From: Caldilineaceae bacterium
GTDB lineage: Bacteria; Chloroflexota; Anaerolineae; Caldilineales; Caldilineaceae
Direction of reading: 5' to 3'
Length of the DNA stretch: 64,000 nucleotides
Assembly: GCA_022821545.1 (NCBI GenBank)
Contig: JAJEDJ010000036.1
Span: 124,001 to 188,000, forward strand
Made by a program: the position numbers and the translations under genes. Position 1 is the first letter of the stretch, and every line of letters starts with the position of its first letter. Under the pieces are notes generated by a model. The model was not told where the DNA came from, ran no database searches, and saw only the letters and a list, made by a program, of their open reading frames with translations. Positions 1 through 64,000 of the stretch are shown piece by piece.

Positions 1-361
1 CTGCTCTACTCAATCGCTGGGGAAAGCGGCATCGCGCTAGCCGAACTCCAGCTGAACTGACCCAATCGCCGGAAGCTTGCTCCCAGACTTTCGCCTCTCT
101 TGCTCTGGTGAGGAGCAAAATGACAAGCCTGAATCACCATCGTTGCAAATTCGCGTCCTTCGCCACCCTCTTTTCTCATCCGCAGACGTCCCCGCAAGGC
201 AACATGCACAAAACAACCAGCTTTTCCATTTACCCATACGCGGCCCTACTGCTACAATGCGAACAGTAACGCCCTTGGCTGCCCCGGGCCGTCACGGCCG
301 ATGCCGGCGGTTGCTGTATTGAGGGGTTGGCGATTAGTTCCCTGCGTAGGAGACAGAAAAC
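1..361. other. Intergenic region at window edge, no gene seen
   Basis: No reading frame here has a convincing start, ribosome site or recognisable protein; the short frames on both strands look random. The only readable signals are the extended -10 at 250-258 and the Shine-Dalgarno AGGAGA at 348-353 in front of the reductase gene. Confidence 0.6.
250..258 (+). promoter_or_regulatory. Extended -10 promoter for the thioredoxin reductase gene
   Basis: TGC-TACAAT fits an extended -10 (TGn followed by a near-consensus hexamer). The -35 position (230-235, TTACCC) is weak, as expected for a promoter that relies on the TG. It would start transcription near 265 and give a leader of about 95 nt. Confidence 0.5.
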
Positions 362-1612
362 ATGCCCGAATCCTCACCCGACATTGTCGTCTACGGCGCC
401 TTCTGGTGCCCCGATTGCCGCCGCAGCAAACAGTTCCTCGGCGAACATCGGATCCCGTATCAGTGGGTAAACATTGAAGAAGACCCGGACGCCGAACGGC
501 AGGTCATCGAAATGAACGGTGGCAAACGCGTCATACCCACCATCGTCTTCGCCGACGGTTCCCGGCTCATCGAGCCGAGCAACGCTGAACTGGCCGCGAA
601 ATTGGGCCTGAGGACGACCGCCAGCCGCCAACATTACCCGGTGATCGTCATCGGCGGCGGCCCTGCCGGCCTGACCGCGGCCCTCTACCTGGCCCGTGAA
701 GGCGTCGACATCCTCATTATCGAGCGCGCCGCCTTTGGCGGCCAGGCCGCCGCCACCGAAAAACTGGATAATCTGCCCGGATTCCCGGACGGTGTCGATG
801 GCTTTGAATTCGCTCAGCGGCTGCGGGCCCAGGCTGAGCGGTTCGGCGTTGAACTGCTGCAAGCCCAGGATGTCGCCACAATACAGCGCCAGGACAATTA
901 TCACCGCGTTGAAACAGTCGCCGGCGACGAGTACAGCGCACAGGCTGTCCTGATCGCCACCGGTAGCCGCTACCGCCGCCTCAATGTGCCCGGCGAAAAC
1001 GATTACCTCGGCGCCGGTGTTCACTTCTGCGCCACCTGCGACGGCCCCTTCTACAAAGGCAAAGAAGTGGCCGTAATTGGCGGCGGCAACAGTGCTGCAG
1101 AAGAAAGTCTGTTGCTGACGAAATTCGCCGAACGGGTTACATTACTTGTGCGGGGCCCTGTCCTGCACGCTAGCCAGGTCATACAGGAATCTGTGTCAGG
1201 GAATTCGAAGATCTCAGTGCGATGGAATACCGAAGTCCAAGAATTCCTCGGCGCCAGGGCCCAACTGAACGGGCTGCGGCTCTGGAATAACGATGCTGAG
1301 GCCGAGTCGCACATGTCTGTAGATGGCGCCTTTGTCTTTATCGGTCTCGAACCGAATACGGGATACCTGAAGGGGACCGGCGTGCATCTTAACAGGTGGG
1401 GCTTCATCGAGACCGGCCATAACCTTTCCCACGAATCGGATAAACGCCCGCCACTCTATGTAGATCGAGATCCAGCCGCACTGGAATCGAGCATTCCCGG
1501 TCTCTTTGCCGCCGGAGACGTGCGCGCCGAGAGCACAAAACAGGTAGCTTCGGCCGCCGGCGAAGGCGCGACCGCAGCCCTGCTGATTCGCGACTACCTG
1601 CGAACGGTCTGA
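362..1612 (+). CDS. trxB: Glutaredoxin-thioredoxin reductase fusion protein
   Basis: A 416-aa flavoprotein expected to pass electrons from NADPH through FAD and a redox disulfide to an N-terminal glutaredoxin-like domain in the cytoplasm. Residues 1-80 form a glutaredoxin/NrdH-like fold with the active-site pair C16-P-D-C19. From about residue 92 it is a class II pyridine nucleotide-disulfide reductase: GGGPAG for FAD near 97-102, the redox pair C223-A-T-C226, GGGNSA for NADPH near 240, and a C-terminal GD motif followed by the TKQV segment typical of TrxB. The start has AGGAGA 8 nt upstream. Stand-alone TrxB is about 310 aa, so the extra 100 residues are the fused domain. The family call is firm; the physiological partner is unknown. 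Confidence 0.93.
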   Translation: MPESSPDIVVYGAFWCPDCRRSKQFLGEHRIPYQWVNIEEDPDAERQVIEMNGGKRVIPTIVFADGSRLIEPSNAELAAKLGLRTTASRQHYPVIVIGGGPAGLTAALYLAREGVDILIIERAAFGGQAAATEKLDNLPGFPDGVDGFEFAQRLRAQAERFGVELLQAQDVATIQRQDNYHRVETVAGDEYSAQAVLIATGSRYRRLNVPGENDYLGAGVHFCATCDGPFYKGKEVAVIGGGNSAAEESLLLTKFAERVTLLVRGPVLHASQVIQESVSGNSKISVRWNTEVQEFLGARAQLNGLRLWNNDAEAESHMSVDGAFVFIGLEPNTGYLKGTGVHLNRWGFIETGHNLSHESDKRPPLYVDRDPAALESSIPGLFAAGDVRAESTKQVASAAGEGATAALLIRDYLRTV

Positions 1613-1689
1613 CCCCTCTATGCGTCGGATTCGGTTCTCCGGCTGCTAACACTTCACTGACCACCTGCCACTCTTGTAAGGAGGAAAAG

Positions 1690-2523
1690 GTGCTCACGCC
1701 AGAACAACGAGAACAGATCGACGAGAAAGGTTTTCTCATCATCGAAGACGCGCTTGAACCGTTCGGTATGGACCGCGTTCGGTCCGCCTACGAGTCCATT
1801 CAAAGTCAAACCGAGCTGGCGTGGGCCGAGTCTGTGCGCAACGGCACATACAAGGGCGGCTACGGCAACGGTCCGGACGCGCACACTATGGGCGATATCC
1901 ATCAATATGACTCCCTTTTCCTGGATATCGCCGAGAACCCGCTTGTGCTGCCGATTCTGAAAGAGGTAGTCGGGCCGGACGTTCAGACGATGGAGATGGT
2001 CGCCCACTGCCATCACGCCGGCACAAATGCCCACACCGGCTGGCATCGCGACTGGCCGGCCTGGCGGCATGCGCAATTCATGCTCAAGGCGAAGGTCTTC
2101 TATTTCCTCGATGATCAGACGCCCGATATGGGCTGCTTCAGTCTCGTCCCCGGCAGCCACAAACGGGACGCAAATCCATCCCGGACTGAGTTCGTCGGCG
2201 AAACGCTGGAGCAGATGCCGGGCTTGGAAAAGATCGTCGGCAAGGCCGGCTCAGCCATTATCTGGAACGTCCTCTGCTGGCATTCGGGTCTGGCCAACAC
2301 CAGCCCGCGCGACCGACGTATTCTCATTTACGGTTACATGCCCTTCTGGGTAAAAAAGTGGGGCAGCACGCCTCCGCCCCGGCACATCGTCGACTGGGCG
2401 GATTCCCCCCACCGCCGCCAGCTTATGGGGATTCATGCGGTCGAAGGGCGCGCCGTCTGGGACCGAAAAGACGTGCCCTACCTGCCAGAGCACGCCGAAA
2501 TCGCGGCGGCGAAAAAGTTCTGA
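1690..2523 (+). CDS. Phytanoyl-CoA dioxygenase (PhyH) family oxygenase
   Basis: A 277-aa Fe(II)/2-oxoglutarate-dependent oxygenase of the PhyH family. The metal triad is visible: H119-R-D121 (the HxD motif in a THTGWHRDW-like context) and the distal H198 in WHSG, followed by an Arg-rich stretch where 2-oxoglutarate is normally bound. The start is GTG at 1690, chosen because TAAGGAGG at 1677-1684 lies at ideal spacing. It stands alone between the reductase and ferrochelatase genes, all on the plus strand. PhyH proteins oxidise many small molecules (fatty acyls, halogenated or amino acid substrates), and nothing in the neighbourhood fixes the substrate. Confidence 0.88.
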   Translation: MLTPEQREQIDEKGFLIIEDALEPFGMDRVRSAYESIQSQTELAWAESVRNGTYKGGYGNGPDAHTMGDIHQYDSLFLDIAENPLVLPILKEVVGPDVQTMEMVAHCHHAGTNAHTGWHRDWPAWRHAQFMLKAKVFYFLDDQTPDMGCFSLVPGSHKRDANPSRTEFVGETLEQMPGLEKIVGKAGSAIIWNVLCWHSGLANTSPRDRRILIYGYMPFWVKKWGSTPPPRHIVDWADSPHRRQLMGIHAVEGRAVWDRKDVPYLPEHAEIAAAKKF

Positions 2524-2627
2524 TTTCCGACTGTTGGACCACCAAGTGCCCGCTCGATCAGACCGGTCGCGTCCACTTGGACAGCAGGTGGTGATACCGT
2601 TTCACCTATTGAAAGTACTGGAAAGCG

Positions 2628-3647
2628 ATGGAGATATCGAAGACTGGAGTCCTGTTGGTCAATGTCGGAACACCTGACAGCCCCGAAACAATCGATGTTT
2701 GGAGATACCTGCGCCAGTTTCTCATGGATGGCCGAATCATCGACATTCCCTATTGGCGCAGACTTTTGCTGGTAAATCTGATAATTGCTCCATTTCGCGC
2801 GCCCAAATCCGCCAGAGAATACCAGAAGATCTGGTCGGAAAAAGGGTCGCCCCTGATGTACCATAGCTGCAATTTCAAAGACGCAGTTCAGCAGGAGCTG
2901 GGCGAGAACTTCATTGTGTCCCTGGCAATGCGATATCAGAATCCCAGTATTGAGTCCGCCTTGGAAACGCTTCGGCAGCAGCGCCCGTCCAGCATTGTCG
3001 TCTTTCCTCTCTTTCCCCAATATGCATCGGCAACAGTGGGATCAGTTCATCAAAAGGTAATGGAGGTCGTACAAAACTGGCCGGAGATTCCCAAGCTTCG
3101 ATTCATCGACAGCTTTTACGATCATCCCAGAATGATTCGGACGATCGCCAGCATGGGAAGGCAGCATTTTGATCAGTTCCGATACGATCACATTCTTTTC
3201 ACATTTCATGGCTTGCCTGAGCGCCAAATCAGAAAGGGTAATCCCGGCTGCTTTACCGACCCAAATTGCTGTGCTGCGATCCACGCTGGCAACCACTCTT
3301 GCTATCGCGCTCAGTGTTACGCAACATCCCGATCTTTGGCTGAAGCCCTGGACTTGGAGGATGGGGATTACACAGTCAGTTTTCAATCGAGGCTGGGCAA
3401 GGACCCCTGGATCCAACCCTATACTGAGGATGTCCTGGGAACGCTGGCCGCAAAAGGCGTCAAGAAGATTCTGGCCTTTTCTCCTTCTTTTGTCGCCGAC
3501 TGCCTGGAAACTACGATCGAAGTGGGTGAGGAATATCATGAAATGTTCACGGAATTGGGAGGAGAGGACCTGCAGCTTGTGGAGAGTCTGAACGACCACC
3601 CCCAGTGGGTAGAGACGGCAAGAGAGATCATTTTGGAAAAGGATTGA
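2628..3647 (+). CDS. hemH: Ferrochelatase
   Basis: A 339-aa protoporphyrin/coproporphyrin ferrochelatase that inserts Fe(II) into the porphyrin ring in heme synthesis. The N-terminus (GVLLVNVGTPDSP) and the catalytic FTFHGLPER segment are diagnostic. After the catalytic His comes a cysteine-rich insertion with C208, C214, C215, C225 and C230, ending CYRAQC. Similar internal cysteine clusters occur in some bacterial ferrochelatases and can bind [2Fe-2S]; whether this one does is inference. No other heme gene is in the window. The ribosome site is weak (GGAAAG just before the ATG). Confidence 0.93.
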   Translation: MEISKTGVLLVNVGTPDSPETIDVWRYLRQFLMDGRIIDIPYWRRLLLVNLIIAPFRAPKSAREYQKIWSEKGSPLMYHSCNFKDAVQQELGENFIVSLAMRYQNPSIESALETLRQQRPSSIVVFPLFPQYASATVGSVHQKVMEVVQNWPEIPKLRFIDSFYDHPRMIRTIASMGRQHFDQFRYDHILFTFHGLPERQIRKGNPGCFTDPNCCAAIHAGNHSCYRAQCYATSRSLAEALDLEDGDYTVSFQSRLGKDPWIQPYTEDVLGTLAAKGVKKILAFSPSFVADCLETTIEVGEEYHEMFTELGGEDLQLVESLNDHPQWVETAREIILEKD

Positions 3648-3869
3648 GAGTATTCAGCAGCCTCTAGACAACTTCAAGGGGTTACTCTACGAGTTCAAAC
3701 GGAGGAATTTGGAGTCCCCCAATGTAGTATCGTTAAGGCCTCACAAGGGCGGTCCGCATGAAAAGGATTTCAGCGGGCTTGCTAAACCTCAACGGGAAAG
3801 GTCACAAATCGCAGCATCTCAAGGCGCGCCCACCAATTGCATGCCGCCCAATAATCCCAAGGAGTCGCT

Positions 3870-5270
3870 ATGTCCACCCCAATCAAATTGACCGTCATCG
3901 GCGCCGGCAGCGCCCAGTTTTCTCTCGGCCTCGTCAAGGATATCTGCCTGACCGAATCCCTCAACGGCAGTCTCATCACATTTATGGACATCGACGCCGA
4001 CAGGCTCGAGATGATCCATAAACTCGGCGCACGGTACGCCGGCGAACTCGGCGCCGACCTGCGCTTCGAAAGCGCCACCGACCAACGGGAAGCGCTGCAG
4101 GACGCCGACTTCGTTATCAACACTGCCTCGGCCAGCAGCCATCAGAAGCAGCGGAACGGGCGCGAGTTAATGGAAAACTACGGCTACTATCACGGCGGGC
4201 GTATGCGTCAGACCAACTTCGTCAACCTCGACTTGATGCTCGGCGTGATCAGCGATATGGAGGATATCTGCCCCGACGCCTGGCTGATCCAGTCCGGCAA
4301 TCCCGTCTACGAGGGCTGCACCCTCATGACGCGCACCTCCGACATTAAGGTCTGCGGACTCTGCCATGGCCACTACGGCGTCTATGAGATCGCCAGAACG
4401 CTGGGCCTGACCGACTTGGCTGATGTCACCTGGCAGGCGCCGGGCCTGAATCACAACATCTGGCTTAATCACTTTTATTACAAGGGCGAAGACGCCTACC
4501 CGATTCTGGAAAAGTGGATCTCAGAAGAGGGCGAAAACTTTTGGCAAACCCATGTCGCCGAGCGGACGCACGACATACAGATGAGCCGCGGCACTATCCA
4601 TATGTACCGCATGTACGGTCTTATGCCCATCGGCGACACGCCCCGCCGCGGTGGATGGTGGTATCATACCGATATCGACACAAAAATGTGGTGGTTCCCC
4701 CAGCCCTGGGGCGGGCCGGATACGCACCTCGCCCGACCCTTTTTTGTCGACAATCTGGATAAGCGTCTCGCCGAGATGACCGAACTGACCGGCGATCCCT
4801 CCAGCAGCCTGAGCGAAGCCTTCGGCTCTGAAAAAACTCACGAGCAACAGGTGCCGATAATCGATGGCCTGGTCAACGACAATGAGGGCCAGTACCAGGT
4901 GAACGTGCCCAACCGCGGCGCCTTGGCCGGTGTGCCGGACGACGTCGTCGTCGAAGTCCCGGCAATCGTCAACAGGAGCGGCATCCACCCCATCCGCGTG
5001 GACCCCCTGCCGCAAAAGATCCTTTACACCCAGATCCTGCCTGAAGTTCTGGAAATGGAAAGGGAGCTGCTCGCTTTCAGTACCGGTGACCGCTCACTCC
5101 TCCTCTTGGAAGCGCTCGAATGCAATCAGACCCATTCTTACAATCAGGCACTCGGTGTCTTCGAGGATCTCATGGAGATGGATGGAAACGAAAGGCTCAA
5201 CGAACATTTCATGTGGGGCCCCGGCCAGGAGATGCTGAGCGAACCTGTGCAGACTAAGGAACTGGCCTGA
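3870..5270 (+). CDS. Glycoside hydrolase family 4 (alpha-galactosidase/6-phospho-glycosidase type)
   Basis: A 466-aa NAD+- and Mn2+-dependent glycosidase of family GH4, which cleaves by a redox-elimination mechanism at the C3 position of the sugar. Visible features are the N-terminal Rossmann motif (TVIGAGSAQF), the SGNP segment, C165-H166 in the GLCHG motif, and H195 in LNHN, corresponding to the metal-binding Cys and His of the family. The length is normal. The start ATG follows AAGGAG. GH4 enzymes split among alpha-glucosides, galactosides, galacturonides and phospho-sugars; the neutral NPV context argues against neither, so specificity is left open. It is the only hydrolase in the first 10 kb. 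Confidence 0.88.
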   Translation: MSTPIKLTVIGAGSAQFSLGLVKDICLTESLNGSLITFMDIDADRLEMIHKLGARYAGELGADLRFESATDQREALQDADFVINTASASSHQKQRNGRELMENYGYYHGGRMRQTNFVNLDLMLGVISDMEDICPDAWLIQSGNPVYEGCTLMTRTSDIKVCGLCHGHYGVYEIARTLGLTDLADVTWQAPGLNHNIWLNHFYYKGEDAYPILEKWISEEGENFWQTHVAERTHDIQMSRGTIHMYRMYGLMPIGDTPRRGGWWYHTDIDTKMWWFPQPWGGPDTHLARPFFVDNLDKRLAEMTELTGDPSSSLSEAFGSEKTHEQQVPIIDGLVNDNEGQYQVNVPNRGALAGVPDDVVVEVPAIVNRSGIHPIRVDPLPQKILYTQILPEVLEMERELLAFSTGDRSLLLLEALECNQTHSYNQALGVFEDLMEMDGNERLNEHFMWGPGQEMLSEPVQTKELA

Positions 5271-5281
5271 CCAGGCAAGGC

Positions 5282-5330
5282 CGTGGTGCGTGAGTCGTTG
5301 GCATTTGCTCTGCACGCACCACGCACCACG
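5282..5330. repeat. Inverted repeat with duplicated right arm before the FtsX-type gene
   Basis: CGTGGTGCGTG at 5282-5292 has its exact reverse complement twice, at 5313-5323 and 5320-5330 (the copies share four bases). It can form two alternative 11-bp stems. There is no T-run, so a mRNA hairpin or operator is more likely than a terminator. It also overlaps the extreme N-terminus of the longest possible reading frame, which argues for a later start of the downstream gene. Confidence 0.7.
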
Positions 5331-5351
5331 TATCACTTCATCAATTTCCCT

Positions 5352-8189
5352 GTGCGCATACTCTTCACCATACCCCGCCTCATTGGCGGGCTGACACTCC
5401 TCACCTACAGGCGTCTCGCCGGCAATCTGGGTCTGACCCTGCTGGCTCTCTTCCAAATCGTACTGACCGTCGGGCTGCTCAGCAGTGCCGGCTTCTTCGC
5501 CCAGGCCGTCGACAGAGTGATTCTGAACGAAGAACTGGACGCGCTCAGCTCGCGAACCGGCCGTCCACCTTTCACGACGCGCGTCTATTTCTTCCCCTCC
5601 TCTCGAAAACCCATGGATGTTCCCGCCGCGGAGCGGGCAGGGCGCAGCGTCGCCGCGACCCTCTCCAGCGAGATCGGCCTTCCCATCGACGACGTGGGCG
5701 TCCATCTCGAAAGCGGCAGTATGATGCTGCTGTCTCCGGAAGGCGACGAACGCTATGGCGCAGAAAGTAAATTCCTGACACAGGTCGATCTCGTCTACTT
5801 GGCCGGCGTCGCACCGGAACTGGAAATTACCTCCGGCTCCGTCTGGGAAGACGCAACCGGCGACGGGGCAAACACCGATCTCCTTCCCGTCGTCATGCAC
5901 GACAACCTGGCCGCGGAAATGGGTGTCCGTCCCGGAGAGAAGTTCCGCGTTGCGCCCACTGCCGCACTGGCCGGCATCGAAGTGGAGATCGTCGGCCTGT
6001 GGCGGGCTCGCGATCCGGACGATACTTTCTGGTTCCGTCCGCCCGATATCTCGATGAAGGAGGCGCTGTTCGTGCGGCGCGCAGACTACCTTCAGCGCGT
6101 GCAACCCATGGTGGCCGGCAACTCCCGCTTCGCCAGCTGGCGCATCTCTCTCGACGACAGCACACTCAATCCGGCCTTCGCCGCCGCCTACGCCCGCGGC
6201 TTCGAAAAGGGCATGACCGTCATCGGCAAGTACCTTCCCGGCGCCGAACTGGATGTTTCACCGCTTGACCCGCTCAAAGAATTCGTGCAGCGTCAGACGA
6301 CGCTGACCGTGCTGCTCCTGAGCATGAACGTCCCCGCCATCGGCTTCCTTCTCTACTTCCTCGTGCTGATCTCCGGCATTATCGCCCGCTCCCAGCAGCG
6401 GGAGACCTCGGTACTGGTCAGCCGCGGCGCCGGTACGGTTCGCGTGCTGTGGCTCGTGCTGGTCGAGGAGTGGCTGCTCTTCCTGTTGGGCGTGCCCCTG
6501 GGTCTCGGGCTCGGAATGCTGATCGCCCGCGGCATGGGTTACACCGACAGTTTTCTCGATTTCACGCTGCGCGATCCAATGCCCGTTTCTCTTCAGGGCG
6601 TCGACGTCTGGCTGATCGTAGCCGCGCTGGGATTGGCCTTCATCGCCCGCCTGCTGCCGGCAATCACCGCAGCCCGCACCAGTATCGTCGAATACGAGAC
6701 CGCCTACGCCCGTCCGGACAAAGGCCCCCTCTGGCGCCGCGCCTATCTCGACTTCCTCCTCATCGTGCCGACGGTCTACGCCTACCAGCAACTGGGCCAG
6801 CAGGAAGCGTTCGCGCTTCTGGCGCAGGAGGACGCGTCCGAGCTGTATAGCGACCCACTCCTGATTCTTGCGCCGGCCCTGGTAATTTTGACGGCGTCGC
6901 TGCTGATTATGCGCTTCTTCTCGCCGATGATGAATCTGCTAGACAGGCTGGCAGGTCTGTTGCCGGGCACAGTCTTCCATCTCGCGCTGCGCCAATTGGG
7001 TCGACAGGGACACAGCTACTTGAATCCCCTTCTGCTCGTGATTATCTGTCTTGGCCTGGGGATCTACACACACTCTCTCGCCGCAAGCATGGATGAGTGG
7101 CTGGTCGATCGCATAAAATACCAGGCAGGCGGAGACTTCCGTTTCCTGCCCGTTACAGTTACCGAAGGAGAGACTGCAGGGGATTGGACTCTTGAACCCT
7201 CCTGGTTCATCGAGAAGTTCGATGCCGACCGTGCCATCCGCGTGGGCAACTATGGCATGCGTATCGAAGGGCTCTCCACACCCCGGGGGATGACGAAACG
7301 GATGATGGGTGTGGACCGGGCTGAATTCGCCTCAGTGTCCTGGTTCCGCCCGGACTTCGCCGAAGACTCGCTGGGCGGACTGATGAATCGCCTGGCCGCC
7401 GCGCCCGAAGCGGTGTTGGTCTCGCGCGCGTTCCTGGCAGAGCAACTGCTGCGCGTCGGTGACCGCCTGGACTTGTGGGTGATACTTGAACCCGGCATCA
7501 GTATGCGCACCGATTTCGTCATCAGCGGCGTCTACGACTACTTTCCTACAGTCGAGCAAGAGGAGATCGTTGTCATCGCCAATCTGGACTATTTGCATCT
7601 GATTGGCGGCGCCATCTATCCCTATGAGGTCTGGCTGAGTTCTCCGGGCAACGACAAGGGAGAGGAGGTGCGCCGGAAGCTGCGGATTGGCGGCATCGAA
7701 ACGCTCCGCTGGCACGATGTGGTCGGTTCTCTGATCGAGGAGAAGTCACAGCTGGAGAGGGTCGGGGTCTTCGGCGCGCTCACCGTAGGCTTCCTGGCCG
7801 CGGCGCTCATGGCCGTGATGGCCTTCTTGATGCACAGTTACGCCTCGTTGCGTGAACGCTTTTACCAGTTCGGCGTCTTGCGGGCAATCGGCGCGCTCCG
7901 CCGCCAACTGATCATTCAACTCGCCGTGGAGTACGCGGTGCTTGTCGCCTACGGGACTGCCGCCGGCGCGACGATCGGCGTCTGGGTCTCCGTTCTCTTC
8001 ACCCCTTTCTTCCGCACCGCAGCCGACTCCAAGGCGATTCTGCCACCGATGCTTCCTGTCATCGCCGAGGCCGAGATCACGCAACTCACCCTGATCTTCA
8101 TTGCGGTAATGGTGTTCGTGATCGTCGCCGCCACCGCGCAAGCAACCCAACGGCGCATCTTCGAGGTTATGCGTGTCGGCCAGGCGTAA
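5352..8189 (+). CDS. Large FtsX-type ABC transporter permease
   Basis: About 945 aa, with two FtsX/MacB-like permease units. An N-terminal membrane helix (about residues 10-35) is followed by a large extracytoplasmic region, a cluster of three helices (about 325-440 including the SRGAG segment typical of FtsX), further helices near 480-560, a second periplasmic domain, and the C-terminal FtsX domain with the LRAIGA motif and three or four helices. This resembles the LolC/E or MacB superfamily, which exports lipoproteins or works as mechanotransmitters. No ATP-binding partner is adjacent. The start is uncertain: GTG 5352 avoids the hairpin at 5282-5330, but an upstream GTG at 5283 is open. Neither has a good ribosome site. 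Confidence 0.82.
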   Translation: MRILFTIPRLIGGLTLLTYRRLAGNLGLTLLALFQIVLTVGLLSSAGFFAQAVDRVILNEELDALSSRTGRPPFTTRVYFFPSSRKPMDVPAAERAGRSVAATLSSEIGLPIDDVGVHLESGSMMLLSPEGDERYGAESKFLTQVDLVYLAGVAPELEITSGSVWEDATGDGANTDLLPVVMHDNLAAEMGVRPGEKFRVAPTAALAGIEVEIVGLWRARDPDDTFWFRPPDISMKEALFVRRADYLQRVQPMVAGNSRFASWRISLDDSTLNPAFAAAYARGFEKGMTVIGKYLPGAELDVSPLDPLKEFVQRQTTLTVLLLSMNVPAIGFLLYFLVLISGIIARSQQRETSVLVSRGAGTVRVLWLVLVEEWLLFLLGVPLGLGLGMLIARGMGYTDSFLDFTLRDPMPVSLQGVDVWLIVAALGLAFIARLLPAITAARTSIVEYETAYARPDKGPLWRRAYLDFLLIVPTVYAYQQLGQQEAFALLAQEDASELYSDPLLILAPALVILTASLLIMRFFSPMMNLLDRLAGLLPGTVFHLALRQLGRQGHSYLNPLLLVIICLGLGIYTHSLAASMDEWLVDRIKYQAGGDFRFLPVTVTEGETAGDWTLEPSWFIEKFDADRAIRVGNYGMRIEGLSTPRGMTKRMMGVDRAEFASVSWFRPDFAEDSLGGLMNRLAAAPEAVLVSRAFLAEQLLRVGDRLDLWVILEPGISMRTDFVISGVYDYFPTVEQEEIVVIANLDYLHLIGGAIYPYEVWLSSPGNDKGEEVRRKLRIGGIETLRWHDVVGSLIEEKSQLERVGVFGALTVGFLAAALMAVMAFLMHSYASLRERFYQFGVLRAIGALRRQLIIQLAVEYAVLVAYGTAAGATIGVWVSVLFTPFFRTAADSKAILPPMLPVIAEAEITQLTLIFIAVMVFVIVAATAQATQRRIFEVMRVGQA

Positions 8190-8194
8190 AGAGA

Positions 8195-8246
8195 AGAAGA
8201 AAAAAGAGAGATGAGGAGCGAGAACACACACTCGTTCGCGCTCCTC
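8195..8246 (-). terminator. Intrinsic terminator of the NfeD-stomatin operon
   Basis: On the minus strand the 8-bp stem GAGGAGCG/CGCTCCTC (8239-8246 with 8213-8220) is followed by a T-rich tract including six T (8200-8205). It lies just past the stop of the stomatin-like gene and faces the convergent FtsX-type gene. Confidence 0.65.
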
Positions 8247-8254
8247 CTTCCAAG

Positions 8255-9166
8255 CTACGGCCGGCTGCCGTTACTTCCATTGGTCTGCTGCTCGTTGAAC
8301 AGCTCCTTCACGCCGCCGAGCGCTCCCAGCACACCGGTCGCCTCGTAAGGCAGAAAGATCTTGGAAGCATCTCCGTCCGCCATTACCTTCAGGGCCTCCA
8401 AGTACTGGATGGCAATCAACCTGTCGTCCGGCTCCGCATCCTTGATGGCGTTGAACACGGTCGTAATGGCGTTGCCCTGGCCCGTGGCCTCCACCTCCAG
8501 CTTGTACCGCTCCGCGTCGGCCACTCGTTTCACCGCCTCGGCCTCTCCTTCCGCCTGCAGGACCTGTGCCTGGCGCAAGCCGTCAGCGTCCAGAATCGCG
8601 GCCCGCTTCTCCCGCTCGGCCTTCATCTGTCGATGCATCGCTTCCGTCACGTCCGCCGGCGGGTCAATACGTTTGATCTCCACCCGCACCACCCTCACAC
8701 CCCACTTGTCAGTGGCGTCGTCCAACACTTCGCGCAGCTTGGTGTTGATATGATCGCGGCTGGTCAGGGCCGCGTCCAGCTCCATCTCGCCTACCACGTT
8801 ACGAAGGTTGGTCTGCGCCAGTTTGGTGGCCGCGTTGTAGAAATCGGCCACATTGTAGACCAGCTTGACCGGGTCCGTGGCTTCAAAGTAGACGATTGCG
8901 TCCACGGTGACCACAACGTTGTCCTTCGTGATCACCTCCTGCGGAGGCACGTCCACGACCTGCTCCCGCATGTCCACCTTCTGGATTGAGTCCACAAAGG
9001 GGATGATCAGCGTGAGCCCGGGTTCTACAGTGCGCTGATAACGCCCCAGCCGTTCGATGACCCCCTTTTGATATGGCTGCACGATACGGATGGTTGCAAA
9101 GGCAACCACGACCACGAACACTGCAATAACTGCCAGAAGTAAAATCGGCACCAATGATGCTAACAT
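8255..9166 (-). CDS. SPFH/Band 7 (stomatin/prohibitin-like) membrane protein
   Basis: A 303-aa membrane-anchored scaffold protein. It has one N-terminal transmembrane helix (about residues 5-27), then the SPFH domain ([17 protein letters not shown] onward, about 28-180), a charged coiled coil (about 185-235, rich in EAEAVKR-type repeats), and a C-terminal tail. Family members such as QmcA/HflK organise membrane microdomains and modulate proteases. AAAGGAG lies 7-8 nt before the ATG. It is the second gene of a minus-strand pair with NfeD, 41 bp downstream; this pairing is a well-known conserved one and supports both calls. Confidence 0.93.
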
Positions 9167-9207
9167 TTCGCTTCTCCTTTATTATGCGGCTCTGCTGTGC
9201 GGTTTCG

Positions 9208-9702
9208 CTATGCGACGGACGCATCCCGCTCGTCCAGTTCCCCGCTCGCCTCATCGTTTGCCTCAACCTGAAGGCGTACGCCGTCTACGCCCACGACCTT
9301 CACGATGTCCCCAACCTCCAACTGTACGCTTTCCTTCGACTCGGCCCGCCATCTCTCGCTTTCTACCCGTACCATTCCCGTACCCTCTAGCGGGTCGACT
9401 GTCTGTAAGACGACTCCCCACTTGCCTACCATCCGGTTGCCCGCGATCGGCTGTATTCCGGGCCGTGAAATGCGGTCAGCGAAAGGCCGCGCCAGGACGA
9501 CGGCTGCTATCGTAACAACAATAAATGCCACGATCTGCCATGCCATGCCTGCACCCAAAAAGGCCACCAGCGCCGCGCCCAGTGCCCCGATGCCAAAACA
9601 GAGCAGCACGAATCCGGCGGTGAATATCTCCGTCAAAAAGAAAAAGACGGCTAAGACAATCCATCCCCAACGCACCAGTTCATCAATGTTTTCCGTGAAC
9701 AC
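9208..9702 (-). CDS. NfeD family membrane protein (short form)
   Basis: A 164-aa partner of the stomatin-like protein. Three transmembrane helices (about residues 12-75) are followed by a soluble beta-barrel OB-fold (about 90-150, GKWGVVLQT ... VGDIVKVVGVDG). It lacks the ClpP-like protease domain of long NfeD proteins, so it is the short, non-proteolytic type. The start is GTG at 9702 with GGAGG 5 nt upstream. A possible promoter lies at 9829-9858. Its role with the Band 7 protein in membrane quality control is inferred from the family. Confidence 0.9.
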   Translation of the reverse strand: MFTENIDELVRWGWIVLAVFFFLTEIFTAGFVLLCFGIGALGAALVAFLGAGMAWQIVAFIVVTIAAVVLARPFADRISRPGIQPIAGNRMVGKWGVVLQTVDPLEGTGMVRVESERWRAESKESVQLEVGDIVKVVGVDGVRLQVEANDEASGELDERDASVA

Positions 9703-9828
9703 GGTTTCCTCCAGTAGTTCTGAGGGAGGGAACTCACAACTGTAACCCTGCAGAGATCAGATCCTGACCGTTGCGGGGCGTTGTCGCGGCCATTCGGGCC
9801 GCGCAATCTGATTTCCAACCTCGTCTTC

Positions 9829-9858
9829 AGTATACGCGAACAGGATGCCGTTTCCTAA
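9829..9858 (-). promoter_or_regulatory. Possible promoter of the NfeD-stomatin operon
   Basis: On the minus strand TTAGGA (9853-9858) is followed after 18 bp by TATACT (9829-9834). The leader to the GTG at 9702 would be about 120 nt. The -35 is only fair. The gap 9703-10016 otherwise holds the terminator at 9907-9942 and no gene. Confidence 0.35.
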
Positions 9859-9906
9859 CGTCTGGCTGACATCCAGCAGACGCGAAGCTGACTTCCTTCT
9901 AGAACA

Positions 9907-9942
9907 CAAAATAAGCCGGACAAGCGCCATTGCTTGCCCGGC
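9907..9942 (-). terminator. Intrinsic terminator of the DUF4870 gene
   Basis: Read on the minus strand, an 11-bp stem (GCCGGGCAAGC at 9942-9932 with GCTTGTCCGGC at 9924-9914, one G-U pair, 7-nt loop) is followed by TTATTTT. It lies 75 bp after the stop of the DUF4870 gene. Confidence 0.7.
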
Positions 9943-10016
9943 CTTTCAACTTAGAAAGTTGCTGTATTTCGAGGGGAAAAAGGATCAGGGCCCTCTTGCT
10001 CCATCCAGCACTGCGG

Positions 10017-10700
10017 TCATATCCAGTTCTGGTCCTGCAGAAAGCTCGTCAGACCGGGAATCGAGAACCGTTTGCCCTGGTAGGCCTGATAACCATAGTA
10101 TGCCAGAGCCATAAAGCCCATCAGCGCCAGCAGCGGGCTGAGACAGAATACCACGCTCACAACCAGCCAGCCGATGATCGGCACTAGAGTAAACACCAAC
10201 GATCCCACGCCCATAAGCAGACCGAACAGAATGAAGGTCAGAGAGAGCGCCAGGCTTTGCACGGCATGAAAGCGTTGAAACGGGCGTTTCTTGCTGCTCG
10301 CGCTCAACAACACCAGTACCGGCATCACCAGCGGGATCAGCACCTGCGTCACATAGCACAGCAGCGCGATCAACCGGTCATCGCCGTCAGCCTCTATGTC
10401 GATTGCCGCGCTGTGCATGAACTCGCCGCGGCGCAGGGCATCAGCCGCCTCGCCGGCCTGCGTGCGAGCCGAGTCTGCGAACTGTTCGGCAGGGGATGGT
10501 TCTGGGTTCTCGCCATAGCCGGCATTGTCAGGCCCATCTGCGGTGGGTGGGAGCGCCTCGTTTGGTTCGCCAGTCGCTCCCGCGTCGGATGTCGAAGAAG
10601 GCGGCTCCGCAGACGGCTCCGAAGTCATCTCCGCATTCTCATCCGACCCCGTTTCCGAGGAATTCACCGCGTCTTGCCGCTCGTCTTTATTGTTCTCCAC
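10017..10700 (-). CDS. DUF4870/Tic20-like membrane protein with disordered acidic N-terminus
   Basis: About 227 aa. The first 100 residues are acidic, Ser/Pro/Glu-rich and probably disordered. The rest is a DUF4870-type domain: LIALLCYVTQVLIPLVMPV, a short cytoplasmic loop with KRPFQRFHAVQSL, then two hydrophobic segments and a GKRFSIPGL tail. These proteins have three or four membrane helices and no established function. The start is GTG 10700, chosen because GGAGAAGAG lies directly upstream; a longer frame to an ATG at 10805 lacks a ribosome site and begins with unconvincing sequence. Confidence 0.75.
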   Translation of the reverse strand: MENNKDERQDAVNSSETGSDENAEMTSEPSAEPPSSTSDAGATGEPNEALPPTADGPDNAGYGENPEPSPAEQFADSARTQAGEAADALRRGEFMHSAAIDIEADGDDRLIALLCYVTQVLIPLVMPVLVLLSASSKKRPFQRFHAVQSLALSLTFILFGLLMGVGSLVFTLVPIIGWLVVSVVFCLSPLLALMGFMALAYYGYQAYQGKRFSIPGLTSFLQDQNWI

Positions 10701-10942
10701 TGCTCTTCTCCGTCGGCTACGTGCGACAGTAATTGCACTATTGAACTGTCCGTCTCCGTCGCCAGTCCTGCTGGGCCCCTTTTCATATTCACGACATCCA
10801 GACATCGAGGGAATCGACGATTTCTTCTGCAGACCTTGCCGGGGATAACCTGTCCGCCAAGAAACAGTTTCACTGCCTGCATGCCGTCATATCTACTCTA
10901 CGCAGGTCTCCAGCGAAAGTTTCCAAACGGCCCTGGAGATTG

Positions 10943-10951
10943 TGCTACAAT
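10943..10951 (+). promoter_or_regulatory. Extended -10 just upstream of fmt
   Basis: TGC-TACAAT ends only 7 bp before the fmt ATG at 10959. Transcription would start on or beside the A of the ATG, which predicts a leaderless mRNA. No convincing -35 is seen, which is usual for extended -10 promoters. Confidence 0.55.
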
Positions 10952-10958
10952 TACGGCC

Positions 10959-11972
10959 ATGGACAATCAACCGGCAACTCGCAATACCTCAACCAGAGAA
11001 ACGATCCGCATCATTTTCATGGGGACGCCCGACTTCGCCTTGCCCTCACTTTCTGTCCTGCATGGCATGGCGGCGCAAACAGGTTGGCAGGTTGTCGGCG
11101 TTGTCACACAACCCGATCGGCGGGCCGGCCGGGGAAAAAGACTGGTCGCCGGACCTGTCAAGAAGCTCGCCTTGAAACATAACCTCCCGGTGATGCAGCC
11201 AGGGCGCCTCCGGCGAACGAACTCGCCGCCCGCGACGGATGAGCCGGACCCGCTTGCATGGCTGCGCATGCTGTCACCGGACCTGATTGTTGTCGCCGCA
11301 TATGGACAGATTCTTCCGCCGAGTGTGTTGGAGATCCCGAAGTACGGCTGTCTGAACGTGCATGCAAGCCTTCTCCCCGCCTATCGGGGCGCGTCACCCA
11401 TCACCGCGGCGCTCCTGGATGGGCTGACCGAGACAGGCGTAACGATTATGCTGATGGACGCCGGCATGGATACCGGGCCCGTACTGACCCAGGCTCGCCT
11501 GCCTGTCTTAGCGGACGATACGACCGCGTCCCTCAGCGACAGACTGGCGGCCCGCGGCGCAGAGTTGCTCGCGGCAACAGTCCCCAGCTGGCTGGCCGGC
11601 AATGCCGCCCCTGTCGCACAGGCCGATCTGCCTGGCGAACCGTCTGTCTGCCGGCTCGTCAAAAAGCAGGACGGCCGCATCGACTGGACATTGCCGGCAG
11701 CGCGCATCGAACGCATGATCCGCGCCTATACACCTTGGCCGGCCGCATTCACCACTTGGAGAGGCCGAAACTTCAAACTGTGGCAGGGCAGCGTCATCTC
11801 CGGCAGTGCCGAGCCCGGCCTTGTAGTCGAAGTCAACGGCCGTGTCGCCGTCGGCGCCGGCGACGCCTTATTGGCTCTGCACGAGGTACAGCCCGCCGGG
11901 AAAAAGCAAATGACCCTTGCCACTTTTCTCAATGGCGCACCCGATTTCGTCCACTCCCGCCTGGGCGATTGA
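10959..11972 (+). CDS. fmt: Methionyl-tRNA formyltransferase
   Basis: A 337-aa enzyme that formylates initiator Met-tRNA using 10-formyl-tetrahydrofolate. The N-terminal domain starts IIFMGTPDFALP and carries the VVTQPDRRAGRGK segment, the catalytic NVHASLLPAYRGASPI block and GVTIMLMDAGMDTGP. The C-terminal tRNA-binding OB domain begins near residue 225 (DGRIDW). The length is slightly over the usual 315 aa, partly from an insertion near residues 84-95. The frame is open far upstream, but the ATG at 10959 is the only sensible start. No Shine-Dalgarno precedes it, consistent with leaderless transcription. The usual partner def is not adjacent. Confidence 0.95.
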   Translation: MDNQPATRNTSTRETIRIIFMGTPDFALPSLSVLHGMAAQTGWQVVGVVTQPDRRAGRGKRLVAGPVKKLALKHNLPVMQPGRLRRTNSPPATDEPDPLAWLRMLSPDLIVVAAYGQILPPSVLEIPKYGCLNVHASLLPAYRGASPITAALLDGLTETGVTIMLMDAGMDTGPVLTQARLPVLADDTTASLSDRLAARGAELLAATVPSWLAGNAAPVAQADLPGEPSVCRLVKKQDGRIDWTLPAARIERMIRAYTPWPAAFTTWRGRNFKLWQGSVISGSAEPGLVVEVNGRVAVGAGDALLALHEVQPAGKKQMTLATFLNGAPDFVHSRLGD

Positions 11973-12020
11973 TTGGCCGCCGGTCGCGGACGACTGCCTC
12001 GGGTATCGCACAGTTCGATT

Positions 12021-12048
12021 TTGTCACCCAGTTGCCGCATGATATACT
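12021..12048 (+). promoter_or_regulatory. Promoter of tRNA-Pro
   Basis: TTGTCA (12021-12026), 16-bp spacer, TATACT (12043-12048). The tRNA begins 12 bp after the -10, so the transcript would have a 5' leader of only a few nucleotides. Confidence 0.6.
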
Positions 12049-12059
12049 CATACCTGTGT

Positions 12060-12135
<76 letters not shown>

Positions 12136-12145
12136 TGAATCAAAA

Positions 12146-12194
12146 GGGAGGCGACATCGATTCTGCATTTTGCGAGATGTCGTCTCCCTTTTTT
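12146..12194 (+). terminator. Strong intrinsic terminator after tRNA-Pro
   Basis: A 13-bp stem (GGGAGGCGACATC at 12146-12158 with GATGTCGTCTCCC at 12176-12188, one G-U pair) is preceded by four A and followed by six T. Confidence 0.9.
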
Positions 12195-12344
12195 CCTTCC
12201 AACGCCTATTGCCCCGCTGCGTCGCGGGAAAAAAGACAGCCGTTCATCTGTAACATAGAAGCGGAAAAAAGCATCCCCCTGGAGGCCGGTCGCCTTCTAC
12301 TTTTTTGCCTGTAATCAGTTCAGTTTAAATGGGCACTTGTACCA

Positions 12345-14015
12345 ATGTTGAAGAAGAATCAGATCAGGTTAGCTCTGGCCGTGCTGGGCGCTTGGCTGAT
12401 CCTGGCAGCGGTGATGGCTGTCCTCCCTTCTCTTTCTTCTCTCCCGGACACGGAGTTCGCTAAAGATAGCAGTCAGGCTGTCAGCGGTTTACGCGTGATC
12501 AGCAGCCAGCCTGGCGTACTGGAAGTTTCGTGGGATGCTCCAGCCGACCCACCGCTCGAATATCGACTCACCTGGGCGCGGATGGGGGAGAGCTTTCCAG
12601 CCCGGAGCGATGGTCCCGGGAACGCCTATCCAGCGCTTCCTTCCCAAGTGATAACAGGTCTGGACGAAGGCGTGCGATACAAGGTACGCGTGCGCGCACG
12701 TTACGAGAGTTCCGAAAGTGACTGGAGCACACCAATAGAAATTGCGGTTGCATCCTCCTCCGTAGCCCTGGCCGCGTCTCCGGACGCGCCAACCGGGCCG
12801 CCCCAAAACCTGAAGGCGGCAGTGACCCACAGTAGTGACAGCGCTCTGAATGGAAGCGTCTCTGAATCAGCGTTCGCTGATGTTGCAGCCACTACTCTTG
12901 GCATGCCGACAGCGTCTTCGGCCGAGCCCACTCCGAAGCTCTCCTTCACAGCCACGCCAACCGCTTCACCGATACCCACAGCGACGACCGCACTCTCAAC
13001 CACTCAGGCCCAGTCGCAGGGCAGCGTGATGCCGGGTCTCATTTCAGAAAGGGACGCGCTGGTCGCAGTTTATCATGCCACCGACGGCGAGAATTGGGCC
13101 CAGGACAGCAACTGGTTGACCGATGAGCCGCTCGGGTCCTGGCGAGGCGTGACAACCGACGGAAACGGCAGCGTAATTGAACTGGATCTCAACAGGAACC
13201 AGCTGAGCGGGTACATTCCAGCCGGATTGGGAAGCCTCCTGAACCTGAGAATTCTGCGTATGTCCGGCAACAATCTGGGCGGAACGATTCCGGCTGGATT
13301 GAGCAACCTCCCTGCTCTGACAAATCTTGAGCTGGATGACAACAACCTCAGTGGGGCAATCCCTGCTGCATTGGGCAACCTTCCAAATCTGACTTGGCTG
13401 GATCTGTCTGGAAACGACTTGAGCGGCCCGATTCCAACCGAGCTCAGCCAGCTCACCCGTCTGACAGTATTTGCACTCTCAGACAACAGTCTGACCGGGA
13501 AGTTTCCATGGTGGCTGAATGAGCTCGATGACCTGCTGATACTTCACCTCTCAGGCAACCAATTCACCGGTTGTATGCCAGCAGACCTCCTGAGCATATG
13601 GATCGAGGACCTCAGCAGCACCCGTCTGCCAACCTGTAGAGAGGCGCTGATCACTTTTTTCTATGCCACCGGCGGGTCGCAGTGGGAGACCAGTACAAAT
13701 TGGCGGGACTCCGCCGCGTCCCTCTCTCGGTGGTTCGGCGTCAAAACGGACGACGCCGGCCGGGTTACGGAAATCGACCTTTCCGGCAACAGACTGGTCG
13801 GCACACTCCCGCCGCGCATAGACGCTCTCATCCATTTGGAGCTCCTTGATCTCTCAGGCAATGAGCTTATCGGGCCCATTCCACCCGAACTGGGCAATCT
13901 GACCAATCTGTCGACCTTGTATCTCAGAGGCAATAGATTGACTGGGTGCGTTCCCGCCGGCCTGCGGGAGATTGAAAACAACGACCTGAAAAGTCTTGGT
14001 CTGGATGACTGCTAA
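12345..14015 (+). CDS. Secreted or membrane-anchored FN3 and leucine-rich-repeat protein
   Basis: A 556-aa surface protein. An N-terminal hydrophobic segment (about residues 8-30) is a signal peptide or anchor. A fibronectin type III-like domain spans about 45-140 (PGVLEVSWDAP ... YKVRVRARYESS). A Ser/Thr/Ala/Pro-rich linker covers 140-230. Two leucine-rich-repeat cassettes follow (about 232-430 and 431-556), each capped by an ALxxxYxATxGxxW...NW motif and built of plant-type repeats with the pattern LxxLxLxxNxLSGxIP. The short second cassette looks like an internal duplication. Such FN3/LRR proteins usually bind other proteins or surfaces. The gene sits directly downstream of tRNA-Pro and its terminator. 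No partner gene is evident. Confidence 0.85.
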   Translation: MLKKNQIRLALAVLGAWLILAAVMAVLPSLSSLPDTEFAKDSSQAVSGLRVISSQPGVLEVSWDAPADPPLEYRLTWARMGESFPARSDGPGNAYPALPSQVITGLDEGVRYKVRVRARYESSESDWSTPIEIAVASSSVALAASPDAPTGPPQNLKAAVTHSSDSALNGSVSESAFADVAATTLGMPTASSAEPTPKLSFTATPTASPIPTATTALSTTQAQSQGSVMPGLISERDALVAVYHATDGENWAQDSNWLTDEPLGSWRGVTTDGNGSVIELDLNRNQLSGYIPAGLGSLLNLRILRMSGNNLGGTIPAGLSNLPALTNLELDDNNLSGAIPAALGNLPNLTWLDLSGNDLSGPIPTELSQLTRLTVFALSDNSLTGKFPWWLNELDDLLILHLSGNQFTGCMPADLLSIWIEDLSSTRLPTCREALITFFYATGGSQWETSTNWRDSAASLSRWFGVKTDDAGRVTEIDLSGNRLVGTLPPRIDALIHLELLDLSGNELIGPIPPELGNLTNLSTLYLRGNRLTGCVPAGLREIENNDLKSLGLDDC

Positions 14016-14077
14016 CCACCGATCACTGACCACTGCGGTATGTCCTGATGGTCAAGGTATTTTTGTCACCCCCCAAG

Positions 14078-14086
14078 TGATATAAT
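14078..14086 (+). promoter_or_regulatory. Extended consensus -10 of the copper cluster
   Basis: TGA-TATAAT is a perfect extended -10. The -35 position is poor. The predicted start near 14093 gives a leader of about 67 nt before the first gene of the cluster. Confidence 0.6.
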
Positions 14087-14159
14087 TGAATCAATCTGAA
14101 CTGCTTCAATCGCCCGAAATTTGCAAGTTGACTATCAGTCCCAGTAGAAGGAGATTCCA

Positions 14160-14915
14160 ATGCAAGCGCCAAACTCTCGCCGCATACCGGTCCTGTTGCT
14201 GTGCGCAGCAGTTGCTATTGCCGTTTTCTATGCTACTTCCGCGATCACGCCTTCCTTTGCCAGCGAAGGAGACAGCCACGGCCACGAGGATGAAGCCCCC
14301 ACCCTTGAGACTCTGACAGAGCGCATCGCCGGTCTTGAAGCCCGTGTAGCCGAACTTGAGACAGTTGCGGACGAGACGGCCGCAGAAAAACTCGCCTATT
14401 CCGTCTTCGATGCAGTCTCCGCGGCCTATCTTCTCGACAAGGTCGACATTCACGCGCTGTATAAACGTCTTAAGAGCGGGGAAGGCATCATGCCGGGGGA
14501 CGCCGGTCAGATCAAATATCTGGTTCCCCTCCTGACAGCAGTCGACTGGCCTCAAGAGTTGGCCGAAGAGGCGGAGGCGCTGGCCGAAACACTTACAGAG
14601 CTCACGGCGGCCCTTGCCGACGACGATCTGGAGAGCGCTTTGCCCCTCTCCTCTGAAGCGCACGACGAGCAGCACCACTTTACCAGCATTGTCTTCGACT
14701 GGTTTGCCTGCTTGCAACTGGCCGAGGAGGAGATGGAAGCGGAAGGTCAGGGAGAGGGCGAGCAATCTGAGACGACCCATGACGACCACAGTCATAGCCA
14801 TGACGACGAAACGAGCGACGATAACGGCGCCCAGGACAGCGGAAACGACAACTGCGTTGACGATGAATCCAACGAAACACAGGACGACGGACACGACCAC
14901 AGCCACGGAGGCTAA
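14160..14915 (+). CDS. Exported His/Asp-rich protein, probable copper-binding
   Basis: 251 aa, not a family I recognise by name. A signal peptide covers about residues 1-37. The mature N-terminus holds a DSHGHEDE cluster. A coiled coil (about 45-75, TERIAGLEARVAELE) leads into a helical middle domain, and the last 50 residues are extremely rich in His and Asp (DDHSHSHDDE ... DDGHDHSHGG), a typical metal-chelating tail. GAAGGAG lies upstream of the ATG. It is followed 3 bp later by a CopC gene and then a CopC-CopD fusion, so a role as extracytoplasmic copper buffer or chaperone is inferred from tail and context; direct homology does not show it. Confidence 0.75.
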   Translation: MQAPNSRRIPVLLLCAAVAIAVFYATSAITPSFASEGDSHGHEDEAPTLETLTERIAGLEARVAELETVADETAAEKLAYSVFDAVSAAYLLDKVDIHALYKRLKSGEGIMPGDAGQIKYLVPLLTAVDWPQELAEEAEALAETLTELTAALADDDLESALPLSSEAHDEQHHFTSIVFDWFACLQLAEEEMEAEGQGEGEQSETTHDDHSHSHDDETSDDNGAQDSGNDNCVDDESNETQDDGHDHSHGG

Positions 14916-14918
14916 CCC

Positions 14919-15650
14919 GTGATCGAGACCCAACTGCGTAGAGGTGTGGCCGGACTGCTATGGGTAGCGCTGTTTCTGGCCGCCATCCACTACCCGCTGT
15001 CCACCGCTGTCCATGCCCATGCCGATTACGATCGTTCCGCGCCCTCCGCCGATGAGGTTGTTTCCCAGGCGCCGCAGCAGGTTCAGGTCTGGTTTACCCA
15101 GGATCTGTTTCGCCGTGAAGGGCAAAACGCCCTCGAAGTTTACGGCCCCGATGACCGGAGGGTTGATCAGGACGACGCAGCCATCGACGATGACGACCGC
15201 AAACTGATGACCGTCTCGTTGCAGTCGGATCTGCCCAACGGCGTCTACACCGTTCGTTGGCGCACTCTGTCCGCAGACGACGGCGATGACGCCGAAGGAG
15301 AGTTCCACTTCACTATTCAAGTTGACCGGCCCCAAGTGATGGCCACACCGACAGCCGCATCAGCAGCCGCGCCAACTGCCGCCGAGGAGGCCGTCCAACC
15401 GTCGCCCACAAACACGGCGAAGGCGGAAGGCGCGGGGCTCCAATCGACGCCCACTACCGCCGCCCAGACTTCAGAAGACCCCGAAACACCCCCCGGCCAG
15501 ACCGACAGGGGCCCGGCATTCCCTTGCCCGGGGAGTTCGGCGCCGGTTCTGTTATTTCTTGGCGCCTTTCTCCTGGCCCGAAGTCGCAGAAAGCCAAGCG
15601 AACGCAGGTCTCAAGGCGTCTCGGGCAACTTGGGCGGAGAGAACCGTTAG
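14919..15650 (+). CDS. CopC-domain periplasmic or surface protein with C-terminal anchor
   Basis: 243 aa. The signal peptide (about 1-33) ends so that mature sequence begins HAHADYDRSAP, the histidine-led start that forms the Cu(II) site of CopC proteins. The CopC beta-sandwich covers about 33-130 (VQVWFTQDLF ... GVYTVRWRTLSADDGD). An Ala/Pro/Thr-rich linker follows, then a C-terminal hydrophobic helix (about 203-222) and a basic tail, so it is probably tethered to the membrane. The start is GTG, only 3 bp after the preceding stop, implying translational coupling. Confidence 0.85.
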   Translation: MIETQLRRGVAGLLWVALFLAAIHYPLSTAVHAHADYDRSAPSADEVVSQAPQQVQVWFTQDLFRREGQNALEVYGPDDRRVDQDDAAIDDDDRKLMTVSLQSDLPNGVYTVRWRTLSADDGDDAEGEFHFTIQVDRPQVMATPTAASAAAPTAAEEAVQPSPTNTAKAEGAGLQSTPTTAAQTSEDPETPPGQTDRGPAFPCPGSSAPVLLFLGAFLLARSRRKPSERRSQGVSGNLGGENR

Positions 15651-15657
15651 GCGCACG

Positions 15658-17829
15658 ATGTCGCAGGCCCCCTTGCATGGCGCGGCCAGGCCGGTAGGGT
15701 CGGCCGTCCACTGGATGATTGCAGCGTCCCTGCCGCTGGCGTGGTTCGCCGCGGCAGTGGCCCTGCTGCTTTCGCCAAAGGCCGCTCAGGCCCACGCCCT
15801 GCTCTTACGCGCCGACCCCCAGCCGAACGCAGAACTCACGGAGCCTCCCGAGGCTATCGAATTCTGGTTCAGCGAACCGCTGGAAAAGTCCTTCACCGGC
15901 GCTCGCATCCTCTCCGCCGAAGGAACCGAAATTCCATCCGGCGACCCGCGCTTCGACCCCGACGATCCTACACACCTGACCCTGCCCCTGGAGAGTATCG
16001 AGCCGGGCGTCTATACTGTCGTCTGGCAGACTCTCTCCAGCGTGGACGGTCATGAATGGGTCGGCTCATTTCCCCTCACCATCTTGAACCCCGACGGCAC
16101 CCGTCCCGCTGGCGCTGCCGTCGAGGTCACCGTCAACCGCCGGCAAGGGCTGCCGCCCCTTACCGATTCCCTTCTCCGCTGGATCTCACTGCTCGGCGCA
16201 GCACTGCTGGTCGGACCGCTATCCATTCGCTGGCTGCTGACCCGGCCTGAGGCGACAGACAGCCTCGACCCTCCTTTTGAGACGGTGATCGGTTCAACCG
16301 CAATCGTCGGCCTGTTATTCATGATCGCCTCCGGCTGGCTGCAGTTTCTCGTCCAGTCACTGCGCCTCGGCGGACTGGGCGAGTTCCTGGAACTCCTTCT
16401 CGCCACCCGTCCGGGCCGGCTCCTGTTGATGCGGCAAACGCTGCTGGCAGGCGTTTTTCCTCTTCTATTCCCCAACGGTTGGGCAAGCATTCTCTTTCGC
16501 TGGTCCGTACCCTCCGGCGCGGGCCACCGTCTGTGGCGTATTCTCTTCGCGCTTTATGTGCTGCTCTTAGCGTTCGGGCTTGGCGGCACGCTGTTCTATG
16601 GCCCCAACCTGTGGATATTCGCGGCAGCAACTGTGTTCTTAAGCAGCGGCTGGTCTAAACTGCTGTTCGGCGGTGGGCAGACCTGGCACAGGGCGCTGTC
16701 GCAGCGCTCCTGGGCGACCTTGCTGACCGCAGCAGCCCTATTCACCTATTCCGCCAGCAGCCACGCCGCGGCCGCTCCTGGGAGCGGCTGGGCCGTCACC
16801 GTTGACTTCATACATCTCGCCGCGGCTGCAGTCTGGGCGGGCGGCCTGATCTTCCTGGCCATCCTGTTGCTTCTTCTGCATCGCCGGCAGGCGGCGCCCG
16901 ACCCGGATTGGATGGTCCTTCTATTGAAGCGCTTCTCCCTCAGCGCGCAGATAGCGGTATTCATTCTGGCCCTGACCGGTCTCTTCAGCAGCTTCGTGCA
17001 GCTGCCTGACCCCGGCAGCCTCATTTATACAACCTATGGCAAGGTTCTCCTCATAAAACTGGCGCTCGTTGTCGCCATCATTACACTGGCGTTTTTCAAC
17101 AATCGCGCCGTGCAGCGTGCTGATGAGACGGTTACCTGCCAACTCAAACTGAGGCGCTTCTCGCGTCGAGTGGCAGCGGAGGCCGGCATTACCGCCCTGC
17201 TGTTTATTTCGGTGGCCGTACTTGTGCAGACGCCGACACCGAACCTTCCACCACAAACAGCGCCTGACGCGCCCTTGCTGCCATTCAACGAAGTGGCCTA
17301 CGACGGCGACTTGGCCGTACACCTGCACGTAACCCCCAACCAGGTCGGCCACAACCGCTATTGGGTCCATCTTTCCCGTCCCGACTCCTCTGACATCGGT
17401 GAGGTCCAGCTGGTCCGTCTTTTCTTCGTTCATGAGTCGGGGGAGACGGGGCAGGCGCGTCTTGATCTGACCGGCCTGGGCGAGGACGCCTTCGCCGCGG
17501 AAGGCGCCTTCCTCAACCGAGATGGCGACTGGAACCTGTCAGTATACGTCCGTCGCAGAGGCATGAATGATGTATTGGCTGAAATCGCCGTCCCCGTCCC
17601 GTCAGCCGAGACTGAGCAGCAGATCTCTCGCTCCCCTTGGCACAATCCTGTTCCCAGGCTTCCCGCTCAAACATTGGTCGGCGCGCTTCTGATCGTTCTG
17701 TCATCGGTCCCGTTACTGTGGAGGCGTTCACTGCTGCGTGCCAGCCGTCCCCTTTCCCTCGTTCTGTTCATGGCCGCCTTCTTCTTCCTCCTCAGCGGGG
17801 CGCTGCTTGCCCTGACCGCCCTCCTTTAG
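15658..17829 (+). CDS. CopC-CopD fusion copper resistance/transport protein
   Basis: A 723-aa protein. After a signal-like helix (about 18-43) comes a CopC domain (mature start [12 protein letters not shown], with the SSVDGHEW histidine near residue 130), then a CopD-type membrane domain of roughly eight to ten helices (about 175-545), a further extracytoplasmic beta domain (about 555-665) resembling the C-terminal module of YcnJ-like proteins, and a last helix pair. YcnJ/CopCD proteins import copper or move it across the membrane. The ATG at 15658 lies 7 bp after the CopC stop; an upstream frame overlaps that gene and is unlikely. It closes a three-gene copper cluster. Confidence 0.88.
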
Positions 17830-17923
17830 CTGGACGCGCCCGCCTTGTCGCGCGGCCCGCATATCTTCTTCTTACACTCCGCAAACGCGCCTGTGATGAT
17901 CGCAGATTAGACTGGAGCAAGTA

Positions 17924-17971
17924 CGGCAATTGTAAAGTGCCGGCAATTGTAAAATGCCCGGCAAATGCCGG
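17924..17971. promoter_or_regulatory. Tandem inverted-repeat array upstream of clpB
   Basis: Two adjacent 17-bp units, CGGCAATTGTAAAGTGC (17924-17940) and the same with one change (17941-17957), are followed by the palindrome CCGGCAAATGCCGG (17958-17971). Every unit is an inverted repeat of GGCA and TGCC (spacing 9, 9 and 2). It is not CIRCE or HAIR. The position 60-110 bp before clpB suggests a heat-shock operator. No certain -10 is visible. Confidence 0.55.
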
Positions 17972-18032
17972 TCCGGACAGAGTCCACTCTGTCTTTCGCC
18001 GAATAGAGCGCGGAACGGAAAAGGAGAGTCTA

Positions 18033-20654
18033 ATGCGATTCGACCGCCTGACTGAGAAGGCTGGCGAAGCAATTATCGAGGCCCAGAGTGAGGCCGGGGA
18101 ATACAAACATGCCAGCATCGACCCGGAGCATCTCCTGCTGTCCCTGCTGCGACAGCAGGGAGGTGTCGTCCCGGCCGTTATCGATCGGATGGGGGGAGAC
18201 CGAAACAGTCTTGAGGCCGACCTGAACCGGCTCCTGGCGGCCAAACCCCGCGTCAGCGGCAGTACAATGGAAATGCGCATGGGGCGCGAACTGGCACAGC
18301 TTCTCGAAGAAGCGGAAACCATCGCCGCCAACATGAAGGATGAGTACACCTCGACCGAGCATCTACTCATGGCGATGGCCTCGGCCCGTAACGGTGAAGT
18401 CCGTCAACTGCTGGAGCGCCGCGGCATCGACTACAACGGCATCATGCAGGGGTTGGCCGCCGTGCGCGGCAGCCAGCGCGTCACCAGCCAGAACCCGGAA
18501 TCCCAGTACGAAGCCCTCGAAAAATACGGCTGCGACCTGACCGCCGAAGCCGGCAAAGGCAACCTGGACCCCATCATCGGGCGCGATCAGGAGATCCGAC
18601 GGGTCGTTCAGATCCTGAGCCGGCGCACCAAGAACAACCCTGTTTTGATCGGAGAGCCGGGCGTCGGCAAGACCGCCATCGCCGAAGGCCTGGCCCAGCG
18701 TATAGTGAACGGAGACGTACCGACAACGCTCAAGAACAAGCGGCTGGTTGCGCTGGATCTGGGCGCGCTGGTGGCTGGCGCGAAATACCGCGGCGAATTC
18801 GAGGAACGGCTCAAGGCCGTTCTCAACGAAATCCGGGACGCGGAGGGCGATGTGCTCCTGTTCATCGACGAAATGCACACACTCGTAGGGGCGGGCGCCG
18901 TCGAAGGTTCCATGGATGCCTCCAATATGCTCAAGCCGATGCTGGCCCGCGGCGAGCTCCACGCCATCGGCGCCACTACCCTGGACGAATACCGCAAACA
19001 TATCGAGAAGGATGCCGCTCTCGAACGCCGCTTTCAGCCCGTCTTCGTCGGCGAACCCTCTGTCGAGGACACTGTCTCCATCCTGCGCGGGCTGAAGGAG
19101 CGTTACGAGGTTCATCACGGCGTCCGCGTGACCGACAGCGCCGTCATCGCCGCCGCGCAGCTCAGCCACCGCTACATCAGTGATCGCCAACTGCCTGACA
19201 AGGCCATTGATCTGGTCGATGAGGCGGCCAGCCGACTGCGCATGCAAATCGACTCCAAACCAAAAAAGCTGGACGAGTTGGAACGCCAGGTGATGCAGCT
19301 GGAAATCGAACGCGAAGCCCTCCGTAAGGAGTCCGACGAGGCCAGCAAACAACGCCTGGATGCCCTGGAAAAGGAGTTGGCTGACCTGCAGGAGACCAGC
19401 TCCGAACTCTCTATCCGCTGGCAGGCCGAACGGTCCGCCATCCAGGCCCTGCGTACCCTGAAAGAGGAAGGCGAGCAGCTGCGCACCGATATCGAGCAGG
19501 CCGAACGGGACTACGATCTGCAGCGGGCCGCGGAGCTGCGCTACGGGCGCATGAATGAACTTCAGGAACAGCTGGAGGCGGCTGCCCAAAAGGTGGCAGC
19601 GATTCAGGCCGGCGATGCACTTCTGAAGAAGGAGGTCGACGACGATGAAATCGCCGCCGTCGTCAGCGAGTGGACCGGCATCCCGGTCGACAAGCTAATG
19701 GAAGGGGAGCGCGAGCGGCTCGTGCGCATGGATGAAGAGTTGCACCACCGTGTGGTCGGCCAGGATCAGGCCGTCGCCGCCGTCGCCGCCGCAATTCGCC
19801 GCAGTCGGGCCGGTCTGCAAGACCCAAACCGTCCCATCGGCAGCTTTATCTTCCTCGGCCCCACCGGTGTTGGCAAGACCGAACTGGCGCGCGCTCTGGC
19901 CGAATATCTCTTCGATGACGAACACAACCTTGTTCGCATCGACATGAGTGAATACCAGGAGCGGCATACCGTCGCCCGCCTCCTCGGCGCCCCGCCCGGC
20001 TACGTCGGCTACGACGAGGGCGGCCAGCTGACCGAAACTGTACGCCGCCGTCCCTACTCGGTCGTCCTCTTCGATGAGATCGAGAAGGCCCACGTCGAGG
20101 TGTTCAATGTGCTGTTGCAGGTTCTGGACGACGGCCGGTTGACCGATGGGCAGGGCCGCACGGTCGACTTCCGCAACACCGTAATCATTATGACCAGCAA
20201 TGTCGGCAGTCAGTATATCCTGGACGTCGCCGGGCTCGATGAAGAGGTGGAGCGCCGCGTCATGACCGCCATGCGCCAGCAGTTCCGGCCGGAATTTCTC
20301 AACCGGGTCGATGAGATCGTCATCTTCCACAGCCTGTCGGCCGATCACTTGGAGGGCATCGCTGAGATTCAACTTGAACGGCTGCGTGCTCTGCTTGCCG
20401 ATCGCGATATAACTCTTGAACTCTCCGATGAGGCCAAAGCTCTGATCGTTCAGGACGGCTATGACCCGGCCTACGGCGCCCGTCCGCTCAAGCGCAGCAT
20501 ACAGCGCACTGTGGCTGACCCGCTGGCGTTGGAGATCCTTGATGGACGTGTCGGGAGCGGCGATCATGTCATCGCCGCTGAACAGAATGGCCAGATCGCC
20601 TTTTCCGTAGCGGCTCCTTCTGAGCTGGCGCCCGCAGTTCAAGTCAGCAGCTAG
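18033..20654 (+). CDS. clpB: ATP-dependent chaperone ClpB
   Basis: An 873-aa Hsp100 disaggregase that rescues aggregated proteins with DnaK. In order: N-terminal Clp repeats (about 1-145), first AAA+ domain with Walker A GEPGVGKT (207-214) and LFIDEMHT Walker B, the coiled-coil M domain (about 410-525), second AAA+ domain with GPTGVGKT near 610 and LFDEIEKAH, and the C-terminal D2-small domain. The M domain separates ClpB from ClpC. The start at 18033 has AAGGAGA 6 nt upstream; the open frame continues upstream without homology. A terminator at 20713-20753 ends the unit. Confidence 0.96.
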
Positions 20655-20712
20655 TGTAAGCCCTGCGCGAAGTCGAACGTCTCGCACAGGTTTCATATAG
20701 CGGCATCCTGAA

Positions 20713-20753
20713 GCGTGCGCCCTTGTACAATGCCGAGGGCGCACGCCTCTTTT
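20713..20753 (+). terminator. Intrinsic terminator of clpB
   Basis: An 11-bp perfect stem (GCGTGCGCCCT at 20713-20723 with 20736-20746), 12-nt loop, followed by CTCTTTT. Confidence 0.75.
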
Positions 20754-20756
20754 CGG

Positions 20757-20785
20757 TTGCGAGGCCATCGAGAATCAGGTACAAT
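20757..20785 (+). promoter_or_regulatory. Promoter of the desaturase gene
   Basis: TTGCGA (20757-20762), 17-bp spacer, TACAAT (20780-20785). It starts directly after the clpB terminator. The leader to the ATG at 20871 is about 80 nt. Confidence 0.7.
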
Positions 20786-20870
20786 CCTCCTATTACCAAA
20801 TCCTTACGAACGCCAGTTTGCCGGGGCAGCCGAGAATTCTTAATGCACGATATGGAAAGGATCGCCGGCC

Positions 20871-21911
20871 ATGACGTACGGACCCGCACAATCCAAGATT
20901 ACGTGGTACAGATCGCCCATTGATCGAGCCGTCCTCGCCGAACTCAATCAGCGCAGCGATCTTCTCGGCCTTCTGCAGTCGCTCGGACATTTGGGCCTCC
21001 TGGCGCTGACAGGCGCGGCCGCATGGTTTTCCCTGCAGACGGGAGTATGGTGGGGCCTCCTCATCGCGCTTTTCCTGCACGGCACCTTTTACGCATTCCT
21101 CCTCAACGGTTTCCATGAACTCTGTCATCGAACCGTTTTTCGCACAAAGTTTCTCAACGAGTTCTTCCTGCGCGTATTCAGTTTCCTCGGCTGGTTTAAC
21201 CACGTCTATTTCTGGACCAGTCATCAGGAACACCACAAATTCACCCTGCATCCTCCCGACGATCTCGAAGTTGTTCTGCCGGTCGAGTTCACACGCAAGG
21301 GCTTCTACCAGACCGCGCTCATCAACCCACTGGGGCTGTTCCAGCGCATTAAAGGTGTAGTTCGGCTCAGCTTTGGGCGCCTGGAAGGTGAGGAAGGTGA
21401 CTGGGAACACATTCTCTTCCCGCCGGATGCGACAGAGAAGCGGCGGCGGCTCTTCAACTGGGCGCGCGTTCTCCTGGTCGGTCACCTACTCTTGACCGTC
21501 GTCTCACTGGCGCTCCATTTTTTCGTGCTGCCGGGCTTCTGGCTGCTGCCCGTGCTGGTCACGCTGGCTCCGTTTTATGGCGGCTGGCTGCTTTTCCTCT
21601 GCAACAACACACAACACGTCGGCCTGATGGACAACATCCCCGATTTTCGCCTCTGCACGCGCACATTCAGGGTAAACCCGTTCGTGCAGTTTCTCTACTG
21701 GCACATGAACTACCACATCGAGCATCACATGTACGCTGCAGTGCCGTGCTACAAATTGGGCAAGCTGCATAAGGCGATCGAGGACGACCTGCCGACCATT
21801 CCGATCGGCATTGTGGCCACGTGGCGTGAGATCGCCGCCATTCTCGAAAAGCAAAGGGAGGATCCCAGCTACCAGCATCTGCCCGATGCACCCAACCCCG
21901 TGCTGGCGTAG
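20871..21911 (+). CDS. Membrane fatty acid desaturase-like protein
   Basis: A 346-aa integral membrane di-iron enzyme. The three histidine boxes are present: HELCH (82-86), HQEHH (118-122) and HIEHH (282-286), with hydrophobic helices around 40-75, 195-225 and 230-250. The layout fits the fatty acid desaturase/hydroxylase superfamily (desaturases, alkane and sphingolipid hydroxylases). Electron donors are not encoded nearby. It has its own promoter and ends 15 bp from the convergent kinase fusion gene. The substrate could be an acyl lipid or a hydrocarbon; the superfamily call is firm. Confidence 0.88.
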   Translation: MTYGPAQSKITWYRSPIDRAVLAELNQRSDLLGLLQSLGHLGLLALTGAAAWFSLQTGVWWGLLIALFLHGTFYAFLLNGFHELCHRTVFRTKFLNEFFLRVFSFLGWFNHVYFWTSHQEHHKFTLHPPDDLEVVLPVEFTRKGFYQTALINPLGLFQRIKGVVRLSFGRLEGEEGDWEHILFPPDATEKRRRLFNWARVLLVGHLLLTVVSLALHFFVLPGFWLLPVLVTLAPFYGGWLLFLCNNTQHVGLMDNIPDFRLCTRTFRVNPFVQFLYWHMNYHIEHHMYAAVPCYKLGKLHKAIEDDLPTIPIGIVATWREIAAILEKQREDPSYQHLPDAPNPVLA

Positions 21912-21926
21912 GGCACAACTTTCCCG

Positions 21927-24900
21927 TTAATCCGGCCAGTCGCACAGATCCTCCACGTAGGCCGCGGAGCCGTCCCGCAGCCAGCCGTCCAACTGGGCCA
22001 CCTCCTTCAGTTGCTGGCCCCGCATACGCGGCACAACAACGTAACCGCAATCCATCTCCGGCAACGCCGTCATATCGCCCCACAGCTTCTCAAATTGGGT
22101 GACGGGGAAAACGTCTTCCTGGCCTCGCCCCCAGCGCTTCTTTACCTCTTTCAACGTCACATAGGTCGGCATTCGCGCCGCCATGCGTCCCAACGCCTCC
22201 GTCACACTCCGCTCATCCTCCAGGGATGTCCGCTCCAGTCCCAGCGTCGCCAGTAGACGGTCGATGTGGATCCAGAAGGTATTGGTGTTGTAATAGGTCA
22301 GACGGAATTCGATCTCCTCACGAGGCAGCGCCAAGCCTTCCACCAGACGCACACTGCCGTCGATCCGCGCCAGGCCGCCGCCTCGGTCCTCCAGCCGCCG
22401 GTGGATCAGTTCGGCGGTCATTGCTTTCTGAGCGCTGATATGCAGGCCCAGCAACCCCGGGTCGACATTCGCGCCGACCGTGTCGATATTGTGCATCATC
22501 AGATACTGAAGCTGCGGCCGCTCTTCCAGCAGCCCGCGCAGAACGCCGTTGCGCAGCAGGTGCGGCAATTCATACCAGTGGCCTACAGGGTGAATGCACT
22601 GGTCGGGCAGGTTGTCGACATAGTCACTGCCCTCACCCTGCGAACGCGCCCAGTTGATCAGCGCACTGTGCTGGCTCTCCCGAACTTTCTCCGCCTGTAT
22701 ATCAAGTACCTGCCGCGAAGTCTCCTCCCAGTCGAAACGCAGGTCCCGTACCATCGGCGTCATTCGCAAGCCGACGCTGTTTCCCGGCGACAGAAGAAGC
22801 GGCCCACCGGATCCAAAGCCGTCACCGAGCGCGTCTGCGAGCGCTCGGTGCGTCAGATAGCTGGTGGTAATTACATGAGGCAGCGGCGTACCGCAGAGTC
22901 GACCGCTGCGGCGGGTCTTGGCCAGGTGAATCTCGATGAAATTGCGATGCCGGCCCGCCAGTCGCGCAAACGGGTTCAACGCCTTGACGACGCCCGCACC
23001 CTGGCTCCACCGGCTGCCCGCCCCTCCTGCCAGAGTGACAACCGCTACTTCACCCGCATTGAGCGCGGCCCAACCGATTTCGTCAAAACGTTTCGGCAAC
23101 CCTGTCGTCGCATCAACGAGCTCCTCAGGCGGAACTTCCTCGATCAGGCTGCGCGTCGGCAGCCGGTTCTGGGCTAAACCGATCCGGCCGCTGCGCAAAT
23201 CGCCGCGAATCTGTTCATGTTGCTCGCGGTCAAAAGCGTTTGCCGCCAACATTGCCGACAGTGAATCCTGTGAATCATCCTCCTGTTTCTGAGGTAGCAT
23301 GCGTTGGAAGAGTGATGGGAGAACGTCGACAAGAGCCGGATCCCCGGCGCTGAGGGCGCCGAAAATCTCCAGTTCTGCTCGTTGGGCAGGTGAGAGAAGC
23401 CACGGGTCCCGGCGCAAAATGTCCGGAAAGGTCAGCAGGTAGTAATCTCCCGGCATTAGCGCGGCGGGCCCGTCCGCCAGGCCCTCCGACTCACCTGCTC
23501 GCCCATGCAGTTCAGCCCAGGCGCCCCGTTCGTCGATCTCAAAGTCATAGACCACCGGCTGCATTGCGAAAGGAACGGAACGTTCCATGCGCGTCTTCGT
23601 TTTGTCCATAATCTCCTGCAGCCGGACCTTCGCGGAGGACTTGTGGCGAGGATCGAATAGAAATCCCATTCCGCCCCCTGACATCCCGCCCAACATCCAG
23701 AAACCCCAAAAGTGCTCGCCAAATGCAGCGCGCACCTGCTGAATCAGCCTGTCCGTGTAGAGGTTGCCCGCCCACGGAATGATCGTTTGAATCGGGCCCT
23801 TGAAGTTGCGTTCCGTAGCCTCGCCAATCGCCCTTATATTGCCAGCCTTCAGATATCCCAATATCTCGTCCAACGTCCCAATCGCCTGCTGTCGCCCCAT
23901 CCACTCCTCTTGAGAGCGCAGCAGATACTTCTCCGTCACCATCTCCAGTATCGGTCCGACGTCCTGTGCCATGCCGCCGTGAACGAGGACCAGGCTGGCC
24001 TGCAGCGCCCGCCGGGTTTCTTCGCTGATCTCGTCTTTACCAAAAAGATGATGGCCGGGCAACAGCCTGCCCCGGCTGACTCCGAACTCGGGATCCCCCT
24101 CTGTGCTCAACCTTCCCTCTATAAGCTTGATTCCCGGCCAGACCCCGCCCGAATCCTGCCAGCCACCGCCCGATCCCCCCAGCCATTCTCCTAGAATGGC
24201 CCGCGCCGCCACCAGCCGGCGCTCCACTTCGCACAGTCCGCCGGTAAGCGACCTGGCCTGGCCGGTCGCCCGCATACAAACAGTGATGAGGCAGGCCAGC
24301 AGGCTGGTGGAAACGGCCAAACGCGATCCCTTCGGGATATCATTTACCTTGCTGACCAGTTCAATCCCCTGTCCGGAGCCAACCAGTTGGGTTAGGAGAT
24401 CGGATAGCGGTTGGTGCGCCCCCTCCATGCCCGGCGGCACGATGCCGGCCGCAATCAGCGCAGCCTTCAACAGACCGAGATGGTCGCGCGCAAAGTCGAA
24501 GACCTCGGCGAAAGTCGTAATCTCGGCGCTCGCCTGCAGGTCAACGCTGGCCAGCCGCAGAACCGGCCGGTCAATGACCCGAAAATAGCCCTCCACCGGC
24601 GGACGCGGCGGCTGGCCCTGTGTTGGGTCCCCGCTTTCTAGGCTCAGGTCGATGGAGATATTCAGTACGCGCGCGCCTTCAGGGAAGTCCATTCCCAGAA
24701 AGAAAATGTCACTCCAACCACTGTGCGTCAGGTCCATCCGCACAGGAGTCGTTTCGCGCAGAACGGGAAAGAGCCCGTTTGCGAGAGGACGGAGGAGTCT
24801 ACGATGGACGCGCAGAGGATGATCGCTTGGGTGGCCGACCCGGAACATCCACTGGTTGCCCGCAATAGACCGCACGCTGCGCCGCACCTGGTCGGCCAGC

Positions 24901-25280
24901 GTCTGGAAGCCAAGTTGACGGTACGCCGCGGACAATCCGCTCGACAGAGCCTCGCTGGGCCCAGCCTGGGCCTGGTGGCGCAGGAACGTCTCAATCGCCT
25001 CCTCGAAACGGCGATTGCGCAGTTCTTCGAATCCTCGAAAAGGAATCACGCCCCTGCCGGCAATACCGGGCTTGCCCGGCAGATGAAACCGGTGAATCGA
25101 GTGTAGGAAAAAGAGGGCCCGCACCTGTTCATACAGGTTTTCGTTCTCCCGCCGCAGACGGTCCAACGCCTCGCACTCCCGCAGCAAAGTCTCGGCCGAA
25201 GCCGAGCGGGCGAACTGCTCCAGCGAGCGATTGCGTGTTTCCTCATCCGCTGCGGTGATGATTCCGACCAGTGTACTCAT
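21927..25280 (-). CDS. GHMP sugar kinase-nucleotidyltransferase fusion (fucokinase-like + UDPGP-like)
   Basis: 1117 aa, apparently bifunctional. Residues 1-150 are an alpha-helical region I do not recognise. Residues about 180-550 are a GHMP kinase of the fucokinase type: GWSDIFFLG (188-196), GGGWQDSGGVWPGIK (371-385), the ATP loop PKGSRLAVSTS (316-326) and GGMSGGGMGFLF (531-542). Residues about 720-1117 form a UDP-sugar pyrophosphorylase-like domain with LAGGAGSR (750-757) and GVVKALNPF. A kinase plus pyrophosphorylase would turn a free sugar into an NDP-sugar in two steps. The order is opposite to Bacteroides FKP and plant FKGP (pyrophosphorylase first). It follows the GalU-like gene by 70 bp on the same strand. 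The sugar is unknown. Confidence 0.8.
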   Translation of the reverse strand: MSTLVGIITAADEETRNRSLEQFARSASAETLLRECEALDRLRRENENLYEQVRALFFLHSIHRFHLPGKPGIAGRGVIPFRGFEELRNRRFEEAIETFLRHQAQAGPSEALSSGLSAAYRQLGFQTLADQVRRSVRSIAGNQWMFRVGHPSDHPLRVHRRLLRPLANGLFPVLRETTPVRMDLTHSGWSDIFFLGMDFPEGARVLNISIDLSLESGDPTQGQPPRPPVEGYFRVIDRPVLRLASVDLQASAEITTFAEVFDFARDHLGLLKAALIAAGIVPPGMEGAHQPLSDLLTQLVGSGQGIELVSKVNDIPKGSRLAVSTSLLACLITVCMRATGQARSLTGGLCEVERRLVAARAILGEWLGGSGGGWQDSGGVWPGIKLIEGRLSTEGDPEFGVSRGRLLPGHHLFGKDEISEETRRALQASLVLVHGGMAQDVGPILEMVTEKYLLRSQEEWMGRQQAIGTLDEILGYLKAGNIRAIGEATERNFKGPIQTIIPWAGNLYTDRLIQQVRAAFGEHFWGFWMLGGMSGGGMGFLFDPRHKSSAKVRLQEIMDKTKTRMERSVPFAMQPVVYDFEIDERGAWAELHGRAGESEGLADGPAALMPGDYYLLTFPDILRRDPWLLSPAQRAELEIFGALSAGDPALVDVLPSLFQRMLPQKQEDDSQDSLSAMLAANAFDREQHEQIRGDLRSGRIGLAQNRLPTRSLIEEVPPEELVDATTGLPKRFDEIGWAALNAGEVAVVTLAGGAGSRWSQGAGVVKALNPFARLAGRHRNFIEIHLAKTRRSGRLCGTPLPHVITTSYLTHRALADALGDGFGSGGPLLLSPGNSVGLRMTPMVRDLRFDWEETSRQVLDIQAEKVRESQHSALINWARSQGEGSDYVDNLPDQCIHPVGHWYELPHLLRNGVLRGLLEERPQLQYLMMHNIDTVGANVDPGLLGLHISAQKAMTAELIHRRLEDRGGGLARIDGSVRLVEGLALPREEIEFRLTYYNTNTFWIHIDRLLATLGLERTSLEDERSVTEALGRMAARMPTYVTLKEVKKRWGRGQEDVFPVTQFEKLWGDMTALPEMDCGYVVVPRMRGQQLKEVAQLDGWLRDGSAAYVEDLCDWPD

Positions 25281-25350
25281 CTCAAGATACTGTAGGTCTG
25301 ACGATTTGGCGGCCGCGCCGCATAGAATGCCGGCCGCCAGCCGCGGAAAA

Positions 25351-26238
25351 CTATACCGGTTCCTCCCCCTCTTGCATCGAGCGGGACATCAGCAGCTCCA
25401 GCAGCCGGGTCAGCATTTCGTCTCGGTCCTGTCCGTTCAAAGCCAGCGCGATCTGGGCAGTTAGCAAGCCGTACTTCACTCCGATGTCGAGACGCATACC
25501 CCGCTGCTCCAAAGCCAGGTACTGCTCCCTCTGCGCCAGTAGATTCAGAGCTGCCGACAGCGAGAGCCCGGCGCCAGGGCTCCCGTCCGCTTCATCCGCG
25601 TCCGCAGAAGAGAGCAGCCCACCGAGCAACTCCATGACCGTTGCCGTCAATACGTGAATGCCGAAGAAGCAGAGATAGTGGCCCGAGCGCAGGCCGGATG
25701 CGACCAACCTCTGTTCAGCTTCGGTGGGGGTGGGTTTCTCAATCACCGTCTCCACCTGATAAAGCCCCGTCTGCCCGGGCAGACGGGGGCCGCCCACCGC
25801 GCCAAAGTAAGGCAGGAGAGTCTCCCGCGTCGCCTGTACCGCAGAGACCGAGCTGTTATGCAGGCGCGCCGCTTCGACAACGCGCGCCGCGCAACGCCCT
25901 CCGTTTGGCCGGACGTACAAATGGTCCCCCACCAGGTGCAGAAAAGAGTCGGAGCCAACGAATTCCCGTGCGCAGTATACCGCATGCGCGTAGCCCAGCT
26001 GCTTCTCCTGCTGAACAAACTGGAGTCGGCCGGCATGCTCTCCCACCGTCGCAGCATAGGCCGTTTCATCTCCCGGGTAAACAATGACGCAGATTTCGTC
26101 GATACCGGCTTCGATTACCTCCTCCACCAGAATGCGCAAGACCGATTTCTCCACCCCGTCACTGTCGATAATCGTTTGCAGGGGGAGACTTCTCTGCGTG
26201 CGCCTGGCCGCGGTGATGACCGCCTTCGTAATCTCCAT
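25351..26238 (-). CDS. GalU-like nucleotidyltransferase with degenerate nucleotide-binding motif
   Basis: A 295-aa protein with the overall GalU/nucleotidyltransferase fold: KAVITAA start, [25 protein letters not shown] (GalU has GLGHAV), VGDHLYV in place of the metal-binding LxDD, a VIEKPTP segment, and a C-terminal DIGVKYGL. The signature loop, normally AAGLGTR, reads A10-A-R-R-T-Q-R16, losing both glycines. Catalysis as a uridylyltransferase is therefore doubtful unless the mechanism differs; a regulatory or partner subunit of the neighbouring kinase-pyrophosphorylase fusion is a fair alternative. The tight same-strand arrangement suggests an operon. Confidence 0.78.
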
Positions 26239-26449
26239 GTTCTGCTCTCCGGCTCAACGGTTCCTATCGAAAGCGAGCCATTTTCAAACAGTGAAATGAC
26301 ACCGCATGCAGCCGATCCCAAATGCACGAAATCCGAATTTCAGGCAACCGCTCCCTGCCGTGCGAAATTCATCGAGTTTTTTCTCGCCTGCCACTGGCGC
26401 AACCTTCCGGCACTGGTCGGGATTTCACCGTCCCTTTCCGGCCAAAAGT

Positions 26450-26478
26450 TTGATTCGCCAGACAGACTGTGCTAGAAT
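26450..26478 (+). promoter_or_regulatory. Promoter of osmC
   Basis: TTGATT (26450-26455), 17-bp spacer, TAGAAT (26473-26478) with an extended TGC. The leader is about 98 nt. In the rest of the divergent gap 26239-26582 no gene is seen, and no clear minus-strand promoter for the GalU-like gene was found. Confidence 0.75.
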
Positions 26479-26582
26479 TCTGCCCGTTGTTACCCAATGT
26501 TTTCAAATTGTCAACCGGTTCACATTCTATTTCGGTTGCTTCCCAAACGCCCATCAGCACATCACAATCAGGAGGAATCTCC

Positions 26583-27005
26583 ATGACCGTGCGCAATGCC
26601 TCCGCCACCTGGAATGGCACACTGAATGACGGCTCCGGTACGATGAAACTAGGCAGCGGCCTCTACGAAGGCCCTTTCAGCTTCGCCTCCCGCTTCGAGT
26701 CCGGACCCGGCACCAACCCGGAAGAACTGATTGGCGCAGCGCATGCAGGCTGCTATTCAATGTTCCTCTCCGCTCTGCTGAGCGGCGATGACTTCACTCC
26801 AACAAGTGTCAACACGACAGCCGCCGTCCATCTTACCGACGGCCCTGCCATCAGCAAGATTGAGTTGACATGCCGGGCCGAAGTTCCCGGGCTGTCTGCA
26901 GAAAAGTTCGCCGACTACGCCGCCCAGGCCAAGGATGGCTGCCCCGTTTCCAAGGCCCTGGCTTCAGTTGCCGAAATTGTCCTCGATGCCGAACTGGTAG
27001 GGTAA
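26583..27005 (+). CDS. osmC: OsmC family peroxiredoxin-like protein
   Basis: A 140-aa thiol peroxidase that reduces organic hydroperoxides. The peroxidatic C57 lies in AAHAGCYSM and the resolving C120 in DGCPVSKAL, matching the OsmC pair. Arg37 in the SRFE segment fits the conserved active-site arginine. The start ATG follows AGGAGG by 7 nt; the frame is open further upstream but overlaps the promoter. OsmC from other bacteria is induced by osmotic or oxidative stress; here only a standard sigma-70 promoter is visible. Confidence 0.93.
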   Translation: MTVRNASATWNGTLNDGSGTMKLGSGLYEGPFSFASRFESGPGTNPEELIGAAHAGCYSMFLSALLSGDDFTPTSVNTTAAVHLTDGPAISKIELTCRAEVPGLSAEKFADYAAQAKDGCPVSKALASVAEIVLDAELVG

Positions 27006-27080
27006 GCCTTGAGGCGACCGGGCAACGCGCCGGCAATCTACCGCTTCACAAATGCAGCATTCAAGATAGCAGTAAACGAA

Positions 27081-27107
27081 CAGTCCATCGATGTCGATGG
27101 ACTGTTT
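27081..27107. terminator. Hairpin terminator between convergent osmC and isomerase genes
   Basis: A 10-bp perfect stem (CAGTCCATCG/CGATGGACTG, 4-nt loop) is followed by TTTT on the plus strand. The minus-strand side has TTCGTTT. It best serves osmC and may act weakly in both directions. Confidence 0.65.
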
Positions 27108-27231
27108 TGTCTTCGCAGATCTCTTGGTTGGCAGGCGATCCCAGGCACAAGTCTCGATGCGGGTCAGACACCTCTGCGTAACCATCCTCTGAACGAACAT
27201 CACACAGCGAGTCGCGGCGTTAGCGCTCCTC

Positions 27232-28080
27232 TCAGGCACAAAATGAGGCGGCAACTGTGCGCAACTGCGCAAGATTGTCCCATTCAGTGCTTTTCCCGTG
27301 AAGCGGCGTATCGAAGATCAGGGACATTGGACCGTCGAAACCCGCCTTGGACAACATTCCCAGCGAATGGCGAAACTCATTCTCATCCGGCCGACCCTTG
27401 TCGTCGTACAACGCCTTAACGTGCGCGGAATCGGCTTTGGGAAAGATCGCTGCCAACTCATCGTATCGGTCTTCACCCCTGTAGTTCCCAAAGTCGGCGC
27501 ATAGCCCGACCCGCCCTTCACACAGTTCAAGTATCGCCAGCACCTGGTCCGCCCGATCTGTCGTTTCGCGGAAATTCTCGGTGATTACCTGCACACCGAT
27601 TGAAGAACCGTAGTCGGCAAGTTCACGCAGGCCTTGTGCGCTGCGCTGCAAAACAGGATGGTCCAGCAGCGGCGCGCAGTTGCGCTCCACAGGCGCATAC
27701 CCCCCGACAACGCGTGCATGAGTGGCGCCGCAGCGGGCGGCCAGATCCAGCCACGAACGGATCCAGGCCATCTCGCCGGCCCGTACCGTCTCATCGGCCC
27801 GTGTGATGTCGCCGGCGTCGATAAGAACGCTGAACAGCTCGATTCCGGCCTCCTTGAATGCCGCTTTCAGTTCGTCTACATAGGCGGCATCCATCGTGGG
27901 AAAGTGAAAGTGAACGATTTCCAACGTGTTGATGTTGGCCTGCGCCAGCGCAGATGGCAATTCCAACAAGCTGATAATCCCGTTCGACGGTTGTCGCGGT
28001 CCGGGATCGCCAGGCCCAAAAAGCGGTGGGGATCCCAAAGCTCTGTGCAGGCTCCAGGAAGAAGTGGAAATTCGTGACAT
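27232..28080 (-). CDS. TIM-barrel sugar phosphate isomerase/epimerase
   Basis: A 282-aa protein of the xylose isomerase-like TIM-barrel superfamily (AP endonuclease family 2). Typical strand-end motifs are seen: LEIVHFHFP, LFSVLIDAGD, ARVVGGY, VQVITENF (metal-ligand Glu), VGLCADFGNY (metal-ligand Asp) and ADSAHVKA (metal-ligand His). It likely isomerises or epimerises a keto-sugar or inositol derivative. The Ldh-family dehydrogenase gene lies 20 bp upstream on the same strand, so the two probably act in one short oxidation/isomerisation route. The substrate is not predictable from sequence. Confidence 0.82.
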   Translation of the reverse strand: MSRISTSSWSLHRALGSPPLFGPGDPGPRQPSNGIISLLELPSALAQANINTLEIVHFHFPTMDAAYVDELKAAFKEAGIELFSVLIDAGDITRADETVRAGEMAWIRSWLDLAARCGATHARVVGGYAPVERNCAPLLDHPVLQRSAQGLRELADYGSSIGVQVITENFRETTDRADQVLAILELCEGRVGLCADFGNYRGEDRYDELAAIFPKADSAHVKALYDDKGRPDENEFRHSLGMLSKAGFDGPMSLIFDTPLHGKSTEWDNLAQLRTVAASFCA

Positions 28081-28100
28081 ACGCAGTCTCCGGTTAGCTG

Positions 28101-29135
28101 TCAGACGATTGGGTCAACGCCCAACTTCTCGGCGGCATTGACGATCTCAGACCAGGTGGTATCGTCCAGCGGGACCCCATCCCTTTGACGGCTGGCAGCT
28201 GAACGCGCCTCCGGTTCGCCAGGCATCAGGACTTCATCGAATCCGGGCGCGGGCTTCGTGCCTTTTATCCGACCGGCGATCTGTTCCCCATCGGCGAAGA
28301 ATTCGTCCAATGGGCGGAAAAAGCTGATGTTCAAAAAGATGAACAGGACGCCGTTGCCAAGAATCGAGCCGGGAATGCCCGGTCCACCGGCCCCCGTCAG
28401 AATCCCGCCCAAATAGTCGGTCAGGAGCGCCAACCCAAAACCCTTGTGGCCGGCTGCCGGAAGCAGCATCCCGCCGTCGTACACGTCGCCCGGGTTCCTG
28501 GTGGGGGCGCCGTTCTTGTCCAGAGCCCACCCTTCCGGGATCTCTTTACCGCCGTTGAACGCCACCCGCACTTTGCCTTCGGCCACGGCGCTCGTGGCAA
28601 AATCCAGCAGCATGGCCGGCCGGTCTTTCAGAGGTATCGCCACCGCTATCGGGTTCGTCCCCATGCGCCTTTCCGCGCCGCCAAAGGGCGCTACAAGTCC
28701 GCCCGAACGACCACCGTTGGCATACGCCAGCGCTATTAGCCCCTCCTCGGCCGCAAGTCCCACCCACTCGCCTAAACGCCCCACGTGGCCGGAGTGCTTT
28801 AACCCTACCACTGACACAGCGTTCCCCCTCGCCTTGCCAATTCCGTCCTCGACGGCGATTTTGGCTCCCAACTGCCCGAAGCAGCGATGGCCGTTGTACA
28901 GCACCATGACCGGGGTCTCCCGCTCAATCTCCGGTCTGGCTCGGGGACGTATTTCGTCCTCGTCGATCTGCCGCAGATACTGCACGATTCGGATGACACC
29001 GTGCGAGTCGTGACCGGCCAGATTGGCCGAAACCAGCGATTGTCCTACAAGGTCCGCTGTCATCATGGGCGTGCCCGCGGCTTGAAAAATGCGACTGGCG
29101 TAACTTGCCAGGGGAACCGGTTGCAATACAGGCAT
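28101..29135 (-). CDS. Ldh family (malate/L-lactate/ureidoglycolate-type) dehydrogenase
   Basis: A 344-aa NAD(P)-dependent oxidoreductase of the type 2 malate/L-lactate dehydrogenase family, which has its own fold unrelated to classical LDH. Diagnostic blocks are AGHDSHGVIR (catalytic His), LKHSGHVGRLG, GTNPIAVAIP, LLDFATSAVAEGKV and GHKGFGLALL. Family members oxidise malate, sulfolactate, ureidoglycolate, 2,3-diketogulonate or related 2-hydroxyacids. The gene leads a pair with the TIM-barrel isomerase. A 14-bp tandem duplication lies just upstream of the start (29148-29175). Confidence 0.9.
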   Translation of the reverse strand: MPVLQPVPLASYASRIFQAAGTPMMTADLVGQSLVSANLAGHDSHGVIRIVQYLRQIDEDEIRPRARPEIERETPVMVLYNGHRCFGQLGAKIAVEDGIGKARGNAVSVVGLKHSGHVGRLGEWVGLAAEEGLIALAYANGGRSGGLVAPFGGAERRMGTNPIAVAIPLKDRPAMLLDFATSAVAEGKVRVAFNGGKEIPEGWALDKNGAPTRNPGDVYDGGMLLPAAGHKGFGLALLTDYLGGILTGAGGPGIPGSILGNGVLFIFLNISFFRPLDEFFADGEQIAGRIKGTKPAPGFDEVLMPGEPEARSAASRQRDGVPLDDTTWSEIVNAAEKLGVDPIV

Positions 29136-29147
29136 GAAGCGCGCTCC

Positions 29148-29175
29148 GTTCTCAGGGAAGTGTTCTCAGGGAAGT
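29148..29175. repeat. Perfect 14-bp tandem duplication
   Basis: GTTCTCAGGGAAGT occurs twice head to tail (29148-29161 and 29162-29175), 13 bp before the minus-strand dehydrogenase start. It may be a slippage product or a double operator site. Confidence 0.85.
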
Positions 29176-29605
29176 GGAGAAAGTGAAGAATGTCGGAGAG
29201 CTTGCAATCGACCTTGCACTCCTTCCGCTCCGCCTCTCACACAGTTGGTTTGACGCCGGATCGTGAACTGACTTGCCGCCGCAAGCGTAGCCGATTTTCT
29301 CAGAACACGCAACAGGGACCGCTTCCGCAGTCTGCCCCATGGCAGGGCCCTGCCTGCTTGGCCCCCGGAACCGGGGATACCTGGTTAAGGTCACTATCAC
29401 ACCATTCCCCTCACTTACCCGTCCCAGGCCTATCGCTTGACCAACCATTTGGAATTCAGTACGATTGAAGCCGCTGAGGTCGTCTGAAATCCATTTCAGC
29501 ACGGGGCCTGCCAGCGGCGGATGTTTTTCCATAATGGTCCGTACCCCTGGGAACGCTTGAAAAGCGAATCGCGCTTGCGGGAAGTTGACCGAAGAAGGTA
29601 TCGAA
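29176..29605. other. Divergent intergenic region
   Basis: No convincing gene. The short frames on both strands lack ribosome sites and recognisable sequence. The clear signal is the plus-strand promoter at 29437-29465; the leader from there to the glycosyltransferase ATG is about 134 nt. Confidence 0.55.
29437..29465 (+). promoter_or_regulatory. Promoter of the GT2 glycosyltransferase gene
   Basis: TTGACC (29437-29442), 17-bp spacer, TACGAT (29460-29465). Confidence 0.72.
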
Positions 29606-30694
29606 ATGAACGCTCAAACCGAGGCCGTGCCGCCCAAGACAGGTCAACGGTCCCCCAAGGCACCCAACCCGTCGGGCGACCCGACACCAGAGGACGCCCT
29701 GCATCAGAACTGTGCCGATTCCCAGGGCCTCAGCCAGCGCCCGGTCATCTCCGTTATCGTGCCCATCTTCAACGAAGATGAGGTGATTCCCGAACTCTAC
29801 CGGCGCATGGTCGCCGTCCTGGGCGTCATCGGTCAACCGTGGGAACTGATCTGCGTCAATGACGGCAGCCGCGACGAATCTCTCTCGACGCTGCTTTCTC
29901 TGCGCGAGCAGGATCCGCGCGTCAAAATCATCAACTTCTCTCGGAACTTCGGTCACCAGATCGCCATTACTGCCGGCATGGACTATGCGCTAGGTGACGC
30001 GATCGCGATCATAGACGCCGATCTGCAGGATCCGCCTGAGCTGATCGAAGAACTGTTCGATAAATGGCGCGAAGGCTATGAGGTTGTCTACGCCGTGCGC
30101 GCCCACAGACGCGGCGAGTCCCGTTTCAAGCTCTGGACGGCCAGCGTTTTCTACCGGCTTCTGCGCCGCATTACCGATGTGGAAATTCCCGTGAACACAG
30201 GTGACTTTCGCCTGATCGACCGCCAGGTCCTCCTGACAATGCGCCGTTTACGCGAGAAGCATCGCTTCATGCGCGGCCTCAGCAGTTGGGTCGGCTACCG
30301 CCAGATCGGCATCGAATACCAGCGGGCAGAGCGCTTTGCCGGTGATACCAAGTATCCGCTCAGCAAAATGCTGCGCCTGACGCTGGACGCAATCACCAGT
30401 TTCAGCTACATTCCCCTGCGGCTCAGCACCTACTTTGGCTTCTTTCTGGCCTTTGCAAGCCTGCTGGGGATTGTCGTGACGACGGTCCTGCGTCTCTCCG
30501 GCAACAACGCCTTCTTCGGCCAGGCTTCCACCTTGGTTGCCGTCCTGTTCCTGGGAGGGATTCAACTCATCTTTCTGGGAATCATCGGCGAGTATCTTGC
30601 TCGCATTTACGATGACGTCAAAGCCCGCCCGCTCTATGTCGTCTCCAAAGTGTATGGCTATGATGATCTCGACGATCCCCGAAACCCGCCATAA
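29606..30694 (+). CDS. GT2 glycosyltransferase, polyprenyl-phosphate sugar transferase type
   Basis: A 362-aa membrane glycosyltransferase like GtrB/DPM-type enzymes, which move glucose, mannose or aminoarabinose from a nucleotide sugar to undecaprenyl phosphate. The first 45 residues are Pro-rich and poorly conserved. The GT-A domain (about 48-265) has [21 protein letters not shown], the metal motif DADLQDPP, and [10 protein letters not shown]. Two C-terminal helices (about 283-305 and 318-342) anchor it, ending in the usual [14 protein letters not shown]. The ATG at 29606 has GAAGAAGG upstream. No flippase or GT-C gene is adjacent, so the acceptor pathway is not shown here. Confidence 0.9.
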
Positions 30695-30790
30695 TCACAA
30701 ACTGACCCGAGCGAACGCCACAAGTCAAAGGCCCGACGGAAGCATGTCGCGATGCAATCTGAATTCGGCAGCAAGCAGTCCCATTGAAGA

Positions 30791-31219
30791 ATGATCCTGC
30801 GCACAGGTGTTGACATTGTAGAAATCGAACGCATTCGCAGGGCCATCTCGCGTTACGAAGGCAGGCCGCCCGCGCGCATGAGGTTCCTGAAGCGCCTGTA
30901 CACTGAGGCCGAGCTGGGCCACTGCCGTGATCGCGTTGAATCCCTCGCCGCCCGTTTCGCTGCCAAAGAGGCGATCGCCAAAGCCTTGGGCACCGGCGCC
31001 TGGCGAGACGGAATCCGTTGGATCGATCTGGAAGTCGTTTCCGACGCACGCGGCGCGCCCTCCGTCCAACTGCATGGCGCAGCCGCACGCCGCGCCCGGT
31101 CCCTGGGTCTGAGCCACTGGTCCGTAAGTCTGAGCCACGACGACGAGCGGGCCATCGCATTTGTAGTTGCTCTGGGAGAACAGGCACAGGCTCCCGCATC
31201 ATGCTCTGAATCTTGCTGA
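30791..31219 (+). CDS. acpS: Holo-[acyl-carrier-protein] synthase
   Basis: A 142-aa phosphopantetheinyl transferase that activates ACP. Both magnesium/CoA motifs are present: GVDIVEIERI (Asp8) and RFAAKEAIAKALGTG, with the C-terminal VSLSHDDERAIAFVVA. Family proteins are 120-140 aa. The ribosome site is weak (TTGAAGA). It lies 96 bp after the glycosyltransferase and may be cotranscribed with it. Confidence 0.93.
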   Translation: MILRTGVDIVEIERIRRAISRYEGRPPARMRFLKRLYTEAELGHCRDRVESLAARFAAKEAIAKALGTGAWRDGIRWIDLEVVSDARGAPSVQLHGAAARRARSLGLSHWSVSLSHDDERAIAFVVALGEQAQAPASCSESC

Positions 31220-31280
31220 AATTCTCGCGTCAATTTCCGTTTTCGGTTACGTTCTGGGCGGCTTCACCTTCTCAATTCCT

Positions 31281-31309
31281 TTGACACCGCCATGACGCCG
31301 TGTTACGAT
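31281..31309 (+). promoter_or_regulatory. Strong promoter upstream of a putative small RNA/pyrG leader
   Basis: TTGACA (31281-31286), exactly 17 bp, TACGAT (31304-31309) with extended TGT. The -35 and its flank TTGACACCGCC are repeated identically at the efp promoter. Confidence 0.78.
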
Positions 31310-31315
31310 ACTTGT

Positions 31316-31480
31316 GCTCTGGGAAGCAGGTTTTGCGTCAGGTTGCCGCAGAACCAGAGGACCAGTGATGAAAGTTCCCGACGCCGTCATCCCACAAGGT
31401 TCACGACTCCGTCTTGGAACAATCGTCTTGGGCGGAACGTATGAATGTGGGTACGGGAGCGTAGCCCCGTACCCCTTTTT
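31316..31480 (+). ncRNA. Candidate small structured RNA or pyrG leader
   Basis: About 165 nt bounded by a near-consensus promoter and an intrinsic terminator. The 5' part folds into a hairpin whose arms GGTTTTGCG and CGCAGAACC pair over 9 bp, extended by CTCTGG with CCAGAG. A short open frame from 31314 has no ribosome site or recognisable product. It does not match SRP RNA, 6S RNA, tmRNA or RNase P motifs I know. Because pyrG begins 230 bp downstream with no other good promoter, it could be an attenuated pyrG leader. Both options are inference. Confidence 0.45.
31449..31480 (+). terminator. Intrinsic terminator ending the candidate small RNA
   Basis: A 9-bp stem GGGTACGGG (31449-31457) pairs with CCCGTACCC (31466-31474), with an 8-nt loop, followed by C and five T. 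Confidence 0.8.
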
Positions 31481-31682
31481 GTTGCTTAGTTCAGTACTGT
31501 TTCCCTGTCAAGGCGCTGCGTATGCCTGAAGGTTCGCGGTGGCGCGGAGCGGAGGAGACGCGATCAATTACCATCTGGCGGTTTTGGAGTCTTTCTCAAG
31601 GCTGGAACTGCTGCTCGCTTGCCGGCGCAACAATCCCGTGAACTGCCTGATGTATCGGAGTTCCGATCAATCAGGCAAATAA

Positions 31683-33407
<1,725 letters not shown>

Positions 33408-33539
33408 AATGCAAACTGATACCAGGGATCTTGGGCGCGGCTTGCCCAATTGGGATGTGAAGACGCCATCCTCTCAAATTCCGTGTAGTAAAATCCCGTT
33501 CTCGATGCAAATGCGAATTAGATCAGAATAGGAGTAAAA

Positions 33540-34310
33540 ATGTCTGGTCATTCCAAGTGGTCTACGATCAAGCGAAAAAAGGGCGCCAATGACAACGCCC
33601 GCGGCAAGCTCTTTACAAAGCTGGCTCGCGAACTTCAGGTTGCCGCCCGCGAAGGCGGACCGGACAGTGACGTCAATGTGCGCCTGCGGCTCGCTATCGA
33701 AAAAGCGCGCGCCGAGAACATGCCCAAGGACCGCATTGAATCGGCAATACGCCGCGGTGCAGGCCTGGACAAAGATGCCGCCGATATCGAGGAGATCCTT
33801 TACGAAGGCTACGCGCCGCACGGCGTCGCCGTTCTGCTTGAATGTCTGACCGATAACCGCAACCGCACCATCGCCGAAGTGCGGCGCTGTTTCACGCGTG
33901 CAAACGGCAACCTCAGCGAGCCGGGCTCCGTGGCCTGGCAGTTTACGACCAAAGGTTATGTGGCGATTCACCTGCAGGATAGCGACGGCAACCCCACTGA
34001 ACTGGACGCGGAGGAGATCTTTATGGAGGCTCTGGACGCGGGCGCCGAAGACGTCGAAGTTAGCGACGATGCCGTCGAGATCTACACGGAAAGGACCGAT
34101 CTGGCCCAGGTAGACAATACGCTGCGTAAAGCGGGCATTCAGCCGGATGCTTCGGAGTTGATCAAGCAGCCCAATCAGACGCTCTCTCTTGATACACGCG
34201 CCGGCCTGACCGTCCTGCAGCTGCTCGAATCTCTCGAAGAGCTTGACGACGTCAATAGGGTCCACCACAATCTGGAACTGACCGACGAGCTGGTTGCTCA
34301 AGTCGCATAG
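33540..34310 (+). CDS. yebC: YebC/PmpR family regulator or translation factor
   Basis: 256 aa, starting SGHSKWSTIKRKKG, the invariant N-terminus of the YebC/TACO1 family, with the AIEKARAENMPKD and YEGYAPHGVA blocks. Members have been described both as DNA-binding regulators and, more recently, as ribosome-associated factors for difficult peptide stretches. AGGAG lies 7 nt before the ATG. It precedes ruvC and ruvA, the usual bacterial gene order. Confidence 0.94.
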   Translation: MSGHSKWSTIKRKKGANDNARGKLFTKLARELQVAAREGGPDSDVNVRLRLAIEKARAENMPKDRIESAIRRGAGLDKDAADIEEILYEGYAPHGVAVLLECLTDNRNRTIAEVRRCFTRANGNLSEPGSVAWQFTTKGYVAIHLQDSDGNPTELDAEEIFMEALDAGAEDVEVSDDAVEIYTERTDLAQVDNTLRKAGIQPDASELIKQPNQTLSLDTRAGLTVLQLLESLEELDDVNRVHHNLELTDELVAQVA

Positions 34311-34399
34311 CTCAGGACGTATAGCTGTGGCGGGCAAAAAAAGACGCCTCTCCCACACCACTCAAAATTAACCGCGGAAATTCGTTTGGCAGCCCCAAC

Positions 34400-34945
34400 A
34401 TGACAGCGCGCAGCGCAGGCCACCATATAGGTGAAACCGACCGCGAGTGGCGCGTCCTCGGAATCGACCCGGGTACCGCTTCAACGGGTTACGGTGTCGT
34501 CATCGAAACCGTAACCGGCGACTATGAACTGCTTACCTACGGCGTGATCCATACATCACCAAGTCAGCCGATGCACCAGCGTCTACGCAAGATTTTCCTG
34601 GACATCCAAGAACTCATTCGTAAGTTCCAGCCGCATGAAGTTGCCGTTGAAGAGCTTTTCTTTGGGCGAAATGTAACAACTGCCATCACTGTCGGCCAGG
34701 CTCGCGGCGCAGCCCTGCTGGCAGCCGCCCTGGCCGATCTGCCTCTGATCGAATATACGCCGGCGACCATCAAACAGGCTCTCACAGGTTACGGCAACGC
34801 CGACAAATATCAGATGCAGGCCATGGTTCGCCACTTACTTGATTTGGAGGAAACGCCTCACCCGGACGACGCAGCCGACGGCGTAGCCATTGCCCTCTGT
34901 CATCTGCAAACGGGACGTTTCCACGCGCTTGTCGCCGACGCATAA
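34400..34945 (+). CDS. ruvC: Holliday junction resolvase RuvC
   Basis: A 181-aa endodeoxyribonuclease that cuts Holliday junctions. The catalytic acids are visible: D23 in VLGIDPG, E84 in VEELFF, and the HPDDAADG pair near the C-terminus. The N-terminus is about 16 residues longer than usual before the first beta strand; a shorter start is not offered by a good codon. It is followed 40 bp later by ruvA. Confidence 0.93.
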   Translation: MTARSAGHHIGETDREWRVLGIDPGTASTGYGVVIETVTGDYELLTYGVIHTSPSQPMHQRLRKIFLDIQELIRKFQPHEVAVEELFFGRNVTTAITVGQARGAALLAAALADLPLIEYTPATIKQALTGYGNADKYQMQAMVRHLLDLEETPHPDDAADGVAIALCHLQTGRFHALVADA

Positions 34946-34985
34946 CCGCTCCCTGCAGACCGCTCATTCCGCAAGAGGATAAAAT

Positions 34986-35576
34986 ATGATTCGCCAGGTA
35001 CGCGGTACTGTTACGGCCGTGGGCGCCAACTTTCTGATCATCGAAGTGGGCCATGCAGGCGCCGGCATCGGCCTCCGCGTCTTTACCCCGGAACCGACAT
35101 CCGCACGCTTCCAGGCCGGAGACAATCTTTCTCTGTATACCTTTCTGCAGGTGAGAGAGAACGACCTGAGTCTGTATGGCTTTGAAGAACTTGATGAACT
35201 CGCCATCTTTGAACTGCTGCTGGGGGTATCCGGCATCGGTCCAAAGGTCGCCCTCGCCGCGCTGAGCACCTTGACACCCGACGCGTTGCGCCTTGCCGTT
35301 GCCAACGCGGAGCCGGGCGTCGTCGCGCGTGTACCGGGCATCGGCAAGCGCACAGCCGAGAAAGTGGTCGTCGAGCTCAAGGACAAACTGGAACCGGCAG
35401 AGGGCGAACTGGCCGGACTCGCCGTCGCGCTCGATGCTGACGCAGAGGTGATGGAAGCGCTTACGGGCTTGGGGTACAGCGTCGTCGAAGCGCAGCGTGC
35501 CCTACAGCAGATCCCTGCCGATGTTACCAGTGTTGAGGATCGGCTGAGAACGGCGCTGGTTCAGTTCGGCGAATAG
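34986..35576 (+). CDS. ruvA: Holliday junction branch migration protein RuvA
   Basis: A 196-aa protein. The N-terminal OB domain (MIRQVRGTVTAVG ...) is followed by helix-hairpin-helix motifs GVSGIGPKVALAAL and VPGIGKRTAEKVVVELK, and domain III after an acidic linker. AAGAGGA lies 5-8 nt before the ATG. ruvB, often next, is not in this window. Confidence 0.94.
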   Translation: MIRQVRGTVTAVGANFLIIEVGHAGAGIGLRVFTPEPTSARFQAGDNLSLYTFLQVRENDLSLYGFEELDELAIFELLLGVSGIGPKVALAALSTLTPDALRLAVANAEPGVVARVPGIGKRTAEKVVVELKDKLEPAEGELAGLAVALDADAEVMEALTGLGYSVVEAQRALQQIPADVTSVEDRLRTALVQFGE

Positions 35577-35668
35577 CTTTTTCCTCCATCTGTCCCTGCG
35601 GTGGCGTGGGTCTGCCAGAACATTTCCAGCCGCCGCAATTTGGGATGCACCCTGCAATACCCGTAGTT

Positions 35669-35697
35669 TTGACACCGCCGACTATCTCTTCTATAAT
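35669..35697 (+). promoter_or_regulatory. Consensus sigma-70 promoter of efp
   Basis: TTGACA (35669-35674), exactly 17 bp, TATAAT (35692-35697): a perfect consensus. The transcript would start near 35704, 42 nt before the ATG. Confidence 0.9.
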
Positions 35698-35745
35698 CGG
35701 TCGCGATTCTGTACTGAAATCATCGAAACGGGAAAGACTATAGAG

Positions 35746-36306
35746 ATGGCTGAAGTTCAGCAGTTACGCAGGGGCAACATCTACGAAGAGGACAGTCAGC
35801 TATGGCGAGTGCTCGATTACCAGCACATCAAAATGGCCCGCGGCGGCGCAACCATTCGGCTCAAAGTACGCAACCTCCGCACTGGCGCAACCATCGAAAA
35901 GACCTATAACAGCGGCGCACGCGTTGATGACATTCGTCTCGATTCACGCGACGTCGAGTACCTGTATACCGACGGCGACCTTTTCCATTTCATGGATACC
36001 GAGACTTTCGAACAGGTCGCTTTGGCCAAGGATGCACTGGAAGGAGTCGTTCAGTTCCTGAAAGACAATACCGTCGTGGAACTGGAATCCTTTGAAGGCG
36101 AGCCGATCAGTGTCAACCTGCCCACGACCATCGATCTTGACGTTGTGTGGGCGGAAATGGCTGTTGCCGGGGATACTGCCAACACTCCGACCAAAGAGGT
36201 GGAGTTGGAGACCGGCTTTCGGCTTAACGTGCCCATGTTTGTCAAGGAAGGCGACACGGTTCGCATCGACACACGCGACGGTCGCTACGTTACACGTGTG
36301 CAATGA
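35746..36306 (+). CDS. efp: Elongation factor P
   Basis: A 186-aa translation factor that rescues ribosomes stalled at consecutive prolines. Three beta-barrel domains are present with the family sequences LRTGATIEKTYNSG and the C-terminal VRIDTRDGRYVTRV. The loop that reaches the peptidyl-transferase centre reads KMARGG, placing Arg at residue 32 where E. coli EF-P has its modified lysine. Arg32 also occurs in Thermus and Pseudomonas; only the latter is known to be rhamnosylated by EarP. No modification enzyme is nearby. Confidence 0.95.
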   Translation: MAEVQQLRRGNIYEEDSQLWRVLDYQHIKMARGGATIRLKVRNLRTGATIEKTYNSGARVDDIRLDSRDVEYLYTDGDLFHFMDTETFEQVALAKDALEGVVQFLKDNTVVELESFEGEPISVNLPTTIDLDVVWAEMAVAGDTANTPTKEVELETGFRLNVPMFVKEGDTVRIDTRDGRYVTRVQ

Positions 36307-36332
36307 AGGTCGGAATGCCCTTGCCGCAGGAT

Positions 36333-36362
36333 TTGCCCCTCTGATAGGCGTTACGCTATAGT
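36333..36362 (+). promoter_or_regulatory. Promoter of tRNA-Thr
   Basis: TTGCCC (36333-36338), 18-bp spacer, TATAGT (36357-36362). The tRNA starts 14 bp further on. Confidence 0.5.
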
Positions 36363-36375
36363 GTGGAGAGGAATT

Positions 36376-36448
36376 GCCGTTGTAGCTCAGTCGGTAGAGC
36401 GACGCTCTCGTAAAGCGTAGGTCGTCGGTTCGAGTCCGACCAACGGCT
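36376..36448 (+). tRNA. tRNA-Thr (anticodon CGT)
   Basis: Cloverleaf: acceptor GCCGTTG/CAACGGC, D-arm GCTC/GAGC, anticodon stem ACGCT/AGCGT with loop CTCGTAA (anticodon CGT), T-arm GTCGG/CCGAC with TTCGAGT loop, discriminator T. CCA is not encoded. Confidence 0.95.
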
Positions 36449-36453
36449 CAAAC

Positions 36454-36485
36454 AAAAAAGCCCCGCCAGCCGGCGGGGCTTTTTT
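36454..36485. terminator. Bidirectional terminator between tRNA-Thr and the BMP transporter operon
   Basis: An 8-bp GC stem (GCCCCGCC/GGCGGGGC, 4-nt loop) is flanked by six A on the left and six T on the right. It can stop transcription from both the tRNA and the convergent ABC operon. Confidence 0.9.
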
Positions 36486-36497
36486 CTCCTTCAATCC

Positions 36498-38108
36498 TTA
36501 CTGCTTTTCGCGATGTACACCGGCCATCAGCAGCCCCAACTCTGCGGCGGTTGTCTCGTCCCGGTCCACGATATCCATAATCTGCCCTTCATAAATCACG
36601 GCAATCCGGTCGCACAGCGCCAGCAGTTCATCCAGGTCTTCCGAAATGAGCAATGTGGCCATGCCTGTGTCCCGTTGCTCCAGCAGCTGCTGATAAATGT
36701 ACTCGATCGCGCCTATGTCGATCCCGCGTGTAGGTTGGGCGGCAACCAGCACTTTGGGCCGCCGGGAGAGTTCCCGGGCCAGGATCAATCGTTGGATGTT
36801 GCCCCCCGAAAGATTCCTGGTCATCGTGCGTATATCGGGCGTCTTGATATAGAAATCCTGTATCATCTGCCGGCTGTAACGAGCAATATAATCAAATGCC
36901 AAAAAGATGCCGTTGCTGAACTTATCACTTGTATGCTCTTGCAACACAAGATTCTCTGAGACAGCAAAATCGCGCACGATCCCGTCGTGCATCCTTTCTT
37001 CCGGTATGTATGCCAGCCCGCTCTCTGTACGGCGCGCGGTCGTCCAATCGGTAATCGGCATGCCATCCATCTCCACACTTCCACCGCTGATCGGGCGCAA
37101 ACCCGCAACGACTTCGGCAAGCTCTCTCTGCCCATTACCGCTGATGCCGGCCACCCCCAGGATTTCGCCGGACTGAACTGAAAGGGATACGCCGCGAAGC
37201 GCCGGTTGTCCCGTGACGTCTTGCGCGCGAACATCCTCCAGGCGCAGTTTTACATCTCCCACATCAATTTCATCGTCTCGAGTCCTTTCGAGCATGACGT
37301 CGCGCCCTACCATCATGCGCGCCAACTCGTGACGGGTCATATCTTCGGTGGGAACGGTCCCGACAAGGCGTCCTTCCCGCAGAACCGTGATGCGATCGCT
37401 GATGGCCAGGACTTCCTGAAGCTTATGGCTGATCAAAACGAGGCTGTATCCGTTTTCTTTCATATAACCAAGCGTGACAAACAGCTCTTCGACCTCCTGG
37501 GGCGTCAGAACGGCGGTCGGTTCATCCAGAATCAACATGGCCGCGCCCCGGTATAAGGCTTTCATGATCTCGACCCGCTGCCGTTCCCCGACCGAAAGCG
37601 TCCAGACCGGCGCGCTCGGGTCGATCTGCAGGCCGTACGCCCCGCTTAACTCGCGGATGCCCACCTCTACCCTGCCCAGATCGAGAAGCGGCTCCCTGCT
37701 GGACTTCAGGCCCAGCGCTACATTCTCAGTGACAGTGAGCGTATCCACGAGCATAAAGTGTTGATGGATCATCCCAATGCCCTGGCGGATCGCGTCGGTA
37801 GGCGAATGGATCGTCACCTCGGCGCCGTCGCGCAGGATCCGCCCCTCGTCAGGCTGATAGAGACCGTACAGAATCCTCATCAGTGTGGATTTGCCAGCGC
37901 CGTTTTCCCCCAGCAACGCATGCACTTCACCCCGGCGTACGTCAAAGTCCACGTGATCGCAGGCCAGTACGCCTGGATACCGCTTGACGATTCCGTACAT
38001 CTGCACATAGGGCGCGTTTAAGCGGAAGTTTACCGCACGATGGCCCCCCGTGGGGCCGGCAATCCCGTAGACGATCTGATCTTCAAGCCTGCTCTGGCCG
38101 GTGCCCAT
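36498..38108 (-). CDS. ABC transporter ATPase with two ABC domains (nucleoside/simple sugar type)
   Basis: A 536-aa duplicated ATPase energising import of nucleosides or simple sugars. The first ABC domain (about 33-270) has Walker A GENGAGKS, signature LSVGERQR and LILDEPT. The second (about 290-525) has a degenerate P-loop with GNGQRELAE, as is normal in this family, and signature LSGGNIQR. The ATG at 38108 is preferred to a TTG three codons earlier because AAGGA lies 12 nt upstream. The first 30 residues are non-conserved, so a start at 38000 is also possible. It is the last gene of the operon and ends at the shared terminator. Confidence 0.9.
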   Translation of the reverse strand: MGTGQSRLEDQIVYGIAGPTGGHRAVNFRLNAPYVQMYGIVKRYPGVLACDHVDFDVRRGEVHALLGENGAGKSTLMRILYGLYQPDEGRILRDGAEVTIHSPTDAIRQGIGMIHQHFMLVDTLTVTENVALGLKSSREPLLDLGRVEVGIRELSGAYGLQIDPSAPVWTLSVGERQRVEIMKALYRGAAMLILDEPTAVLTPQEVEELFVTLGYMKENGYSLVLISHKLQEVLAISDRITVLREGRLVGTVPTEDMTRHELARMMVGRDVMLERTRDDEIDVGDVKLRLEDVRAQDVTGQPALRGVSLSVQSGEILGVAGISGNGQRELAEVVAGLRPISGGSVEMDGMPITDWTTARRTESGLAYIPEERMHDGIVRDFAVSENLVLQEHTSDKFSNGIFLAFDYIARYSRQMIQDFYIKTPDIRTMTRNLSGGNIQRLILARELSRRPKVLVAAQPTRGIDIGAIEYIYQQLLEQRDTGMATLLISEDLDELLALCDRIAVIYEGQIMDIVDRDETTAAELGLLMAGVHREKQ

Positions 38109-38159
38109 GTGAAACAATCCTTACGTCAAAGAACTCTTCGGCAAAGGGCTGCCTCTCCC

Positions 38160-39188
38160 TCACTCGTCTTCCTCCCACAATACCGGGTCCACCGCTCCGC
38201 TCTTGATGTCCTCGATCGCGGTGCGGGCCGCCTCCTTAACTTCGTCGGCAATCTCAATGTTTTCGTTGAATTCCAGTCGTAACCCGTCGTTGGCAAATGT
38301 AAGTTTGTATGCCGTGCCGCCTAGTTCGCCATTCTCGATCTTGGAGATCATATCGGCAACCACGTTGGCCCAATTGTATATTTGATTGGTAACCACAACG
38401 TCTGGGCCCAGGGATATCTGATCGCTTTGCGTACCCAGCCAGGCAACACCATTCTCATTGGCGACGCCAATCGCCCCGACCACCTGCTGCGCCGATCCGG
38501 TCAACACGTCGGCGCCGGCCTGAATATGCACGTGGGCAGCCTCAGCCGCCAGCGTCGTGTCGCTGAACGAGCCTGTATAGCTGATGTTTACCTGTGCGTC
38601 CGGTTTGATTTCTGTAACGCCTCGTACGAAACCGTCAATGTAAAGTTTGGCGTCGCCCGCCACCGGCCCGATAACACCGATAACATCAGTCTGCGTAAGC
38701 ATCGCGGCAACGACACCGTTGACATATCCGCCCTCGTTGGCAACCGCCCCGTACGCGAATACATTCTCGATTCCCTTATCTGCCCCCGTATCCGACGAAG
38801 TGCCCCAGGCGAAACTTGTTTCCGTAAAATCGGCGGCCACTTCAAACACGGAATTTCCGTATTGCGCACCGTGGGCGATCACCAGGTCGAATCCCTCCGA
38901 CGCATAATCTCGAATCGCCGCCGACGCGTCGGTCACTCGGAACATTCCCTCCGAATACGCGATCGTCAGCGCATCCTCTCCACCCATTTCAGTTTGAACA
39001 GCGACCAGCGAATCGAACATCGACTGGCTCCAGGCGATATCCGTCGTGCTGCTAGGCATAACGATCGCAATGCGAAAGGGATCGCCTTCTGCGCCGACCG
39101 TTTCTCCGTCTCCACTGTCGTCCGATCTACCGCAGCCAGCCAGAAGCAGCAAGAAGATCAATGTGGATATACTGATTCGTCTTAGCAT
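38160..39188 (-). CDS. BMP family substrate-binding lipoprotein
   Basis: A 342-aa binding protein of the basic membrane protein (PnrA/Med-like) family. A lipoprotein signal (MLRRISISTLIFLLLLAGC) gives an acylated Cys19. The mature domain starts with an acidic Gly/Asp linker and FRIAIVMPSSTTDIAWSQS. Family members bind purine nucleosides or other small ligands. It lies between the permeases and the ATPase gene in the operon and provides the extracytoplasmic receptor. Confidence 0.92.
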   Translation of the reverse strand: MLRRISISTLIFLLLLAGCGRSDDSGDGETVGAEGDPFRIAIVMPSSTTDIAWSQSMFDSLVAVQTEMGGEDALTIAYSEGMFRVTDASAAIRDYASEGFDLVIAHGAQYGNSVFEVAADFTETSFAWGTSSDTGADKGIENVFAYGAVANEGGYVNGVVAAMLTQTDVIGVIGPVAGDAKLYIDGFVRGVTEIKPDAQVNISYTGSFSDTTLAAEAAHVHIQAGADVLTGSAQQVVGAIGVANENGVAWLGTQSDQISLGPDVVVTNQIYNWANVVADMISKIENGELGGTAYKLTFANDGLRLEFNENIEIADEVKEAARTAIEDIKSGAVDPVLWEEDE

Positions 39189-39236
39189 GATTCTCTCTTT
39201 AAGAATAAGAATTCAAGAACCTTGCAGTCGTCTGCC

Positions 39237-40169
39237 TTACTCGCCCCGCTCGTATGACCTGGCCAGAGCTGCCGGCTTCTGAATCTGCCGTGCAGTGAAT
39301 GCGAGCACAACGATTGTCATAATATAAGGCATCATTACGGCTACCTCCGATGGGACTGGGATGTCCAGCGCCTGGACCCAAAGCTGCAGGGCGTTGACCA
39401 GGCTGAACAGCAGCGATCCCCCCAGCACGCCCACTGTGCGCCAACTTCCAAAATAGACCAGTGCAACCGCAATAAAACCAAGACCGTTTGTCATATTCTC
39501 CTGGAACACGTTTTGCAGACCTATACTGAGTGAAGCCCCCGCCACTGCAGCCAGGGCGCCGCCGATCATCAGAGTCGCGTAGCGCACACCATTGACACTG
39601 ACACCCAAGGTATCGGCTGCCTCCGGATTGTGCCCAACCGCGCGGATCTTCAGACCCAATGTCGTTCGGTTGATTACGAACCAGGAAAGCGGCACCATCA
39701 GATAGGCGAGATAGACCAATGCGTTATGATTGAACAGAATATGTCCGAGTCCCGGAATGTCGGACAGCAGCGGAATCGCCAACTGCCTGAAGCCGCTAAC
39801 CCCTTCCACCGAACCGATCAGCGTTTTGAAGAGCAGGCTGCTCAATCCAAGTCCAAAAAGATATAGGCCGATGCCGCTAATGCCTTGCAGCGACTGCATC
39901 GTCACGCTGACGAAGGCTTTCAGCAACCCCATCAAGACGCCAATTGCAATCGCGACCAGCACGCCCACCCACAGATTGTGTCCCTCGAACACGGCGTAAA
40001 AGGCGAAGAAGGCCCCCATCAGCATGATACCGTCCACGCCCAAATTCAAGACGCCGGAACGCTGGCCGAATGTCTCCCCCAATGCGGCAAACAGATAGGG
40101 GGTTGCCAACCGCACGCAACTATGCAGGATTCCGACAAGTGTAGAAATCGTAAACAGTTCGTCTAACAT
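39237..40169 (-). CDS. ABC transporter permease, BPD_transp_2 family (second permease)
   Basis: A 310-aa membrane protein with about eight to ten helices and the family motifs FAALGETFGQRSGVLNLGVDGIM-like N-terminus and LKIRAVGHNPEAADTLG in the coupling loop. It pairs with the permease encoded upstream to form the channel of the BMP-dependent importer. The neighbouring binding-protein start lies 49 bp downstream. Confidence 0.92.
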   Translation of the reverse strand: MLDELFTISTLVGILHSCVRLATPYLFAALGETFGQRSGVLNLGVDGIMLMGAFFAFYAVFEGHNLWVGVLVAIAIGVLMGLLKAFVSVTMQSLQGISGIGLYLFGLGLSSLLFKTLIGSVEGVSGFRQLAIPLLSDIPGLGHILFNHNALVYLAYLMVPLSWFVINRTTLGLKIRAVGHNPEAADTLGVSVNGVRYATLMIGGALAAVAGASLSIGLQNVFQENMTNGLGFIAVALVYFGSWRTVGVLGGSLLFSLVNALQLWVQALDIPVPSEVAVMMPYIMTIVVLAFTARQIQKPAALARSYERGE

Positions 40170-40299
40170 TTCGGCAATTTACGGGGAAAGATTCGGCGGT
40201 TGCCCATCCCACGCTTTCCGTGCAGCCTCCCGGCATCGTTTCACGAGTTTACTTCACACTTCCTGAGCGGGGAGAAACGTCCCTCTCCTCGCCTTTCTC

Positions 40300-41508
40300 T
40301 CATACCTCAGCAATCGATTCTCGCGTATTACCTTCTGCGGCCGGCGGCCCGGCAGGCCCGTCATCGCCGACTCGCCGTCGCGTGCGCCGTCTCACGTAAA
40401 GGTCGCTGGAAACGACGAATAGGACGACCAGACCTTGCAGGGCGATGGCCAGTGCGCTGGGAACCTGCACAGCTCTTTGCATCTTGTCCGCGCCAACGAG
40501 CAGTGCGCCGAACAGCGCCGAGGCCGGAATCGCCCCCAACGGGTGGAGTTTGCCAAAGAGTGCAGCCACAATCCCGCTAAAGCCGTAGCCGCCGCTCAGC
40601 CCCTCAAGCATACGATGATGAACGCCTAAAACCTCCACTGCGCCGGCCAGTCCGCACAGCATTCCGCTCAGCGCCAACGACAACGTCACATACTTGGCGA
40701 CGGGAATGCCCGCATACCTTGACGCGTGGGGGTTCAAGCCCACCGCCCGGATGCGGTAGCCGATTGTCGTACGCCAAAGCAGGAAGTAAACGGCGAGGGC
40801 CAGAAGAACAGCCAGAATTGCGCCGCTGTGGAAAAGTGTGCGCGGCACCAGCCGCGGCAGCCAAATCGACTCTGGCAGCGCCGCGCTTTGGGGAATGCTC
40901 GTGCCCGCCGCGACATGCTCCGGATCCAGCATCGGCCCGCGCAGCAGAAAGTTCATTAGGCGCAAGGCGATCTGGTTCATCATCACCGTAGTGAGAATCT
41001 CATTGACGCCCAGACGCGCCTTCAACAGACCGGGAATGCCGCCCCAAATGAGCCCTGCCGCCGCGCCGCTAATCAGGGTCAGCGGAAGCAGAACCAGGGC
41101 CGGCAAATCCCTGAACCCTACCCCAAATGCAGTGGCAGCCAGCGCCCCGACGACAATCTGCCCTTCACCGCCAATGTTGATCACGCCGCCCCGAAAGGCG
41201 ATGCAAATGCCCAGACCGACCAACAGCAGCGGCGTGGCCTTGGTCAGGGTCTGCGTGATGCCGCTTATGTTGCCCAGCGCGCCCTGAATCAGTGCGCTGT
41301 AGGCCTCGATTGGGTCGGTGCCTAACAGGAACAGCAGCAAAACGCCTACCACCAGCGCGATCACCATCGCCAGCACCGGCAGCAATACGTCGATCAGTTT
41401 GGCCAGATATAAGCGAGTGTTCATCCTTTGCTCAGTAACGCGTCGCCAGCGCGCCTTTTGGGGACTGTCTGCCATACGCATTTCCGCCGCATTGCGCACA
41501 ACTGCCAT
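40300..41508 (-). CDS. ABC transporter permease, BPD_transp_2 family (first permease)
   Basis: A 402-aa membrane protein. A basic cytoplasmic N-terminus of about 35 residues precedes roughly nine helices. The GGVINIGGEGQI segment and the coupling loop YRIRAVGLNPHASRYAG are typical of nucleoside/sugar permeases. A basic Arg-rich tail follows the last helix. The ATG at 41508 lies about 14 nt from the expected transcription start, which supports the long N-terminus. It leads a four-gene operon in the order permease, permease, binding protein, ATPase. Confidence 0.9.
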   Translation of the reverse strand: MAVVRNAAEMRMADSPQKARWRRVTEQRMNTRLYLAKLIDVLLPVLAMVIALVVGVLLLFLLGTDPIEAYSALIQGALGNISGITQTLTKATPLLLVGLGICIAFRGGVINIGGEGQIVVGALAATAFGVGFRDLPALVLLPLTLISGAAAGLIWGGIPGLLKARLGVNEILTTVMMNQIALRLMNFLLRGPMLDPEHVAAGTSIPQSAALPESIWLPRLVPRTLFHSGAILAVLLALAVYFLLWRTTIGYRIRAVGLNPHASRYAGIPVAKYVTLSLALSGMLCGLAGAVEVLGVHHRMLEGLSGGYGFSGIVAALFGKLHPLGAIPASALFGALLVGADKMQRAVQVPSALAIALQGLVVLFVVSSDLYVRRRTRRRVGDDGPAGPPAAEGNTRESIAEV

Positions 41509-41528
41509 CCTGATGGCAAACTGTCCCG

Positions 41529-41537
41529 ATTATAGCA
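41529..41537 (-). promoter_or_regulatory. Extended consensus -10 of the BMP importer operon
   Basis: On the minus strand TGC-TATAAT, a perfect extended -10. A possible -35 is TTTGAA with a short 15-bp spacer. The leader is only about 14 nt, leaving no room for a riboswitch. Confidence 0.65.
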
Positions 41538-41574
41538 CCCTTCCATAAATTCAAATAGTGCTCTAAAACTGTTT

Positions 41575-41949
41575 CTACTCGGTCACACCGGTGGCTGGAT
41601 AGAGGACAGCTGGCGCAGCACGGGGGAAGACAGCGATCAGACGCACCGTAACATCTCCCACATTGCGGACCCCGTGCAGTTCGCCTTCCGGGACGAAAAC
41701 CGTTGTATCGGCGCCGACCCGGTGGCGTTCCTCGCCCAGGGTGACTTCGACTTCACCGCTGAGAAAAGTCAGGCTCTCCTCACAATCGTGGAAGTGCAGC
41801 GGGATAACGCCGCCGGGAGGCATGTACTGTTCCCACAGCTCCATCTGCGTTGCGCCGCAAGTGTGTCCCGTGATAATGCGTGCGCCGGGAATGTTACTGC
41901 GCGTGTTTATAGGGTCGTAATCTTTGTGGGTATGTGGAAGAATTGCCAT
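41575..41949 (-). CDS. Cupin domain protein
   Basis: A 124-aa single-domain cupin. The metal-binding motif 1 (PLHFHDCEESLTFLSGE) and motif 2 (GELHGVRNVG) are both intact, giving two His plus Glu and a third His. Such proteins range from dioxygenases to isomerases and sugar-binding regulators. It follows the methyltransferase gene by 32 bp on the same strand. Function is unknown. Confidence 0.87.
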   Translation of the reverse strand: MAILPHTHKDYDPINTRSNIPGARIITGHTCGATQMELWEQYMPPGGVIPLHFHDCEESLTFLSGEVEVTLGEERHRVGADTTVFVPEGELHGVRNVGDVTVRLIAVFPRAAPAVLYPATGVTE

Positions 41950-41981
41950 CGATCTGGAATGCCTATACCTAACGCCGACTG

Positions 41982-42686
41982 TTAGCCACCTGTTTGCGCC
42001 GCAGTCCGCCTCCGCAGGCGCAACATTTGGCTGCCGCCCCGCTGAAATTCGTAGGGCACCTTTTCTATTCTAGCCTGAATGTCTTGTGCTGTGAAAGCGT
42101 CAATTACGCCCTCGACGTGCGGTGACGGCGCGCCCCCAACCTGCAGCAACGGAAAGGCCCGCGCCTCCGGGGCTACCCGCAGCATCTCCTCCAGCGCCCG
42201 TACATGAAAGTCCAGGTCAAACTCCTTGCTGTACAGGAAGAGAAAATGGGAAGAAAGCGCGAGGTCAAAGCTGTTGTCCTCGAAAGGAAGGTCGGGCAAT
42301 GAGGCATCCAGATAACGTCCTTCACGTAAACCCCGTGAAAAGTCGGCCAGAAAGGTCCGCATTGCCCACATCCTTCGCTGACCTAAAGCCGGCAGCGACG
42401 GCACGCAGGTCCAGACGAAGTCATCCCGGTTGCGCGCCAACTGCTCCAGGATAACGTCGTAGGTTTCTTCTACGCGCTTTTCGATGGCCTCCGCCTCAAG
42501 CGCGTACAGCGGATCGACCGAGACGACCGAGTACCCCTGCGCCGTCATCTCCGCATTGAAGCTGGCCGGTCCGTCCCCGCATCCAAGAATCCGCCTGCGC
42601 AGGTCCCGTTCCCCCAGGTCGAACATCCCGCAGTACTCGTCCATCGTCCTCCCCCAGGGCACGACGCCGTCGACTGTGAAGGGCAT
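41982..42686 (-). CDS. Class I SAM-dependent methyltransferase-like protein
   Basis: A 234-aa protein with a Rossmann-type methyltransferase core: motif I ILGCGDGPASF (about 34-44), an acidic strand end SVDPLY (about 56-61), and FDLALSSHFLFLY (about 149-161) as motif IV. The C-terminal part (HVRALEEMLRVAPEARAFPLLQ) is typical. The ATG has GGAGG upstream. No substrate can be assigned. It and the cupin gene form a two-gene unit with a probable promoter at 42721-42749. Confidence 0.8.
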   Translation of the reverse strand: MPFTVDGVVPWGRTMDEYCGMFDLGERDLRRRILGCGDGPASFNAEMTAQGYSVVSVDPLYALEAEAIEKRVEETYDVILEQLARNRDDFVWTCVPSLPALGQRRMWAMRTFLADFSRGLREGRYLDASLPDLPFEDNSFDLALSSHFLFLYSKEFDLDFHVRALEEMLRVAPEARAFPLLQVGGAPSPHVEGVIDAFTAQDIQARIEKVPYEFQRGGSQMLRLRRRTAAQTGG

Positions 42687-42720
42687 CCTCCATACCTCCG
42701 TAACGACCTACTGCAGAGCA

Positions 42721-42749
42721 TTCTTACTGACAGCCGCAACCTGCGTCAA
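42721..42749 (-). promoter_or_regulatory. Promoter of the methyltransferase-cupin unit
   Basis: On the minus strand TTGACG (42744-42749), 17-bp spacer, TAAGAA (42721-42726). It would leave a leader of about 30 nt. Confidence 0.5.
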
Positions 42750-42837
42750 GCAATAGTAAGACGTGCCCTGGGAAAAATGAGCAGCGACAGATCTTCTCGC
42801 CCTCTTTTTTTCCTCTCTAGTTGGCACCCCCCAACCA

Positions 42838-42846
42838 TGTTACAAT
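42838..42846 (+). promoter_or_regulatory. Extended -10 of the lipoprotein gene
   Basis: TGT-TACAAT is an extended -10. TTGGCA lies 14 bp upstream, too close for a normal -35. It is divergent from the methyltransferase promoter. The gap 42687-42994 shows no other feature. Confidence 0.5.
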
Positions 42847-42994
42847 TGACGCACATTCATTCCCAACAGGCATTGTCTGCTCTATCCTTTCACTCCAGAG
42901 CTGCATCTTGTCGGTTGCTTTGTCTTCAGCGCAGTGAAGCCCAGGCTCTTAGAGGTGGGAAGACTAGGATATGAAGATGGGAAGGAGAATGACG

Positions 42995-43741
42995 ATGAAA
43001 CGAGTCCTGCTCTTGTGCGGTCTGATTCTTCTGCTGTCGGGTTGCGTCATGGACCCGGGATCTCTTGCGCTCATCCCTACAACTGAGCCAGTTGAAATAC
43101 CACCTCGTTTTGCCCAACATCTCAACTCGTTGCAGTATCTTGATGGAGTGCCCGCTCTTTTTTTCAACGCGCGCGGCGAACCTGTCGCTGCCCTGGGCAC
43201 AGAGCAGATGAAAAATGATCGATGGTTGCAACTTTGGGCAATGACCGCAATGGAAAATGACGGGTCACTGGGTTTAGGGAAGACTCTTGAAAAAGGAGAA
43301 ATCCCGGATATAATTCTGGATGACCACGTAATAGCCGCAATATACATGAACGCCTTTGCCACCGCTGAAAGCTTGTGTATCGAGAGGAGAACGGAAGTAA
43401 CAGAATTTGTCGAGGCGTATGCTGCCGAAGCAGAGGGCCTGGAAAACGTTCAGTTTCCATACTTGACGGTCATACACGACTTGGCGGCCCGCTTAACGCT
43501 GAATTATGACTCGTCAGCAGGTGAAACCCACTGCAAAGACTACCTGGCTTCCCTATCGGACTTTCCAGTTTCACGCTCTTTCTGCTTCGGGGGTGGAGCC
43601 CTCTTTGAGGATAACCATGTTAGGGGGCAGAAAGCCCATATGGCGCGAAAGAAGGAGACCATGGAAAAGTTCACTTCCTCTCCGCAGTCACTCTTGGCCT
43701 CTCTCGCCAGTTTGAGTTGCTCGACAGGTGTACGCCAATGA
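42995..43741 (+). CDS. Putative lipoprotein of unknown function
   Basis: 248 aa, not recognised. A clean lipoprotein signal (MKRVLLLCGLILLLSGC) gives acylated Cys17. The remainder is a mixed helical domain with four or five further cysteines (CIERRTEV, HCKDYL, SFCFGGG, SCSTG), which could form disulfides. The start at 42995 is chosen because GAAGGAGA lies 7 nt upstream and the signal peptide begins there; three earlier in-frame ATGs are open. It is followed 27 bp later by the DUF402 gene. Confidence 0.7.
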   Translation: MKRVLLLCGLILLLSGCVMDPGSLALIPTTEPVEIPPRFAQHLNSLQYLDGVPALFFNARGEPVAALGTEQMKNDRWLQLWAMTAMENDGSLGLGKTLEKGEIPDIILDDHVIAAIYMNAFATAESLCIERRTEVTEFVEAYAAEAEGLENVQFPYLTVIHDLAARLTLNYDSSAGETHCKDYLASLSDFPVSRSFCFGGGALFEDNHVRGQKAHMARKKETMEKFTSSPQSLLASLASLSCSTGVRQ

Positions 43742-43768
43742 GCATAAAATGATGGAAGACGGTATCCC

Positions 43769-44404
43769 TTGACGCCCCCGAATACATGCGCAATTCGTTG
43801 GTCCTCAGGTGATCACGTCCAGTTTCAACAGGTCTGGGGAAGAAGCGTCTGGGCCGCTATTCCCGCAACCATTGTCGAAGACAGCAGCGACTTGGTGGTA
43901 CTTTATATCGCTCCCGGAACCATGTTTTCCGGACCGGTCTGCACACGTGAAGAGCACTTGCCAGTGGCGGCAAGCGGCGTGTGGGAACGGAAACTGTACG
44001 AGTGGGCCGGACAACACCACCTCTGGGCATCCGTGCCGGGCGAAGCCTGCTCAATCTGGACAGTCTGGTCTGCCCCGGACTGGGCCCACGTAGGCTGGAA
44101 AGTCAATCCGGAACTGCCTCTCAAACGTACTCCCACCGGCTTCGACACAACCGACCATGTCCTTGACGCGGTCATCAGCGCCGACCTCAGTTCATGGCGG
44201 CTGAAGGACGAAGACGAGCTCGCCGTCGCCATCGAACTCGGCCTGTTTACAGTTTCCGAAGGGGAACGGATCCACCAGGAAGCGCGGCGCGTCGCCGGCG
44301 AGTGTATAACGTCTCGTCGCCGGCAACTTCAAACGTGGGTCGCCTGGCGTCCACCATCACACTGGAAACTTCCCGTCCTCCAATCAAACTGGGAAGCCGC
44401 GTGA
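43769..44404 (+). CDS. DUF402 domain protein
   Basis: About 211 aa. The sequence resembles the DUF402 family (nucleoside tri-/diphosphatase-like and FAU-1-like proteins): WKVNPELPLKRTPTGFDTTDHVLDAVISADLSSWRLKDEDEL, cited here only as positions 111-152, holds the conserved Asp and Glu residues. The start is probably TTG at 43769 with GGAAGA 10 nt upstream, as no better codon exists. The last 11 codons lie inside the left copy of the duplicated junction at 44369-44483. The call rests on pattern recognition of the family. Confidence 0.7.
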   Translation: MTPPNTCAIRWSSGDHVQFQQVWGRSVWAAIPATIVEDSSDLVVLYIAPGTMFSGPVCTREEHLPVAASGVWERKLYEWAGQHHLWASVPGEACSIWTVWSAPDWAHVGWKVNPELPLKRTPTGFDTTDHVLDAVISADLSSWRLKDEDELAVAIELGLFTVSEGERIHQEARRVAGECITSRRRQLQTWVAWRPPSHWKLPVLQSNWEAA

Positions 44405-44483
44405 CGTCACAACGCCGCTATCCCGGTTTACTCCTCCGCCACCACAGGAATACGCAGCACACTAACCCCCGAAATCTCAATTC
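44369..44483. repeat. Left copy of a duplicated gene-junction segment
   Basis: About 115 bp that aligns with 44930-45045 at roughly 80-85% identity. It contains the real end of the DUF402 gene followed by a decayed copy of the 3' end of the fumarylacetoacetate hydrolase gene in reverse orientation. The shared core GCCGCGTGACGTCACAAC is identical in both copies. It ends abruptly where the brnT remnant begins. Confidence 0.85.
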
Positions 44484-44499
44484 TAAGTACGACGCCCGG

Positions 44500-44604
44500 C
44501 AGAAGCGAATTCGCTTTACTTACAGAGCGAATAGAATCAGGATTTTTGGGGCTGGGTACTGGAGAAAGTACCGGAAGTTATACTTGGAACAGGGGAGCGC
44601 ATGA
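44500..44604 (+). pseudogene. brnT: Truncated BrnT-type toxin (C-terminal part only)
   Basis: About the last 32 residues of a BrnT ribonuclease toxin remain (RIRFTYRANRIRIFGAGY, then WRKYRKLYLEQGSA), matching the C-terminal beta strand and helix of the family. The N-terminal two-thirds, with the catalytic residues, is missing and replaced by the duplicated junction. The frame stays open through the duplication by chance. Its stop overlaps the antitoxin start as ATGA, the normal brnTA coupling. Confidence 0.65.
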
Positions 44605-44882
44605 AGCAGAATCTTGACCCGCCAAGACAAACTTGGGAGACCGTAGACTATTCGGATGATCCTGAACTACCAGATATTGAAGACTTGCAAATTGTAGACA
44701 AGGAGTTCTTGCCGCGCCCAGATGAACTGGTCTTCAAAGACGCCGAGATAGAAAATATCACGGTATCTCTTGACAAGGAGACAGTTACTTTTTTCAAGAG
44801 CAAAGCAAAGGAGTTAGGCGCCTCCTATCAGACTCTGGTTCGGAGCATTCTCAAAGAGTACGCGGCGCGACAGGGCAGATAG
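44601..44882 (+). CDS. brnA: BrnA-like ribbon-helix-helix antitoxin
   Basis: 93 aa. The N-terminal 50 residues are acidic and probably bind toxin. The C-terminal 40 residues form a ribbon-helix-helix DNA-binding domain: ENITVSLDKETVTFFKSKAK, then ELGASYQTLVRSILKEYAARQ, as in BrnA/CopG-type antitoxins. The start overlaps the brnT remnant stop. In an intact module BrnA neutralises BrnT and represses the operon. Here the antitoxin is intact but its toxin is broken, so it may be a solitary antitoxin or a relic; lower GC than the surroundings suggests acquisition. Confidence 0.8.
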   Translation: MKQNLDPPRQTWETVDYSDDPELPDIEDLQIVDKEFLPRPDELVFKDAEIENITVSLDKETVTFFKSKAKELGASYQTLVRSILKEYAARQGR

Positions 44883-44929
44883 CCACTTGGCGTTGCAGAA
44901 AGGTGGGAGCAGTCTGTGACGCCACTTTC

Positions 44930-45045
44930 GCTTCCTATCCCCCATTGAAACTGGAAGGCCGCGTGACGTCACAACACCGCTATCCCAAATTACGCCTCCG
45001 CCACCACCGGATTGCGCAGCACGCCTACCCCTGAAATCTCAATCT
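44930..45045. repeat. Right copy of the duplicated gene-junction segment
   Basis: Partner of 44369-44483. It holds the real 3' end of the fumarylacetoacetate hydrolase-family gene and, left of it, a decayed tail of the DUF402 gene (reading LPIPH, a stop, then NWKAA and stop in the corresponding frame). Each copy thus keeps only one functional gene end. Confidence 0.85.
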
Positions 45046-45763
45046 CCACCACATCACCCGGCTGCACGGGACCCACACCCGACGGCGTACCCGTCATGAT
45101 CACATCACCCGGCAGCAACGTAATCGCCTCGCTGATGTAAGCGATCAACTGCGCCACCGGAAAGATCAGGTCATCCGTATTCGTGTGCTGCTTGACCTCT
45201 CCGTTCAATCGGGTTGTCAATTCAAGATTTGTGGAGTCCAAGCCGGTGGCAATACAGGGTCCAAGCGGCTTGAAAGTATCGAATCCCTTGCCAATCAGCA
45301 TGCAGCCGTTGGCCATCTCATTAGCCTGGATCACCCGTTCGCTGACATCGTTCCCGCAGCTGTATCCCAATACATAGTCCAGCGCATCCGCTTCCGCCAC
45401 CCGGCGCGCCTCCTTGCCAATGACGACCGACAGCTCGCCCTCATAATGCACGTTCTGCCCCTGACGCGGGTAAACGATCGGCTCCTCCGGGTCCAAAATT
45501 GCAGTCGAAGGCAGCATGAAAAGCATCGGCTGGTCCGGCGGCGTCTGCCCCCCCTCCTCAGCATGGGCCAGGTAATTCAACCCCACCCCAATCAGCCGCG
45601 GACTTCCAACCGGCGCCAGCACTCGCACGTTATCCAGATGCGTTGTCTCGCCGCTCTCCTCGATACTGTCGAAGGGACAGGAGACCAGCTGGCGGATCGC
45701 GCCGTCCTCTTCCAGAATTCCGTAGCTTGTCGCACCGTCGGCACTGTAGCGCAAAATCTTCAT
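44990..45763 (-). CDS. Fumarylacetoacetate hydrolase family protein
   Basis: A 257-aa enzyme of the FAH/HpcE superfamily, which cleaves or decarboxylates 2-oxo-acid derivatives in aromatic or sugar breakdown. Visible blocks are GLNYLAHAEEGG, YEGELSVVIGKEARRV (metal-ligand Glu pair), YSCGNDVSER (metal-ligand Asp), GKGFDTFKPLGP and MTGTPSGVGPVQPGD. The start ATG 45763 is preferred over a TTG two codons upstream because GAGGAG lies 9 nt before it. The C-terminal coding end lies within the right copy of the duplication. Confidence 0.92.
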   Translation of the reverse strand: MKILRYSADGATSYGILEEDGAIRQLVSCPFDSIEESGETTHLDNVRVLAPVGSPRLIGVGLNYLAHAEEGGQTPPDQPMLFMLPSTAILDPEEPIVYPRQGQNVHYEGELSVVIGKEARRVAEADALDYVLGYSCGNDVSERVIQANEMANGCMLIGKGFDTFKPLGPCIATGLDSTNLELTTRLNGEVKQHTNTDDLIFPVAQLIAYISEAITLLPGDVIMTGTPSGVGPVQPGDVVEIEISGVGVLRNPVVAEA

Positions 45764-46016
45764 CGTCAAGACTCCTCACTGTGTATGATGTGTTATAGAT
45801 ACTGTATCCGCTTCTTTCGCACTTCAATCCTTTGCTGACTACCCCACAGGTAACCCCACGCCTGCCCTTTCACTGGATAGTAGGAAAAGGATTGCAGCCA
45901 TGATAGACTGTGCGCATGTTTTTCACCAGTGGCTGGCAACCAGGATTCAGCTGCCGCTACTTCCACAACCCGCGTACACTGAGACACGACCCAAGTTCAC
46001 AAAGGAGCACACGAAT

Positions 46017-46772
46017 ATGACCACCTCCGGTAGAGTCGCAATCATCACCGGCGCCAGTTCCGGCATCGGCAAACGCACTGCCCTGCTTCTACTCGCGGAA
46101 GGGTACTCCGTCGCCCTCGCCGGCCGGCGCCTCGACCGTCTCGAAGAAACGGCCGCAGAGTCCGGGGCCGGCGAACGGGCCCTGGTCGTGCAAACCGACG
46201 TGACCGACCCCGCCGCCGTAGACGCCCTGTTCGACCGCACTATCGAAGCCTTCGGCCGCCTCGACCTCCTCTTCAACAATGCCGGCCGCGGCGCCCCGCG
46301 CGCCGATTTTGACGAGATATCCTACGAAGACTGGAAATCCGTCGTCGACGTAAACCTGACCGGCGTCTTCCTCTGTTCGCAACGGGCCTTCCGCATCATG
46401 AAAAATCAGACGCCCCAGGGCGGCCGCATCATTAACAACGGTTCGATCTCGGCGCATACCCCCCGCCCCAACTCCGCTCCCTATACATCGACAAAACACG
46501 CCATCACCGGCCTGACCAAGTCCACATCTCTCGACGGGCGCGCCTACAACATCTGCTGCGGCCAGATCGATATCGGCAACGCCGCCACCGAAATGACCGA
46601 ACGCATGCGCACCGGCATTATGCAGGCCAACGGCACCACCATGGTAGAGCCGAACATGGACTCCGACGGGGTCGCCCAAACGATCCTCTACATGGACAGC
46701 CTGCCCCTGGATACCAACGTGCTTACCCTGACCGTCATGGCCAATCAGATGCCTTACGTAGGTCGCGGCTGA
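46017..46772 (+). CDS. SDR family oxidoreductase
   Basis: A 251-aa short-chain dehydrogenase/reductase. TGASSGIGK (coenzyme loop), NNAGRG, the catalytic S in [11 protein letters not shown], and the YTSTK tyrosine-lysine pair are all present. AAAGGAG lies 9-10 nt before the chosen ATG. The frame is open upstream without sense. It opens the plus-strand catabolic block that runs to 54.9 kb. Cofactor preference cannot be set; Arg after the first strand (AGRR) suggests NADP(H). Confidence 0.93.
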
Positions 46773-46970
46773 AGGCGTTTTCTGATAACCTACGCTCCCC
46801 GGCACCTCTTTTGCGCAGTCTTCCGAACGAATGCCGGCGGGGCGAGCGGAGCGGTTTGGGAACTTCAGCTAGTCTAAGGCAGTTCCCATCTCTCGCGCAA
46901 AAGGCCAACGCAGGGCGCAATATTGGACACGGGCGGTTCGACACAATTCCATCTCGGAGATTTGCGCTCA

Positions 46971-47978
46971 ATGCCCAAAGAAAAGGTAGTTCTGAATCCG
47001 TACCCCCGTCCCCTGGACATGATCATGTCCAGCCAGGACGCTGACCGTCTCCATGACCTGGTCGACGTAATCTGGGGCAAGGACGAAAACATCCCCGAGT
47101 CCGAGTTCGCCCGCGCCTGCGGTGACGCCTACGCCTTCATAACCTCCTCCTGGCAGCGCAGATCACTGGACAACATGCCCAACCTGCGCGCAATTATGGA
47201 GACCGGCGGCCGCCATCCCAGCCCCAGTCAATTGGACTATGCTACCTGCTTCGCCCGCGGCATCCGCGTCCTGAGCTGCGCACCCGCCTACGGCCCCATG
47301 GTCGCCGAAATGGCTCTCGGCATGGCCATCGCCGCCGCCCGCGGCATTGTCAGCGCCCATCGCGACTTTGTCTCCGGCGAGGAGCTCTACCTCTACCCCA
47401 GCAACAGCACCGCCTTTACACTCTACGACCAGCCCGTCGGCTTCATCGGCTTTGGCGGTCTGGCGCAGTCACTCAAACCCCTGCTGGCCCCCTTCCGCTG
47501 CCCGATTCAGGTCTACGATCCATGGCTGCCGGCAAGCTTCATCAGTGAACGCGGCTGCACACCCGTCAGCCTCCGGGAACTGCTTTCAGAATCACGCGTC
47601 ATCTTCGTGCTGGCCATTCCGTCCAATGAGAACAAGGCCATGCTCGATCGCGAGCTGCTCTCACTGATCAGGTCCGACGCCGTCCTGGTCCTCATCAGCC
47701 GCTCCCACCTCGTCGACTTTGATGCGCTCACCGACCTTCTGCACCAGGGCCGCTTCCGCGCCGCCATCGACGTCTTCCCGCAGGAGCCGCTGGCCGCCGA
47801 CCATCCCATTCGCACAGCCCCCAACACAGTTCTCTCCGCCCATCGCGCCGGCTCCGTCTGGCAGGACATGCACATCATAGGGCGCATGGTCGTCGACGAC
47901 CTGGAAACGATGCTGGCCGGCCTGCCGCCGACCAGGATGCAGACCGCGCAACCTGAAATTGTCTACCGTCTGCCGTAG
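46971..47978 (+). CDS. D-isomer-specific 2-hydroxyacid dehydrogenase family protein
   Basis: 335 aa. The C-terminal NAD-binding domain has VGFIGFGGLAQSLKPLLAPF and a D in VYDPWLP. The catalytic triad is only partly conventional: R in LISRSHLVD, E in PQEPLAADHPIR, H in SAHRAGS. The N-terminal catalytic domain is divergent. Family enzymes oxidise or reduce D-2-hydroxyacids. The ATG at 46971 is chosen over a distant TTG; GGAGA lies about 13 nt upstream, slightly far. It is followed by the mannonate dehydratase-like gene. Confidence 0.88.
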   Translation: MPKEKVVLNPYPRPLDMIMSSQDADRLHDLVDVIWGKDENIPESEFARACGDAYAFITSSWQRRSLDNMPNLRAIMETGGRHPSPSQLDYATCFARGIRVLSCAPAYGPMVAEMALGMAIAAARGIVSAHRDFVSGEELYLYPSNSTAFTLYDQPVGFIGFGGLAQSLKPLLAPFRCPIQVYDPWLPASFISERGCTPVSLRELLSESRVIFVLAIPSNENKAMLDRELLSLIRSDAVLVLISRSHLVDFDALTDLLHQGRFRAAIDVFPQEPLAADHPIRTAPNTVLSAHRAGSVWQDMHIIGRMVVDDLETMLAGLPPTRMQTAQPEIVYRLP

Positions 47979-48089
47979 CAGCCAAGACGAACTGCCTACT
48001 CAACCCGCCGCCATGCGCCAGTTCACTGTGTAACGTTTCTCGAATACCCGCTTTCACATCGTTCACCCTATATGAAACCGGAGCCGAAC

Positions 48090-49109
48090 ATGAGAATCTG
48101 CGTTTACGCAACCCTGCCCGACCAGGACAATTTCCTCGGCTTTCTCAAACAGTACGACATACTTGACGTCGCCCTCAGCTCCACCTCCCATCCCGAACAC
48201 CGGACACGCTTCTCACCCGAAGCGGCCGTTAAACCCGGCGCCTTCTGGGATTTCCAGACCCTGCTGTGGGCGCGCAACCAGTGCGAAGAAGCCGGTCTCA
48301 ACCTCGTTTCGATCGAGAATCCCCTGCCGAACTGGTGCTATGAAAAGATCGTACTGGGCCAGGAAGGCCGCGACCAGCAGATCGACAATGTCGCCGAGAC
48401 GATTCGCAACATGGGCCGGGCCGGCATTCCGGTCTACGGCTACCATTGGATGGTGAATCAGCCGGGTGTCACCCGCAACTCCTGGCGCACCTCGCTCACG
48501 ACACCCGGTCGCGGCAACGCACAGGTCAGCAGTTTCGAGCTGGAGCTGGCCGATCGCGGCCCCCTCTTCCGTGAACGTGAGTACAGTCATGAGGAGATGT
48601 GGAGCAACTACGAATACTTCATCAAGGCCATCATCCCGGTGGCCGAGGAGGCCGGCGTCAGACTGGCCCTCCATCCCGACGACCCGCCCGTTGAAAAGCT
48701 GGGCGGCATGCCGCGTCTGTTCTACAATCCGGAAGGTTTTCAGCGCGCGATGGAGATCGCCGACAGCCCGGCAAGCGGCCTCAACTTCTGTCTTGGCAAC
48801 TGGACCGCCATGAACGTTGACATCCACTCCGCCATCCGTCGCTTTGGCGGTCGCGGGCAGATCGTCTACGGTCATGTCCAGGGCGTACAGGGCACCGCGC
48901 CCGATTTCCGCGAATGTTTCCTCGAAGAGGCCGACTGCGATTTTCTGGAGATATTCAAGACGTTCAGAGAAGTTGGCTTCACTGGCGCCCTCATTCCCGG
49001 CCATTTCCCCCATACGATCTACGACGACCAGAGCCCGCATCAAGGGCTGCTCTACTCGGCCGGTTACATCAAAGGGCTTCTCCGGTCACTCGAGGCAGAC
49101 AAACCGTAG
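48090..49109 (+). CDS. Mannonate dehydratase (UxuA)-like TIM-barrel protein
   Basis: A 339-aa protein related to UxuA, which dehydrates D-mannonate to 2-keto-3-deoxygluconate. LALHPDDPP (about 195-203) and FCLGNWTAM (about 233-241) and YGHVQGVQG are characteristic, as are IENPLPNW and IPVYGYHWM. The ATG at 48090 has CGGAG 6 nt upstream; an earlier ATG at 48072 has no ribosome site. It is shorter than E. coli UxuA (394 aa), so a related sugar-acid dehydratase or isomerase is possible. Context of dehydrogenases and a sugar importer fits uronate or aldonate use. Confidence 0.83.
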   Translation: MRICVYATLPDQDNFLGFLKQYDILDVALSSTSHPEHRTRFSPEAAVKPGAFWDFQTLLWARNQCEEAGLNLVSIENPLPNWCYEKIVLGQEGRDQQIDNVAETIRNMGRAGIPVYGYHWMVNQPGVTRNSWRTSLTTPGRGNAQVSSFELELADRGPLFREREYSHEEMWSNYEYFIKAIIPVAEEAGVRLALHPDDPPVEKLGGMPRLFYNPEGFQRAMEIADSPASGLNFCLGNWTAMNVDIHSAIRRFGGRGQIVYGHVQGVQGTAPDFRECFLEEADCDFLEIFKTFREVGFTGALIPGHFPHTIYDDQSPHQGLLYSAGYIKGLLRSLEADKP

Positions 49110-49164
49110 TAGCACCGGGACCGCAAAAGATCCTGTCAACAGAATAAAGGGAGACTCTGACCAA

Positions 49165-49845
49165 ATGTATCTGATCCTGATCGGTTGCGAGTATGCAGGC
49201 ACCACAACCCTAGCCAACGCCATCAACGAGTGGACCAAAGATTCCCTGGGCACCGAATTCAAACTGATTCACGACCATTTCAAGCTGCCCGATACCAAGC
49301 CGCACGGCCCCGAACTTACCCACGACGATATCGCAGCATTCCAGGAGCTCAGCCCCCGCCTGACCGAGGTGATCCAGCGGCACAACCTCTACTATCACAC
49401 CCCCTGGGCGTCAGGCTCCGAAGAAAACTTCATGGGCATCGGCCTCTACTTCGAGGAGCTGGTCTACGCGCCCAAGTACTACGGCTACGGCGGCCGCGGC
49501 CAGGACGGCGACCGAGGGGTGATCTCCCGCATGCTCGAACAGCGGATCCTCCAGTTCAGGCCCGATGCAGTCCTGGTTCTCGTAGAAGCCGCGCCCGATG
49601 TGATCCGCAAGCGGATGGTCGAAAGCCCGCACCCTTACCCTGTCGTGCCCGAGGAAGATGTCGAGCATATCAACCAGCGCTTCCAGGAAGAGTTCGATAA
49701 CTCGCTGATCCGGCAGAAATTCACCCTCGACACATCAGCGGCAACGGTAGCTGAGTCAGTGGCGGAATTCGCCGCCAAGATCCAACCCTACCTGACCGCC
49801 GGCGACCTGTTGAGGCAGGCCCTGCAACAGGGAGAGGCGGGCTAG
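49165..49845 (+). CDS. NMP-kinase-fold-like protein with lysine-less P-loop
   Basis: A 226-aa protein I cannot name. It begins MYLILIGCEYAGTTTLANAI, a strand-loop-helix resembling a Walker A of thymidylate or nucleoside kinases, but the invariant Lys is Thr13 (G7-C-E-Y-A-G-T-T-T15). Later, PDAVLVLVEAAPDVIRKRM (about 133-151) looks like the strand and Arg-lid of kinases. Either a pseudo-kinase or one using another residue for phosphate binding. It has AAAGGGAGA upstream and ends 4 bp before the amidohydrolase start, so the two are coupled. Confidence 0.65.
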   Translation: MYLILIGCEYAGTTTLANAINEWTKDSLGTEFKLIHDHFKLPDTKPHGPELTHDDIAAFQELSPRLTEVIQRHNLYYHTPWASGSEENFMGIGLYFEELVYAPKYYGYGGRGQDGDRGVISRMLEQRILQFRPDAVLVLVEAAPDVIRKRMVESPHPYPVVPEEDVEHINQRFQEEFDNSLIRQKFTLDTSAATVAESVAEFAAKIQPYLTAGDLLRQALQQGEAG

Positions 49846-49849
49846 TCGG

Positions 49850-51238
49850 ATGAACAGGAGCCCGTGCGACATTCTCATCTGCAACGCTCAGGTAATCACC
49901 ATGGACGCGGCGCGCACGATCCACAGTCCCGGCGCGGTGGCCGTCGAAGGATCGCGCATTCTGGAGGCGGGTTCCGACGCAGAACTGCGCCAGCGCTACG
50001 ATGCAGTGGAGACGCTGGACGCCCAGGGAGCCATTGTCCATCCCGGCTTCATCGACGCCCACAATCACATCGTGCATACAACCAGCCGGGGCGTTTTCGA
50101 CAACATCTTTGATATAGATGCGTTGCCCGTAAAGTTCGCCGACCTGAAAGCCGGCGTAACTTCGGAAGATGAAGCGGCAGCAACCGCCATGGCCGCCGTC
50201 GAGATGTTGCGCTGCGGCTTTACCATGTTCATCGAGCCGGGTTCTCTATTTGATACCCGCGCCGCCGCCCAAGAGGTGGAACGGGTAGGAATGCGCGCGC
50301 TTTTCGCCGCCCCCTATCTTTGGGACCGTCGCGAGACGTTCGACGCCATGCCCGCGCTCGAGAGTGACAGCCTCATGGCCCGCGTACCCATCGACCGCCA
50401 CCGCGCCTTGAGCCAGTTGGACGCCGAGTTGCACCGCAATCAGGACCCCGAAGCGCTCGTACGCGGCTACGTCGCCATCTACGGCGTAGGCACCGCCTCA
50501 CCCGAACTGATTCAGGGCGCCCACACCTGCGCACGCGAAAACGGCGTTCCCCTCCAACTGCACGCCAGCTACGCGCCAGGAGAAGGCGAAATCTACCGTG
50601 CCATTAACGGCGTCAGCCAGTATGTCCACCTTCACGAATTGGGCGTCCTCGACGAGAATACCGTCGTCGTCCATGCAAACCTGCTGGACGATGACGAGGA
50701 GGCCGCCGTTGAACAATCGGGCTGCCAGCTGGTCTGGTGCCCAATCACCTTCTTCTCACTCGGAATCGTGCGCAACGCCAGTTTCAAGATGGCACAACGG
50801 CACCGCCGCGGCGTCCGCGTCGCGCTGGGCGTAGACGGCGCCTTCGACTGTACGCCGGCCGAGCTCATGCTTGCCGCTCACCTCGCTTCACGCGCCGGCG
50901 ACGATCCTCTGCCCCCCGACGCCCTGCTCGAAATGCAGACCATCAACGGCGCCGCCGCGGCCGGCCTCCAATCCGAACTCGGCAGCCTCGAACCGGGCAA
51001 GCGCGCCGACGTCGTCCTGCGCTCACCCCGCGCCGCAGGAACCTATCCCGCCTACAACCCCCTCCATCTCCTGGCGCTGACGATGGGTTCCGGCAGCGTC
51101 GATACAGTTCTCGTCAACGGCGAAATCGTCCTGCGCCACGGCCGCTCCACCCGCGTCGACGAACTGGAAATCAGCCGTGCCGTCACCGCCTCGGTGACCG
51201 CCCGCGCCGAACGGCTTGGTATCAAACGCCAGCCCTGA
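49850..51238 (+). CDS. Amidohydrolase (chlorohydrolase/cytosine-guanine deaminase-like)
   Basis: A 462-aa metal-dependent hydrolase of the TRZ/ATZ-type amidohydrolase family. The N-terminal beta domain reads DILICNAQVITMDAARTI. HPGFIDAHNHIVH gives the first metal ligands. LQLHASY (second His), VVHANLLDDDE (third His) and GVDGAFD (metal Asp) follow, then the C-terminal GSLEPGKRADVVL. Possible substrates are purine, pyrimidine or triazine amines and related N-heterocycles. Coupled to the preceding gene. The following ABC importer starts with its own promoter 113 bp later. Confidence 0.9.
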   Translation: MNRSPCDILICNAQVITMDAARTIHSPGAVAVEGSRILEAGSDAELRQRYDAVETLDAQGAIVHPGFIDAHNHIVHTTSRGVFDNIFDIDALPVKFADLKAGVTSEDEAAATAMAAVEMLRCGFTMFIEPGSLFDTRAAAQEVERVGMRALFAAPYLWDRRETFDAMPALESDSLMARVPIDRHRALSQLDAELHRNQDPEALVRGYVAIYGVGTASPELIQGAHTCARENGVPLQLHASYAPGEGEIYRAINGVSQYVHLHELGVLDENTVVVHANLLDDDEEAAVEQSGCQLVWCPITFFSLGIVRNASFKMAQRHRRGVRVALGVDGAFDCTPAELMLAAHLASRAGDDPLPPDALLEMQTINGAAAAGLQSELGSLEPGKRADVVLRSPRAAGTYPAYNPLHLLALTMGSGSVDTVLVNGEIVLRHGRSTRVDELEISRAVTASVTARAERLGIKRQP

Positions 51239-51350
51239 CGGCGCCTCGCAATTGATACGAAAAGAGCCAATAGGGACGGCGGAGTAGTCGCATATTATCC
51301 CCCCTGCCGTACCGTTGATATGTGGGTGAATCCCGGATTTTCTAGACCTG

Positions 51351-51379
51351 TTGACCACACCATCCCAATGTGCTAGAAT
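51351..51379 (+). promoter_or_regulatory. Promoter of the sugar ABC importer operon
   Basis: TTGACC (51351-51356), 17 bp, TAGAAT (51374-51379) with extended TGC. The leader of about 145 nt is pyrimidine-rich and shows no stable hairpin. GGGGAGG precedes the ATG. Confidence 0.8.
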
Positions 51380-51530
51380 CCTGCCGCCGACCACACGTCC
51401 ATATGTCATCGTCTAACAACCAATCTCTCAGTCATCCTCTTCATCCTTACCTGTCCCCCGTGCCGACCACATAACGGATAAAGTTCCACAAAGTAGCCTA
51501 TCTTCTAATCTCTACAAGGGGAGGAAAAAA

Positions 51531-52847
51531 ATGAAGTCGCACAACTCGAGTCGCCGTGAGTTCCTCAAGATTACCGGTCTTAGCGGCCTCGGAATGGCAA
51601 TGGCCGCCTGCGTTCCCGCACAGCCCGGCATGGAAGGCGCAGCCGCCGACGAAGAACCGATCGAACTCTCTCTTTGGGGTTGGTGGGACATCCGCATGGA
51701 TCTCTACCGCAGCGTAGCCGACCAATTCGCAGAACAAAACGATCGAATCACTGTCGATGTCCAGTCGATTGCCGGAGGCTACGTGGAGAAGCTCTACTCA
51801 GCCCTCGCGGCCGGCACCGGGCCGAACATGATCAAAATGCGTTCCCTCGCCTTCATGCACCAGATGCGCGAAGAGAATCTCGTCCTTGAGTTCCCCGAGG
51901 AAATCTTCCCGCCCAGCTGGTTCGAAGAGGCCTACCCCCTCTTTGATATCAAGACCAACGGGCGCTACGTGCTTCCCACCGGCACCACCTGTACACTCAT
52001 GATGTACAACAAGCAGATGTTTGAAGAAGCCGGCCTGGATCCTGAATCGCCCCCCAAGACCTGGGACGACCTGATCACCGCAGCCAAGGCGGTCACCCAG
52101 AAGGACGGTACCGGCGCCATCTCCCGCGCCGGCTTCGCCGTCACCGACGAATGGCCCGTCTTGAGCCAGATCTATCAGCTGGGCGGCAACGTCATCCAGA
52201 ACAATGGCGATGAACAGATCTCCCTCATGACCAGCCCGGAAGTCCATGAGGCATTCACCCACATCGCCAACCTGGCCCTGGAGCACGAAGTCTGGGATCC
52301 CGGCTTCCCCAACTTCGACTCCGTCGGCAACGGCCTCGCCGCCATGACCGAGGAACAGACCTGGGTGATCGGTGAGTACATCAACACCTATCCCGATATG
52401 TACCCCCACATCGGCTACACGCACCCGCCAACACCAACCGGCGAAGCCGACCCGCTCTATGGCTACAAAGACACCGTAACCTCAATCTCTGCCGTGACCG
52501 GCCACCCCGAAAACGATGGCGATACGTGGGAGTTTATGGAATACCTCTACAAGGACGGCGGCAAAGACGCCTACTGGGCCCTGTGCGAACTGATCTCGCT
52601 CGTGCCGGAGCGCGCAGACCTCATGTCCGATCCCAGGCTGCTGGAAACGCCCGGCCTTAGAGAGGCCTCTGAAGTCAATCCCTATGAACGCAACTACGCC
52701 GCCGTGCCCGAACGCGCCGGCGCCGTCCAAAACGACGTCCTGCATCTGATCGTCAGAGAGGGACGCCCGGTGGCCGAGGCCCTGGAGTACGGCGACGCCG
52801 AGATCCAGAAGATCATCGACGAGGGCTTGGCCAAGTACTGGGTCTAG
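51531..52847 (+). CDS. Extracellular solute-binding protein, family 1 (sugar), Tat lipoprotein
   Basis: A 438-aa sugar-binding protein. The N-terminus holds both a twin-arginine motif (SRREFLK) and a lipobox (AMAAC, acylated Cys near 24), so it is a folded-export lipoprotein. The mature protein has the family 1 pattern IELSLWGWWDIRMDLYRSVA, PNMIKMRSLAF and a central WDDLITAAKAVT segment. It delivers mono- or oligosaccharide to the two permeases that follow. No ATPase is in the operon; a shared MsmX/UgpC-type ATPase elsewhere is expected. Confidence 0.93.
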   Translation: MKSHNSSRREFLKITGLSGLGMAMAACVPAQPGMEGAAADEEPIELSLWGWWDIRMDLYRSVADQFAEQNDRITVDVQSIAGGYVEKLYSALAAGTGPNMIKMRSLAFMHQMREENLVLEFPEEIFPPSWFEEAYPLFDIKTNGRYVLPTGTTCTLMMYNKQMFEEAGLDPESPPKTWDDLITAAKAVTQKDGTGAISRAGFAVTDEWPVLSQIYQLGGNVIQNNGDEQISLMTSPEVHEAFTHIANLALEHEVWDPGFPNFDSVGNGLAAMTEEQTWVIGEYINTYPDMYPHIGYTHPPTPTGEADPLYGYKDTVTSISAVTGHPENDGDTWEFMEYLYKDGGKDAYWALCELISLVPERADLMSDPRLLETPGLREASEVNPYERNYAAVPERAGAVQNDVLHLIVREGRPVAEALEYGDAEIQKIIDEGLAKYWV

Positions 52848-52891
52848 GCCGGACAGTCGGCATGCTGCGCATGCTATCCGTCGAAAGTGAA

Positions 52892-52920
52892 ACTCCCACG
52901 CCTGCGGTAGGCGTGGGAGT
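52892..52920. repeat. Strong intergenic hairpin between binding protein and permease genes
   Basis: A perfect 12-bp stem (ACTCCCACGCCT/AGGCGTGGGAGT) with a 5-nt loop lies 45 bp after the binding-protein stop. No T-run follows. It probably stabilises the upstream mRNA end or reduces read-through so that binding protein exceeds permease. Confidence 0.8.
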
Positions 52921-53025
52921 CGCCATATCCAAATCATATCCGGTCCGCGAGCGCGTACTGCCCGGCCGGTTGGGGTCGGGCAGACGATCACGAATCGACC
53001 TGTGATCCGCGTGGGAGGCGATGTG

Positions 53026-53943
53026 ATGATTCAAACCTTCGTACAGAGATTTACAGGCAACCGGTCCACGCTGCGCGCCGCCGAGCACCGTTTCATCGTC
53101 ATCGCCCTCATTCCCACCATCCTCTTCTACGCGATCGTCAAGTTCTACCCCATCTTCTTCTCATTCTTCATCAGCATGCACGAATGGAGCCTCTTCGGAA
53201 ACGTCTCCCCCTTTGTCGGTTTCGACAACTACGCCCTCCTGGCCAAGGATTCGCTCTTCTACAAGGTCATGTGGAACACCATGTACCGCACTTTCGCCGG
53301 TACATTTCTCGGCGCATTCTGTTCCCTCATCGTCGCTCTCATCCTCAATCCCATCAAACGCGGCAGCATCCTCCTGCGCCTGATCTATTTTCTGCCCGTG
53401 ATGACCTCCGTTATCGCCAGCGCCACCATCTGGAAATGGATGCTCCAGACCCGTTTCGGCCTGCTCAATCAACTCCTCAGCGTCGTGGGCATCCAACCGG
53501 TCCCCTGGCTCCAGTCCACCACCTGGGCCATGCCCAGCATCATCGTGATGGGAATTTGGGGCGGGATCGGTTTCACCGTCATCATCTATCTCGCCGGCCT
53601 GAAGGGAATACCCAGGGACTATTACGAAGCTGCCGAAATCGACGGTGCCAGCAGCATCCAACTGGCCCTCAAGATCACTCTGCCCCTGCTCAAACCGGTC
53701 GTCTCCTTCGTTCTCATCACCGGCGTTATCGGCGGCTTCAGCGGCGGCTTCCAGGCCATCTACATGATGACGGGCGGCGGTCCGCTCGACTCGACCAGGG
53801 TGCTGGCGCTCCACATTTACGACTACGCCTTCCAGCGCATGTTCATGGGCCAGGCCTCCAGCATGTCATTCGTCCTCTTCGCCATCGTTCTCATCCTTAC
53901 TCTGGTCCAGTTCAAACTGCAACGGGTCGACTGGGAACTATGA
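53026..53943 (+). CDS. Sugar ABC transporter permease, MalF type
   Basis: A 305-aa permease with six helices. The N-terminal helix is followed by a periplasmic loop, and the cytoplasmic EAA loop reads YYEAAEIDGASSIQLALKITLPLLKP. GGGAGG lies 9 nt before the ATG at 53026; a GTG eight codons earlier is open but less likely. It forms a heterodimer with the next permease. Confidence 0.92.
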   Translation: MIQTFVQRFTGNRSTLRAAEHRFIVIALIPTILFYAIVKFYPIFFSFFISMHEWSLFGNVSPFVGFDNYALLAKDSLFYKVMWNTMYRTFAGTFLGAFCSLIVALILNPIKRGSILLRLIYFLPVMTSVIASATIWKWMLQTRFGLLNQLLSVVGIQPVPWLQSTTWAMPSIIVMGIWGGIGFTVIIYLAGLKGIPRDYYEAAEIDGASSIQLALKITLPLLKPVVSFVLITGVIGGFSGGFQAIYMMTGGGPLDSTRVLALHIYDYAFQRMFMGQASSMSFVLFAIVLILTLVQFKLQRVDWEL

Positions 53944-54006
53944 CTTTCTTTCATACCCGGCGCAGCCATTCTTCCATTCTGCGCCGGTTCTTTTCCGGAG
54001 TAACGA

Positions 54007-54903
54007 ATGGCTAATCAAGACTTTGTCGGCGTGCCGAGTCAGATCGATACCCAGTCTCTCAGCGGCGCCAGTTCCGAATTCCAGCGTCTGCGCCGCGGCC
54101 TGTTGTTCAACTATCTCGTCCTCGGCGCCGGCGCCATCCTGATGGTCGTACCCTTCATCTGGATGATCAGCACCTCCTTCAAACCGCAGGCTGAAACCGT
54201 CTCCTTCCCGCCCCGCCTCTTCCCCATCAGTCCCACGATCTCGAACTATATTGATGTTTTCGACCGCGCCAACATGGGCCGCCTCTATTGGAATACCACT
54301 TTCATCAGCGTCATAAAGACCGTTTTCAACATCTACACCAGCGCGCTCCTGGGCTACATCTTCGGCAAATTCGTCTTCCGCGGACGGGACATTATCTTTT
54401 ACATCCTGCTCAGCACCTGGATCATCCCCTTTGAAGTCTATCTGATCCCGCTCTACCTCATGACCGTCCAGGTCGGTTGGGCCGATACCTTTACCGCCCT
54501 GATCGTGCCCGAGATTTTCACCGTCTACGCCATGTTCATGTTCCGCCAGTTCATGTACACGATCCCCACCGAGCTGATCGACGCCGCCCGCATCGACGGC
54601 GCCGGCGAATGGTACATCTTCCACCGCATTATCATCCCACTTTCCAGGGCTGCCCTCTTCACCCTCGTCGCGTTCTATTTCATGTGGAACTGGAACGACT
54701 TCCTCTGGCCCCTCGTCGTCATCTCCGACCACGACAAATACGTCATCACAGTCGGATTGGCAACCTTCGTGGGCGAATTCTGGAACCAGTACGGCGTCAT
54801 CATGGCCGGCGCCAGCCTCGCCATCATCCCCATCCTCGCCCTCTTCATCGCGGTCCAGCGCTTCATCATCGAGGGCGTCGTCCTCACCGGTCTCAAGGGC
54901 TGA
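54007..54903 (+). CDS. Sugar ABC transporter permease, MalG type
   Basis: A 298-aa permease. A cytoplasmic N-terminus of about 35 residues precedes six helices. The EAA loop is LIDAARIDGAGEWYIFHRIIIPLSRAAL, given as residues 193-220. FKPQAE after the first helix and the C-terminal ...VLTGLKG are typical of the MalG-type family. It ends the operon, 37 bp before the convergent GHL10-like gene. Confidence 0.92.
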   Translation: MANQDFVGVPSQIDTQSLSGASSEFQRLRRGLLFNYLVLGAGAILMVVPFIWMISTSFKPQAETVSFPPRLFPISPTISNYIDVFDRANMGRLYWNTTFISVIKTVFNIYTSALLGYIFGKFVFRGRDIIFYILLSTWIIPFEVYLIPLYLMTVQVGWADTFTALIVPEIFTVYAMFMFRQFMYTIPTELIDAARIDGAGEWYIFHRIIIPLSRAALFTLVAFYFMWNWNDFLWPLVVISDHDKYVITVGLATFVGEFWNQYGVIMAGASLAIIPILALFIAVQRFIIEGVVLTGLKG

Positions 54904-54940
54904 AGCACTCGGCGGTGAACGTCGCTTTCCCGGCCGCGCC

Positions 54941-56605
54941 TCAGGCCGACCAGTAGGGCGAGTAGCTGTCCATATGGTGACCGCCCAAACTGTGCAAAGG
55001 CACTTGCCGGTACGCAGGCCACTCGTCAGCCGCCCACTCCTTCAGCTCCTCTTTATGCCCCAAACGCCGTATCATGCTCCATTCGTCCAGGAAGGGGTAG
55101 CGGCTGTTGGTGTCCCAGAAAGCCAGTCCGTCGACACCTGCTGCGTAGCAGTCCAATGCCCGATCCCTGTACTCCTGCGCCGGCATCCGTCGCGGCAAGA
55201 TGTCGGCGTAAACCTGGCAGTCAGTGCCGCGCGTGACCTCTACGAAGGAGGCAACATCGACATCCATATCCCCGTGCCAGGGGTTGGGAATGATGAAATC
55301 AACCAACCCTTCCCCAGCCCAGGCTGCCACATCCAGGCCATACTGAAGATTGTACGGCAGCGTGTTGATGACGTAAGCCGATACTTGAATATGTCTCCCC
55401 TGCCGCTCGCCCACCCTGTCCATCTCCTCGCGAAGGGCACGCATGAATGAGGTCATCCAACTTGCCCTGTAGGATAACCAGCGGGGATCATCCTCCTGCA
55501 GCTGCCGGGGATCCTGTCCGTGCAGCTTCTGAAATCCTTCCACGACGGGCTGCTCGTAGAGGACACACGGCAGGCCGCGGATAAAGGCCATGTTGACGCC
55601 GTCCGCCCCTCGCTCGGCCACCTCGCGGAAGAGCGAGATCACAAAGTCCTGGACACCCGGAAAGGCATAGCTCAGGCGGGCGACGGGCCGACCGTCCCGG
55701 TCCAGGCAGCGCCATTCAGGATGCCGGCGATAGAGCCCCTCTTCCATATCATCCGGTGGAGGGAAAACCCAACCGCCCACTCGGTACGTGCCATGCAGCT
55801 CGATACCCAGATCGTGGGCGTGGTCGATCACCGTCTTGAGGGGGTCAATCCCCCTTTCCTTCAGAGTACGGAAGCTTTCTGCCGCCTGGCGATCGCAGTG
55901 CCGCGAAAAGCTGCTCATCCCCTTCTTTTCAGCGAGTTCGCCGACATCTGACAGGTACTGCACCATGCTGCCGGCGCCGATTCCCCACAGAAGCTTTCGG
56001 AAGTCGGTATTTCGAAAGGGTTCTACCTCCTCAATGATGTCTTCCTCGGTGTACAGCGTTCGTTCGCCGAAAACGCTCCAGGCGTCGTTGTAAGCGACAA
56101 GCCGTTTCGTATCGCTTCCGGCGCGATCCTTTTGGACGGCGGCAGCCTCTTCAGGGGTCAGAGGCTCCAACTTCACGTAGGCGATCCCGGACGCCCAGGG
56201 CGTGCCGGTGTTCTGCTGGCCGATGTGCAACGCCTGGCCTGTCAGATCGGCGCATCTCCAAAACACTTCGCCGATACTTGCGAAATAGTTCGTCTTCTTT
56301 ATGTCCGGATACAGCGTCGTAACCGTGGCGAAGCACGGGTCATCCGTCAACTTGACCCGGACCAACCTGTCCACCCAATTGGTCCAGATTCCCAGGTGGA
56401 CGGCATACCATCCTTGCATGTCCAGGGGCAGGGTAAGCGCGGGCGCGTCGGACTCGATGCCGGCCATTATCATTGTGCCGGACACGCCTTCCGCTTCGTA
56501 GGGGATCGCCCGCCAGCGACCATGCTCAGCGCTCTCTGAAATGGCCGATCCAGGCTGACAGCGGTCCAGATCGGAGATGTAGACGGCCTTGCGTTCTGCG
56601 CACAT
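54941..56605 (-). CDS. Two-domain TIM-barrel protein, GHL10-like, paralogue B
   Basis: A 554-aa protein of a family I cannot name. An N-terminal beta-rich domain (about 1-150, with LPLDMQGWYAVHLGIW and DLTGQALHIGQQNTG) precedes a TIM-barrel-like C-terminal part (about 200-540) that resembles the putative glycosyl hydrolase-like family 10: AHDLGIELHGTYRV, DGRPVARLSYAFPGVQDFV, ADGVNMAFIRGLPCVLYEQP and GLAFWDTNSRYP. The start at 56605 is fixed by GGAGGG 6 nt upstream. It shares this architecture and many motifs with the gene upstream (56628-58313), 22 bp away. A carbohydrate-active role is inferred from fold and operon. Confidence 0.6.
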   Translation of the reverse strand: MCAERKAVYISDLDRCQPGSAISESAEHGRWRAIPYEAEGVSGTMIMAGIESDAPALTLPLDMQGWYAVHLGIWTNWVDRLVRVKLTDDPCFATVTTLYPDIKKTNYFASIGEVFWRCADLTGQALHIGQQNTGTPWASGIAYVKLEPLTPEEAAAVQKDRAGSDTKRLVAYNDAWSVFGERTLYTEEDIIEEVEPFRNTDFRKLLWGIGAGSMVQYLSDVGELAEKKGMSSFSRHCDRQAAESFRTLKERGIDPLKTVIDHAHDLGIELHGTYRVGGWVFPPPDDMEEGLYRRHPEWRCLDRDGRPVARLSYAFPGVQDFVISLFREVAERGADGVNMAFIRGLPCVLYEQPVVEGFQKLHGQDPRQLQEDDPRWLSYRASWMTSFMRALREEMDRVGERQGRHIQVSAYVINTLPYNLQYGLDVAAWAGEGLVDFIIPNPWHGDMDVDVASFVEVTRGTDCQVYADILPRRMPAQEYRDRALDCYAAGVDGLAFWDTNSRYPFLDEWSMIRRLGHKEELKEWAADEWPAYRQVPLHSLGGHHMDSYSPYWSA

Positions 56606-56627
56606 GGAAACCCTCCTCAATCCTCTC

Positions 56628-58313
56628 TCATCCCCCGGTGTAGATGACAAGCAGCTCAGGAGGCCATCCCGAGGGAACGTTCTTGTCTACCGTCTGCGAA
56701 AAGTCCCGGCCTCGAATCGTGATCAGCCTGGTCCGCTTCATCTTTGGATAGTGTTCCGGTTTCGGTAGATCGATGACTTCGTCGCGGTGACCCAGCCGGC
56801 TTTCTATTGCCCAGGTTTCAGGGCGCGTTGTGTTGATGTCCCAAATGGCCATCCCGTCCATCCCGCCAGCGTATGCGTGCTTCATCGTCAGCACCTTATC
56901 TTCTTTCGTGGACACCATGTACACTTGGCATCCGTTCTCCTTGGCCAGCTTGATCAGATCTGAAGGAGGATTCGTGATGATGAAGTCGACCAGTTTTTCC
57001 TCCACCCAGGTGTAGGCATCGTAGGCGAAATAGCGCATGTCCTCACTGCCGCCTTCAAAGATCGCGGACACCTGCATTTTGCGTCCTCTCTTCTCCCCGC
57101 GCCGGTCCGCCGCCTTCCTTACGGCCCGCAGGAACTCCGTCAGAAAGCTCGCTTTGACTCTGTAGAGCCGCTCATCGTCATCAGCCACCTCGCGCGCGTC
57201 GAGTCCATACAGCCGTTTGAACTCGTCCAGCACCGGCTGCTCGTAGCCGATGTACTCCGGTCCGCGCGTGAAGCACAGGTGTACTCCGTCGATGTCGTAC
57301 TCCATCCCCTCCTCCATCAGGGAGACCATGAAATCCCGCACCTTCGGGAACGCATAGCTGGCCTTCATCAGCGGAGAGCCATCCCTGGCCACAATCCGGC
57401 AATCCGGATTGTCCCGAAGAAAACTGGTCTCTGTCGAGAAGAAGAAGTAGGGTTGCGCTTTGTCGACGATGCTCAGCCGATAATAGGTGTGAAACTCCAG
57501 TCCCAGCTCATGGGCATACTCCATCGCCGCCGCGAAGGGGACTATGCCCTGGTCCGCCAGCGCCCTGTGGCTTTTGAGCGCGTGTTCGTGGCGCAATACG
57601 GGGGACACCCCATTCTCGGTACCGTAGAAACGGCCTACCTTGGAGTGATAGTAGGTCAAATCGCTCAGGTTTACGCCCCACAGCACCTTTCCCACATCGG
57701 CGTATCGAAATGGCTCTATCTGCTCCTGCAGCTCCTCTCTCGTCGCCGGACACATCTGGTGAAACAGCCCCTCGCCATCAATCATGCCAATGACCCTGCG
57801 CGTCTCTCTCTGCTCCCGGTCACGCTGGATGTCTTCCACCTCCGCCTGCGAAAGCGGCAACAGCTTAACGTAAGCGACACACGCAAGGGTCGGGGGATGA
57901 GCGGTATTCTGCTTGCTGAAGAGCAGGTCCTGGCCCGTCAGGTCGGCAAAGCGGGGAAACGTCTCGACGAGTTCCGTCCTGTCCCAATGACACCCCGGCA
58001 GCGATGGGCTCTGGACATAGTGCTCAGCAACGGTATACACGGCCTCACCGGACAGCCTGTATTTGACCAGGCTTGTGTGTTCCTGCTCCACTCCGGGCCA
58101 GAAGCCGATGCTGAACGCATGCCAGCCCTGTACGTTCAGAGGCAATGTAATGGCCGGTGTCTCGTACAGGGCGTGGGCGAAGGCCATCTTGCCGGCCAGG
58201 CCTTGCTCGGCTGTGTAGTCCACCACCTGCCACTTGTGCCTCTCCGGCATTGTTGACAGTGCATTCCGAGGCAGACATTCGGACATGTCGGTCAGGTAAA
58301 TAACCTCTGCCAT
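56628..58313 (-). CDS. Two-domain TIM-barrel protein, GHL10-like, paralogue A
   Basis: A 561-aa paralogue of the next gene. Matching blocks are LPLNVQGWHAFSIGFW, DLTGQDLLFSKQNTA, LWGVNLSDLTYYHSKVG, AHELGLEFHTYYRL, KASYAFPKVRDFMVSLMEE, DGVHLCFTRGPEYIGYEQPV and GMAIWDINTTRP. The start at 58313 has GGAGGGGA directly upstream. Neither protein shows a signal peptide, so they act in the cytoplasm. It follows the DppC-like permease gene by 145 bp on the same strand, suggesting it processes what the importer brings in. The catalytic residues are not known. Confidence 0.6.
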   Translation of the reverse strand: MAEVIYLTDMSECLPRNALSTMPERHKWQVVDYTAEQGLAGKMAFAHALYETPAITLPLNVQGWHAFSIGFWPGVEQEHTSLVKYRLSGEAVYTVAEHYVQSPSLPGCHWDRTELVETFPRFADLTGQDLLFSKQNTAHPPTLACVAYVKLLPLSQAEVEDIQRDREQRETRRVIGMIDGEGLFHQMCPATREELQEQIEPFRYADVGKVLWGVNLSDLTYYHSKVGRFYGTENGVSPVLRHEHALKSHRALADQGIVPFAAAMEYAHELGLEFHTYYRLSIVDKAQPYFFFSTETSFLRDNPDCRIVARDGSPLMKASYAFPKVRDFMVSLMEEGMEYDIDGVHLCFTRGPEYIGYEQPVLDEFKRLYGLDAREVADDDERLYRVKASFLTEFLRAVRKAADRRGEKRGRKMQVSAIFEGGSEDMRYFAYDAYTWVEEKLVDFIITNPPSDLIKLAKENGCQVYMVSTKEDKVLTMKHAYAGGMDGMAIWDINTTRPETWAIESRLGHRDEVIDLPKPEHYPKMKRTRLITIRGRDFSQTVDKNVPSGWPPELLVIYTGG

Positions 58314-58458
58314 GACTTCCCCTCCGTATGGAACGCCCGTCTCACGACAGTTCGATGTGGCAACAAGGATGCCATTGCAAATGAGAATCCACGTTGCGTT
58401 AGCCCTCAACGGTGCAGCTGTCGGACTTTATGGGTTCTCTCGACCAATTCACACTCTC

Positions 58459-59394
58459 TCAGTCCAGCATCGTGCGCGGGTCGAGAGCGTCGCGCAAGCC
58501 GTCGCCAATGAAGTTGATGCTCAGAACGGTGATTGCAATCATCGCGCCCGGCGGCATCCATATCCAGGGCCTTCTCTCAAGTGTTGTGAGCGACGTCGCC
58601 GCGCTTAACATCTGACCCCAACTGGGCCGCGGCGCCTGCACGCCGAGACCCAGGAAACTCAGACCCGCCTCGGCCATGATGGCGCCGGCGATGCCGAAGG
58701 TGGCGGCCACCACCAGGGGACCCACCACGTTGGGCAGAATATGGCGGAAGATGATACCGCGCTCGGTCGCGCCCAAGCAGCGCGCCGCCATGACGAAATC
58801 GCGTTCGCTGAGCGACAGGAACTCTCCCCGCACCAGGCGGGCGATGCTCGGCCACCCCAATAGACCGAGGATAATCATGATATTGAAGATGCTGGGGCCT
58901 ATGACGGCAACGAGGGTCAGGATGATGAGCAAACTGGGGAAGCACATCACGATGTCGGTGATACGCATGATGATAAAATCGGTCACGCCGCCCCGGTATC
59001 CGCTCACTCCGCCCAGGACGGTGCCGATGGAAATATAGATTGAGGTCGCTATCAGCCCCACCGAGAGGGAAACGCGGCCGCCGTGGAGAATACGGGCAAG
59101 CATGTCTCGTCCGGAGCGGTCGGTGCCCAGGATGTGCTCTGAACTGGGCGGCGCCCGCAGGTTTTGCAGGTCGGCCGTGTAGGGGTCATTGGGGCTGCTG
59201 AGAAGAGGGGCGAAAATGGCGGCAAACGCCAGCACAATCATGATGGCAATCGATACCAGCGCAAGCCGGTGCCGGCGAAAACGGCGCCAGATGAGTTCGC
59301 GCAGACCGACGACCGCCTGCCCGCGCACCATATGTTGCAGGTCTTCGCTGACAAGCGACGCCTGCCTTTCTCTTCCTTTCTCTTCGCCTTCCAT
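58459..59394 (-). CDS. Peptide/oligosaccharide ABC transporter permease, DppC type
   Basis: A 311-aa permease of the dipeptide/oligopeptide/nickel family. A charged cytoplasmic N-terminus precedes helix 1 (about 45-67). The segment HILGTDRSGRDMLARILHGGRVSLSVG is diagnostic, and the EAA loop reads VMAARCLGATERGIIFRHILPN. It partners the DppB-type permease encoded 68 bp upstream. Confidence 0.93.
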   Translation of the reverse strand: MEGEEKGRERQASLVSEDLQHMVRGQAVVGLRELIWRRFRRHRLALVSIAIMIVLAFAAIFAPLLSSPNDPYTADLQNLRAPPSSEHILGTDRSGRDMLARILHGGRVSLSVGLIATSIYISIGTVLGGVSGYRGGVTDFIIMRITDIVMCFPSLLIILTLVAVIGPSIFNIMIILGLLGWPSIARLVRGEFLSLSERDFVMAARCLGATERGIIFRHILPNVVGPLVVAATFGIAGAIMAEAGLSFLGLGVQAPRPSWGQMLSAATSLTTLERRPWIWMPPGAMIAITVLSINFIGDGLRDALDPRTMLD

Positions 59395-59462
59395 TTCTTC
59401 CTCTATGCGGGAATGGGGCTCATCGCTGGACTCTCTGCGCGCCAGGTACAGCCTGAGCCGAA

Positions 59463-60422
59463 CTACTCATAGCGGATTCTGGGGTCCACAACGGTATAGA
59501 CTATGTCGGCGACCAGATTGCTGAGCAGAACCATGGTCGCAGAGACGAGACCGATTCCCATGATCACGGGGTAATCCCTGCCCAGCGTGTGCTCGATCGC
59601 CATGCGGGCCATGCCGGGCCAGGAGAAGAGGACTTCGATGAAGAGTGCGCCGCCAATCAAGCTGGGCAGACTCAAACCGACAATGGTCACCAACGGCAGC
59701 AGGGCATTGCGCAGAATGTGACCAATGCGGACAGCGCGTTCGCGCAGCCCTTTAGCCCGCGCAGTTGTTACGTAATCCTGGCGCATCACCTCCAGGACGC
59801 TGGAGCGTGTGTAGCGCAGATAACCGGCTACCCCTTCAATCCCCAGAACGGTGGCCGGAAGCACCAGGTGATGGAGTCGGTCGATGATTGGCGGGAGAGT
59901 GCTCAGTGGCTCCTTAATGCCTGAGGTCGGAAAGAGAGGTATCCTGAATGAGAACATGTAAATCGCCAGCAAGGCAAAGAAGAAGGCCGGCACCGATATG
60001 CCGATGAAGACCAATAGAGTGAATACATTGTCCAGGATTGAGTACTGGTTGAAGGCGGCATAGATGCCCAGCGAAACGCCCAGGACGATACTGATACCCA
60101 GTGCCGTCATCATCAGCTGCAAGGTCTGCGGCAACCGCTCGGCGATCATGGTGGCCACCGGCCTGTGGGTGACGTAGGAATAGCCCAGGTTGCCGCGCAG
60201 TACCTCCTTCAGCCAGATGAAATAGCGCACCGGAATCGGCCTGTTGATGCCCAGCGCCTCTTTGAGTTTTTCAACCTCACCAGGTTCTATCCCACTCATG
60301 GGGTCGATCATGGCCGTAACGGGATCGCCCGGGGCCAGGTTGGCGAAAATGAAGGTAACGACTGTGATGCCCAATAATACCGGGAAGGAGATCAGAATAC
60401 GCCGTAAGATATAGCGTCCCAA
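59463..60422 (-). CDS. Peptide/oligosaccharide ABC transporter permease, DppB type
   Basis: A 319-aa permease. YILRRILISFPVLLGITVVTF is the standard DppB N-terminus, followed by the LAPGDPV segment and the EAA loop YVTTARAKGLRERAVRIGHILRNAL. The likely start is TTG 60422, which places the first helix as in the family and has GGGAG 8 nt upstream; a GTG at 60497 would add 25 unconserved residues. Confidence 0.9.
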   Translation of the reverse strand: MGRYILRRILISFPVLLGITVVTFIFANLAPGDPVTAMIDPMSGIEPGEVEKLKEALGINRPIPVRYFIWLKEVLRGNLGYSYVTHRPVATMIAERLPQTLQLMMTALGISIVLGVSLGIYAAFNQYSILDNVFTLLVFIGISVPAFFFALLAIYMFSFRIPLFPTSGIKEPLSTLPPIIDRLHHLVLPATVLGIEGVAGYLRYTRSSVLEVMRQDYVTTARAKGLRERAVRIGHILRNALLPLVTIVGLSLPSLIGGALFIEVLFSWPGMARMAIEHTLGRDYPVIMGIGLVSATMVLLSNLVADIVYTVVDPRIRYE

Positions 60423-60614
60423 GGTGTAACTCCCTCGGTTCAACCAGAGTTCGAAGGGCGGGAGTGAGAGGGTGGGGTCGGTTTGCGCCGACCCCACCGC
60501 TGATGCTCCCCAAAGGAGAGTTGGCCCAACGTCGAAATCCTTAACCCAAAACGCCGGGCGGACCCGATATGCTTCAGTGCGGCTACGCCTCGATGCAGCT
60601 ACTTGTCAGTGCAG

Positions 60615-62309
60615 CTATTCCTCAATGTACCACTTCTCAAGGTCGGTGACAGCGCCGATCGTGGCAGATCCTTCAGGCCCAATCAGGCTGTCCCGCCAAC
60701 CCTTGACATTCTCGTGTATCAGCAACAGAGACTGGGGCGCATAGAGGGGAATCCATGGAAGCTCATCATTCCAGATGGCGGTGGCACGCGTGTACAGCTC
60801 ATTGCGTTCGTCGTCGTCAACCGTGGCGAGGGCCTGATTGTACAGTGAGTCCAGCTCCTCGTTACAGTAGCGGCTCGAGTTGTAACCGTCGGGGTAAACG
60901 CGGTCACAGCCGACAACGGTCGTGTCCGGATAGTAGGACCGCCCCCAGCCGCCGACCCAGCTGATCTCATAGTCGCCGGTCTCGTAGAAGACCTCCAGAC
61001 CCCTGGCCCCATCGGTCTGTACCAGTTTGGTCTTGATGCCCACGCCTTCTATGAACTGCTGGAGAATCGGCAGCTGATCGGGCATATCCGTGCCAAACCA
61101 GACGATTTCGACGACGCGGTCAAAGTCCCAGCCCATATCCTCCAGCAAGGCCTTGGACTTTTCGGGGTTGTAGGCATACTCCTCAATGTCCAGGGTAACA
61201 CCCGGAGGAGGCGCCCACTGCGCCACCGGCTGAACTTTCGTCAAGTCCGCGTTGCCCCAGAGTTGGGTGGCAATCTCCACACGGTCGATCGAGTACAGGA
61301 ACGCCTGCCGGAAGCGTTTGTCCGCCAATGCCTCGTCCTGGAAAGTAATGGAGAAGAAGTATGCCGGGAACTTGTCCTGGTATTCCCAGGCGACGCCGGG
61401 AAGGTTGGTGACTTTGTCGAACTCGTCAGCGCTCGGGTTCAGGAAACCGACCATGTTTATCTCACCCTTTTCCAGGGCGATGATCATTACGCTGTTGTCA
61501 CCGTAGAATCGAATCACGGCGTTCTTGAGCAGAGGCGCACCTTTGAAGTAGTTCTCGTTGCGCTCGAAGATGGTGTGCTGATCGGGGATGTACTCCTTGA
61601 ACACGAAGGGACCGGTGCCGAAAGGCAGTTCTGTGGCGAACTCCGTCTGCAGCCAGTCCTCCGGCTCAAGCCCTTCGAACACATGGGCCGGGGCGATCCG
61701 CATAGCGAACCGCTCGATGATCGTCACCTGAGGTTGGGTCAACTCAAATTGGATGGTGTAATCGTCAAGGACCTTGATCCCTTCCGCAGTCTCGGTGTTG
61801 CCTTCCTGATAGTCAATTGCGCCTACGATCGCATCCTTGAGGCCGCCAGACGCTGTCGATCCGCCTTCCGGGAGCAGCGCAGCGTGGAAGGAGAAGGAGA
61901 CGTCGTTGGCGGTAAATGGCATGCCGTCATGCCACGTTACGCCTTCGCGCAGGTGGAAAGTGTAAGTCAGGCCGTCGGGGCTGATCTCATAGCTCTCGGC
62001 CAGATCCGGAACCCACTTGAGCGTACTGTGCTCCTGCATCACCAGTGAGTTCATGAAGAGGTTCCAGTGGAAAGACTGCGCGCTGCTGTGCGCTTTCCAG
62101 GGAAGGAAGGTGGGGATTGAGGCACTGCCCTGTACAGAGCCAATCGTGAGGGTGCCCCCCTCATCGGTTTCGGCTTCTGCCGCCGCCGGGGCGTCGGCGG
62201 CCGGCGCAGCGACAGGCACACAAGCTGCGAAAACCAGGGCTGCAATGCTCAGTGCAGCCACAATAATCAGAGAACGACGGTGACCAATTCGTACACGAAA
62301 CGGGTTCAT
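60615..62309 (-). CDS. ABC transporter substrate-binding lipoprotein, SBP_bac_5 family
   Basis: A 564-aa family 5 binding protein (oligopeptide, nickel or oligosaccharide). A lipoprotein signal ends AALVFAAC with acylated Cys30, then an Ala/Pro-rich linker and the domain with LAESYEISPDGLTYTFHLREGVTWHDG, cited as residues 107-133. AAAGGAG lies 11-17 nt before the ATG. It leads an operon with two permeases and two TIM-barrel paralogues. ATPases are missing from the operon. Peptide-type importers also serve plant or host oligosaccharides; the downstream glycosidase-like genes favour that. Confidence 0.93.
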   Translation of the reverse strand: MNPFRVRIGHRRSLIIVAALSIAALVFAACVPVAAPAADAPAAAEAETDEGGTLTIGSVQGSASIPTFLPWKAHSSAQSFHWNLFMNSLVMQEHSTLKWVPDLAESYEISPDGLTYTFHLREGVTWHDGMPFTANDVSFSFHAALLPEGGSTASGGLKDAIVGAIDYQEGNTETAEGIKVLDDYTIQFELTQPQVTIIERFAMRIAPAHVFEGLEPEDWLQTEFATELPFGTGPFVFKEYIPDQHTIFERNENYFKGAPLLKNAVIRFYGDNSVMIIALEKGEINMVGFLNPSADEFDKVTNLPGVAWEYQDKFPAYFFSITFQDEALADKRFRQAFLYSIDRVEIATQLWGNADLTKVQPVAQWAPPPGVTLDIEEYAYNPEKSKALLEDMGWDFDRVVEIVWFGTDMPDQLPILQQFIEGVGIKTKLVQTDGARGLEVFYETGDYEISWVGGWGRSYYPDTTVVGCDRVYPDGYNSSRYCNEELDSLYNQALATVDDDERNELYTRATAIWNDELPWIPLYAPQSLLLIHENVKGWRDSLIGPEGSATIGAVTDLEKWYIEE

Positions 62310-62422
62310 TTCCTGATCTCCTTTCTGTAAACAGACAGAGAGCGATAGGCCCGACAAACGTTTGGTATCGAGTACTCCTTGGTTTGGCTGGTTATCACCT
62401 CCTTTGTAAATCCATCTCCCGA

Positions 62423-62467
62423 CAGACTCGCATGTTTCAGACTCGCATGATACAGACTCGCGTGATA
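62423..62467. repeat. Three tandem 15-bp repeats upstream of the binding-protein gene
   Basis: CAGACTCGCATGTTT (62423-62437), CAGACTCGCATGATA (62438-62452) and CAGACTCGCGTGATA (62453-62467) follow one another directly. They lie in the predicted leader, 114-158 bp before the start. Confidence 0.9.
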
Positions 62468-62568
62468 AGGAGACGCCAGACCGGCATCTACATCTGTTCA
62501 TGCCGGAAAGAAAAGATCTGATCCGTCTGGTTTCGCTGGACACTGCCGGGAAACATAAATATATCATT

Positions 62569-62597
62569 ATGATAATGGAGAATCAGGAGGTTGGCAA
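62569..62597 (-). promoter_or_regulatory. Possible promoter of the SBP-Dpp-GHL10 operon
   Basis: On the minus strand TTGCCA (62592-62597), 17 bp, TATCAT (62569-62574). Overlapping short palindromes (ATTATCATAAT, ATCATAATGAT) sit on the -10 and could be an operator. The leader would be about 250 nt and includes the 15-bp repeats. The gap 62310-62682 has no gene. Confidence 0.5.
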
Positions 62598-62631
62598 CCT
62601 TATTTTTTCCGAACAGCGGAGGAGGATTTGC

Positions 62632-62666
62632 AGGTTGCGCAGAAGGTATCATTTTCTGCGCAACCT
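62632..62666. terminator. Strong hairpin after the TIM-barrel isomerase gene
   Basis: A perfect 13-bp stem (AGGTTGCGCAGAA/TTCTGCGCAACCT, 9-nt loop) lies 16 bp after the stop. The T-run is only on the plus strand (TTTT at 62666-62669), so for the minus-strand gene it is a weak or Rho-aided terminator. Confidence 0.6.
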
Positions 62667-62682
62667 TTTGAGGTTTATGTGG

Positions 62683-63507
62683 TCAGGCAAGAATCTGGCC
62701 AGGCACGCCGAAGATTTCGCGCACGTATTCCAGACTGTGTGCGTGGGCCTGGACCAGATCAAGAGAGTGGGGAGTGCCTTCTTCGCGAGCCAGCTCGACC
62801 ATGAGCCAGCCGTCAAAACTCACCTCGGCCAGCGCATGCGCCAGCGCCCGGCAATCGGGTTCGCCATCACCCAAAGTTTCATCCCAAATGCCTTCATGTG
62901 AACTCCGCAGTTCCACAATTTCAAGCCTGGATGCGAATTCACGAATCCACCCCTTGGCATCCTGACCGCCCCGGCACATCCAGTCGGCATCGACTGTCAG
63001 ACCCACGTCTCCGGCGTCGGTATGGTCCAGGAGGTGGCGCAGCTCACGACCGTTCTCGGCCAGTTCGGGCAAATGATGATGCACGACGAGACGCAAACCC
63101 TCGTTCTTCAACGCAGCGCCCAGGCGGGCGAAGCCCTGGGCCTGGACTGTCAACATCTTGTCGGTCTTGCGCGCGCCTGTGGGTTGAGGGTTGGCATTGA
63201 CAAATTCAGCTCCCATAGGTCGCAGCAACTGCGCTCTTGCGAGAATTGTTTCGATAGATTGCGCCTGCACGCAGGCATCGTGCAGCAACGCATGCACGTA
63301 TGCGCCCGCCAGCCGCAGCCCATGCCTGTCCAGAGCAGTTTGCCAGCGGCTTGCCCAATCGCCTTCTCCCTCCAGCGGATCGAGAAGCCCCTCAAAGTAG
63401 GCGTAGCCTGCGCGGGCCAAGCCGGCTGCAACCTCGTCAATGCGCTCTGTCAGAGAGTGCCAGCCGTAGTGTTGCGACCAGCGGTAAAAGCCACTGCATA
63501 CCCGCAT
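62683..63507 (-). CDS. TIM-barrel sugar isomerase/epimerase (IolE/inosose dehydratase-like)
   Basis: A 274-aa xylose isomerase-like TIM barrel. Strand-end motifs are YFEGLLDPLEG, LAGAYVHAL, GAEFVNANPQ, LVVHHHLPELAENG (metal-ligand region), VGLTVDADWMCRGG (metal Asp) and the late VELRSSHEG, with the closing WLMVELAREEGTP. The pattern fits inosose dehydratase or related epimerases. The Gfo/Idh/MocA gene lies 37 bp upstream on the same strand; that pairing is common in inositol and sugar-derivative catabolism. Confidence 0.85.
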   Translation of the reverse strand: MRVCSGFYRWSQHYGWHSLTERIDEVAAGLARAGYAYFEGLLDPLEGEGDWASRWQTALDRHGLRLAGAYVHALLHDACVQAQSIETILARAQLLRPMGAEFVNANPQPTGARKTDKMLTVQAQGFARLGAALKNEGLRLVVHHHLPELAENGRELRHLLDHTDAGDVGLTVDADWMCRGGQDAKGWIREFASRLEIVELRSSHEGIWDETLGDGEPDCRALAHALAEVSFDGWLMVELAREEGTPHSLDLVQAHAHSLEYVREIFGVPGQILA

Positions 63508-63544
63508 GGCATGACGCTCCTGTCGGCCACGATACCGGCTGCGG

Positions 63545-64000
63545 CTACCGGGATCCCAACCCCCTCACTTCGATGCTTTCGCCCGATCCAGAACTCTCAA
63601 CTGCCGCGACCGCCACTCGTATGCTTTCGAGGTTGTCGCGGCCTGAACATTCCGGCTCGCGCCCCTTTTCCAAGGCGCGCAACATCTCTCCCATGGAACC
63701 GGCGAAGCCCTCATATCCCCAGGTACCGGCGATTTCGTACGTCTGTACCTGTTCCGGGGAGTCCTTCAAAGACAGGCTTAACTTGGCCGTTCCCATGGGA
63801 TTGCTGAGCAGCGCGCTCCCGCGGGCGCCATCCAGGAACCACAGATGATCGTGGAGAGCGGGGGCGGAAACGATGTTGTTAAAGTGCAGGGTCGTCATGA
63901 CCTGTGACGAAGGTTCGTATTCAAGGAGGATTGTATAGATCATCGGGGAGACTGCATTCTGGCCGGGCATCATCGTCGTTGCCGCTTTCACCCGCAGCGG
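63545..64000 (-). CDS. Gfo/Idh/MocA family oxidoreductase, partial (C-terminal part)
   Basis: About 150 residues ending at 63545; the gene runs off the right edge of the window, so the N-terminal NAD(P)-binding domain is not seen. The visible part is the C-terminal alpha/beta domain with MTTLHFNNIVSAPALHDHLWFLDGARGSAL (given as residues near 32-61 from the internal GTG) and the closing MLRALEKGREPECSGRDNLESIRVAVAAVES, typical of the family. An internal GTG at 63991 is unlikely to be the start. It probably works with the isomerase gene that follows. Confidence 0.75.
   Translation of the reverse strand, partial: PLRVKAATTMMPGQNAVSPMIYTILLEYEPSSQVMTTLHFNNIVSAPALHDHLWFLDGARGSALLSNPMGTAKLSLSLKDSPEQVQTYEIAGTWGYEGFAGSMGEMLRALEKGREPECSGRDNLESIRVAVAAVESSGSGESIEVRGLGSR

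Follow-up and report, generated by a model that had tools for sequence, protein, structure and literature searches.

Modelling and comparative analysis of two adjacent genes in a 64,000-nucleotide stretch of a Caldilineaceae genome (hereafter, the window) suggest that their products, A and B, are cytoplasmic and probably catalytic exo-glycosidases of the GH156 type that act on the cargo, perhaps an acidic glycan, of the SBP_bac_5/DppBC importer encoded beside them; we would give this reading a probability of about one half. As the earlier note had described, the two genes encode proteins of about 555 residues: gene A (54941-56605; ATG start at 56605, stop at 54941) encodes 554 residues and gene B (56628-58313; ATG start at 58313, stop at 56628) 561, both on the minus strand and 22 bases apart. 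Upstream of both, on the same strand, lie the importer genes, which encode a DppC-type permease (58459-59394; Pfam BPD_transp_1 and OppC_N), a DppB-type permease (59463-60497; Pfam BPD_transp_1) and an SBP_bac_5 substrate-binding lipoprotein (60615-62567, start codon uncertain). Two further minus-strand genes encode an IolE/xylose-isomerase-like TIM barrel (62683-63507; assigned by Pfam, with an NCBIfam score below the cut-off) and a Gfo/Idh/MocA oxidoreductase (63545-64000, extending past the window end to about 64654). Outside the window, upstream of the operon (65776-69331), an amidase and a bifunctional rhamnulose-1-phosphate aldolase/dehydrogenase are encoded, and a second importer (SBP_bac_1 and two permeases; 51531-54903) runs on the other strand, convergent with gene A. 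Promoter and terminator scans gave counts close to those in shuffled sequence (3 versus 3.1 and 8 versus 7.0), and an Rfam search returned no match.

The placement with GH156 rests in part on the fold of the barrel (residues ~165-525 of A; 55031-56113, minus strand). The AlphaFold2 model of A, built from 27 sequences (pLDDT 83.2, pTM 0.85), had the GH156 exosialidase EnvSia156 as its first-ranked Foldseek match (E 6e-20); in VIA-align, residues 166-525 aligned to residues 6-377 of the EnvSia156 chain with Z 32.2 and an rmsd of 2.8 Å over 335 residues at 19% identity. In such comparisons Cwp19 followed (Z 27.1) and then PgaB (Z 22.8). Profile searches of the PDB led to the same enzyme, 6rzd, with E 2.1e-20 from the sequences of the genus and 3.5e-26 from a wider set. 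The published nearest fold to EnvSia156 is Cwp19, with a DALI Z of 27.2 (PMC6811678, section 7), and thus A, as modelled, is closer to GH156 than Cwp19 is. CAZy families missing from these fold listings could still have similar barrels. A model was made for A only, and the fold of B is taken from its 35% identity to A and their shared alignment.

Profile matches gave a different family label. Both proteins exceed the Pfam GHL10 (PF02638) gathering cut-off of 27.9 bits (A, 43.8; B, 40.3), no other family scored above its cut-off, and 22 of the 25 members of the sequence set A2 matched GHL10 at E 0.01 or better. The barrel had been called unrecognised and GHL10-like: the first description is right only in part, as the cut-off is passed, and GHL10 is not the most fitting label, since the active-site residues fit GH156 and the Asp of Cwp19 is missing.

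In GH156, Asp14 is the base and His134 the acid, Arg129, Arg202 and Asn346 surround the substrate carboxylate and Arg246 is invariant (PMC6811678). We read the corresponding places in 89 non-redundant family ORFs, after dropping two short ones (L021 and L095); a looser count of 104 ORFs included partial duplicates and was unused. At the Asp14 place on β1 (D174 in A, D179 in B), Asp is present in 88 of 89 ORFs, the remaining one having a gap, and the Arg129 and Arg202 places (R275 and R343 in A; R279 and R350 in B) hold Arg in 85/89 and 87/89, all three places having been set by structural offset and profile alignments. The Asn346 place on β8, read through the alignment of a related protein of the same genome since the direct EnvSia156 alignment is gapped there, is occupied by Asp (D498 in A, D492 in B; 83/89). 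With the preceding Trp (W497 in A, W491 in B), these are the residues conserved in both barrels, which the earlier note had proposed to map. The general acid is not kept: at the His134 place A has V280 and B has D284, and across the family this position is H in 18 ORFs, V in 17, Q in 17, D in 12, F in 6 and T in 6, with other residues in the rest; His occurs only in ORFs outside the genus and in none of the five genus lineages. Nor is the invariant Arg246 of GH156 kept (Y411 in A, Ile in B), or Phe203, and B is without the β6 Trp and part of the β7 region present in A. Against catalysis, then, stands the absence of His134, Asn346 and Arg246 from both proteins, and this loss could mean that catalysis has been lost as well. 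By the residues that are kept, A and B would belong with GH156 rather than with the characterized GHL10 enzymes, but because the GH156 catalytic pair is incomplete they should not be called sialidases.

EnvSia156 (PDB 6rzd, 6s00, 6s04; PMC6811678, PMC6254351) thus shares with A and B the barrel, the β1 Asp base, the β3 and β4 arginines and a GLVD-type helix motif, and differs in having His134, Asn346, Arg246 and Phe203; its β-sandwich is C-terminal, whereas that of A is N-terminal and A ends 29 residues past the aligned barrel. Might A and B nevertheless be typical GH156 sialidases, releasing sialic acid or Kdn from sialo-oligosaccharides that the importer brings in? The closest solved fold, the conserved base and both carboxylate arginines are in keeping with such a role, and sialic acid importers of the SBP_bac_5 type exist. 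Sialic acid in the sponge mesohyl is also discussed in two studies (PMC6306507, PMC8163846). The replacement of His134 and Asn346 argues against it, and the same genome encodes a better candidate (the C51 protein, L050:7835-9343). This 503-residue protein is likewise encoded between SBP_bac_5 and DppBC genes and has a related barrel (hhalign 99.5%), but it is without the N-terminal domain and keeps all five GH156 residues, with Asp7 (placed by eye), Arg90, His95, Arg173 and Asn324 as counterparts of Asp14, Arg129, His134, Arg202 and Asn346. The five are invariant in 11 orthologues, and the protein may well be a true sialidase of the GH156 family. NanE (PF04131), the usual enzyme of the sialic acid route, was not found in the organism's own genome and was found in 8 of 14 control genomes. 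Sialic acid catabolism was set aside on this ground and because the DHDPS-family gene in the C29 cluster fails all curated cut-offs, that for NanA by a wide margin. On balance, we consider a sialidase role for A and B improbable.

A second alternative follows from the Pfam match, namely that A and B, like Cwp19 and DigH, are GHL10 enzymes active on peptidoglycan and recycle muropeptides or denuded glycan strands taken up by the importer. Muropeptides are among the compounds that oligopeptide-type importers can transport, the GHL10 cut-off is passed by both proteins and Cwp19 is the second-best fold; DigH is presumably a GHL10 member too. The barrel fold is common to A, B, Cwp19 (PDB 5oq2; PMC5765458, PMC6016235) and DigH (PMC12288456). 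Yet Asp196 at the end of β4 of Cwp19, thought to be catalytic (PMC5765458), has no acidic counterpart at residues 337-350 of A or at the equivalent place of B, in a register extended a few residues beyond the alignment; an invariant Arg is found instead. A signal peptide and wall-binding repeats are described for Cwp19 (PMC6016235); A and B show neither. As no peptidoglycan recycling genes were recognized among the annotated neighbours either, this reading seems quite improbable to us.

The earlier note had also described a β-rich N-terminal domain, and the model of A bears this out: the first 164 residues (56114-56605, minus strand) form a β-sandwich ahead of the barrel, and B has the same architecture by alignment. 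This domain has no Pfam match. Modelled alone from 25 sequences (pLDDT 86.9), it matched CBM36/CBM35 β-sandwiches with Z of about 10.3-10.7, among them 7ay3 and 2w47 (Z 10.7 and 10.4 over 119 and 127 residues, 9-12% identity), and a GH26-CBM35 protein with Z 11.7; Cry-toxin domains of the same fold score like the CBMs. A CBM35/36-like β-sandwich is therefore a reasonable but not proven description of the modelled domain. Hydropathy reveals no hydrophobic N-terminal segment in A or B, so the cytoplasmic location proposed before is probable. A CBM-like domain on a barrel that has lost the GH156 acid would also suit sugar-binding sensors or scaffolds without catalysis, but the acidic and arginine pocket is near-invariant across the 89 ORFs and Pfam detects no signalling domain, which makes this very unlikely in our opinion.

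That A and B are old paralogues kept together, as had been proposed, agrees with their relationship. They align end to end with 192 of 554 positions identical (35%; BLASTP E 8e-106), and the identity is similar in the N-terminal domain (34%) and the barrel (36%). A pattern search recovered the blocks noted earlier, QGW..(F/V).(I/L)G.W, DLTGQ, SYAFP.V.DF and, of the longer G.A.WD.N.R, the part G.A.WD.N, in both proteins. In the tree, A groups with the family genes E and C, D groups with sequences from a different family in the phylum, and a deep, separate branch leads to B; the exact place of B is unsure, given the long branches of both B and the f55 sequences. Simple tandem duplication as the origin of the pair is unsupported since the two genes belong to different clades, with the same reservation about B. 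Comparison of the window copies with their orthologues gave dN/dS of 0.10-0.14 for A (10 comparisons) and 0.07-0.10 for B (11 comparisons). Both genes are thus under strong purifying selection, and neither is decaying. Some relatives carry a third, broken family gene downstream of A (L044:11066-11527, L045:11065-11526, L046:11065-11507, L038:9730-10224), with several stops in the matching genomes; the L044 remnant lies beyond a second Gfo/Idh gene. At one further locus (G007:C160:34584-36244, L059), in a genome that also has B and the SBP gene, a frameshift or an assembly error divides gene A between two overlapping frames.

A single-sequence search of 61 relatives matched 17, all within the genus, and left the 44 others without a match, which had suggested a family confined to the genus; this idea was dropped when a profile search of 400 genomes in the phylum found matches in 28, with three candidates scored per genome and copy numbers consequently lower bounds. 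In the separate search that gave the near-identical contigs, the 13th match, on a Bacteroidales contig (L048), is GH36-like by inspection and was omitted from all counts. Among the 17 genus genomes, A is present in 13, and B and the SBP gene share one set of 12; the remaining genome with A (G003, 81% complete) carries it on a contig of 3.1 kb, interrupted by an internal stop. The pair is accordingly retained with its importer in relatives, both genes being present in all 12 genus genomes that have the SBP, a co-occurrence for which a small number of gains or losses may be enough. The family genes C and D bracket SBP_bac_5, permease and DHDPS-family genes and occur together in 15/15 genomes having either; E1 and E2 occur together in 2/2 (G010, G012). 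Sulfatase and GSDH-type β-propeller genes adjoin the C/D cluster at L049, L054 and L055. All seven genus loci drawn have importer genes within five ORFs. Outside the genus pairing is not universal, many of the loci being single-copy; of 26 such loci, 9 have DppC or SBP_bac_5 within five ORFs and 9 have a DHDPS-family gene directly adjoining the family gene. With uniform placement, a gene picked at random would have an SBP_bac_5 gene within 5 kb with probability 0.11, and the recurrent proximity to importers is suggestive but not overwhelming.

Three importer loci of the genus carry two family genes each, from different clades in two of them. This arrangement would also fit a heterodimer in which one of the proteins, B being the likelier of the two, has no catalytic role and instead shapes or regulates its partner. 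B lacks loops and the β6 Trp, and in the EnvSia156 homodimer a cleft connects the two active sites (PMC6811678, section 7). On the other hand, B keeps the D/R/R/W/D set and its sequence is under slightly tighter constraint than that of A, and the EnvSia156 dimer relies on a loop of the C-terminal domain, which A does not have. We regard a non-catalytic B as possible, if unlikely, and prefer to see both proteins as GH156-type enzymes that may divide the labour between them.

The importer itself consists of the SBP_bac_5, DppB and DppC components; no OppD/F-type ATPase match was found in the window, in agreement with the earlier note, and the nearest on this contig (C24:92747-92950) lies about 86 kb from gene A. 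The genome holds 57 SBP_bac_5 matches and 46 matches to the OppD/F C-terminal domain (oligo_HPY, none in the window), a strong expansion of oligopeptide-type importers, and with so many of these genes a lone importer without ATPases is not odd here; the ATPases could be borrowed from elsewhere in the genome.

What, then, might the substrate be? The neighbourhood is sugar-catabolic, with Gfo/Idh, IolE-like and rhamnulose-phosphate aldolase genes and a UxuA-family protein (48072-49106), but these genes give no single agreed substrate. The conserved arginines favour an acidic or polar group, and the change of Asn346 to Asp disfavours the carboxylate geometry of sialic acid. In the mechanism that we envisage, the importer would bring in an oligosaccharide or glycoside from which A and B would remove terminal residues inside the cell by an inverting reaction, with D174 (A numbering) as the base, R275 and R343 holding the acidic or polar group and D498, at the Asn346 place on β8, as a candidate for the acid role that His134 has in GH156. 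The Gfo/Idh/MocA and IolE-like enzymes encoded nearby might then oxidize and rearrange the sugar that is set free. The Caldilineaceae metagenome-assembled genomes with near-identical contigs come, we assume, from marine sponges. Sponge-associated Chloroflexota are described as rich in carbohydrate-degrading genes, and uronate and sulfatase genes are reported for the symbionts (PMC6306507); together with the UxuA-family protein nearby, these genes make uronate-bearing glycans a fair guess, no more.

We found no description of the two-domain family or of the A/B pairing in the literature searched. GH156 is among the CAZy annotations of a Chloroflexota strain in a SAR202 study (PMC11994032), and part of the family may on this account already carry that label from automatic annotation. 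A bolder proposal, which we regard as a long shot, is that A and B represent a new glycosidase family in which the GH156 base is kept and the acid has moved from the β3 His to the β8 Asp, the two unlike barrels forming an obligate heterodimer, one pair per importer, so that cleavage of imported acidic glycans from the host matrix is confined to the cell interior. If the GH156-type reading is right, GH156 would be one branch of a larger group that swaps both its catalytic acid and its carboxylate anchor, and the link of this group to oligopeptide-type importers would mark those importers as sugar carriers.
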